From the NCBI GenBank assembly GCA_004292795.1, contig RDXI01000003.1, forward strand, positions 1-36,546: a DNA stretch of 36,546 nt, written 5' to 3'. Each line of letters opens with the position of its first letter. Position 1 is the first letter of the stretch. The notes under the pieces are model-generated. The model saw only the letters and a list, made by a program, of their open reading frames with translations, ran no database searches and had not been told where the DNA came from. The position numbers and the translations under genes were made by a program. Source of the DNA: Bacteroidota bacterium (GTDB taxonomy: Bacteria > Bacteroidota > Bacteroidia > Cytophagales > Microscillaceae). Positions 1 through 36,546 of this stretch are shown one piece after another.

Positions 1-2049
1 GCGCAAATGAAACATTGGGAACTTGCGCCCACCAACCCCGCCCAACTTGTGAAGGCAGGCATACCCGTTGCGTTTACAATGGCAGGATTGAAAAATAAAG
101 GTGACTTTTGGGCAAATTTGCGCAAAGCTATTCAATATGGTTTGTCTGAAACAGAGGCACTCAAAGCCCTTACCTACACACCCGCTAAATTGGTAAAAGC
201 TGAAAAAATGTTAGGCAATTTGCAGAAAGGCGCGGTAGCGAATTTTATCGTGGCATCAGGCAATATTTTTCAGAATGAAGCTACTTTGCACGAAAATTAC
301 ATACAAGGCTACAGGCACGTGTTGCAACCTATAATTGAAAAAGATGTGCGTGGCGTGTATGACCTTTCCATAGGCACGCCCCAAGTGATGTATCAACTGA
401 CCTTGAAAGGCAAGCCCGAAAGCATCTCGGCGGAAATAGAACGCGCTTCAGACTCTTTGAAAGTTACGCCTAAATTGACGATACAAGGCGATTTAATCAC
501 GCTTTCCTTCAATCCCACACCCAAAAAGCCCGAAGCAGGCGAGATGCGCTTATCGGGTTGGGCGAATGGCAAAAATTGGCAAGGCATAGGCGAGTCGGCA
601 CAAGGGCAAAAGCTGAATTGGCAGGCAAGCTACAGAAACGTCATGGCAAAAGACACGACCAAACCCACTCCCGCCAAACCTGTAGCAGAGGTAGGCAAGG
701 TCGTATATCCGTTTGAGGCTTTCGGCAAAGAAGACTTGCCTACTACGAAGACGTACTTAATCCAAAATGCGACTGTTTGGACAAACGAAAAAGAAGGCAT
801 TTTGCAAGAAACTGATGTATTGGTGTCGAATGGCAAAATCGCCAAAATTGGAAAAGGCTTGCCTACTGCAGGGGCAGAAGTGATAGATGGCAAAGGCAAA
901 CACCTAACGGCTGGCATCATAGACGAACACTCACACATAGCCCTCTACAGCATCAACGACAACCAAAATGTTTCGTCTGAAGTGCGTATGATTGATGTGT
1001 TGGACTCGGAAGATATAGACATTTACCGACAACTTAGCGGTGGCGTAACGTCTGCACAACTTTTGCATGGCTCGGCAAACTGTATCGGTGGGCAATCGGC
1101 TATCATCAAACTAAAGTGGGGCGAAAGTCCAAACAAAATGCTTGTGCCGAATGCACCGCAATTCATCAAATTTGCCTTAGGCGAAAATCCTAAAAATGGC
1201 AATTCGGGCTTTGGCAATACGCAACGCTACCCACAAACGCGCATGGGCGTGGAGCAAGCGATAGAAGATGCCTTTGTACGTGCCAGAGAATATTTGGAGA
1301 AAAAGAAAATAGGTGGTGCGAATTTCCGCAAAGACCTTGAACTCGAAGCAGTAGGCGAGATTTTGGAAGGCAAGCGTTTTATTACGTGCCACTCTTATGT
1401 GCAGTCTGAAATCAATATGTTGATGAAATTGGCAGAAAGGCACAAGTTCAAAGTGAATACGTTTACGCACATCTTGGAAGGCTACAAAGTGGGCGACAAA
1501 ATGAAAGCGCATGGCGCAGGTGCATCAAGTTTTGCGGATTGGTGGGCGTACAAATTCGAGGTACAAGATGCCATTCCCCACAATGCCGCTATCTTGACAC
1601 GCTTAGGTGTTACAACAGCTATCAATTCTGATGACCCCGAAATGGCTCGCCGACTCAATCAAGAAGCCGCCAAAACAGTGAAATATGGCGGACTTTCTGA
1701 AGAAGAAGCTTGGAAAACTGTAACGCTCAACCCTGCTAAACTTTTGCACCTTGACGACAAAATGGGCAGTGTGAAGGTAGGCAAGGACGCAGACCTTGTG
1801 CTTTGGACAGCTAATCCGCTTTCTATCTATGCAGTGGTGCAGATGAATATGATTGATGGCGCAGTGTATTTTGAGCGCGTTCAAGACGAACAAGCACAGG
1901 CAAAACTCCGCGAAGAACGCGCTCGCCTAATACAAAAAATGATACAATCTAAATCTTCAGGCGCACCTTCACAAAAACCTTCTTTCAACAAGCCCCGCAA
2001 ATGGAATTGCTGTGCTGACGAAGGCACTCGCCTACAAGAACAGGAATAG
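1..2049 (+). CDS. Tandem amidohydrolase-family protein, 5' end outside the window
   Basis: The frame is open from base 1, so the first ATG at 7 is internal and the N-terminus is missing. Numbering from that ATG, residues 1-95 are the end of a first amidohydrolase domain. About 100-240 is a beta-rich linker. About 245-640 is a second, complete domain resembling imidazolonepropionase-like amidohydrolases. Metal and active-site candidates in the second domain are H308-S-H310, H462 (CHS), H488 (THILEG) and D542/D543 (NSDD), followed by the usual KDADLVLW closing strand. The first domain has AFTMAG where an active enzyme carries an Asp, so it may be degenerate. The last 40 residues are Gln/Ser/Lys-rich. 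Substrate is unknown; cyclic-amide or peptide-like hydrolysis is only a family-level guess. The stop codon TAG lies inside a TAGGCAAG motif, and a terminator follows. Confidence 0.88.
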   Translation, partial: AQMKHWELAPTNPAQLVKAGIPVAFTMAGLKNKGDFWANLRKAIQYGLSETEALKALTYTPAKLVKAEKMLGNLQKGAVANFIVASGNIFQNEATLHENYIQGYRHVLQPIIEKDVRGVYDLSIGTPQVMYQLTLKGKPESISAEIERASDSLKVTPKLTIQGDLITLSFNPTPKKPEAGEMRLSGWANGKNWQGIGESAQGQKLNWQASYRNVMAKDTTKPTPAKPVAEVGKVVYPFEAFGKEDLPTTKTYLIQNATVWTNEKEGILQETDVLVSNGKIAKIGKGLPTAGAEVIDGKGKHLTAGIIDEHSHIALYSINDNQNVSSEVRMIDVLDSEDIDIYRQLSGGVTSAQLLHGSANCIGGQSAIIKLKWGESPNKMLVPNAPQFIKFALGENPKNGNSGFGNTQRYPQTRMGVEQAIEDAFVRAREYLEKKKIGGANFRKDLELEAVGEILEGKRFITCHSYVQSEINMLMKLAERHKFKVNTFTHILEGYKVGDKMKAHGAGASSFADWWAYKFEVQDAIPHNAAILTRLGVTTAINSDDPEMARRLNQEAAKTVKYGGLSEEEAWKTVTLNPAKLLHLDDKMGSVKVGKDADLVLWTANPLSIYAVVQMNMIDGAVYFERVQDEQAQAKLREERARLIQKMIQSKSSGAPSQKPSFNKPRKWNCCADEGTRLQEQE

Positions 2050-2072
2050 GCAAGCTCCTAAAAATCTTTCCC

Positions 2073-2113
2073 AAATCCGCAAAGCAAAGTTCGATTTGTT
2101 TTGCGGATTTTTT
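2073..2113 (+). terminator. Intrinsic terminator after the amidohydrolase
   Basis: A 16-bp stem with one G-T wobble (left arm AAATCCGCAAAGCAAA) has a short loop and ends in a run of six T. Confidence 0.85.
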
Positions 2114-2124
2114 ATGCTATTTTG

Positions 2125-2154
2125 TTGTTTTTAGAAAAATAGCACGTATATTTG
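2125..2154 (+). promoter_or_regulatory. Bacteroidota-type promoter of the AAA15/RloB cassette
   Basis: TATATTTG at 2147-2154 fits the -7 consensus TAnnTTTG. A TTG at 2125-2127 lies 19 bp upstream as the -33 element. The predicted start is about 22 nt before the ATG at 2183. Confidence 0.6.
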
Positions 2155-2182
2155 CTTAAATTTCTCAAAAATAAGTAAAATT

Positions 2183-3457
2183 ATGTTAATTCAATTCTCT
2201 GTCAAGAACTACAAGACCTTTGCTGAAGAGGCAAAATTGAGTATGGTAGCAAACCACGATAAGACTACTCGCTTTGCTGAAAATGTTTTTCAAGTACCTA
2301 AATACAACTTAAATCTACTCAAAAGTGCAGTAGTGTATGGTGCAAATGCAAGCGGAAAGACAAAGTTGGTAGAAGCCTTTGCCTTTATGCGTGGCTTTGT
2401 GCGCGAGTCAGCAAAACAACAAAGTGATGATACTATCCCTGTCCAACCCTTTAGATTAAGCACCGAAACAGAAAACGAACCTTCTATGTTTGAGATTGTT
2501 TTTATACAAGAAGGCGTTCTGTATCGTTATGGTTTTGAAGTTACAGAGGAAAAAGTGATGTCTGAATGGTTGTACTATAAACCTAAAACAAAAGAAATTG
2601 AACTTTTTTACCGTTTTGAGCAAAATTTTGGAGAGGTACATAAAGACTTTAAAGTACAAGATTTAATCAAACGCAAGAGAGTGTTGGAAAATACCTTGCT
2701 ATTGTCTGTAGCTGACTCTGCCAATGAATCTATTGCCAAGAAAATTTTTTCATGGTTTACTCAATTTAATGTAATTTATGGTTTAAGAGAAATTGAATAT
2801 ATGCATTATACAATTAGTCGTTTAGAAAATGAGATATACAAGACACATATTTTAACTTTCTTAGAAAGTGCAAATTTAGAGATTGAAGATTTATATACCG
2901 TAAAATTACCTGAACTAAATGTTCAAAATAGTATTATGTATTTTATCAAAAAATTTGTTGAGGATAAGAAAGTTTATACAAAACGGGCTAAATATGATGA
3001 AAATAAAAGAAGGGTAGGGCAAGAAGAGTTTGCGATGCTGGAAGATGAGTCCACAGGTACTGCAAAATATTTCGCGCTTTCCGCGCCCATTTTGGATAGT
3101 TTAGAGAATGGAAATACTTTAGTAATTGATGAATTAGATGCCAAACTACATCCTAACTTAGTGGAAAAAATTGTGCAGTTATTTAACTCGCCTACTACTA
3201 ACCCCAAAAATGCACAACTTATTTTCAATACACACAATACCAATTTGTTGGGAGCAAACCTATTCAGGCGCGACCAAATTTGGTTTGTGAAAAAAGACCG
3301 TTATGGAACTTCTACGCTGTATTCTTTGGCGAGCTTTAAAACAGACGAAGTGCGCAAAGATGATAATTATGAAAATAAATACATAGAAGGGCGTTATGGG
3401 GCAGTGCCTTATTTGCAGGAGTTTGAAAAGTATATCACTAACAAAACCAATAATTAA
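2183..3457 (+). CDS. AAA15-family ATPase (AbiLi/RloA-like), defence cassette gene 1
   Basis: A 424-residue ATPase of the AAA15/AAA21 group (SMC/ABC-like fold). Visible motifs: N-terminal strand IQFSVKNYKTF, Walker A GANASGKT at 53-60, Walker B LVIDELD at about 313-319 followed by KLHPNL, and an H-loop histidine H351 (FNTHNTN). The middle (about 120-280) is the lysine- and glutamate-rich insertion typical of the family. The next gene starts 1 bp after the stop, so the two are translationally coupled. AAA15 plus RloB is the architecture of Lactococcus AbiL, and PARIS (AriA/AriB) is analogous. By that analogy the ATPase would sense a phage trigger and control the nuclease-like partner. Function in this strain is inferred. 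The gene is AT-richer than its neighbours and poor in the YAGGCRAG motif. Confidence 0.85.
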   Translation: MLIQFSVKNYKTFAEEAKLSMVANHDKTTRFAENVFQVPKYNLNLLKSAVVYGANASGKTKLVEAFAFMRGFVRESAKQQSDDTIPVQPFRLSTETENEPSMFEIVFIQEGVLYRYGFEVTEEKVMSEWLYYKPKTKEIELFYRFEQNFGEVHKDFKVQDLIKRKRVLENTLLLSVADSANESIAKKIFSWFTQFNVIYGLREIEYMHYTISRLENEIYKTHILTFLESANLEIEDLYTVKLPELNVQNSIMYFIKKFVEDKKVYTKRAKYDENKRRVGQEEFAMLEDESTGTAKYFALSAPILDSLENGNTLVIDELDAKLHPNLVEKIVQLFNSPTTNPKNAQLIFNTHNTNLLGANLFRRDQIWFVKKDRYGTSTLYSLASFKTDEVRKDDNYENKYIEGRYGAVPYLQEFEKYITNKTNN

Positions 3458-3458
3458 C

Positions 3459-4175
3459 ATGGCACGATTGAACAATAAAAAAGCACGCCAAGAAGCAGAC
3501 CGCGAAGCGCACAAAGCCCAAAAACAACAAAGAAAAAGAGGTGAGGAAAATATAGCACATGATGAGCAAGATGCTGTTTTACAAAAGCGTATTTTAATTG
3601 TTTGTGAAGGAACATTAACAGAGCCTTCTTATTTTGAGCAATTTAAGGCGCAAAACGTTACCATAAAAGGTACAGGAACAAATACGCGTACCGTAGTAGA
3701 AGAAGCGGCTTTTTGGGATAATGAAGGAGCGTATGACGAAGTTTGGTGTGTGTTTGATAAAGACTCATTCTCAGCCCAACAGTTCAATCAAGCTATCGTA
3801 GATGCTCAAATCAAAAAGTTTAAAGTTGCTTTTTCGAATCAATCTTTTGAATATTGGCTTTTACTCCATTTCGAAGACCATCAAGGTGGAAAAATGGACA
3901 GAGTTTTATATTATGATAAAATAAACAACTATTTAATGGATTATGGTTTGTCTTATGAAAAAGACCATAAAGAAATTACAAAAAGGATTTTTGAGGAGTT
4001 ACAAGCTGTTGTACAGACTGATAGAGAGGGTAATAAATTGACACGCCAAGACTTAGCCATCAGACGAGCCAAACGCATACATGAAGACCACAAAACACAA
4101 GGCAACTCGCCTGCACAGTCCGAGTCTTGTACTACTGTCTATGAGTTGGTAGAAGAAATTAGGAAATACTTGTAA
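3459..4175 (+). CDS. RloB-domain protein (AbiLii-like), TOPRIM-like putative nuclease
   Basis: 238 residues starting at the ATG 1 bp after the ATPase stop; an upstream in-frame start would overlap the ATPase and is not needed. The first 40 residues are basic and charged. Then comes the RloB core: VCEGTLTEPSYF with E50, VFDKDSF with D100 and D102, and the family hallmark SNQSFEYWLLLHF at 126-138. The E...DxD spacing resembles a TOPRIM metal site, which supports a nuclease role; this is family inference, not shown here. It is the second gene of the AbiL-type cassette, and a terminator follows. Confidence 0.85.
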   Translation: MARLNNKKARQEADREAHKAQKQQRKRGEENIAHDEQDAVLQKRILIVCEGTLTEPSYFEQFKAQNVTIKGTGTNTRTVVEEAAFWDNEGAYDEVWCVFDKDSFSAQQFNQAIVDAQIKKFKVAFSNQSFEYWLLLHFEDHQGGKMDRVLYYDKINNYLMDYGLSYEKDHKEITKRIFEELQAVVQTDREGNKLTRQDLAIRRAKRIHEDHKTQGNSPAQSESCTTVYELVEEIRKYL

Positions 4176-4218
4176 GTTTCGGAGAACGCTCCAAAACTTG
4201 CCTACCCTCCAAAAAATA

Positions 4219-4256
4219 GCCCCGATAAGATAAAATCTTGTTGGGGCATAATTTTT
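4219..4256 (+). terminator. Intrinsic terminator after the AAA15/RloB cassette
   Basis: Stem GCCCCGATAAGAT pairs with ATCTTGTTGGGGC (two G-T wobbles), with a 2-4 nt loop, followed by ATAATTTTT. The T-run merges with the -33 element of the next promoter. Confidence 0.7.
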
Positions 4257-4284
4257 GATTATTGCATAAAAAAACTTATTTTTG
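4254..4284 (+). promoter_or_regulatory. Bacteroidota-type promoter of the adenylate cyclase operon
   Basis: TTTG at 4254-4257, exactly 19 bp, then TATTTTTG at 4277-4284 (consensus TAnnTTTG). The leader to the start codon is about 100 nt. Confidence 0.7.
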
Positions 4285-4394
4285 TTCAAAATGTAGAAGC
4301 ATAGTAGGCAAGGGCAGTACAAAAAAGTATAACTACTTGTTTATGAGCGAATTAGGCACAACCATAAGATTTTTCAGCATATACCATACTCTTG

Positions 4395-5681
4395 ATGAAA
4401 CCACGCAATACTGAAACGCAGTCCCCCAAAAAAATACGAGGCAAAGGCATAGGACACGAAATATACCCCATGCGTGTGGTGGGTTATTGCGTGCTGTGTG
4501 CGGAACTATGGCTCAAAATGCGTCAAGAAATACCTGCCTATCAAACCATTTATTGGTTTTGGATAGCGTTCTTTTTCTTGTATCCGCATATTATTTTTCA
4601 AATTTATAGGTATTTCGACTCTCGCAATTCCCTTGAGCGGGCTTGGTTGGTGTTGGATTTGTTTTGGGTGGGGCTTGTCGTGGTGATGATTGATTTCTCG
4701 CTTATGCCCACGATGGCACTCATTGTTTATAGCACCGCTACTTGCATAGGCATTGGTGGGCTACGTATGTGGCTACAAGGTATTGGTATTTTTGCCCTTT
4801 CACAGCTCTTGATGTGGTTGTTTTGGGGCAAGTTTGAGTTTACCACTACGCCAAGTATTTGGTCGAATATCATTGGTTTTGTGTATATGTTTACGGGCTT
4901 CAATGCTTACAACTTTGCGTACTACAGGCGAAGCATTGCCTTCAAAAAGACGCGCATGGAAATAGAAAAGCAGAAATTGGAGATAGCCGAACAGAAAGAG
5001 GAAATACAAACTACGCTTGGGTTGGTAGAAATAGAACGCGCCAAATCGGAAAAGCTATTGCTCAATATCTTGCCTGCTGAAACTGCCAAAGAGTTAAAAA
5101 ATACAGGCTATGCCAAACCTACACACTATGAATTGGTAACGGTATTGTTTACAGATTTTAAGGGCTTTACCAATATTGCAGAAAAATTATCTCCGCAACA
5201 AGTTATTGAAGAATTGAACGTGTGTTTTCTTGCCTTCGATGAAATTTGCGAAAGGCACAACCTCGAAAAAATCAAAACTATAGGAGATGCCTATATGTGT
5301 GCAGGCGGAATACCTACCCCCAATACTACGAACCCCATAGATGCGGTCAGGGCGGCATTTGAGATGCAAGCATGGATGAAAGAATGGACAAAAGCCAAAA
5401 CAGACAAAGGGGAAGATGTGTGGGAAATTCGTTTGGGTATTCATTCGGGGAGCATAGTCGCAGGGGTGATAGGCAAGAATAAATTTGCGTATGATATATG
5501 GGGCGACACAGTGAATACTGCCGCAAGGCTCGAAAGTAGCGGTGTGGCAGGCAAGATAAATATTTCAGGATTTACGTATCAACTTGTGCAAGATTATTTC
5601 AACTGTTCGTATCGCGGGAAAGTAACCGCCAAAAACAAAGGCGAGGTAGATATGTATTTTGTGGATAGCATCAAAGCATAA
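4395..5681 (+). CDS. Membrane-bound class III adenylate cyclase
   Basis: 428 residues from the ATG at 4395 (a TTG lies just before it). Residues about 28-185 form five or six hydrophobic segments; the segment LVLDLFWVG...DFSLMP suggests a MASE2-like sensor domain. About 190-225 is a coiled coil, and 245-428 is a class III nucleotidyl cyclase domain. Metal aspartates are D254 (FTDFKGF) and D298 (KTIGDAY). The Lys in KIKTIGD and the Asp in IWGDTVNTAARLES are the adenine-selecting pair, so ATP to cAMP is favoured over GTP. WGDTVNTAARLES also supplies the Asn/Arg transition-state residues, so the enzyme should be active. It is the first gene of a three-gene set with gaps of 9 bp and 1 bp. The signal it senses is unknown. 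Confidence 0.9.
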   Translation: MKPRNTETQSPKKIRGKGIGHEIYPMRVVGYCVLCAELWLKMRQEIPAYQTIYWFWIAFFFLYPHIIFQIYRYFDSRNSLERAWLVLDLFWVGLVVVMIDFSLMPTMALIVYSTATCIGIGGLRMWLQGIGIFALSQLLMWLFWGKFEFTTTPSIWSNIIGFVYMFTGFNAYNFAYYRRSIAFKKTRMEIEKQKLEIAEQKEEIQTTLGLVEIERAKSEKLLLNILPAETAKELKNTGYAKPTHYELVTVLFTDFKGFTNIAEKLSPQQVIEELNVCFLAFDEICERHNLEKIKTIGDAYMCAGGIPTPNTTNPIDAVRAAFEMQAWMKEWTKAKTDKGEDVWEIRLGIHSGSIVAGVIGKNKFAYDIWGDTVNTAARLESSGVAGKINISGFTYQLVQDYFNCSYRGKVTAKNKGEVDMYFVDSIKA

Positions 5682-5690
5682 AAATGAATT

Positions 5691-7382
5691 ATGAAACTAA
5701 AACTCGCCTGCTTATTCCTTGCCTGCTTTTGGGTGATAAGTTGCCAAAAAAAGGACAGTGCTACTACGCTTGTCACGCCTGTTGAGGAAACGCTCAACGC
5801 CCAAATTAAGAGCGATAATCCCGCCCTCATCAGCACGAGTAACCATACCTTTCAGGTAGAAGTGTTGAGCAAAATGCCCAATCAAGGCATTACAGCAGAA
5901 ATAACGCTTACCCGCGAAGACAATGGCAGGCAAGTTGCAAAAATTACGCAAAATGTAGCGCAGGCAAGTTCGAGTTTTACGCTTACGGACTTTCCCCTGA
6001 ACCAAACCTTTGCAGTGGCGCAAGTGAAACTTACCTCCAAAAGCAACGCAAACAATGTTTGGACAGGTAATTTCAAAATCAAAACTTCGGTAGCCTCGCC
6101 TGTGAGTGAGGCAGACCCCGCACAGTATGGCACGCCCATGTCCAACGTACCCACTACAGACAAAATGGTGATGTACGAAGTGAATATCAAGGCATTGAGC
6201 AATACGGCTAACTTGCAAGGAGTCATCAATCGCTTAGATGAAATAAAGGCGTTGGGCGTAAATGTAATTTGGTTGATGCCCATTCACCCCGTAGGCATAC
6301 TAAAAACAGTCGGTTCGCCCTATTGCGTGAGAGATTACAAAGGCGTAAATCCTGATTTTGGAACATTGGCAAATATGCGTACCCTCGTAGGCGAGGCGCA
6401 CAGTCGCGGTATGGCGGTTATCATCGATTGGGTGGCAAATCACACAGCTTGGGATAATCCTTGGATACAATACAAGTCTTGGTATTCGCAAGATGCTTTG
6501 GGCAATATCATCATTCCTGCAGGGACGAATTGGCAAGATGTAGCAGATTTGGATTTTGATAATCCTGATATGCGCTTGGCTATGATAAAAGCCCTGAAAT
6601 ATTGGGTACTTGATGCCAATGTTGATGGATTTCGGTGTGATGCGGCGGACTTTGTGCCGTTCAGTTTTTGGAAACAAGCGATAGATTCTTTGAAAAAAAT
6701 TCCTAATCGTAATTTATTGCTTTTGGCAGAAGGAGCGCGTGCCGACCATTTCAACGCAGGCTTTCAAATGAATTATGGCTGGGATTTTTATGGAGCTATC
6801 AAAAATGTATTCCAAAACAACCAAAACGCCACCAATATCTTCACGACACACACCAACGAATACAACGCTATACCCGCAGGAAGCCAAAAATTGCGCTTCA
6901 CCACGAACCATGACGAGTCGGCTTGGGACGCTACGCCCATGACTATCTTTGGAGGCAAGCAAGGCGCATTGTGCGCTTCGGTCATTACGTCCTTTTTGGG
7001 AGGCGTGCCATTGCTCTACAGTAGCCAAGAAGTGGGCAGGCAAGCTACTTTGTCGTTTTTCAACAACGTGCCGATAGATTGGACAGCCAATGCGGATATG
7101 CTCGCCACGTACAAAAGCCTATTCACGCTCTATAATGCCTCGAATGCCTTGCGAAAAGGCACTTTAACGACTTACCCCGACAATCATGTCGTTTGTTTCA
7201 AGCGCGTTTTCGGGACAGAAGAAATGCTCATTATTGCCAATGTCCGCAATGCCAACTCGACACTAACCTTGCCTACTGCTTTGGCAAATACGAATTGGAC
7301 AAACGCCCTGACGAACAACGCACAAGCATTGGGAACTTCGATTGCCTTGAGTCCGTATCAATACCTAATCCTTCAAAAATAA
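5691..7382 (+). CDS. GH13 alpha-amylase-family lipoprotein
   Basis: 563 residues. The N-terminus is a lipoprotein signal with lipobox VISC (Cys18), then QKKD. Residues about 35-135 look like an Ig/E-set domain. From about 160 runs a GH13 barrel: conserved DWVANHTAWDNPW (region I), GFRCDAADF with nucleophile D317 (region II), LLAEGARAD with acid/base E347 (region III), and TTNHDES with D408 (region IV). A beta-sandwich C-terminal domain closes it. The enzyme should cut alpha-1,4-glucans or maltodextrins at the cell surface; exact specificity cannot be read. It starts 9 bp after the cyclase gene, so cAMP signalling and glucan use may be co-transcribed. No SusC/SusD pair is present. Confidence 0.9.
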   Translation: MKLKLACLFLACFWVISCQKKDSATTLVTPVEETLNAQIKSDNPALISTSNHTFQVEVLSKMPNQGITAEITLTREDNGRQVAKITQNVAQASSSFTLTDFPLNQTFAVAQVKLTSKSNANNVWTGNFKIKTSVASPVSEADPAQYGTPMSNVPTTDKMVMYEVNIKALSNTANLQGVINRLDEIKALGVNVIWLMPIHPVGILKTVGSPYCVRDYKGVNPDFGTLANMRTLVGEAHSRGMAVIIDWVANHTAWDNPWIQYKSWYSQDALGNIIIPAGTNWQDVADLDFDNPDMRLAMIKALKYWVLDANVDGFRCDAADFVPFSFWKQAIDSLKKIPNRNLLLLAEGARADHFNAGFQMNYGWDFYGAIKNVFQNNQNATNIFTTHTNEYNAIPAGSQKLRFTTNHDESAWDATPMTIFGGKQGALCASVITSFLGGVPLLYSSQEVGRQATLSFFNNVPIDWTANADMLATYKSLFTLYNASNALRKGTLTTYPDNHVVCFKRVFGTEEMLIIANVRNANSTLTLPTALANTNWTNALTNNAQALGTSIALSPYQYLILQK

Positions 7383-7383
7383 G

Positions 7384-7857
7384 ATGACTACTATCCTTTG
7401 CCCCTACTGCAACCAAAATGCTACCGCCACTGAAGGCTCTATAGGCTCGCTCCCGCCCACAGGCGGAGATTATGAATGGCAAGAAAGCGACCAAACGCAC
7501 ACCTGCCCACATTGCTCGAACAGCTTCACAACGAGAGTGCGCACAAGCCTCGAAACAGGCAAGTTGCTATTCGTCAATAACTCGCCTAAACCCCAACAAG
7601 CAGGGATAGTTTGGTATGCAGTGGCATCTGTCAAAAAGAGCTATTGGGGCGGAGAAGACGAAAAAAGCGTCTATGTTTCTGCCCTTTGTCAAGACGAAGC
7701 CACCGCACAAACCCAACTCGAACATGATAGCAAAAAGCATTACGAACCCTTGCAAATCCTGAAAGTTACGCAAGCAGGCTATTTTGACTTGGCAGGCGAG
7801 GAAATCATCGAGGCTTCTTATAATAAGGATAGGATACAGTATTTGGATTTGAGTTAA
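7384..7857 (+). CDS. Small protein with two CxxC pairs (zinc ribbon-like), unknown function
   Basis: 157 residues, starting 1 bp after the GH13 stop. CPYC at 6-9 and CPHC at about 41-44 would make a four-cysteine zinc site at the N-terminus. The rest is a soluble alpha/beta domain with no motif I recognise. There is no signal peptide, so it should be cytoplasmic, unlike the upstream lipoprotein. The tight coupling suggests co-expression with the cyclase and GH13 genes, but nothing in the sequence shows a shared pathway. Confidence 0.75.
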   Translation: MTTILCPYCNQNATATEGSIGSLPPTGGDYEWQESDQTHTCPHCSNSFTTRVRTSLETGKLLFVNNSPKPQQAGIVWYAVASVKKSYWGGEDEKSVYVSALCQDEATAQTQLEHDSKKHYEPLQILKVTQAGYFDLAGEEIIEASYNKDRIQYLDLS

Positions 7858-7872
7858 AAAACACCCAAAAAA

Positions 7873-7904
7873 TTTGGAAAGCTCAACATAAACCACGAAC
7901 TTTG
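7873..7904 (+). promoter_or_regulatory. Probable promoter of the L25 gene
   Basis: TTTG at 7873-7876, 20 bp, then GAACTTTG at 7897-7904, one mismatch from TAnnTTTG. The leader would be about 30 nt. Confidence 0.45.
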
Positions 7905-7942
7905 CACTCCTTTTCTAAAACACTTTAAATTTTCCGAATATC

Positions 7943-8509
7943 ATGAAAAAACTCGAGATTATAGGGTTTAAAAGAGCAAATCTCGGCAAGAAAGACGCTC
8001 AACAACTACGCTTAGAAGCAAGTGTTCCTTGCGTGTTGTATGGTGGCAAAGAAGTAGCGCACTTTCACGTGCCTATGATTTTGTTCCGCGAGTTAGTTTA
8101 TACGCCTGAAGCGCATATTGTTATCCTCAATATAGAAGGAGAAATCCGCGAAGCTATGTTGCAAGACATACAATTCCACCCTGTGAATGAAATGATTTTG
8201 CACGCCGATTTCTTGGAATTGCACAATGACCGCCCCGTGAAAATAGCCGTTCCTACCAAAGTTACGGGTGTTTCTACAGGCGTACAACAAGGTGGTCGTT
8301 TGGTATTGAAAGCCAAGAAAATGACTGTGCGTGCATTGCCCGCCAACCTTCCCGACAGCATCACTGTAGATATTACAGGGCTTGAGTTGGGCAAATCTAT
8401 CAAAGTGAAAGACCTTACAGTAGAAGGTTTCGAAATCATGGACGCGCCTAACAACGCTGTATTGAGCATCGAAGTTCCTCGTGGCTTGAAAGGCAAACAA
8501 CAAGCATAA
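7943..8509 (+). CDS. rplY: 50S ribosomal protein L25 (general stress protein Ctc type)
   Basis: 188 residues, the long Ctc form: an N-terminal L25 domain binding 5S rRNA (about 1-90, with the SVPCVLYGGKE loop) and a C-terminal TL5/Ctc beta domain (about 95-180, with PTKVTGVSTGVQQGG and LPANLPDSITVDITGLELG). Length and motifs match bacterial Ctc proteins. The gene appears monocistronic, with its own promoter-like site and a strong terminator. It holds no YAGGCRAG motif, unlike most genes here. Confidence 0.95.
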   Translation: MKKLEIIGFKRANLGKKDAQQLRLEASVPCVLYGGKEVAHFHVPMILFRELVYTPEAHIVILNIEGEIREAMLQDIQFHPVNEMILHADFLELHNDRPVKIAVPTKVTGVSTGVQQGGRLVLKAKKMTVRALPANLPDSITVDITGLELGKSIKVKDLTVEGFEIMDAPNNAVLSIEVPRGLKGKQQA

Positions 8510-8531
8510 TCCCTTGCTGTGATAAAAAAAC

Positions 8532-8563
8532 AAAAACCTCTTGCTTGCGAGAGGTTTTTTTGT
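8532..8563 (+). terminator. Intrinsic terminator of the L25 gene
   Basis: Stem ACCTCTTG / CGAGAGGT with a CTTG loop, flanked by A5 upstream and T7 downstream; it could work in both directions. Confidence 0.85.
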
Positions 8564-8612
8564 TTTATTTGCGAAAACTCTTGTGTGCGAGAGTTTGTAG
8601 GTCTTATACTAA

Positions 8613-8755
8613 TACTAAAATAACTCTTAACTTGCGTAAAAAATACCACAGAGGTACGGAGAACCACAGAGCTACACAAAGAACTCAGTGTTTCTTAGTA
8701 CTTCTCTGTATCTCCGTGTTAAGTTTTTGGCGCATTTTAAATTTTATTTTGGTAT
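8613..8755 (+). repeat. Hairpin element, copy 1 (conserved ends, core A)
   Basis: Left end: TACTAAAATAACTCTTAACT then TGCG. Right end: CGCATTTTAAATTTTATTTT then GGTAT. The ends are imperfect inverted repeats of each other. The core is a long imperfect palindrome beginning ACCACAGAGGTACGGAG and ending TCTGTATCTCCGTGTT. Copies 2 and 3 share the ends but not the core. It lies between L25 and the TPR gene in non-coding sequence. Confidence 0.75.
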
Positions 8756-8877
8756 AAAATAATCCTTAACTTGCGTACAACACTTTACCACAAGAACACA
8801 AGAAAAAAAGGTAAAAGTAAGCTTCGTGACCTTGTGTCCTTGTGGTTAATACGCATTTTAAATCTTATTTTAGTATT
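8753..8877 (+). repeat. Hairpin element, copy 2 (conserved ends, core B)
   Basis: It abuts copy 1 in the same orientation. The ends are TAAAATAATCCTTAACTTGCG and GCATTTTAAATCTTATTTTA (the first described over its 20-base conserved part). The core is a different palindrome, with arms ACCACAAGAACACAAG and CTTGTGTCCTTGTGGT. Together with copy 1 it fills most of the 330 bp between the L25 terminator and the TPR gene start. Confidence 0.75.
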
Positions 8878-8893
8878 ATTTGTGAAAAAAAAT

Positions 8894-10024
8894 ATGCGAA
8901 AACTTACTTTCCTACTCCTTTGGGTATGCTTGCCTACCCTTGCCTGCGCCCAAACACGAACAGACGCTTGGATACGTGACAGCATTGCGTTGGCAAAACG
9001 CTTTGATGATATATCGAGGTATAATACAAAGCCTGATAGCATCAGGTACTATGCGCAAGAAGCCCTCCGAGTAGCCGAGTCTATGAACTATGCACATGGA
9101 AAGGCTATGGCGCACTGCTATTTGGGGCTTGCGGCAGAGAAAATAGGCTATTACCCTTTGGCAGAGGCAGAATATCTAAAACGCCTCCAAATACGCCAAA
9201 CGCAACCTGAAAAAAATACTATGCAACTTATTTGGGCGTATTTGGATTTGGCAAACTTATATAATGACTTAGGTAAAGAAAAGGAGTTTATGGAAATGTA
9301 CAAACAGGTTATGAAACTTACTCCTAAACTCCCATTTCACATACATACTTATAATTTGATAGATGGTATGCATCAACGTGCTATCAGTTTTTATAGCAAC
9401 AAACAACAACTCGAAAAACAACAAGAATTTCACAAGGAACGCATCAAAATCGCCTTACAATACCAAAAAAAGGCTTTACCTCCAGATGTATTACCCGCTT
9501 TGTACGTAGAAAATGACCGCATTTGCCAAGCCAAAACGTATATGTATAAGCAAAAGAAACAAGATATACGCAAGGTATTGGACGAAAGAATGAAAAATGC
9601 TCCTAACCTAAAGGTAGAAGCAGAAGGTTTTGCCTATCGTATGATAATGTCAGATGCCCAAGCAACTAACAACACAGCACATATTAAAAAAGTATATCAA
9701 TATGCCCAAAAACGCTTTATGTCTATAGGGCAATATGAAGAATATATCAGGACTTCTCTGAAGGCATACGCAACGTTGGAGGACTTATTGGACAAGTTCC
9801 AAGCATTGGAAGACATCATGGCACTTGTGCAGAAGCACAACCTTACTGCACACGCTTATCGCTTTCCTGCCAACTACAATGCGTGGCTACACATAGCCAT
9901 CAAAAGCCCCACTCAAGAAAAAGAAAAGGCGATTGTGTTCTTGAAAAAATGGCAAAAGAAACAAAACGGAATTTCCCAAAAGGTATGGGCAGACGAAGCC
10001 TTAAGTGCTTTAGGCAGTAAGTAA
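8894..10024 (+). CDS. Exported TPR-like repeat protein
   Basis: 376 residues from the ATG at 8894. An in-frame start at 8771 would add 41 residues encoded by the hairpin repeat and is rejected. The N-terminus MRKLTFLLLWVCLPTLACAQ is a signal peptide with probable signal peptidase I cleavage at ACA|Q; a lipobox reading is weaker. Residues about 25-376 are helical, with TPR-like pairs such as YAQEALRVAESMNYAHGKAMAHCYLGLAAEKIGYY (quoted only up to its key residues Y/A/L/G) and LAEAEYLKRL. No enzyme motif is visible. Two YAGGCRAG motifs overlap in the signal peptide codons. The 3' end overlaps the convergent engB gene by 15 bp. Confidence 0.8.
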   Translation: MRKLTFLLLWVCLPTLACAQTRTDAWIRDSIALAKRFDDISRYNTKPDSIRYYAQEALRVAESMNYAHGKAMAHCYLGLAAEKIGYYPLAEAEYLKRLQIRQTQPEKNTMQLIWAYLDLANLYNDLGKEKEFMEMYKQVMKLTPKLPFHIHTYNLIDGMHQRAISFYSNKQQLEKQQEFHKERIKIALQYQKKALPPDVLPALYVENDRICQAKTYMYKQKKQDIRKVLDERMKNAPNLKVEAEGFAYRMIMSDAQATNNTAHIKKVYQYAQKRFMSIGQYEEYIRTSLKAYATLEDLLDKFQALEDIMALVQKHNLTAHAYRFPANYNAWLHIAIKSPTQEKEKAIVFLKKWQKKQNGISQKVWADEALSALGSK

Positions 10025-10615
10025 GTCCTCGTTCATCTCGGCTATGTAGGCAAGGACATCTTCGCGTCCACGTCCATCTTCGGCAGAGGTAAGAAAATTC
10101 ATAGGCAACTCCTCCCACGTTTCGAGCAAAGTGCCATAATAACGCGCAAGGTTAGAGTTGATTTGATTATTCGAGAGTTTGTCCGCTTTCGTGAAGCAGA
10201 TAGCAAACGGAATTTCTTTCTCGCCCAAAAACTGTAGGAAAGAAAGGTCTATTTTTTGAGGCTCAAGGCGTAGGTCTATCAACACAAACAAACAGCTAAG
10301 TTCCTTGCGTTGTAAAATATAATTTTGTATCATTTTCCCAAAGCCCGTTCTTTGCGTTTGGCTCGCCTTCGCAAAGCCATAACCGGGCAAATCGACCAAA
10401 TACCATTTATCATTTACCACAAAATGATTGATAAGTTGGGTTTTGCCGGGGGTTTGAGATGTTTTAGCCAATGTTTTCACGCCTACCAAACGATTGATAA
10501 GCGAGGACTTGCCTACGTTTGACCTGCCAATGAAAGCGTATTCAGGCAAGCCATCTTCAGGACATTCTATATATTTAGCACTACTTTTGACGAATTTTGC
10601 AGACTTGATATTCAT
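10010..10615 (-). CDS. engB: Ribosome biogenesis GTP-binding protein YsxC/EngB
   Basis: 201 residues with a full set of GTPase motifs: G1 GRSNVGKS at 30-37, G2 Thr in TSQTPGKT near 55, G3 DLPG at 75-78, G4 TKAD at 142-145 and G5 SAEDGRG near 177. This is the essential TrmE-Era-type GTPase of 50S subunit assembly. It is the last gene of the minus-strand glycan cluster, 16 bp after the upstream glycosyltransferase stop, and a TAACTTTG -7 element lies just before its start. The C-terminal codons overlap the convergent TPR gene by 15 bp. Confidence 0.96.
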   Translation of the reverse strand: MNIKSAKFVKSSAKYIECPEDGLPEYAFIGRSNVGKSSLINRLVGVKTLAKTSQTPGKTQLINHFVVNDKWYLVDLPGYGFAKASQTQRTGFGKMIQNYILQRKELSCLFVLIDLRLEPQKIDLSFLQFLGEKEIPFAICFTKADKLSNNQINSNLARYYGTLLETWEELPMNFLTSAEDGRGREDVLAYIAEMNEDLLTA

Positions 10616-10619
10616 AGTG

Positions 10620-10627
10620 CAAAGTTA
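10620..10627 (-). promoter_or_regulatory. Possible internal promoter -7 element for engB
   Basis: On the minus strand TAACTTTG fits TAnnTTTG and ends 5 nt before the engB ATG. A TTGG lies about 19 bp further upstream, near 10647-10650. If used, transcription would begin at or next to the start codon, giving a leaderless mRNA. Confidence 0.4.
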
Positions 10628-10631
10628 GCAT

Positions 10632-11651
10632 TTATCTATCAGATAACCAATACTTTACCCAAAATTTCGTTTTTCCCCAGCTTGTATAATCTTTGTAAGG
10701 CGACAAGGGAGATTGCGCAAAAAGTCTGTAAAAATACTTGCCTACCCCTGCCTTGCCTGCCATGTGGCGTAGCCAAAGCTCCCGCAAATAATGCGTTAAA
10801 GCAGGTTCGGGATATGCTTTGTATTGGGCATTGGCTTGTTGAATTTTGCATAGCCAAGCATCTATATTTTGTAGGTAGGCAAGGGTAGGTGTTTCGGGTG
10901 CGGAGCGTGTGAGTGCATAGTGCATTTCAAGTTCTTGTTCGGTAGGCAAGATGCCTATTTTCTGTAATTGTTGTGCGTAAATTGTCAGCGTAGTCGCTTT
11001 CATTCCTTGCGCATATTGTTGCGTGATTTGGTGGGTATGTTCGCGCCTTTTTGTCAAAACTTGCGGTAAATTCACGATTTTTCCAAACTTTTGTAGCGCA
11101 ATCCAAAGCGCGTAATCTTCTGCATGCAGATATTTTTTTTCATACAAAAGCGCGTTTTTTTTCAATACACTATTTCGCATTATCACGCTTGAATGTAGGA
11201 AAGGACAACGAAACAACAACGCCACGTGTAGCTCCTCATCTTCCACAGGATTTTTAGAAATTTCTTCTACATCATTGCCAAAAGAAACAAACCAACTCCC
11301 ACACAATACCACATCTTCGTGCTTGTCCATGTACGTCACTTGCGTTTTGAGCCTATCCAAAAACATCAAATCGTCAGCATCAAGACGCGCTATGTATTTT
11401 GTGTTGATACGCTCCAAACCTCGATTAAGTGTATGTATCAAACCCTTATTTTCTTCATTTTTCAAAAGCGTAACAAATTCATTTTGCCAACTCTGCAAGT
11501 AGGCAAGACTTCCATCAGTCGAGCCATCATCAATCACCAAAACAGCGAAACTATATTTTTGCAAACACGCCTCTATATTTTGCACCAAAGCAGGCAAGTA
11601 GGCGAGTGCGTTGTAGCAAGGAATAAGCAACGTAACATCAAGTTTTTCCAT
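10632..11651 (-). CDS. Family 2 glycosyltransferase
   Basis: 339 residues. GT-A fold with the N-terminal strand VTLLIPCYNALAYLPALV, nucleotide-binding DDGSTDGS at 41-48 and the metal-binding DADD at 91-94. The acceptor region is about 150-210 (FLHSSVIMR, HAEDYALWIAL), with the ED that often supplies the base. No transmembrane segment, so it is a cytoplasmic or peripheral enzyme adding one sugar to a lipid-linked glycan. Its start overlaps the end of the upstream glycosyltransferase by 14 bp. Several YAGGCRAG motifs fall in its coding sequence. Donor and acceptor are unknown. Confidence 0.92.
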   Translation of the reverse strand: MEKLDVTLLIPCYNALAYLPALVQNIEACLQKYSFAVLVIDDGSTDGSLAYLQSWQNEFVTLLKNEENKGLIHTLNRGLERINTKYIARLDADDLMFLDRLKTQVTYMDKHEDVVLCGSWFVSFGNDVEEISKNPVEDEELHVALLFRCPFLHSSVIMRNSVLKKNALLYEKKYLHAEDYALWIALQKFGKIVNLPQVLTKRREHTHQITQQYAQGMKATTLTIYAQQLQKIGILPTEQELEMHYALTRSAPETPTLAYLQNIDAWLCKIQQANAQYKAYPEPALTHYLRELWLRHMAGKAGVGKYFYRLFAQSPLSPYKDYTSWGKTKFWVKYWLSDR

Positions 11652-12666
11652 ACAAACAAGCTATAAAAAATCTAATTTTATGCCCAAAACCTTTGATATG
11701 TTTTGTTTTAGTGCGTAATTTGTAATAATTAAGCCATAAAAATACACTCAACTTGTTTTGTTGGTGCATATATTCCACAAAAAGTTTGTCTATCACAGCA
11801 TCAAACCTTGCCTGCTCGAAGATGTGTTTTTGATGATTGTACTGCACGATTTTATTCAGAACTTGCCGTATGTGAGAAGCCTTGCCTACGTACTTTTGCA
11901 TACAAAAATCAATAAAAATGCCTATTTCTTCGATGGGCAAAATGGGAATTTTAGTAGCTATGTGTTCAGTTATCATAGTTTTTAACAATGCTGTTTGTGC
12001 TTCTTTGTATTGGGCAGAAATGCCTGTTTTTTCGTGTATTCTAAAATGCACCAATGCCTCTGGAATCGTATAAAATTTCGCACCTGCATTTACCAAATCA
12101 TACCAAAACTTAGTATCTTGTGCCACAAAATAATGGCTGTCGTATTTTATTTCAAAATTTTCTATTGTTTTTTTACGCACCATAGCACTACTATTCACTA
12201 TAATAGACTTAGCAAAAAAGAAATTGAACGCCAAACTTTCATTATCTACTGCAAAATAATTACAAAAATCAGGCAGTTTATGGGCATAAATTTTATACAC
12301 AAAACTCCCACAAACATCAACATCAGAATTATTTTCTAAAAACTCAACTTGCCTACCCAATCTATGAGGCAATGCCACATCATCACTATCCAAATTCGCT
12401 ATGTACTCGCCTGTAGCAAGCGCAAGCAAGCGGTTTCGAGTAGAAGGCAAGCCTTCTTTTTTTTCGTTTTTGTATAAAAAAATCCTGTTATCTTGTTGCG
12501 CTATTTGTTGCGCTATTACAAACGTATTATCTGTTGAGCCATCGTCTATCATAATCAACTCAAAATGCGGGTACGTTTGCGCCAAAATACTTTCGACTGC
12601 CTCTTGCAAATATATTTCGTTGTTGTGAATAGGCATCAACACACTTACTTTCGGACTGTTTGCCAT
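11638..12666 (-). CDS. Family 2 glycosyltransferase
   Basis: 342 residues, homologous in layout to the next gene: VSVLMPIHNNEIYLQEAVESI at the start (key residues P12, H14, N15), DDGSTDNT at 41-48, DSDD at 93-96, and an acceptor region with VNSSAMVRK and AQDTKFWYDLVNAG. The C-terminal 100 residues are lysine-rich and helical, possibly for membrane association. It starts 9 bp after the upstream methyltransferase. It should transfer a sugar in surface polysaccharide assembly; specificity is unknown. AT-rich compared with the other glycosyltransferase. Confidence 0.92.
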   Translation of the reverse strand: MANSPKVSVLMPIHNNEIYLQEAVESILAQTYPHFELIMIDDGSTDNTFVIAQQIAQQDNRIFLYKNEKKEGLPSTRNRLLALATGEYIANLDSDDVALPHRLGRQVEFLENNSDVDVCGSFVYKIYAHKLPDFCNYFAVDNESLAFNFFFAKSIIVNSSAMVRKKTIENFEIKYDSHYFVAQDTKFWYDLVNAGAKFYTIPEALVHFRIHEKTGISAQYKEAQTALLKTMITEHIATKIPILPIEEIGIFIDFCMQKYVGKASHIRQVLNKIVQYNHQKHIFEQARFDAVIDKLFVEYMHQQNKLSVFLWLNYYKLRTKTKHIKGFGHKIRFFIACLYGKT

Positions 12667-12675
12667 ACAGCGTAT

Positions 12676-13362
12676 TTATTTTTTTCTGAATTTAGCAGAC
12701 AAAACGCCATAACGTTCTGTTTTGTCTTCGTGGTTGTAAGGTATATTTTCGGTGATGCTTTCGTACATACCATTTGCCTTTTTTTCAAAATGGCGTTCTT
12801 CCAACAATTCAAAATTGGCAGGAAACATTTTGATAATATCAAAACTATACGAAATAGGCTCGCATACTGTAGGCTTGTGGTTCAGGTCAGTAATAAGCAA
12901 AAACAAGCCACCAATTTTCAATACACGCTCAATTTCGAGGATAGTATTTTCCAAAGCGTCCACATGGTCGAGGGAATTAAAGCTACACACCACATCAAAA
13001 TATCGATTGGGAAAAGGTATATGTTCGCTGTTGGCTATCACATATTGCATTTTGTGTTGGTTCGCGCCTATTTGCAAATATTCACTCACAAGCGGGTCTA
13101 AGCCCACACGCTCCGAAGCCACATCTGCCCATTCCAAACTGCCACACGGACCACAACCAATGTCCAATATTTTTTTATCCTTGTAAAAATCCATACTTAG
13201 CCCAAAATGTGTAGTATAGAAATGGGCGTAATGCTCGTTGGGCAAAGTGCCTTGTTCTGCTTTTTTTCTACGCCAATAGCGCATTTCCGCTTCGCCTTTG
13301 CTCACTTGGTCAAGCCCAAGCAGGTACTTTGTTTTTCGGACAGCGCGTTGAAAAATATTCAT
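12676..13362 (-). CDS. Class I SAM-dependent methyltransferase
   Basis: 228 residues. Motif I ILDIGCGPCGS at 65-75, acidic residue after strand 2 in VGLDPL, an SEHIPFPNRYFDVVCSFNSLDHV block (motifs II/III), and the post-motif strand VLKIGGLFLLITDLN. This is the Methyltransf_11 pattern. It follows the upstream methyltransferase by 8 bp, inside the glycan cluster, so O-methylation of a sugar or chain capping is plausible but not shown. It has no membrane segment. Confidence 0.88.
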   Translation of the reverse strand: MNIFQRAVRKTKYLLGLDQVSKGEAEMRYWRRKKAEQGTLPNEHYAHFYTTHFGLSMDFYKDKKILDIGCGPCGSLEWADVASERVGLDPLVSEYLQIGANQHKMQYVIANSEHIPFPNRYFDVVCSFNSLDHVDALENTILEIERVLKIGGLFLLITDLNHKPTVCEPISYSFDIIKMFPANFELLEERHFEKKANGMYESITENIPYNHEDKTERYGVLSAKFRKK

Positions 13363-13370
13363 AATCGAGT

Positions 13371-14048
13371 CTATTTTGTTTTTTGTAATATTAAGGTAAA
13401 GCCATTTTTGACATATCTACGGAAACCTATATTGTAGCAAAAACGTTGCCATCTGTAATACAATGTATTGATAAGCTTGTTGTGGATAAAAAAACGATAG
13501 AGGTCAAAAGGCAGTTCTATGAACCGATACACTTCTTCGCGTACTTCGTATTTTTGCGAAACAGGAGGGCGTGTATAGTTGTTAGCATCTTTGCGGGTAA
13601 GGTATTTTTTGAAAACGGCAGGCGAGTAGGGCTTGATGTGCGACAAATCGTCATAAAAAATATCGGACAACAAAGGCGCGGAAATCACCAAATAACCGCC
13701 TTCTTTCAAACATCTATCACATTCTTTCAGAAATTCGTACAGCGTTTCAGGTGATAAATGCTCCACAATATGGCTCGCGTGAATCATATCAAAGAATTGG
13801 GTAGGGTAGGGGAGGGCAGGCAAGTTGCCAAGCGAAACGTGGGGATAGTTTTTGGATAAGGCATCGACTGTAGCAGGGTTGCCGTCCAGCATATAAATAT
13901 CTGTGCGTTTCAAACTTTGCGCAAAACTCGCCTCGCCTGCCCCCACGTCCAAAACTACAGACTGCGGGTGCAAATACTTTTCGGCAAGGGCAAAAAAGGG
14001 CAAACGACTATAAGTGGCGTAGGCTTGTACGCTTCGTAGGAAAGACAT
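13371..14048 (-). CDS. Class I SAM-dependent methyltransferase
   Basis: 225 residues. Motif I VVLDVGAGEASF at 31-42, MLDGNP as the strand-2 acidic site, and HASHIVEHLSPETLYEFLKECDRC (key HIVEHL) as in Methyltransf_11/23 proteins, then LKEGGYLVISAP. The C-terminal 70 residues are basic and aromatic and could contact a lipid-linked substrate. It lies 3 bp after the upstream methyltransferase gene and 8 bp before the next. Role inferred from context: modification of surface glycan. Confidence 0.87.
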   Translation of the reverse strand: MSFLRSVQAYATYSRLPFFALAEKYLHPQSVVLDVGAGEASFAQSLKRTDIYMLDGNPATVDALSKNYPHVSLGNLPALPYPTQFFDMIHASHIVEHLSPETLYEFLKECDRCLKEGGYLVISAPLLSDIFYDDLSHIKPYSPAVFKKYLTRKDANNYTRPPVSQKYEVREEVYRFIELPFDLYRFFIHNKLINTLYYRWQRFCYNIGFRRYVKNGFTLILQKTK

Positions 14049-14051
14049 AAA

Positions 14052-14747
14052 TCAAAAATTACGTTGCCAAAAACTTGTTTGCCAAAAGCGCGTAGAAGTG
14101 TGCGTGTAGGGTCCAAGTCCCCAAAAATGCGTGCTTTTCCAATGGAGCGCGTCAAGGGTGTGATGAGCGTAGGCATAATCCGCTCTTTCGGCATTATCCA
14201 AAATGAGAAAACCGTTTTTTTTCAACTTCGAAATGGCGTGCATCACACACGCATTGCGCGACCTGCCATCTACCAAAATCATATCAAAACGCTCATCAGG
14301 ATAGGCTTCGATACTTTGGGCGTATTTTTCGAAAGAGTAATGCCTGCAATCGGGCATATAATACGAAACATAATCGGTAGGGTTGGTATGCGTTTTTTGG
14401 TCATAGTCGGTTATAGGCACAGGCAAGATAACTTGATTTTCATAATTCGCCAAGCCTTTGCTCGACAACAGCGCGTTTACTTTCTCAAACCACGCAGGAT
14501 TATGCTCTACGGACATGATTTTCTGCACATTTTGCGCAAAAAAGAGCGTAGAGCCACCCATACCAAACTCAAAAACGTGCATTTCGGGCTTCATAATCTT
14601 TTGCAAAAAACGAAAAGCCTGAAAATTTATCCAAGGCAATTCATCTTCCAAAGCCGTTTTGTTGATGCTCTTTCGGTAAGACTCTTTGAACCGATAATGG
14701 TCAAAAAATTGAATAATTTTTTGATTGAGGCGGTTTGTTATTCCCAT
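14052..14747 (-). CDS. SAM-dependent methyltransferase-like protein
   Basis: 231 residues from the ATG at 14747. The longer in-frame version would run 100 bp into the ABC gene and is rejected; the chosen start overlaps the ABC stop by 10 bp (ATGGGAATAA), a normal coupling. VFEFGMGGSTLFFA at 58-71 is a Rossmann motif I, VEHNPAWFEK the strand-2 acidic site, DMILVDGRSRNACV the strand-4 site, and GFLILDNAERADY the strand-5 block. This resembles Methyltransf_24-type enzymes. Third methyltransferase in a row; substrate unknown. Confidence 0.85.
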   Translation of the reverse strand: MGITNRLNQKIIQFFDHYRFKESYRKSINKTALEDELPWINFQAFRFLQKIMKPEMHVFEFGMGGSTLFFAQNVQKIMSVEHNPAWFEKVNALLSSKGLANYENQVILPVPITDYDQKTHTNPTDYVSYYMPDCRHYSFEKYAQSIEAYPDERFDMILVDGRSRNACVMHAISKLKKNGFLILDNAERADYAYAHHTLDALHWKSTHFWGLGPYTHTSTRFWQTSFWQRNF

Positions 14748-15967
14748 GTGAAATCTGTAAAAACAATGCTTTCTTGGTAATTTTGTATAGAACTTTCGGG
14801 GTAATATTTCCCTTCGGCTACTTGTATTTGGTAGGCATCTTGTATCCAATCCAATTTTTCGAAAGGCGTTTCTACTAAGATGTTGAGCAAATACGTTTGT
14901 GCAGAGAGTGCGACTTTAGGCAAGACGCAATCGAAATAACCCGCAGGCGAGGTTGTTTGATAGGTTTTGTTCAATAGCTTCGTCCAGAGCAAAATTTTCG
15001 CATTGCCGTTCATTTCCTTGAATTTCAGGGCTACCGACACTTGCGAGAAAGCTTGCCCCGCTTCGTAGTGTAGCCTGATTTTAAGGGGCTTGCCTGTAGT
15101 GGCGAAAGGAATAGGCTCGCCTGCTTCGTTGAGTAGCTCTATCTTGTGGAGCAAAAACTGTGCGTGTCGTTGTCGGTCTTGCCTGTCCGCCAAGTTCGTT
15201 TCGGTCAGGTAGGCAAGCGTATTTTGTTGATAATATTGAATGGCACTTTGCACATGGGGCGTACACATTGCCATCTCGCCCTGTTGTAATACTACAGCTT
15301 TGTGGCACATATTTTCTATGAGTCCTAACTGGTGTGAAACAATGAGAGCAGTCTTGCCTTCATGCGCCAAGTTATGCAACTTACCAAGGCATTTTTTCTG
15401 AAATTCCAAATCACCCACCGCTAACACCTCATCTACCACAATAATATCATTGCGCAAATGCGCCGCTACTGCGAAGGCAAGCCTTACATACATACCCGAA
15501 CTATACCGCTTCACAGGCGTATCCAAGTATGCCTCGATGCCCGAAAAAGCGATAATTTCATCTAATTGCGCCTTAATTTCGCGCTTCGTCATACCCAAAA
15601 TAGCCCCATTCAGCAAAATATTTTCCTTGCCTGTCAGTTCGGGGTGAAAGCCCGTTCCGACTTCGAGCAAGCTACTCATTCTGCCCTTTATCCAAACATT
15701 GCCTTTTGTGGGTGTAGTAATTCTGGATAATATTTTCAAAAGTGTGGACTTACCCGAACCATTCTTGCCTATGATGCCCACCGTTTCGCCTTGTTTGATG
15801 TCTAAGTTGATGTCTTGCAACGCCCACCTAAAAGTAGGCAAGGCTTGGTTTTTGTGTGCCAAACCCCGCCACCAATGTAGCAAATCTTCTTTGAGCGAAT
15901 AATAATTCGTAGTACCCAATCGATATTTTTTCCAAATATGCTCTATGCGTATCGCAACATCAGACAT
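14738..15967 (-). CDS. ABC transporter ATP-binding protein for polysaccharide export (Wzt/TagH type)
   Basis: 409 residues. Walker A GKNGSGKST at 67-75, Q-loop region SSLLEVGTGFHPELTG, signature YSSGM at 155-159, Walker B DIIVVDEVLAVGD around 174-186, and switch His in IVSHQ. About 240-409 is a C-terminal beta-sandwich like the carbohydrate-binding domain of Wzt, which selects finished O-antigen chains at the inner membrane. The permease (Wzm/TagG) normally sits next to this gene, but no membrane transporter gene is in the window. It begins 3 bp after the T9SS-exported PKD gene and overlaps the next methyltransferase by 10 bp. Confidence 0.92.
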   Translation of the reverse strand: MSDVAIRIEHIWKKYRLGTTNYYSLKEDLLHWWRGLAHKNQALPTFRWALQDINLDIKQGETVGIIGKNGSGKSTLLKILSRITTPTKGNVWIKGRMSSLLEVGTGFHPELTGKENILLNGAILGMTKREIKAQLDEIIAFSGIEAYLDTPVKRYSSGMYVRLAFAVAAHLRNDIIVVDEVLAVGDLEFQKKCLGKLHNLAHEGKTALIVSHQLGLIENMCHKAVVLQQGEMAMCTPHVQSAIQYYQQNTLAYLTETNLADRQDRQRHAQFLLHKIELLNEAGEPIPFATTGKPLKIRLHYEAGQAFSQVSVALKFKEMNGNAKILLWTKLLNKTYQTTSPAGYFDCVLPKVALSAQTYLLNILVETPFEKLDWIQDAYQIQVAEGKYYPESSIQNYQESIVFTDFTWE

Positions 15968-15970
15968 GGG

Positions 15971-18658
15971 TTATATTCTCACGATTTTTCTTGTCCAAAA
16001 ACGATTTCCTTCTCTCAAATGCAAGATATACACGCCAGCAGGCAAGCGTTGCATATTTATCGAGTTTTTGCGCTCTTTGAGGTCGCCTTGCAAAACGTTC
16101 TTGCCTGTTAGGTCAGTGAAGTTATAACTTGCCTCCGTAGGCGAGCCTTCAAACTCTACAAACAAGTGATGCGCAGTAGGGTTTGGATAAATTTTGAAAG
16201 TATAAGAAGCAGGCAAGGGCGGTTCATTGGCAGTGGGCTGTTCCACAATGATAGTTTGCGTTACGATTTTGCCACAGCCCAACGCATTTTTGGCTTGGAA
16301 CGTTACCGTATAAACGCCTTCGTTTTTGAAGGTATAGGTAGGCGAGGCAAGCATACTATATTCGCCTGTACCGAAATTCCACAAATAACTAACCGCGCCT
16401 GTAGTTGCATTCGTGAATTTGACAGTCAAGGGCGCGGGACCCGTGAGAACAGAGGTTTGAAACAAGGTATTCGGGCTTGCCAATATGGTTATGTTGGTTA
16501 GTTTTTCACTTGTGCAACCCAATGTATTCCGCACCGATAGCTTGACCTTGTACGTACCCATAGAAGAAAAAGCGTAAACGGGTTCTCTTTGATTGGAAGT
16601 AGCCACTACGCTCACGCCATCAGGTGCGTAGAATGTCCATTGCCAGCCCGTAAGCTCGCCTATACTGCCCACAGGCAAGGAACTTTTGTCCGTAAATTTG
16701 ATAGGCACACTCAAACAAGGCGAAGAATAGCCAAAATCAGCGATAGGTTTGGCAGTAGGCAAGATGCTTATTTGTTTGGATGATGAACTCGAACAGCCTG
16801 TTTCATCTGTAACAACTAAGGTTACGGTAAATACATCGGCAATACCGTATATTTTGGTGTACGTAGTGGCGGTATAAGGCGAAGCTATCCAACGTGTGCC
16901 ATCACCAAAAAACCATGTGCGGCTTCTTATCTCGCCTCCCAATGCCTTATCAAAGTCGGTTAGGTCGCTCAAATCCTCGAATACTACTGCATTGGTAGCA
17001 CAATCTATACTCTTTACTCGAAAATCTACTACAGGGCGCGAACTGATGCGGATTTGTTTTTCTATGCTGTTTGTGCAGTCCGTATTGTTGTTTACAGTGA
17101 GCGAAACTGTGTATTTGCCCGGTTGTGCGTAGGTATGCGCAACCTCCCTATTGCTCGAAGTCTGCCCATCTCCAAATTTCCATTCCCAACTTGTTACATT
17201 GCTTTCCAAGCCCCTGCTTAAATTATTAAATATAGTGGGTTGTCCCAAACATTGCCCATCAATACTGAATTCGCCAATCATGGCTTGTTTTATCAGAATA
17301 TCGTCTGCATAAGTATAAAGTGGTAGCCCAAGTCCATCAAAAACAGTGAGGTTTACATTCTGTACGCCTGCTTGCAAAAATATAGCAGATGTATTTTGTG
17401 AAGTGCTTGTGGAAGGCACTGCATTACAAAGGTTTGGAAACTTCAATCTGACAAGTTGGTTATTGTCTGCAACAGGAATCACTCGATTGACGGCAAAGTA
17501 ATAATATTCTGAATTATACTTGACCATAGCAGAACAAGTTGTGGCATAGCTGGCGTTTAGTGCCTTGCCTACTACACCAAAATTACCCATATTAGTAACG
17601 GTAGGCGTGTTGAGCATACTATCCCCAAAGTTTACCCTAAATACTTGCCCCAAGTCAGAAGTTACGATGGCTACATAATTTTTCCCATCTAAAAATAACT
17701 CAACGCCAAATAAAGTCACAGGACTAGGTACAATAGCTGTACCTGTGAATATATTGATGGTATTCGGAAATAGAGAAGTAAAATTAGTAACAATCGTGGG
17801 TGTATTGGTAATAGAAGTGCCAAAATTCAACAATACCAAACGATTGGCGGTATCTCCTCCTCCTCCCCACAAGCCATACAAAGTATCACCTTGCCTTATC
17901 AGGTTAAGCTCGCCCTGAAAAGAAGGAAGCCCCGTATCGAAGGCATACACCAACGAACAATCATTTGTAATCGCACTGCCAAAGTCCAATAAAGTTAAGC
18001 GTCTTTTGTTTGGTGAACCCACCAAAACATTATGCACAAGCACATAATACCTGCCATTTTCTTTGATGATTTCCATACCTTGCCCCGCATCTATAGGCAA
18101 ACCTTCTGCAATAGAGGTTGCGGTAGGTGTGTTGTTATCCAAGTTTGCGCCAAAATCTATCTTGACAAGGCGTGGTTGCCCTGCTGTAATGGTAATATTA
18201 GTAACAAGTCCTATCCAATTATTGCCTTGTTTGAAAACTTTGATGCCCCTTGATGCAAAAAATAAATTGTTGATATTCCCCAATGATTTGTACGTGGGAA
18301 TATTATCTAAGCTATTGCCAAAATCCGCTCTTATCAAAAAGCCATTGCCACGATTGGGGATAAAGCCATACCAATTCTCACCATCAAAAACTACTTCAAT
18401 GCTTTCGGGGCGGTGTACTTCGTTTTGTACTTGCGTATCATTGATGCCTGTTGAAACCAACGAAGCTTGGGGCGTTTGGAGCAAATCGCCTGTGCAAAAA
18501 TCCCACGAGAAGCTAACCGTTCCATCAAAAGGAGGCTGTGGCGCGTTGAAAGGCACAACTTGATAAGGGCATACTTCCGCAAGAGGTGTTAAATCTTGGG
18601 CAAAGGCGTTGGGCAAGACGCAATAAATGAGGGTAAGAAATACAATAGCTTTTTTCAT
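15971..18658 (-). CDS. Secreted PKD-repeat protein with T9SS type A sorting domain
   Basis: 895 residues from the ATG at 18658, which gives the signal peptide MKKAIVFLTLIYCVLPNAFA|Q; an in-frame extension of 21 residues is unlikely. Residues about 80-430 hold five or six repeats of the form DFGxSLxNxPT at 50-65 residue spacing (ADFGNSLDNIPT, IDFGANLDNNTPT, NFGTSITNTPT, NFGDSMLNTPT), probably a beta-propeller. Four PKD domains follow (WKFGDGQTSS, WFFGDGTRW, WQWTFYAPDG, LWNFGTGEYS). The last 75 residues (IYPNP...LTGKNV...LPAGVYILHL...RKIVRI) are a type A T9SS sorting domain, so the protein is exported and anchored via A-LPS or released. It is the first gene of the glycan cluster, behind a near-perfect promoter. 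Confidence 0.92.
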   Translation of the reverse strand: MKKAIVFLTLIYCVLPNAFAQDLTPLAEVCPYQVVPFNAPQPPFDGTVSFSWDFCTGDLLQTPQASLVSTGINDTQVQNEVHRPESIEVVFDGENWYGFIPNRGNGFLIRADFGNSLDNIPTYKSLGNINNLFFASRGIKVFKQGNNWIGLVTNITITAGQPRLVKIDFGANLDNNTPTATSIAEGLPIDAGQGMEIIKENGRYYVLVHNVLVGSPNKRRLTLLDFGSAITNDCSLVYAFDTGLPSFQGELNLIRQGDTLYGLWGGGGDTANRLVLLNFGTSITNTPTIVTNFTSLFPNTINIFTGTAIVPSPVTLFGVELFLDGKNYVAIVTSDLGQVFRVNFGDSMLNTPTVTNMGNFGVVGKALNASYATTCSAMVKYNSEYYYFAVNRVIPVADNNQLVRLKFPNLCNAVPSTSTSQNTSAIFLQAGVQNVNLTVFDGLGLPLYTYADDILIKQAMIGEFSIDGQCLGQPTIFNNLSRGLESNVTSWEWKFGDGQTSSNREVAHTYAQPGKYTVSLTVNNNTDCTNSIEKQIRISSRPVVDFRVKSIDCATNAVVFEDLSDLTDFDKALGGEIRSRTWFFGDGTRWIASPYTATTYTKIYGIADVFTVTLVVTDETGCSSSSSKQISILPTAKPIADFGYSSPCLSVPIKFTDKSSLPVGSIGELTGWQWTFYAPDGVSVVATSNQREPVYAFSSMGTYKVKLSVRNTLGCTSEKLTNITILASPNTLFQTSVLTGPAPLTVKFTNATTGAVSYLWNFGTGEYSMLASPTYTFKNEGVYTVTFQAKNALGCGKIVTQTIIVEQPTANEPPLPASYTFKIYPNPTAHHLFVEFEGSPTEASYNFTDLTGKNVLQGDLKERKNSINMQRLPAGVYILHLREGNRFWTRKIVRI

Positions 18659-18679
18659 AGAACAATCGTTTTGACAAAA

Positions 18680-18710
18680 CAAAAGTACGCAAATAATCTG
18701 ACCACACAAA
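18680..18710 (-). promoter_or_regulatory. Bacteroidota-type promoter of the PKD/glycan operon
   Basis: On the minus strand, TTTG (18707-18710), exactly 19 bp, then TACTTTTG (18680-18687). The predicted start is about 15 nt before the PKD start codon. This is the only clear promoter I found for the set of genes down to engB. Confidence 0.72.
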
Positions 18711-18721
18711 GTTTTTAGCAC

Positions 18722-18759
18722 AAAAAAACTTGCCTACTCCGCACAGGGTAGGCAAGTTT
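18722..18759 (-). terminator. HtrA terminator built from an inverted pair of the GTAGGCAAG motif
   Basis: CTTGCCTAC at 18729-18737 and GTAGGCAAG at 18748-18756 form, with flanking AAA/TTT, a perfect 12-bp stem with a 10-nt loop. Reading the minus strand, a run of seven T follows, as in an intrinsic terminator. It lies between the htrA stop and the PKD promoter. Confidence 0.85.
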
Positions 18760-18775
18760 GGGATTTTTTCAGCAA

Positions 18776-20209
18776 CTAACGATTGGAGAAGAACTCGTAA
18801 TAGCCTCGCATACCGTTTTTGGTAATGCCTCCTATATACACCCTGCCTGTACTCGTGCTAATGACGCGCTCCACTTCTTCAGGCGTTTTGACAGGTTGGC
18901 GGTTTACGTTGGTGATTATAAAACCCTCTTGCATACCCAAGTTAGCCAAAAGCCCACGCCTAAGCCTCACAATGCGCACCCCTTCTTCGATGCCGAGTTT
19001 CTCTTTTTCTACCTTTGGCACTTGCTGGAGGTCTGCCCCTAATTTTTGTGAGGAGAAAGTCTCGCTCTTGAGCATCGCGGTTGTGCCTTCGCTGTTCGTG
19101 AGGGTTACGGAAACGTCTTGCGTTTGTTTGCCTCGTAGGTAAGTTATCGTGATTTTGTCATTGGGGCGATAATAACTCATCACTTCATCATACGTTGCCT
19201 TGCCTGCAAGGACATTATTGTTGATTTTGAGAATCACATCTCCCACTTTTAAGCCCGCTTTTTCGGCTTGGCTCGATGGTTCTACATCAAGCACCACCAC
19301 ACCGTCATACTTCTCTAACGTAAGTCCAAAATCTTCTACACGTTTGTTGTCTATCTCGGCTACAGTCAAGCCACTGAAGGCTTTTTGTACTTCGCCATAT
19401 TGCAAGATGTCATTGAAAATCTTGCCTACCACATCAATAGGAACGGCAAAACCATAGCCTGTATAAGAACCTGTGCGCGACAAAATGGCGGTATTGATGC
19501 CCACCAACTCGCCTTTGCTATTGACCAATGCCCCGCCACTATTCCCAGGGTTGATAGCCGCGTCTGTTTGGATAAAGGACTCAAGCGGAAACTGTCCGCC
19601 CAAAAGTTCTATGTTTCTTCCCTTCGCGCTTACGATGCCCGCCGTAACGGTGGAGGTAAGGTTGAAAGGATTGCCCACTGCGATAACCCACTCGCCTACT
19701 TGCAAATCTTTCGCACTGCCACGTTTGATAGCAGGCAAGTTTTTTGCCTCTATCTTGATGATAGCAAGGTCTGCCGAAGGGTCTGTGCCTATGATTTTGG
19801 CTTCGTAGGATTTCTTTTGGTGAATGACCTCTATCTTGTCCGCGTCTTCTATCACGTGGTTGTTCGTGACTATGTAGCCATCTGCCGTAAAGATAACCCC
19901 CGAACCCGAACTTGCCTGCTGTCTGCCTCCTCCGCCAAAGTACAAATCAAACAAGTTCATACTTTCGCGTCCTTGTGTGGTGGTTTTGATGAATACCACG
20001 CTGGGCGTGCTGAGGGCTGACGCTTGCACGAAGTCGCCACTCGCCATAGCTCCTCCATGTTTGGTAAGGGTAGCAAAGTTCCTGCTTTGTTCTTCTACAA
20101 AGGGCGTTTCCGCGCTGTGTCGGGCAGGCGAGCTGAATAAATGAAAACTGTACGCGCCCAATATGCCCGCTACGAAGGCAATAAGGGCATTTTTCCAAAG
20201 GTTTTGCAT
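18776..20209 (-). CDS. htrA: HtrA/Deg-family periplasmic serine protease
   Basis: 477 residues. An N-terminal hydrophobic segment (about 8-26) acts as signal or anchor. The trypsin-like domain (about 60-275) has catalytic H118 (TNNHV), D147 (SADLAI) and S224 (GNSGGAL). PDZ1 is about 280-370 and PDZ2 about 395-470, the usual Deg layout, slightly shorter than E. coli DegP. It degrades or refolds misfolded envelope proteins. A TAnnTTTG element, an A19 tract and a 20-bp palindrome lie upstream, and the leader next to the ATG is a G-free tandem repeat. It is followed by its own terminator, so it seems monocistronic. Confidence 0.95.
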   Translation of the reverse strand: MQNLWKNALIAFVAGILGAYSFHLFSSPARHSAETPFVEEQSRNFATLTKHGGAMASGDFVQASALSTPSVVFIKTTTQGRESMNLFDLYFGGGGRQQASSGSGVIFTADGYIVTNNHVIEDADKIEVIHQKKSYEAKIIGTDPSADLAIIKIEAKNLPAIKRGSAKDLQVGEWVIAVGNPFNLTSTVTAGIVSAKGRNIELLGGQFPLESFIQTDAAINPGNSGGALVNSKGELVGINTAILSRTGSYTGYGFAVPIDVVGKIFNDILQYGEVQKAFSGLTVAEIDNKRVEDFGLTLEKYDGVVVLDVEPSSQAEKAGLKVGDVILKINNNVLAGKATYDEVMSYYRPNDKITITYLRGKQTQDVSVTLTNSEGTTAMLKSETFSSQKLGADLQQVPKVEKEKLGIEEGVRIVRLRRGLLANLGMQEGFIITNVNRQPVKTPEEVERVISTSTGRVYIGGITKNGMRGYYEFFSNR

Positions 20210-20267
20210 TGAGAGTTGAGAGATGAAAGTTGAGAGATGAAAGTTAAGAGTTGGTTATTTAGGTAGG
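20210..20267 (-). repeat. G-free tandem leader of htrA (14-bp units)
   Basis: Two exact copies of GTTGAGAGATGAAA on the plus strand (20215-20228, 20229-20242) and a partial third. On the mRNA strand this is CU/A-rich with no G for 58 nt, right up to the ATG. Confidence 0.75.
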
Positions 20268-20286
20268 CATTTGATTTATCAAATGC
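20267..20286 (-). promoter_or_regulatory. 20-bp palindrome in the htrA leader
   Basis: Arms GCATTTGAT and ATCAAATGC with a 2-bp centre are perfectly complementary. It sits about 20 nt downstream of the predicted transcription start, where a repressor or an RNA hairpin could act. Confidence 0.5.
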
Positions 20287-20309
20287 TTGTATTTCGAATT
20301 CACAGCATA

Positions 20310-20341
20310 CAAAGATAAGTCCTTTTTTTTTTTTTTTTTTT
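20310..20341 (-). promoter_or_regulatory. htrA promoter: TATCTTTG with an A19 tract in the -33 region
   Basis: On the minus strand TATCTTTG (20310-20317) fits TAnnTTTG. Nineteen A (T19 on the plus strand, 20323-20341) fill the place where the -33 TTTG should be. No other -33 element is visible. Such a tract can slip in length. Confidence 0.5.
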
Positions 20342-20359
20342 ACGCTACGCGCTAAATTT

Positions 20360-20497
20360 CCTTTTTCGGTTGGCAATCCGCTTGCGGTTGTCAAGCCGAA
20401 AAAGGGCGCGGTTCTCGGATTGCCAACTGAGTCGCTAAAAAAGTGGTTTCGCCTGTTTCTCGGATTGACAACCGCAAGCGGATTGCCAACCGAAAAA
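20360..20497. repeat. 33-bp perfect inverted repeat and nested hairpin
   Basis: 20362-20394 and 20465-20497 are exact reverse complements (33 bp; inner core GGCAATCCGCTTGCGG), separated by 70 bp. The left arm with its flank (20360-20405) is also an imperfect hairpin by itself, CCTTTTTCGG pairing with CCGAAAAAGG. A partial third copy, TCTCGGATTGCCAAC, lies near 20414-20428. It is non-coding and looks like a mobile palindromic (REP/MITE-like) element. Confidence 0.8.
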
Positions 20498-20631
20498 AAC
20501 AAAAAAAACAGTTTGCAGATTGTATATATAAAATACTGATTTTCAATTATTTAAATTTAATATGGTGTTTCCAAAAAACTTGTGGAGAATCAGGTTGCAA
20601 CCCCTACGCTACGCAACAAAACAAAACCACA
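20498..20631. other. Non-coding stretch inside the repeat cluster
   Basis: AT-rich sequence with no start/RBS-supported gene, promoter or RNA that I can see. With the flanking repeats it makes up the 655-bp gap between htrA and the STAND gene. Confidence 0.6.
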
Positions 20632-20799
20632 AAAAATGGCAATATGTAGGGGCAACCCTTGTGGTTGCCCTTGTAAACAACACAAATTTTCATTTAAAAT
20701 AAACATTTGTGTACGAAAAATGGCAATATGTAGGGGCAACCCTTGTGGTTGCCCTTGTAAACAACACAAATTTTCATTTAAAACAAACATTTGTGTACG
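20632..20799. repeat. 84-bp direct tandem repeat, two copies
   Basis: 20632-20715 and 20716-20799 are almost identical (one A/C change near 20699/20783). Each contains the palindrome GGGCAACC...GGTTGCCC. A 26-bp inverted copy of that palindrome follows at 20805-20830. Half of another palindromic family, GCAACCCCTACGCTACG, lies at 20597-20613 and matches the element near 30985. Both strands stay open here because 84 is a multiple of three, but the peptides are repeat products and I do not call a gene. Confidence 0.85.
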
Positions 20800-20865
20800 A
20801 AAAAGGGCAACCACAAGGGTTGCCCCTACAAATGTATCGCTAACCTGCTATTCCCCCTCTCCTTC

Positions 20866-23187
20866 CTACATTATTTGAATGATATATGCTAAGTTTCTTT
20901 TAGCCATTTGTGTATGAGGGTGTTCTTCTCCTAAAACCTCCTGCCATATTTGATAGGCTTGTGCTACTAATGACTTTGCTTTGTCATATTCTTGCATATT
21001 AAAATATAATGTGCCTATATTATAGACAGAACCGATTGTATTAGGGTGTTTTTCACCTAACACTTCTTTAAATATTTGTAAAGCCTGTTCATGTAAAGGT
21101 AAAGCTTTGGCATAATTATTTTGATTTTGATATAACAAAGCTATATTATCCAAAGAAGATGCTGTATCAGGATGTTTTTCGCCTAATACTTCTTTCCGTA
21201 TTTGCAAAGATTGTTCATACAAAGGCAGGGCTTGAGCGTAATCACCTTGCTTAGCATATACACCTGCTATATTATGCAAAGATAATGCTATATAAGGATG
21301 TTTTTCTCCTAATACTTCTTTCCATATTTGCAAAACTTCTTTATACAAAGGCAAGGCTTTAGTATAATCGCCTTGATTTTGATATAACGTAGCTATATTA
21401 TGCAAAGAAAATATTGTATCAGGGTGTTTTTCTCCTAATACTTCTTTCCATATTTGCAAAGCCTGTTCATACAAAGGCAAGGCTTTTGCATTGTTGCCTT
21501 GATTGTAATATAATGTGGCTATATTATTCAAAGATTGTGCTGTATCAGGGTGTTTTTCTCCTAATACCTCTTTACGTATTTGCAAAGCCTGTTCATACAA
21601 AGGCAAGGCTTTGGCATAGTGTCCTTGATTTTGATATAACAAAGCTATATTATTCAAAGATAGTGCTGTATGAGGGTGTTTTTCTCCTAAATTTTTTTTT
21701 CGTATTTGCAAAGCCTGTTCAAATAAAGGTAGGGCTTTGGCATAATCACTACTTGTAACATATAAAAAACCTATTTGATTTTGTAAATAAGCTTTGTTTT
21801 CGAAGTCGTTTTGATAATCTATATGTTGTAACAAAGACTCCCCATAGCTTACAAGTCCTTTTGCTTGCAAGGGATTGGCTATTACTTCATCTGAAGTTAA
21901 TAACTCGCCTATAGTATCATGCAAAATAGCACAATCTTTATAAGTAGGCTCATACTTTTGCAAAATAAGCAGTTGTATAAGGCGGTGCATTTGTACGGCT
22001 TCATTATCTATCAAAGAAATCCAACCTTTTTTGGCTAAATCTTCTAATACTTGGCGGTACATTTCTATTTCCTCACTTGCTGACCGTAAAATTAAAACTA
22101 TAGGCAAGGGTTCAGTAGGCAAGACTGCTATTTGTTTGAGTAGATGCAAGGCTTCAGTAGGCAAGGCATCAAACATAAACACACGCAAAAGGTAGGTGTA
22201 GAGTTGTATTTCCTTTTTGCTGTGTGCAGTCTGCACCATTCTTTGTAGCACTTGGTCGTCTATGGCTTTGGCGCGTATCTTGTCGGCAAAGTCGGCTATG
22301 CTGTGCAGTCCTGTATGCGCTTGGTAGTTCTTGGCGAGTATCTCGGTCATCAAAGTATGGTAACCTATTTCTTGCAAAAGGGCTTTTAGTTCCGTTTCGT
22401 CTATGTCCTTGCCTGTGCAGTACATTCGGAAAAGAGCCATTGCCTCCTCTTCCGAGAGCGTGTCTAAATCCATAGCTGTAAAGCCCGCTACTTGCTCGCG
22501 TGAGGTAAAAAGCACGCGCCAATGCTTAGAAAAAGGAAAGTCAGCCAAGATATTATAGGCTTCTTCGTGGGTGTCTTGTTGGTAGTTGTCCAATACCAAT
22601 AAGTTTTTGCCTGTGAGTTTAGCCAATTTATATATCATCATTTCAAAACGTTGCGCAGGCGTTTCGTTCTGAAAAGTCAATCCTAATTCCATTCTTAAAA
22701 TGGCATTATCTACAAAGGCATCAATAGGTTTGCCTGTCTGTTCGAGCCAGACGATATGGTCATACAAACCTTCGTGTTGTTTGATGTACTCACGCGCAAG
22801 GGTAGTCTTGCCTATTCCGCCCAAGCCATTCACGACTACAGTAGGCAAGTTTTGTTGCAAGTGTGCGTGCATATCTTCGAGTTCCTTTTTCCTGCCTATG
22901 AACTTAGATTCATACACAAACTTGGTCAAGAAAATCGTGGCTTCCTTCTTTTCCTCATCAGGCAAGGACGTTTTGATATATTCTTTTTGTGCGTTTAAGA
23001 ATACCTCTAACTGCTGTGCAAAGTGTCTGTTTGTTTCACCTGCTACAAAGCGGTCTTCTAAGTCTTTGAGTTGAAACATTACTGCACTTGTGGCGTTATT
23101 TTTATCTATGTTTTTGTGCATCAACCTAAAGAAGTTGGCGTATTGGGCTTTTTCGATAAAGTGGTGGGCTTGTTCGAGGGCTGTCAT
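20866..23187 (-). CDS. STAND (NB-ARC) NTPase with N-terminal adaptor-like domain and TPR array
   Basis: 773 residues. About 1-75 is a small helical domain (EQAHHFIEKAQYANFFRLM...FVAGE) resembling effector-associated domains of the EAD11 type; this is a weak assignment. P-loop NGLGGIGKTTLA at 120-131, Walker B LLVLD at 196-200 and LFTSR at 226-230 mark an NB-ARC ATPase, followed by a winged-helix region (about 330-450). From about 465 to 770 run seven TPR_12-type repeats of 42 residues (YAKALPLYEQALQIRKEVLG is the unit core), nearly identical in DNA with a 126-bp period. STAND proteins with EAD and TPR act as ligand-triggered switches in bacterial conflict and phage sensing. No obvious effector gene is adjacent. 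The leader is a G-free tandem repeat. Confidence 0.88.
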   Translation of the reverse strand: MTALEQAHHFIEKAQYANFFRLMHKNIDKNNATSAVMFQLKDLEDRFVAGETNRHFAQQLEVFLNAQKEYIKTSLPDEEKKEATIFLTKFVYESKFIGRKKELEDMHAHLQQNLPTVVVNGLGGIGKTTLAREYIKQHEGLYDHIVWLEQTGKPIDAFVDNAILRMELGLTFQNETPAQRFEMMIYKLAKLTGKNLLVLDNYQQDTHEEAYNILADFPFSKHWRVLFTSREQVAGFTAMDLDTLSEEEAMALFRMYCTGKDIDETELKALLQEIGYHTLMTEILAKNYQAHTGLHSIADFADKIRAKAIDDQVLQRMVQTAHSKKEIQLYTYLLRVFMFDALPTEALHLLKQIAVLPTEPLPIVLILRSASEEIEMYRQVLEDLAKKGWISLIDNEAVQMHRLIQLLILQKYEPTYKDCAILHDTIGELLTSDEVIANPLQAKGLVSYGESLLQHIDYQNDFENKAYLQNQIGFLYVTSSDYAKALPLFEQALQIRKKNLGEKHPHTALSLNNIALLYQNQGHYAKALPLYEQALQIRKEVLGEKHPDTAQSLNNIATLYYNQGNNAKALPLYEQALQIWKEVLGEKHPDTIFSLHNIATLYQNQGDYTKALPLYKEVLQIWKEVLGEKHPYIALSLHNIAGVYAKQGDYAQALPLYEQSLQIRKEVLGEKHPDTASSLDNIALLYQNQNNYAKALPLHEQALQIFKEVLGEKHPNTIGSVYNIGTLYFNMQEYDKAKSLVAQAYQIWQEVLGEEHPHTQMAKRNLAYIIQIM
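20870..21795 (-). repeat. 126-bp coding repeats (TPR array)
   Basis: Seven in-frame 126-bp units. On the plus strand, for example, the word GCCTGTTCATACAAAGGC recurs at 126-bp spacing near 21466 and 21592. Units 1-6 differ at few positions, which points to recent amplification or gene conversion. No YAGGCRAG motif lies in the array. Confidence 0.85.
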
Positions 23188-23255
23188 GGGGAGTGATTGA
23201 GTGAATGAGTAATTGAGTGGGAGAGTGATTGAGTGAATGAGTGGTTGTTTGGAAA
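23188..23255 (-). repeat. G-free tandem leader of the STAND gene
   Basis: Plus strand: repeats of GAGTGATTGAGTGAAT and variants, with no C for 68 nt next to the start codon. On the mRNA strand this reads CACTCATTCACTCAATCAC-like repeats without G. Confidence 0.75.
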
Positions 23256-23342
23256 CGGTGTGCTAATATAGGTATCTTTTTAGACTTTGCACGTCTTTTT
23301 TTTAGAATTAAAAAGTTCGTACTTGCCTTCAATACGCACCTA

Positions 23343-24368
23343 TCAACCCAAAAAAGGCTTCATTGCCAAAGGAGGCAAGACATGATGCACTGCCCCGCGC
23401 TTGATAGCCTCGCGTGGCATACCAAACACCACACAAGAAGCCTCGTCTTGGGCTATCGTGAGGCTACCCGCTTCGTATAGTTGCTCCATACCTTGCGCCC
23501 CATCACTGCCCATACCTGTTAGCAAAATGCCTGTAGCTTTATTTTGGTAAATACGCGCCACCGAACCAAAAAGCGCGTCAATCGAAGGCGCGTTGTACGC
23601 CGAAAAAATGTCTTGTGTGTAAGCAAAAAAGACTTCATTCTTGCCTACTTCCTTTTGCAAAACCATATTGCCATCAGCAGGCAAGAGATAAATATGTCTT
23701 GCCTCTACTGTAATGCCCTCCACCGCCACCAAAATAGGCAAGTGCAAGGTTTCTTGCAATCGTTTGGCGAAAGATTGTGCAAAAGCGGGCGGAATGTGCT
23801 GTGCTATCACAATGGGCGTGATGAAGTGGGCAGGCAAGAGGCTTAGCAAGTATTCTATCACACTTGTTCCGCCTGTTGATGCCCCTATCACTACGATTTG
23901 CGTAGGCGAGTTGCGAGTCGGTAGGGGAGTAGGCGAGGTAAAAGAAGCATTTTTTCGCTCCTTCGAAGTGATTTCCTTAAGCTTTTGTACTAAATTTCCC
24001 GCTTGTTCGCGCATTTTGGAATTGAGCATACCCGCAGGTTTCAGCATAAAATCTATCGCGCCTGCTTGCATTGCCTCCCAAATACTTTCCGAATTTTCGG
24101 GGTTTTGCGCAGTCAGTAGCAGGATAGGGCAGGGGCAGTGCGTCATAATTTGGCGCGTAGCATACACGCCATCGAAGTCGGGCATTATCAAATCCAACAA
24201 CACCGCATCAGGTTTTTGCGCTTGAGTGATTTGCCACGCCTCTTCGCCATTCGAGGCTGTTCCCACAATCTCGATGCTCGCCTCCGAAGCCAGCATATCG
24301 CACAGAAGCAAGCGCATAAAAGCCGAGTCATCAGCCAACACTACCCTAATCTTGTCTGCCTCAACCAT
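23343..24368 (-). CDS. cheB: Chemotaxis response regulator protein-glutamate methylesterase CheB
   Basis: 341 residues. The receiver domain (about 6-125) has acidic pocket D13/D14, phosphoacceptor D59 (LLDLIMPD) and K110 (MLKPAG). A linker of about 30 residues follows. The methylesterase domain has catalytic S164 (GASTGGT), H191 (QHIPP) and D289 (GMGSDGA). It demethylates or deamidates chemoreceptor glutamates when phosphorylated. The first 8 bp (ATGGTTGA) overlap the stop of the upstream sensor gene, so both are made together. No cheR, cheA, cheW or receptor gene is in the window. Confidence 0.95.
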   Translation of the reverse strand: MVEADKIRVVLADDSAFMRLLLCDMLASEASIEIVGTASNGEEAWQITQAQKPDAVLLDLIMPDFDGVYATRQIMTHCPCPILLLTAQNPENSESIWEAMQAGAIDFMLKPAGMLNSKMREQAGNLVQKLKEITSKERKNASFTSPTPLPTRNSPTQIVVIGASTGGTSVIEYLLSLLPAHFITPIVIAQHIPPAFAQSFAKRLQETLHLPILVAVEGITVEARHIYLLPADGNMVLQKEVGKNEVFFAYTQDIFSAYNAPSIDALFGSVARIYQNKATGILLTGMGSDGAQGMEQLYEAGSLTIAQDEASCVVFGMPREAIKRGAVHHVLPPLAMKPFLG

Positions 24369-26409
24369 TTTTCAGTTCTTGAATAATGCGGTCTCTTTCT
24401 TTCAACTGTTCTTGGAGTTCGGTTTGTAGGCGTTGCAAACGGCTCGATGCCTTCGCTTCTACTTCGCGGATACGGTTCACCACATCTCGCTTGCTCATTT
24501 GTAGCTCTTTGAGTTGTTCGTGGATTTGGCGTTCTTGCTCCTTTTGTTTGGTAATTTCATAGCCAATAGAAGAGATTTTGAGTATCTTTCCATCTTTGTT
24601 GAAAAGCGGATAAATCACTTCGTACATCCAGAATTTTTGCCCTGTCTTGTTGAAGCGTACAAACTCGCCTGACAAAATATTGCCCTGCAAGATACTTTGC
24701 CAATCAGTCAAAACTTTGGTGTCATTGGCACGCATACCAAGCAACATACTAAAGTGTTGGTTCATCAATTCGCTCAAATGATAGCCCGACAAATTCAACA
24801 AGTTTTCGTTCACACGAATAAAGTTGCCACGCATATCGAAGTCCATCATCATAAACACCGAGTCTAAGGCTTGCAACTGACGCTCCATTTCATACGAATT
24901 GCGTGCCATGAGTTCTTGCGCAGTAGTAACCTCTTCCAAACTTTGGCGCGTTTCTTCTTCTTGTTCTTGCAAACGAAGCGCGAGGGCTTGCGACTCATCA
25001 AGAAGGCGTTTTGTTTCTTCATCTATTTGAATACGCACAATCGTAGCCGCGATACTGTCCGCTATCCTTTGCATAAATTCTATCTGTCGGTGTTCGAAAG
25101 TTTGTAAATGCGCAAACTCCAAAACGCCTACTACAGTGCCGTCTGTGATAAGAGGCACGACCAAAATGCTTTTAGGTTGCGCCCCGCCCAAGCCCGAACT
25201 AATCTCGGCATAGTCGTATGGAATATCTGTGATATGCACAATGTCTTTCTCGCGCCACACACGCCCCACGAGTCCCTCGCCTATTTCTACTTCTTTGATG
25301 ATGTACTTTTGGCGCGAGAAGGCATAACTTGCCCGCATTTCCATCATGTTTTTGTGGGCATTGTAGGCAAAAACTCCGCCCTGCGTAACTTCGCCATACC
25401 TCACAAGTTCCGCTATCAATATTTCATAAAAATCTACATCTCGGTTTCGCTCCCGCAAAATCTCGCCCATCAACGCAAAGCCTTCGTTGAACCAGTTTCT
25501 TTCGTTGGTTTCTTCTACAATTTGTTTCAAGCTAAGGCGCATTTTGGTAACCTCATTGCCTATTGCTCCCTTGCCACCAAAAGGGCGTATTTCTGTGTCA
25601 AACTTACCCGAACCTACTTCAATCGCCAAACCCTTCAAACGTGTGAACACACCGTTGAGTTTTTCGGTAGTTTCAGCTATAGGCATCAACTCTACAATTT
25701 TGGTGGGTGTAATTTTAGGAAAGTTTCCTTGTGTGAAGTCTTGCAAATAGGTATTCAGGCGGTTTATGTTTCCTATCATACGATTGTAGATAAGCACAAT
25801 ACTCAAACTACCAATCAACATAATGGCTAATACTAAGGCAAAAACAGTATAAAAAATCCAATCGCGCATTTGGTTCAGGGCATTGCTACCGCTCTGAAAC
25901 GTAACTTCCTTATCCAAAAACAAGGCGTTGATGCTTTTTTGTACGCGCTCCACCTGCACGTCAAACTCTCGTTCTGCCTTTGCAAGAGTAGTTTCTTTCG
26001 TTAGTCCTTTGCGCCAATAGGCTTCCAGCGTGCTTATTTGTTCGCGCATATCGTTCACTTTGTCAATCAGGCGTGCATCTTGGATAGCATATATCAAATT
26101 TTTCAAAGAGTCTTGATAAGGGAAAATGCGCTCTTTCCAAATGCCCTCCGCCACCATTTTCGTAGCCTCGCGCTTGAAGAGCCAATATTGTGCATTGACA
26201 TACGCCAATTTATGCACCTCGCCTGCCAACTGCAAGGAGTACGATTGCGCCACTCTTGTACGAAACAAGCCATCTTGCGTAATTTTACGCAGTTGCACGA
26301 TTTCCAACGAGAGTGTTACCAACCCTGCTACGGTTAGAATCCCTAAAAATATATACAATCGCCATATTCGCCCCAATATGGAACGTCTGTCTAAGCTGAA
26401 AATGCGCAT
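24361..26409 (-). CDS. Membrane sensor with HAMP, GAF and PAS domains and no kinase domain
   Basis: 682 residues. TM1 about 14-35, a roughly 145-residue periplasmic helical sensor, TM2 about 184-208, then two HAMP-like units (about 208-262 and 262-300, the second with EVGSGKF). GAF is about 320-460, a coiled coil about 462-515, PAS about 515-630 (VNENLLNLSGYHLSEL), and a second coiled coil ends the protein. There is no histidine-kinase, GGDEF, cyclase or MCP signalling domain. Its stop overlaps the cheB start by 8 bp, so CheB or a partner bound to the final coiled coil is the likely output. The leader is a G-free tandem repeat shared with the end of the upstream hydrolase gene. Confidence 0.88.
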   Translation of the reverse strand: MRIFSLDRRSILGRIWRLYIFLGILTVAGLVTLSLEIVQLRKITQDGLFRTRVAQSYSLQLAGEVHKLAYVNAQYWLFKREATKMVAEGIWKERIFPYQDSLKNLIYAIQDARLIDKVNDMREQISTLEAYWRKGLTKETTLAKAEREFDVQVERVQKSINALFLDKEVTFQSGSNALNQMRDWIFYTVFALVLAIMLIGSLSIVLIYNRMIGNINRLNTYLQDFTQGNFPKITPTKIVELMPIAETTEKLNGVFTRLKGLAIEVGSGKFDTEIRPFGGKGAIGNEVTKMRLSLKQIVEETNERNWFNEGFALMGEILRERNRDVDFYEILIAELVRYGEVTQGGVFAYNAHKNMMEMRASYAFSRQKYIIKEVEIGEGLVGRVWREKDIVHITDIPYDYAEISSGLGGAQPKSILVVPLITDGTVVGVLEFAHLQTFEHRQIEFMQRIADSIAATIVRIQIDEETKRLLDESQALALRLQEQEEETRQSLEEVTTAQELMARNSYEMERQLQALDSVFMMMDFDMRGNFIRVNENLLNLSGYHLSELMNQHFSMLLGMRANDTKVLTDWQSILQGNILSGEFVRFNKTGQKFWMYEVIYPLFNKDGKILKISSIGYEITKQKEQERQIHEQLKELQMSKRDVVNRIREVEAKASSRLQRLQTELQEQLKERDRIIQELKNG

Positions 26410-26410
26410 C

Positions 26411-26493
26411 TATGAGTGAATGAGTGAATGAGTGAATGAGTGAAGGGTTAGTTTGTTGTATGGTTAGTTTGTTGTATGGTTAGTTTGTTGTTT
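26411..26493 (-). repeat. G-free tandem leader of the sensor gene (8-bp and 16-bp units)
   Basis: Plus strand: four copies of GAGTGAAT-type 8-mers (26414-26444), then GGTTAGTTTGTTGTAT twice (26447-26462, 26463-26478) and a partial third copy (26479-26490). No C for 83 nt. The partial third unit contains the stop codon and last codons of the metallo-hydrolase gene. Confidence 0.8.
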
Positions 26494-27133
26494 CGTATTT
26501 CATGAAGGGGTTGTTTTTCTTTTCGTAGCCTATGGTCGTGGGTTCAAAATGCCCTGGATATACGACCAAATCATCAGGCAAGGTAAACATTTTTTGTTTG
26601 ATGCTTTGTATCAGGTCTTGGTGATTGCAATAGGGAAAATCTGTTCTGCCTATTGCGCCCCTGAAAAGCACATCACCGCTTATTATCCAATTATCTTTCC
26701 TATTCAAAAAACCTACATGACCAGGCGCGTGTCCGGGCAAAAACAACACTTCGAGAGCCGTATCGCCCAACATTATCGTATCGCCTTCTTTCAAAAACTC
26801 GTCTATCGTAGAGGGAATGTATCGTTTTATGCCGTACATTTGCGCTACCATTGGCACACTTTGCAGGATTACCTGTTCGTTGGCGTGGCAGGCAAGTTGT
26901 ACCTTATAAGTATCCTTTACAAATTGGTTGCCAAAAACGTGGTCTATATGACAATGCGTGTTCAAAAGACGTGTTACGTGCAAATTATTTGACTCTATGT
27001 ATGCCTTGAGCATATTTTCTTCTGCCAAAGAATTGCAACCTGGGTCTATGATGAAAGCCTCGCCTGCTTCGTTGTGTATGATGTAGGTATTTTCTTCAAA
27101 GTCGCTGAAAACAAAGGTATGTATAGAAATCAT
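26480..27133 (-). CDS. Metallo-beta-lactamase-fold hydrolase (glyoxalase II-like)
   Basis: 217 residues. Metal ligands THCHIDH (H60, H62, D64, H65), H139 in LPGHAPGH, D154 in ISGDVLF and H195 in YPGH are all present, with GRTDFPYC as in the YcbL/GloB-like group. A thioester hydrolase acting on S-lactoyl-thiol or similar is the usual role; it is shorter than true GloB and lacks its C-terminal helical domain. Cytoplasmic. The last codons (ETTN and stop) lie in the 16-bp repeat that continues into the next gene's leader. Confidence 0.9.
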   Translation of the reverse strand: MISIHTFVFSDFEENTYIIHNEAGEAFIIDPGCNSLAEENMLKAYIESNNLHVTRLLNTHCHIDHVFGNQFVKDTYKVQLACHANEQVILQSVPMVAQMYGIKRYIPSTIDEFLKEGDTIMLGDTALEVLFLPGHAPGHVGFLNRKDNWIISGDVLFRGAIGRTDFPYCNHQDLIQSIKQKMFTLPDDLVVYPGHFEPTTIGYEKKNNPFMKYETTN

Positions 27134-27227
27134 AGAGGGGTTGAAGGGTGGAAAGGTAGAAGGGTTGAGGGGTAGAGGGGTTGAAAGGTAGAAGGGTAGA
27201 GGGGTTGAAAGGTAGAAAGATATAATT
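27134..27227 (-). repeat. G-free tandem leader of the metallo-hydrolase gene
   Basis: Plus strand: degenerate repeats of GGTAGAGGGGTTGAAA and GGTAGAAG, with no C for 94 nt next to the start codon. The mRNA strand is CU-rich (CTACCTTTCAACCCCTCT) without G. Confidence 0.75.
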
Positions 27228-27274
27228 CACTCATTCACATACTCACTCATTCACCCATTCACTCAACAAAATTA
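27220..27274 (+). repeat. G-free tandem leader of the FAD oxidoreductase gene
   Basis: Plus (sense) strand: repeats of TCACTCATTCAC-like words, with no G for 55 nt, ending 23 nt before the ATG at 27298 (11 nt before the GTG at 27286). It is divergent from the preceding leader, so each gene has the G-free side on its own mRNA. Confidence 0.75.
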
Positions 27275-27297
27275 GTGTAAACAACGTGAAAAAACAA

Positions 27298-28305
27298 ATG
27301 ATAGGAACGGACTTTTTGATAGTGGGGCAAGGAATAGCGGGAACGTGCCTCGCTCATGCACTTTTGCAACGTGGCGCGAAAGTTATGGTCGTGGACTTGC
27401 CTACCCAAAACGCCTCTTCAGTAGTAGCAGGAGGCATTTGCAACCCCATCACAGGCAAGCATCTTTCGCTGACTTGGGAAGCGGAAAATATTTTCAGCAT
27501 ACTCGCGCCTTTTTATGAAAGTTTGGAAAAATTATTGGGCAAACAATTCTTTTTTCCTTTGCCATTCTACAGGCGGTTTCATACCATAGAAGCCCAAAAC
27601 CAACTCGCGGTACGCCTTGCTAACCCCGATTTTGCCAAATTCGTAGAGGAAGTAAACGACAACCGTTATCAGTATTGGATAGACACGCCCCTGAACGGCT
27701 GGCAGACTCGCCTGTCGGGGTATGTGCAGGTAGGCGAGCTTTTGGGCGCGTTTCGAGCTTGCCTACAGGGGCAGGCGAGTTTCCGAGAACAACGCTTTGA
27801 TTACAAAGCCTTGCAAATCACCGAAGAAAAAATCACATGGCACGACATCGAGGCGCGGAAAATTGTTTTTTGTGAAGGCTTGCACGCTCAAGAAAACCCG
27901 TTTTTTCCTAACCTGCCCTTCACACCCAACAAAGGCGAATGGATACGCATACGAATCGAAGAACCGCATACTTGCCCCGCTATCCTGAAACAAGGCATTT
28001 TTTTCTTGTCTTTGGGCAAGGGTGTTTATCAAGTGGGCGCGACTTATCATCAAACGTCTTTAGACACCGAAACAAGCGAAGCAGGCAAGGACGAACTCTT
28101 GACACAGTTGCGCGAATGGCTGAAAGTGCCGTTTGAGGTCATAGAACAGCGTGCAGGCATACGTCCCGCCACACGCAACCGCAGACCAATTGTGGGCTTG
28201 CACGAACAACATAAAAACGTGGCTATTTTGAATGGCTTAGGCTCAAAGGGTGTTTCACTCGCGCCTTTCTTGGCTACCCAATTAGCCGAAACGCTTTTGG
28301 GCTAA
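27298..28305 (+). CDS. FAD-dependent oxidoreductase (DAO family)
   Basis: 335 residues from the ATG at 27298, preceded by an A-rich stretch; a GTG at 27286 would add MKKQ and cannot be excluded. DFLIVGQGIAGTCLA at 5-19 is the dinucleotide-binding GxGxxG, followed by VMVVD (end of strand 2) and the DAO signature SSVVAGGICNPITGK. Near the C-terminus AGIRPATRNRRPIVG and LNGLGSKGVSLAP are the second FAD-binding motifs. It should oxidise a small amine or amino acid, but the substrate is unknown. A soluble protein with no obvious operon partner. Confidence 0.88.
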   Translation: MIGTDFLIVGQGIAGTCLAHALLQRGAKVMVVDLPTQNASSVVAGGICNPITGKHLSLTWEAENIFSILAPFYESLEKLLGKQFFFPLPFYRRFHTIEAQNQLAVRLANPDFAKFVEEVNDNRYQYWIDTPLNGWQTRLSGYVQVGELLGAFRACLQGQASFREQRFDYKALQITEEKITWHDIEARKIVFCEGLHAQENPFFPNLPFTPNKGEWIRIRIEEPHTCPAILKQGIFFLSLGKGVYQVGATYHQTSLDTETSEAGKDELLTQLREWLKVPFEVIEQRAGIRPATRNRRPIVGLHEQHKNVAILNGLGSKGVSLAPFLATQLAETLLG

Positions 28306-28346
28306 ATTGGATAGGCAACTACACCATAAATATTTTTTTGGGGAAT

Positions 28347-28377
28347 TTTGTGTAATTTAAAAAACACGCTATATTTA
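28347..28377 (+). promoter_or_regulatory. Probable promoter of the TerB-like gene
   Basis: TTTG at 28347-28350, 19 bp, then TATATTTA at 28370-28377 (last base A instead of G). The leader is about 30 nt. Confidence 0.5.
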
Positions 28378-28413
28378 CGCACAATCTACCCATGTATTCA
28401 AAATAATACGATT

Positions 28414-29109
28414 ATGCCCGTAAGAATAGTAAAAGATGATGCGAATGAAGAAGTTTTAAGCGACTACTTCAACTTTGACAACCCACAGGAAACTCAATCC
28501 AACGATTCACAAGATAATAGTTGGGGAGGAGGTGGCTCTCACAACAATTCAAGCGGAGGCAATGCCTTGTTTTCCTTTTTGGGAAGTATGGCGGTGCAGG
28601 CTTGCGTGAATTATGCCTTCAATGCTCTTTGGGGAGGCAGTAGCAAAAAAAATGTATCACATTCTTCTACGCCTCAAAGTCGTATGAACTACCAAGAGGC
28701 AGACGATATGCTACAGCAACGGTTGGCTTCTGCCGAGCTTTGCGTGAGTATGTGGGCGCACACTACTTTGTCTGATGGCAAAATGCAACAAGCCGAAAGA
28801 GAGGCAGTCGACGAACTCATCACGGATACAGTAAGCAAACTTTTCCCACAAGATATTGCTGACCAAACTATAGCGAGCAGTACCTTGCAGAAACGCCTTA
28901 GGTCGCCTTATAGCTACCAAGAAGTAGTGAGCCAAGCCGTTCATGACTATAACTTTGCCCTGAAACTCTATCAACAGGCTTGCCTACTGGTAGCCTCTGA
29001 CGAAAACCTCCAAGAAAAAGAAAACGTTTTTTTGGCGAATTTGGCGCAAGACCTTCGTATCCAAGATGATGATGTGTCGCAGGCAAGAAGCCACTACAAG
29101 TTGTTCTAA
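28414..29109 (+). CDS. TerB-like domain protein with conserved N-terminal tag
   Basis: 231 residues from the ATG at 28414. Residues 1-27 carry MPVRIVKDD...YFNFDNP, shared with the next gene. A Ser/Gly/Asn-rich linker follows (about 28-50), then a short hydrophobic helix (about 51-75). From about 95 is a helical TerB-type domain with two acidic sites, LSDGKMQQAERE and ASDENLQEKEN, typical of TerB metal-binding loops. TerB proteins sit at the membrane side of tellurite/stress response complexes. No terC/terD genes are here. The next gene starts 46 bp downstream. Function unknown. Confidence 0.75.
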   Translation: MPVRIVKDDANEEVLSDYFNFDNPQETQSNDSQDNSWGGGGSHNNSSGGNALFSFLGSMAVQACVNYAFNALWGGSSKKNVSHSSTPQSRMNYQEADDMLQQRLASAELCVSMWAHTTLSDGKMQQAEREAVDELITDTVSKLFPQDIADQTIASSTLQKRLRSPYSYQEVVSQAVHDYNFALKLYQQACLLVASDENLQEKENVFLANLAQDLRIQDDDVSQARSHYKLF

Positions 29110-29155
29110 GCAATCATTCCCTAATTTTATTTATTCACTTTTCACCCATTACGCC

Positions 29156-29326
29156 ATGCCTGTACGCATTGTAGAAGACGATGAAGACGAAATGTTGTCT
29201 AATGATGACAACTTCGACTTTGACAACCCAGACGCAGATGTCGAAGACGCTTATGATTCTGAGGAAGAGGAGTATGACTCTGAGGAAGAGGAGTACGATG
29301 AAGACTACGAAGAAGAAGAAGAATAG
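29156..29326 (+). CDS. Hyperacidic 56-residue protein sharing its N-terminal tag with the TerB-like protein
   Basis: ATG at 29156. The start MPVRIVEDDEDE...NFDFDNPD aligns with the upstream protein (MPVRIVKDDANE...YFNFDNPQ), which supports a real coding gene despite its size. The second half is Asp/Glu only, apart from Tyr and Ser, with DSEEEEY repeated twice (two 21-bp DNA units). It is likely disordered, possibly a cation- or protein-binding tail. A hairpin terminator follows, so it closes a two-gene unit. Function unknown. Confidence 0.7.
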   Translation: MPVRIVEDDEDEMLSNDDNFDFDNPDADVEDAYDSEEEEYDSEEEEYDEDYEEEEE

Positions 29327-29346
29327 ACATCTAACTTTCAAAAGAG

Positions 29347-29384
29347 GGGTAAATTTCAAAAGCCTTGAAATTTGCCCTTTGTTG
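29347..29384 (+). terminator. Terminator after the hyperacidic gene
   Basis: 13-bp stem GGGTAAATTTCAA / TTGAAATTTGCCC with one wobble and a 5-nt loop, then TTTGTTG. Confidence 0.7.
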
Positions 29385-29407
29385 TACCATTTTATCCTTG
29401 AACGATT

Positions 29408-30916
29408 ATGAACAAAAAAATACTCCTCTTACTTGGCATCGCGTCTGTCCTTGCCTACTGCTCGCCTAAGAAGAAACAAGAGGGCAACGAAACCAATAAC
29501 AACAACAATAATCAAGGCAAAACTTTCGCGCTTGCGCAAGGTTGCGACCTGAACCAAAAGGAATTTGACAAGGCAGAGGTTTTTGAGCCATTGGCAAAGA
29601 CATTGCCCGAAAACAAAACGGGACGCAAGGCTTCCCTGCTCAAGTACGCACCCAAGCGCATGAGCCAGGGTAGGCAAGGTTCGTGTACTTCGTGGGCGTG
29701 TGTCTATGCGACTACGACCATTTTGCACGCTTCGGCTACAGGCAAGAACCCCAACGACATAGCCTTCAGTCCCGCCTTCATTTACAACCAAATGACTCGC
29801 GGCAACTGCACAGGTACGAACATTGCGAAAGCATTGGATAAATTGGTAAATGAAGGCTCGGTGTCGCTCAATGATTTTCCTTATACCGACAAATCTTGCA
29901 ACACGCAACCCAACGCCCAACTGAAACAAAAAGCGGAAAAGTTCAAACTGCGTGGCTACAATCGCTTGACACTCAAGCACGACAACTACAAAATAGACAT
30001 GGAAGCCATCAAACAAAACCTTTCGCAAGGCGCACCCGTAGTGATTGGTATGGCAGTGGGCGGAACGTTCAACAGTGTAGGCAGTGGCGGACTTTGGGCA
30101 CCTACCAAACAAGACTATACCAACGTGAAGAAAAGCCTTGATGGGCATATCGTTGATGATGGCGGTGGCGGTTCGTTTGGCGGACACGCTATGTGCGTAG
30201 TGGGTTTTGATGATGACTACGAAGGCGGTGCTTTCCAAATTATGAACTCTTGGGGGGCAGATTGGGGAGCTGATGGGCTTTTCTGGATGCGCTACAAAGA
30301 TTTTGAATACTTTGTGAATACGTTTTATGGTGAGGCTTACGGCTTGTATCCTTTGGCAAAACAGAAAAGAGACAACAATAGCACTGATTTTCAATGCGCT
30401 ATCGGGCTTTTGGACAACCAAACCAAAAAATATTTTCCCTTCAAAGGCAAAGGTGGCAATGTGTTCGAAACTGAAGATGTCTTGCCTAAAGGCACAAAAT
30501 TCAAAATAGCTGTGAAGAACGAAGAGGAATGTTATGTGTATGTATTTGGGCAAGAAACAGACGGCAGTAGCTATGTGTTGTTCCCTTATACCGAAAAGCA
30601 CTCGCCTTTTATGGGCATTGTGGGAGCGCGTTTGTTCCCCAAAGACCATTCTTTGCAGTTGGACACCAAAGGCACGAAGGACGTAATGGCAGTTATTTTC
30701 ACGAGAGAGAAAATCAATTATAAAGCCTTGAACAAGAAAATAAGCGAAAGCAATGCTTCTACCTATCAAGCCAAAATAGCAGACGCTTTGGGCGATACAG
30801 CTATCAAACAAGCCAAACTCGAAGATGGCGAAAAGATAAGTTTTAGTGCCAAAAGCAGAGGCAAAAATGCGATGGCTATTGTCTTCGAAATCAAAAAGAA
30901 GAAAGCTAATCGTTAG
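29408..30916 (+). CDS. Papain-like (C1A) cysteine protease lipoprotein with C-terminal DUF4384-like domain
   Basis: 502 residues. A lipoprotein-type N-terminus ends in LAYC|SPKKK (Cys18; Tyr at -1 is unusual). An Asn-run linker follows (about 27-36). The peptidase domain (about 60-330) has oxyanion Q87 and catalytic C93 in SQGRQGSCTSWA, H260 in GGHAMCVVGFDDD and N280 in IMNSWG. The C-terminal part (about 345-500) has CYVYVFGQETDGSSYVLFP and DVMAVIFTREKI, as in DUF4384 domains. It is a predicted surface or periplasmic protease. Signal codons hold two adjacent YAGGCRAG motifs. It follows the TerB/acidic pair but behind a terminator, so co-expression is uncertain. Confidence 0.85.
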   Translation: MNKKILLLLGIASVLAYCSPKKKQEGNETNNNNNNQGKTFALAQGCDLNQKEFDKAEVFEPLAKTLPENKTGRKASLLKYAPKRMSQGRQGSCTSWACVYATTTILHASATGKNPNDIAFSPAFIYNQMTRGNCTGTNIAKALDKLVNEGSVSLNDFPYTDKSCNTQPNAQLKQKAEKFKLRGYNRLTLKHDNYKIDMEAIKQNLSQGAPVVIGMAVGGTFNSVGSGGLWAPTKQDYTNVKKSLDGHIVDDGGGGSFGGHAMCVVGFDDDYEGGAFQIMNSWGADWGADGLFWMRYKDFEYFVNTFYGEAYGLYPLAKQKRDNNSTDFQCAIGLLDNQTKKYFPFKGKGGNVFETEDVLPKGTKFKIAVKNEEECYVYVFGQETDGSSYVLFPYTEKHSPFMGIVGARLFPKDHSLQLDTKGTKDVMAVIFTREKINYKALNKKISESNASTYQAKIADALGDTAIKQAKLEDGEKISFSAKSRGKNAMAIVFEIKKKKANR

Positions 30917-30931
30917 GCTATAATCATCTAA

Positions 30932-31099
30932 TACTAAAATAACGATTAAATTGCGCAAAAAACATACTTTTCATAGCGTAGGGGGTGCAACCCCTACGCT
31001 ACGGATATTGCATTTTTCGCTCCGTAGGATAGGGTTTCAAACCCTATCCTATTGAGCATTGACTATATTTTCTATGCACTTTAAAATTTATTTTGGTAT
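30932..31099 (+). repeat. Hairpin element, copy 3 (conserved ends, two-hairpin core)
   Basis: Ends TACTAAAATAACGATTAAAT then TGCG, and GCACTTTAAAATTTATTTTG then GTAT, match copies 1 and 2 near 8.7 kb. The core has two different palindromes: TAGCGTAGGGG...CCCCTACGCTA (about 30976-31002) and TAGGATAGGGTTT...AAACCCTATCCTA (about 31024-31050). It fills most of the gap after the cysteine protease gene. Confidence 0.75.
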
Positions 31100-31105
31100 A
31101 AGTAC

Positions 31106-31139
31106 AAGAGGCTCGCTGTGTAGGCAAGCCTCTTTTTTT
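31106..31139 (+). terminator. Intrinsic terminator containing a GTAGGCAAG motif
   Basis: Stem AAGAGGCT / AAGCCTCT (about 7 bp) with a 13-nt loop that carries GTAGGC, followed by T7. It lies just after hairpin element copy 3. Confidence 0.7.
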
Positions 31140-31176
31140 GTAGTGAAACCTATACGAAACTTGCCTGAAAAGTAGT

Positions 31177-31203
31177 TATTTTTGAAACCAAGCACTATCT
31201 TTG
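31177..31203 (+). promoter_or_regulatory. Candidate -7 elements before the M23 peptidase gene
   Basis: Two TAnnTTTG matches: TATTTTTG (31177-31184) and TATCTTTG (31196-31203). The second ends 4 nt before the ATG at 31208, so its transcript would be leaderless. No good -33 element at 19 bp is seen for either. Confidence 0.4.
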
Positions 31204-31207
31204 CGCT

Positions 31208-33082
31208 ATGCGTGCCTACAGTATTTTCTTTGCTTTTTTTCTTGCCTACCTTTTTTGCGCTCAAAGTGCCTCCGCACAATCATATACGTTCCCTGTGAAT
31301 CCGAACCAAACCGCCTACTTAACGGGCAATATGGGCGAAATTCGAGCAGGGCATTTCCACATGGGGTTAGACATATTAGCCAATCCCAATACGCCTGTGT
31401 ATGCTTCGGCAGATGGGTATATTTCCAAAATCCGCATTTCGAGTTATGGTTATGGCAAAATCATACACCTGACACACCCCGCCACGAAACACCAAACGGT
31501 TTATGCACACTTAAACGGCTTTGCGCCGAAGTTTGCGGAATATATGCGCCAAAAACAATATGCAGACGAAAAATTTGACATAGAAGTCTTGCCTGCTGCA
31601 AATGAATTGCCTGTAAAAAAGGGCGAACATATCGCCTATATTGGCAATACGGGTGCTTCGCAAGGGGCGCATTTGCATTATGAAATCCGTACACTTGATG
31701 ACGTGGCATTGAATCCTTCTGAATTTGGGTTCAAGGAATTGCCCAAAGATGGCACGCCTCCCGTTATCAAACGCTTGGCAATGGTTACGCTTGGGCAGAA
31801 AAGCCTGCTCAATGGTATTTGGGGCAGAATGGAGTTCTCGCCTACTGCGGTAGGCAAGGGCGTATATCAGGCGCAAGATGTGCTTGCCTACGGAGAGGTG
31901 GGGCTGGAGGTTTTTGTGAATGATATGATGGACAATGCCAACAATACCTACGGCATCAACCGCTTGGAAATGTGGGTAAACGACAAAAAAACGTTTGGGT
32001 TTCAGTTGAGCAAAATAGCCCACGAGCATAACCGTTGTATGAATTTGCACGTGGATTATGAAACCATCAAACAACGCAATCAGGGCTTTCAGAAATGTTA
32101 TTTTGCAGAAGGAAACCGCCTCAAAGGAGTATATGACCTGAAACAAGGCAACGGCAACATCAAAGTAGCAGACGGCAAGACCTACAAAGTGAAGGTGCTT
32201 TTGTATGACGTGGCAGGCAATAAAACCACGCTTACCTTCCAAATAGTAGGCAAGAAGCCAAGCAAAGCGACCTTCAACGCGAACAAAAACAAATTCAAAA
32301 AGCCCGTTTTGAAATACAAATTTCAAGAAAATTTATTGGTATTGGAGGCGTATAATTTGGGGCAGGGAGGCGAGCAAGCCCAATTTGTGTTTAATGGCAT
32401 TGTGGAAAATGTGCCTCTAACGAGTATGCAAGGTAACAAGGCGGTCTTTGTGTGGGATTTGCGAAAGGGCTTGCCTGACTTTGCGCGAGTGGGTGGAGTG
32501 AAGCGAGGTTTTCATTTCCGCAAAACCATCTTGCCTAACCGCAATACGCAATTCAAAGACAAACGCCTGAAAATTGACTTTGCACGCAATCCTTTGTATG
32601 ATACGCTCTACCTCGAAGCCAATGCCTGGAACGACAAAATCACGATTGGCAATCCATTGATGCCTTTGTTGGAGTCTATAGTGGTCAGTTACCAAGTGCC
32701 TACTGTGCCTTCGAACAAGCAAAAAATGGGCGTGTATTATTTGGGCTACGATTATCAAGACTCTTGGTGGGAAGGCAATACGCTATTTTTCCGCACTCGA
32801 TATTTGGGCAATTTTCAACTACGAAGCGACACAGAAGCCCCTAAAGTACGGGTTTTGCGCAAAAATGTACAACAAGTTGTTTTGCAGGCGAGGGACAATC
32901 TTTCGGGCTTGAGCGAACACAAGGCTTGGTTGAATGGCAAGTTTATTTTATTGGATTTCGAGTACAAAGGTGGCTACCTCACTACCGAACCGCTCCGCCC
33001 CAATACGCCCATGAAAGGCACGCTGGAAGTGTGGACAAAAGACAAGGCAGGCAATGAAGCAAGAGAACGTTTCGCGCTGTAA
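31208..33082 (+). CDS. Secreted M23-family metalloendopeptidase
   Basis: 624 residues. Signal peptide to about residue 24 (SASA|QS). The M23/LytM domain lies at about 28-180 with GHFHMGLD (H51, D55), YAHL (H101) and AHLHYE (H155, H157): the full zinc site and catalytic histidines, so a peptidoglycan endopeptidase is predicted. Most LytM proteins end here, but this one continues for about 440 residues of beta-rich sequence with Ig-like or bacterial-wall-binding character and no named domain. Two YAGGCRAG motifs form an inverted pair at 31837-31858 within the coding region. Confidence 0.9.
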   Translation: MRAYSIFFAFFLAYLFCAQSASAQSYTFPVNPNQTAYLTGNMGEIRAGHFHMGLDILANPNTPVYASADGYISKIRISSYGYGKIIHLTHPATKHQTVYAHLNGFAPKFAEYMRQKQYADEKFDIEVLPAANELPVKKGEHIAYIGNTGASQGAHLHYEIRTLDDVALNPSEFGFKELPKDGTPPVIKRLAMVTLGQKSLLNGIWGRMEFSPTAVGKGVYQAQDVLAYGEVGLEVFVNDMMDNANNTYGINRLEMWVNDKKTFGFQLSKIAHEHNRCMNLHVDYETIKQRNQGFQKCYFAEGNRLKGVYDLKQGNGNIKVADGKTYKVKVLLYDVAGNKTTLTFQIVGKKPSKATFNANKNKFKKPVLKYKFQENLLVLEAYNLGQGGEQAQFVFNGIVENVPLTSMQGNKAVFVWDLRKGLPDFARVGGVKRGFHFRKTILPNRNTQFKDKRLKIDFARNPLYDTLYLEANAWNDKITIGNPLMPLLESIVVSYQVPTVPSNKQKMGVYYLGYDYQDSWWEGNTLFFRTRYLGNFQLRSDTEAPKVRVLRKNVQQVVLQARDNLSGLSEHKAWLNGKFILLDFEYKGGYLTTEPLRPNTPMKGTLEVWTKDKAGNEARERFAL

Positions 33083-33183
33083 GGCAAGTATAAAAGCGTG
33101 TGGCACTAAGTCTTGTGTAGGCTAATTTTTAGTATTTTCGAATTACACAAAATTCAAAAAAAATATCGCAATTTTTCCCAAAA
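33083..33183. other. Short intergenic region between M23 and OLD genes
   Basis: AT-rich convergent spacer; no gene seen. Confidence 0.5.
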
Positions 33184-33213
33184 ACGATAAAAAGCCTCGC
33201 AAAAGAAGGCTTT
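33184..33213 (-). terminator. Terminator of the OLD gene (possibly bidirectional)
   Basis: AAAGCCT (33191-33197) pairs with AGGCTTT (33207-33213). On the minus strand TTTTTATCGTTTTT follows. Confidence 0.6.
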
Positions 33214-33249
33214 GATAAGTAGATGGGGGTAGGCAAGATTGCCCAAACG

Positions 33250-35235
33250 TCATTTAGCCAAATCCTTGATAAAATTCCACTCTTCGAACCAAGTACCCAC
33301 ATCAACCAGCTTGAGCAAATCTATAAAATCGTGTTCTATATCAAAAGTTAGGTCGTAGGGTTGCAAAACCTGATTTATAACCCATGCCACGTCTTCTTTC
33401 TTAGCAAGTTTGTAGAAGGTTTTGGATTGGATATATTTTTTTACTTGCTCTTGGTAATAAAGCGTTAGTTTCACATTGTTATTTTCCGTAATAGGCGAGG
33501 CAAGAAATAAAGTTTTGGTTTTCTCACGCACATCGATATATCTTAGCACTGCTCCTTCTACCCAAGTGTTGGCGAGGTATTTAGTTTGCAAAATTCGCTC
33601 TAAATTTTCATACGCACTCAAAAGTGTTTCTACAAGGTTAGTATTGATATGTATTTGCTTCCTTATCAACCATCTTTCCAATAATTCTGCTAATTTTTCT
33701 ATATCTGTCAAAAGTATGCCTTCAAAAGTATAAGCATTAGCTATATGGGTAGGGAGTTTGAGTTTATCTTTCATTTTTTGGACAATTTCAGGATAATGCT
33801 CATCACTCAAAAAATCTCTGTCCATGACCAATGCAGATTTTTCCCACAACGTTTTTTTATTTTTGATTTGCTCGAACAAAGTTTTATAGCCCAAAATATC
33901 TTTGAAAACATGGCTTATCCCATTCAATACCCAAAATACATACTTATTTGTTTGCTTGGGCGTAGCTTTGTGCAAAAGCAAATACAAATATTGCGCATCT
34001 TCCTCGCCTTCCACAAAAATAATCTTATCTGCCTCTATAGCATTTATAAAGTCCAAACCTGTAGCCTCACCTATAGAGCGCATGATGCTGTCCGTATGTG
34101 ATGGATAAATTCCTTTGAAACGCTTATCACCTGTTTTTTGTATGGGAGCAAGTTCCAATACATTTAGGGGCTTGTAGCTGTTTTTGGGCGTATTTTCCAA
34201 ATGAAATAAATGCGACTTTACAGCATTTCTTATAAACGCCTCGTTGTGTGTGGTAACAAAAAACTGACTTTCTTTTGATTTTTGTCCTATAACTTCTAAA
34301 AGTCTTGCCTGAATATCACGATGTATATGACTGTCGGGTTCGTCCAATAATATCAAATTTAAGTTACTTTTTTGTTCTTTATAGTACAAATTGAGTAAAA
34401 TTTCTATAATTTGTAATGTACCGCTTCCCAACAGTGCAATATCTTTTTCTACATCTTTTTCGCCTACTTTGAAGTTGAATATTACTTGCGCATCTCGTTG
34501 AATATCAGTTTTTTTGATGAAAATAATTTTTTTACTTTCTATACCATTCGATAAGATATAGTTCAAATCTTTCAAGAAACTATCAAATAATAATACATCA
34601 TGTGTATTGTTGTAAATGGCATATAGTCTATTCCTTAATACTGTAGCCGAGTTTCTTTCTAAAATAGCCTTGCGAATAATGGGAGGTGTTGTAAAATCCT
34701 CTACTTGTAAAATACTTGAAACAGGTGAGGCATAAAATATATTGATAGGATATGGAAAAGCATCAAAAAAATCATTAAAATCTTTGTAATAGTTGTTGTG
34801 TTGACCTTTGTTAATGTTTTCTATGAGATAGTTTGAGCCAGAACTGCCTATTTGAAAGCCAACTTCAAGTTCATTATCTTCATGCTGAAGTTGGGCAACA
34901 AGTTGAATTTTAACTTTATCACCCGTAATTCTTTGGAAGAAAATATCCTCAAAATTGGGGCTTCTGATACTATTTATTTGTTCAAAAGGGAAATATTTAT
35001 GCTCATTGTTGCCAAGCACATAATCTCCTTTTTTGTACGCAGTTGCTCTTTTGTTATCCCGTTTTGCTTGTATCAATAACTTAACGAAACATTCTTGCCA
35101 TAAAGCTATAGCTTCCAAGAGGGTTGTCTTGCCTGCATTATTTTCGCCTGTGAATATATTAACATCAGGATTGAACTCAAAACATACATCTTCAAAGGAT
35201 TTAAAGTTTTGAATACGCAAAGATTTGATATACAT
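33250..35235 (-). CDS. OLD-family ATPase-TOPRIM nuclease
   Basis: 661 residues. N-terminal ABC/SMC-like ATPase: Walker A GENNAGKTT at 30-38, signature-like LLGSGTLQ at 269-276, Walker B LILLDEPDSHIH at 294-305 and H-loop TTHN at 328-331. The TOPRIM domain starts at about 400 with VEG (E409) and MDRD (D472, D474). The last 150 residues are lysine-rich and helical. Fused ATPase-TOPRIM is the Overcoming Lysogenization Defect family. No UvrD-like helicase is adjacent, so it is class 1 (P2 OLD-like) and not Gabija. Probable phage-defence nuclease. It begins 45 bp after the LytTR gene on the same strand with no clear promoter or terminator between. Confidence 0.9.
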   Translation of the reverse strand: MYIKSLRIQNFKSFEDVCFEFNPDVNIFTGENNAGKTTLLEAIALWQECFVKLLIQAKRDNKRATAYKKGDYVLGNNEHKYFPFEQINSIRSPNFEDIFFQRITGDKVKIQLVAQLQHEDNELEVGFQIGSSGSNYLIENINKGQHNNYYKDFNDFFDAFPYPINIFYASPVSSILQVEDFTTPPIIRKAILERNSATVLRNRLYAIYNNTHDVLLFDSFLKDLNYILSNGIESKKIIFIKKTDIQRDAQVIFNFKVGEKDVEKDIALLGSGTLQIIEILLNLYYKEQKSNLNLILLDEPDSHIHRDIQARLLEVIGQKSKESQFFVTTHNEAFIRNAVKSHLFHLENTPKNSYKPLNVLELAPIQKTGDKRFKGIYPSHTDSIMRSIGEATGLDFINAIEADKIIFVEGEEDAQYLYLLLHKATPKQTNKYVFWVLNGISHVFKDILGYKTLFEQIKNKKTLWEKSALVMDRDFLSDEHYPEIVQKMKDKLKLPTHIANAYTFEGILLTDIEKLAELLERWLIRKQIHINTNLVETLLSAYENLERILQTKYLANTWVEGAVLRYIDVREKTKTLFLASPITENNNVKLTLYYQEQVKKYIQSKTFYKLAKKEDVAWVINQVLQPYDLTFDIEHDFIDLLKLVDVGTWFEEWNFIKDLAK

Positions 35236-35280
35236 AGTTCTTTAAGTTAAATTAATAAATAAAAATGCTGTAAACACCTA

Positions 35281-35988
35281 CTACAACCGCTCTAAATACT
35301 CAAAAAGTAAATCCTTCTTTTTGGCGGCGATAGGCAAGGTTGTTTTATCCTTCAAGACTACCACACCACCATCTTTTTTGTCATATCTCGCAAAAAAGTT
35401 CAGATTGATGAGATGCGACTGATGCACACGATAAAAACCGTAGTTTGTCAGTATCTCCTCATATTCTTTCAAAGTCTTAGAAACCATAATAGGCGGTTGG
35501 TTCTCTACAAAAAAAGTAGTGTAGTTGTTCGAAGCCTCTAAGCGTATAATATCCGAAACATTGACTACAAAAATGCTATCCGAATTTTTTAATACTATCT
35601 TCTTATATTTGGTCGAAATATCTTCCATATTATTCAAGAAAGTATTGATTTTTAGCTGATAGCTCTCTTTTTCCTTCGCTTGTAATGCCTTGCCTACCGC
35701 GAACGCCTCCACTGCATAATGATTATGTGCAGTAACAAAAATTACTTTGGCGGATAGTTCAGGCATTTTCTTGAGCAAGTCAAAGCCTTTTCCATCGGGC
35801 ATTTCTACGTCCAAAAACACCAAATCAGGCTCTTGTTCCTGCAAGAGCGCGATACCTTCTGCCACATTGCACGCCTCGCCTACCAAGCGCACAGGCAAGT
35901 TTAGGGCGTTGAGTTGGTACTTCAAGTTGTTGCGCATACCTGCCTCATCATCAACGATACAAGTAGCGAGGGTAGTATTGGAAACCAT
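35281..35988 (-). CDS. LytTR-family response regulator with an internally shortened receiver domain
   Basis: 235 residues from the ATG at 35988. An upstream TTG in frame at 36009 lies inside the -7 promoter element and is rejected. The receiver has acidic D13/D14, phosphoacceptor D60 (FLDVEMPD) and the switch Thr in FVTAHNHYAVEAFAVGK. After residue 100 the usual DYLLKP segment, with the invariant Lys, is missing and the sequence jumps to ALQAKEKE; about 20 residues are lost against the family. The LytTR DNA-binding domain is about 128-235 (KNSDSIFVVNVSDIIRLEAS, YRVHQSHLINL). VGK at 98-100 is encoded by GTAGGCAAG exactly at the gap. Its partner kinase gene lies upstream. Confidence 0.92.
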   Translation of the reverse strand: MVSNTTLATCIVDDEAGMRNNLKYQLNALNLPVRLVGEACNVAEGIALLQEQEPDLVFLDVEMPDGKGFDLLKKMPELSAKVIFVTAHNHYAVEAFAVGKALQAKEKESYQLKINTFLNNMEDISTKYKKIVLKNSDSIFVVNVSDIIRLEASNNYTTFFVENQPPIMVSKTLKEYEEILTNYGFYRVHQSHLINLNFFARYDKKDGGVVVLKDKTTLPIAAKKKDLLFEYLERL

Positions 35989-36006
35989 TGTGCAAAATTC
36001 TTTATA

Positions 36007-36014
36007 CAAAGTTA
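36007..36014 (-). promoter_or_regulatory. -7 element of the LytTR gene
   Basis: Minus strand TAACTTTG fits TAnnTTTG. It places transcription start near 36000 and so decides the ATG at 35988 as the start codon. No TTTG is found 19 bp upstream; that region is the palindrome. Confidence 0.55.
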
Positions 36015-36039
36015 CAACCTTTTCGCGAAAAAGTTGTAA
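36012..36039. promoter_or_regulatory. 28-bp near-perfect palindrome over the LytTR promoter (operator candidate)
   Basis: Outer arms TTACAAC / GTTGTAA and inner TTTTCGCGAAAA make 13 of 14 complementary pairs centred at 36025/36026. It overlaps the -7 element at one end and covers the -33 region. A dimeric regulator, possibly the LytTR protein itself, could bind here; identity is not shown. Confidence 0.65.
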
Positions 36040-36075
36040 TAAACACTATAGCTTTTTCCCAAAAAACAAACTTGC

Positions 36076-36546
36076 CTACCCCTGATACGGCAACTCCACC
36101 CTAACCTGCGTGCCTGCTACTTCGTCGAGTTGGGTTTTGAGTTCGCGCAATATAAAGTCTAACGGGAGTTGGTATTTTTGGCGCAGAAGTGCCAAACGTT
36201 CTTGCGTGATTTGGGTAGCCAAGGATTTATGCTCTTTTTTCACTTCGGAGCGCAAGGTTTTGGCTTGCTCCAGTCCCACGCCATTGTCTTTTACTTCTAA
36301 AACAATCACGTTTTTGTCCAATGAAAAATGGATTTGGACAATGCCCTCGCCTGCTTTATGCAACAAGCCATGCTCTATAGAGTTTTCGATAAACGGCTGT
36401 GCGAACATAGGCGGGATTTCTATCGCTTCTATATCTATGTCAGGCGCGACTTCTATGGAGTAGGCAAGCTTAGTGCCGAAGCGCATTTGTTGTAGTTGTA
36501 GGTAGTTTTCTAAGGTTTGAATTTCCTTTTCCAAAGGCACAAAATC
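36076..36546 (-). CDS. LytS/YehU-type sensor histidine kinase, N-terminal part outside the window
   Basis: The frame is open to the window edge, so the true start lies beyond 36546 (a GTG at 36538 is internal). The visible part begins in the His_kinase domain (PLEKEIQTLENYLQLQQMRF, the stretch that follows the phosphorylated His) and continues into the HATPase_c domain: PPMFAQPFIENSIEHGL (N box), VKDNGVGL (G1) and a C-terminal ERLALLRQKY block (in place of the G2 box). It would phosphorylate the downstream LytTR regulator, 87 bp away. Its stop codon TAG lies in a GTAGGCAAG motif. Confidence 0.9.
   Translation of the reverse strand, partial: DFVPLEKEIQTLENYLQLQQMRFGTKLAYSIEVAPDIDIEAIEIPPMFAQPFIENSIEHGLLHKAGEGIVQIHFSLDKNVIVLEVKDNGVGLEQAKTLRSEVKKEHKSLATQITQERLALLRQKYQLPLDFILRELKTQLDEVAGTQVRVELPYQG

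What the first reader, a model, noticed from the sequence alone, without database searches (positions are those of the whole stretch)
28414..29326. TerB-like protein and hyperacidic microprotein share an N-terminal tag
Both begin MPVRIV[KE]DD and contain NFDNP/DFDNP about 20 residues later, although the rest is unrelated. A shared short head on two adjacent proteins suggests a targeting or assembly tag, or a gene born by copying the 5' end of its neighbour and adding an acidic repeat tail. This may be part of an undescribed system.
Basis: seen in the sequence. Interest (0 to 1): 0.62.

Follow-up and report, generated by a model that had tools for sequence, protein, structure and literature searches.

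The report
TerB protein and microprotein share head
In one Bacteroidota (Cytophagales) genome, a 56-residue, very acidic small protein carries the same roughly 24-residue start as the TerB-family protein encoded just upstream; that start turns out to be the most conserved part of a small, undescribed TerB subfamily, so it is a real protein motif, but the paired small protein has been seen only once.

Summary
In detail: two adjacent ORFs (28414-29109, 231 aa; 29156-29326, 56 aa) share a 24/25-residue head (MPVRIV.D...E......F.FDNP), and this is not chance. A head profile built only from other genomes' proteins finds the microprotein at E 7e-7; the best of 2000 shuffles has E 18. The head is the N-terminus of a small DUF533/TerB subfamily: six proteins from three genera of another family of the same order (Thermoflexibacter ruber, Cytophagales MAGs) carry it at the same spacing. 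It is their best conserved part (77% pairwise identity against 43% for the TerB domain). It is not a general tag: 291 genomes hold eight tagged proteins, seven TerB-like and this microprotein. The microprotein was found in this genome only and not in its sister species. Best reading: a linear motif on a flexible tether of a possibly membrane-bound TerB protein, copied onto an acidic repeat tail to give a head mimic that competes for, or joins, the same unknown partner. Translation and function are untested. 'Tag of a wider system' is not supported; 'gene born from a neighbour's 5' end' is plausible, but the copy is old.

The parts
28414..29109 (+). DUF533/TerB-family protein P0001, 231 aa: head, low-complexity linker, hydrophobic helix, TerB-like helical domain
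   Evidence: ORF; Pfam DUF533 39.5 bits (cut-off 29.6) and TerB 29.1 bits (cut-off 24.4); homologues in six other genomes
28414..28485 (+). Conserved N-terminal head, 24 residues MPVRIVKDDANEEVLSDYFNFDNP
   Evidence: 13 of 24 columns invariant in six homologues, 77% mean pairwise identity; predicted disordered, pLDDT under 50
28486..28554 (+). Gly/Ser/Asn-rich linker, variable in length and sequence among homologues
   Evidence: Alignment A1, 34% identity, pLDDT under 50
28555..28635 (+). Hydrophobic helix, residues 48-74 (core ALFSFLGSMAVQACVNYAF), possible membrane anchor or membrane-surface helix
   Evidence: Predicted helix 48-74; best 19-residue mean hydropathy 1.35, below the usual 1.6 threshold
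28690..29106 (+). TerB-like helical domain, residues 93-231
   Evidence: Pfam TerB 110-225; predicted helices; best structural match 2ou3 (COG3793 tellurite resistance protein), Z 7.1, 126 residues, and 2h5n, Z 6.9
29156..29326 (+). 56-residue hyperacidic microprotein ORF P0002
   Evidence: ORF; head retains all 12 residues invariant across the aligned heads
29156..29230 (+). Head of the microprotein, 25 residues MPVRIVEDDEDEMLSNDDNFDFDNP
   Evidence: E 4.7e-7 with profile A1 that does not contain it; E 7e-7 with a profile that leaves the window out
29252..29299 (+). 21-bp tandem repeat in the acidic tail coding for YDSEEEE units
   Evidence: Tandem Repeats Finder, 2.3 copies, 88% matches
29339..29384 (+). 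RNA hairpin just after the microprotein stop; possible transcript end of the two-gene unit
   Evidence: -20.1 kcal/mol, z -3.4, none of 200 shuffles as stable; it lacks a long U tract and the terminator scan did not list it

Best explanation
P0001 belongs to a small subfamily of DUF533/TerB proteins built as: 24-residue conserved head, flexible linker, hydrophobic helix, TerB domain. The head is most likely a short linear binding motif presented on a tether. The microprotein arose from a duplicated head of this family to which an acidic repeat tail was added, and is expressed from the same transcript. It most likely acts as a head mimic: it binds the same (unknown) partner and either competes with P0001 or brings polyanionic charge to the complex. 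Shown: homology of the two heads, stronger conservation of the head than of the rest, synonymous change inside it, order and spacing of the genes. Inferred: co-transcription, translation of the small ORF, partner binding, competition.
For: Head present at identical spacing in TerB-like proteins of six genomes from three genera; head 77% identical against 34% linker and 43% TerB domain; head and linker predicted disordered, helix and TerB domain folded; microprotein keeps all 12 invariant head residues, with synonymous codon differences from its neighbour at P2, R4, I5, D8 and D17, which argues for selection on the peptide; profile evidence independent of the window E 7e-7; 46-bp gap between the ORFs without predicted structure, strong hairpin after the second.
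Against: Microprotein found in one genome only, so no comparative proof that it is translated or kept by selection as a whole. No partner identified and no conserved gene neighbour of the tagged TerB genes. If the helix spans the membrane, the positive residues after it (KK here, K/R in homologues, seen) favour a head outside the cytoplasm, where a microprotein without signal peptide would not meet it; the helix hydropathy is borderline.
Confidence: 0.42

Rival explanations
1. Neutral gene birth: a duplicated 5' end of a TerB-family gene plus slippage-grown acidic repeats gives an ORF without a function of its own; the head similarity is only a relic of its origin.
For: Single-genome occurrence, tandem repeat nearly exact at DNA level in the tail, absence from the sister species at the same locus.
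Against: The head copy is not recent (15/25 identity to its neighbour, synonymous changes) yet all 12 family-invariant residues are intact, which a relic would hardly keep.
Confidence: 0.3
2. The head is a localisation or assembly signal that sends both proteins to one site (for example a membrane-bound complex), where the acidic tail works as a charge or metal buffer for the TerB protein, rather than as a competitor.
For: TerB-like domains occur on membrane-attached stress proteins such as DjlA (PMC11709261), with a membrane helix before TerB as may be the case here; the head is terminal, exposed and conserved; 32 of 56 residues acidic.
Against: No other protein in the genome or order carries the head, unusual for a general localisation signal; no metal or partner data.
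Confidence: 0.2
3. The shared stretch is conserved as nucleic acid (translation start or regulatory element), not as peptide.
For: Both copies lie at the 5' end of the ORFs; a 24-nt stretch around FDNP is 92% identical at DNA level.
Against: The MPVRIV part differs at synonymous sites (CCC/CCT, AGA/CGC, ATA/ATT) while the peptide is identical; same in other genomes.
Confidence: 0.05

Closest known systems
Pfam DUF533 (PF04391; E. coli YebE type, from general knowledge) and TerB (PF05099)
   Same: P0001 scores above both curated cut-offs; all six aligned proteins match DUF533, four match TerB; a hydrophobic segment precedes the helical domain.
   Different: The conserved 24-residue head and the tether lie outside both matches; the DUF533 match starts at residue 50.
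DjlA (membrane-anchored TerB + J-domain cochaperone)
   Same: Short N-terminal part, one membrane helix, then a TerB-like domain (described in PMC11709261).
   Different: No J domain here; hydrophobic helix weaker; the head-sharing microprotein has no counterpart that I know of.
ter (tellurite resistance / stress) gene clusters
   Same: TerB-like domain; the genome also has three TerD-family genes.
   Different: TerD genes lie on other contigs; neighbours here are a DAO oxidoreductase and a papain-like peptidase.
microProteins that mimic a domain of a larger relative and act as competitors (concept, from general knowledge)
   Same: Small protein that repeats one interaction-type part of a larger protein.
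   Different: Shares a disordered head rather than a folded dimerisation domain; encoded next to the relative; competition untested.

Membership tests
Pfam DUF533 (PF04391) | Score above the curated gathering cut-off | tested here: met
   39.5 bits against 29.6, residues 50-223; 6 of 6 aligned homologues match
Pfam TerB (PF05099) | Score above the curated gathering cut-off | tested here: met
   29.1 bits against 24.4, residues 110-225
Pfam TerB (PF05099) | TerB-like all-helical fold | tested here: inconclusive
   Top structural match is a COG3793 tellurite resistance protein, 2ou3, Z 7.1 over 126 residues, 4.1 A, but unrelated helical proteins score 6-7 too
ter gene cluster (TerZABCDEF-type) | TerB gene next to TerC/TerD-family genes | tested here: not met
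   Adjacent genes are DAO and Peptidase_C1; the three TerD genes are on contigs C21, C399, C82
ter gene cluster (TerZABCDEF-type) | Tellurite or related stress resistance | not testable with these tools
   Needs a deletion strain and a resistance assay
Tagged DUF533/TerB subfamily (defined here) | Head MPVRIV.D...E......F.F[DE]NP followed by linker, hydrophobic helix and TerB domain | tested here: met
   P0001 and six homologues; the microprotein P0002 meets the head only, not the TerB part
Anti-phage defence protein (PADLOC models) | Match to a PADLOC-DB model | tested here: not met
   No match at E 0.1 for P0001, P0002 or the T. ruber homologue

The most novel reading that the evidence does not exclude
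A bicistronic pair in which a TerB-family protein is regulated by a cis-encoded microprotein that copies only its disordered N-terminal binding motif and carries it on a polyanionic tail: a bacterial motif-mimic regulator born by partial gene duplication.
Probability: 0.15. Interest if true: 0.65.

Novelty: new variant of a known kind. Interest (0 to 1): 0.36.

Why it matters
TerB/DUF533 proteins are widespread and their biochemistry and partners are mostly unknown. A terminal motif that is better conserved than the domain gives a concrete handle for fishing out such a partner. The microprotein, if translated, would be a natural competitor peptide and a case of a bacterial small gene born from a neighbour's 5' end.

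Tried and rejected
General tag: head pattern and profile searches over the own genome, 291 genomes of the order, 395 of the class and the genome-contig collection gave TerB-like proteins only; the next best profile hit has E 0.07, i.e. chance. The single viral-contig hit is not in frame; no plasmid match. Conserved operon: no shared neighbour among six tagged loci and no acidic small ORF near them. Contig from a foreign organism: the adjacent DAO gene is 68% identical to the sister species G001 and at most about 45% to other family members, so the contig is native. Recent copy of the P0001 5' end: made unlikely by codon and residue differences. PDB sequence searches gave nothing usable. First protein-pattern scan of genome contigs with P0001 alone found no relative. 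Papers: nothing found on this subfamily; the TerB review cited in PMC11709261 is not held.

Full report
What is there. The window is contig C98 of a 4.56-Mb, 82% complete genome; hits in related genomes place it in the same order as Thermoflexibacter and several Cytophagales MAGs. Two ORFs on the + strand follow a DAO-family oxidoreductase gene: P0001, 28414-29109, 231 aa, and P0002, 29156-29326, 56 aa. P0001 matches Pfam DUF533 and TerB above their cut-offs. P0002 has no family match in Pfam, NCBIfam or PADLOC; 32 of its 56 residues are D or E.

Is the shared head real? Yes. MPVRI-type DNA occurs twice in the window where 0.04 is expected. The alignment score of the heads exceeds all of 20,000 shuffles. 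A profile built from the five distinct heads of other genomes, without any window sequence, gives P0001 E 2e-10 and P0002 E 7e-7, with the best of 2000 shuffled P0002 at E 18.

Where the head comes from. Searching 291 genomes of the order for MPVRI followed by FDNP found five further genomes, all of one other family (f4), one protein each; the alignment profile found a sixth, with FENP. All are DUF533/TerB-type proteins with the head at the very N-terminus. Named records include Thermoflexibacter ruber, a MAG labelled Bernardetiaceae and several Cytophagales MAGs. In family f4, 6 of 13 held genomes have it. In the window's own family only the window's genome has it among 15, and the sister species has other genes downstream of the same DAO gene.

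Anatomy. In P0001 and its homologues the head (77% mean pairwise identity, 13 of 24 columns invariant) is better conserved than the linker (34%), the hydrophobic helix (50%) or the TerB domain (43%). The AlphaFold model, from a shallow alignment of six sequences, gives low confidence for residues 1-49, a helix 48-74 and a helical domain 93-231 (mean pLDDT 68). The best structural matches include a COG3793 tellurite resistance protein, 2ou3 (Z 7.1), and 2h5n (Z 6.9), but unrelated helical proteins score close by. The helix 48-74 has a hydropathy of 1.35, so membrane insertion is possible but not assured. The layout of short N-terminus, helix, TerB recalls DjlA as described in PMC11709261.

The microprotein. 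It keeps all 12 residues that are invariant in the aligned heads, with one inserted residue. Its head is not a fresh copy of its neighbour's: 15 of 25 positions are identical to P0001 but 18 to the T. ruber-type head, and several shared residues use different codons. The tail contains a 21-bp tandem repeat, the kind of sequence that grows by slippage. The ORFs are 46 bp apart with no predicted structure between them, and a strong hairpin follows the second stop, which fits a two-gene transcript; the hairpin has no long U run, so calling it a terminator is inference.

How it may work. A terminal, disordered, conserved motif on a variable tether in front of a domain is the usual form of a short linear binding motif (inference from general knowledge). 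The microprotein then looks like a mimic of that motif. Either it competes with P0001 for a partner or it joins the same complex and adds negative charge. The partner is unknown, and no gene is shared by the neighbourhoods of the tagged genes. A caution: if the helix is transmembrane, the lysines/arginines after it favour a head on the outer side, and then a cytoplasmic microprotein would not meet the same partner.

How far it goes. The head is not a general tag. A head profile over 291 genomes gives eight matches with E 5e-12 or better, seven TerB-like and the one microprotein, then nothing until E 0.07 (this profile includes the microprotein, the independent tests are). A strict pattern over the genome-contig collection gives TerB-like proteins only, apart from chance hits without the rest of the head. 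The genome also holds three TerD-family genes on other contigs, so Ter-type functions may exist in this organism, but the pair is not part of a ter cluster.

Verdict. Without translation data and without a second genome that has the microprotein, the functional reading stays moderate in confidence.

Noticed in passing
window 29408-30916 (+): Papain-like Peptidase_C1 followed by DUF4384 in one lipoprotein-like protein, directly downstream of the microprotein.
   Followed up: no
window 20866-23187 (-): NB-ARC ATPase followed by an array of very similar TPR_12/TPR_10 repeats, a STAND-type regulator.
   Followed up: no
window 33250-35235 (-) and 2183-3457 (+): Two AAA_15/AAA_21 ATPases (AbiEii-like in Pfam's wording); the one at 2183-3457 overlaps a second ORF at 3396-4175.
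   Followed up: no
window 23343-26409 (-): CheB methylesterase with receiver domain next to a GAF/PAS sensor protein, overlapping ORFs.
   Followed up: no
L016, L015, L024 (tagged TerB homologues): Linkers of several homologues hold repeated GGLLxLLGGGG-like units whose number varies between species.
   Followed up: partly
window 29339-29384: Very stable hairpin between the microprotein and the peptidase gene, with a 13-nt direct repeat nearby.
   Followed up: partly
G000 contigs C21, C399, C82: Three TerD-family genes elsewhere in the genome.
   Followed up: no
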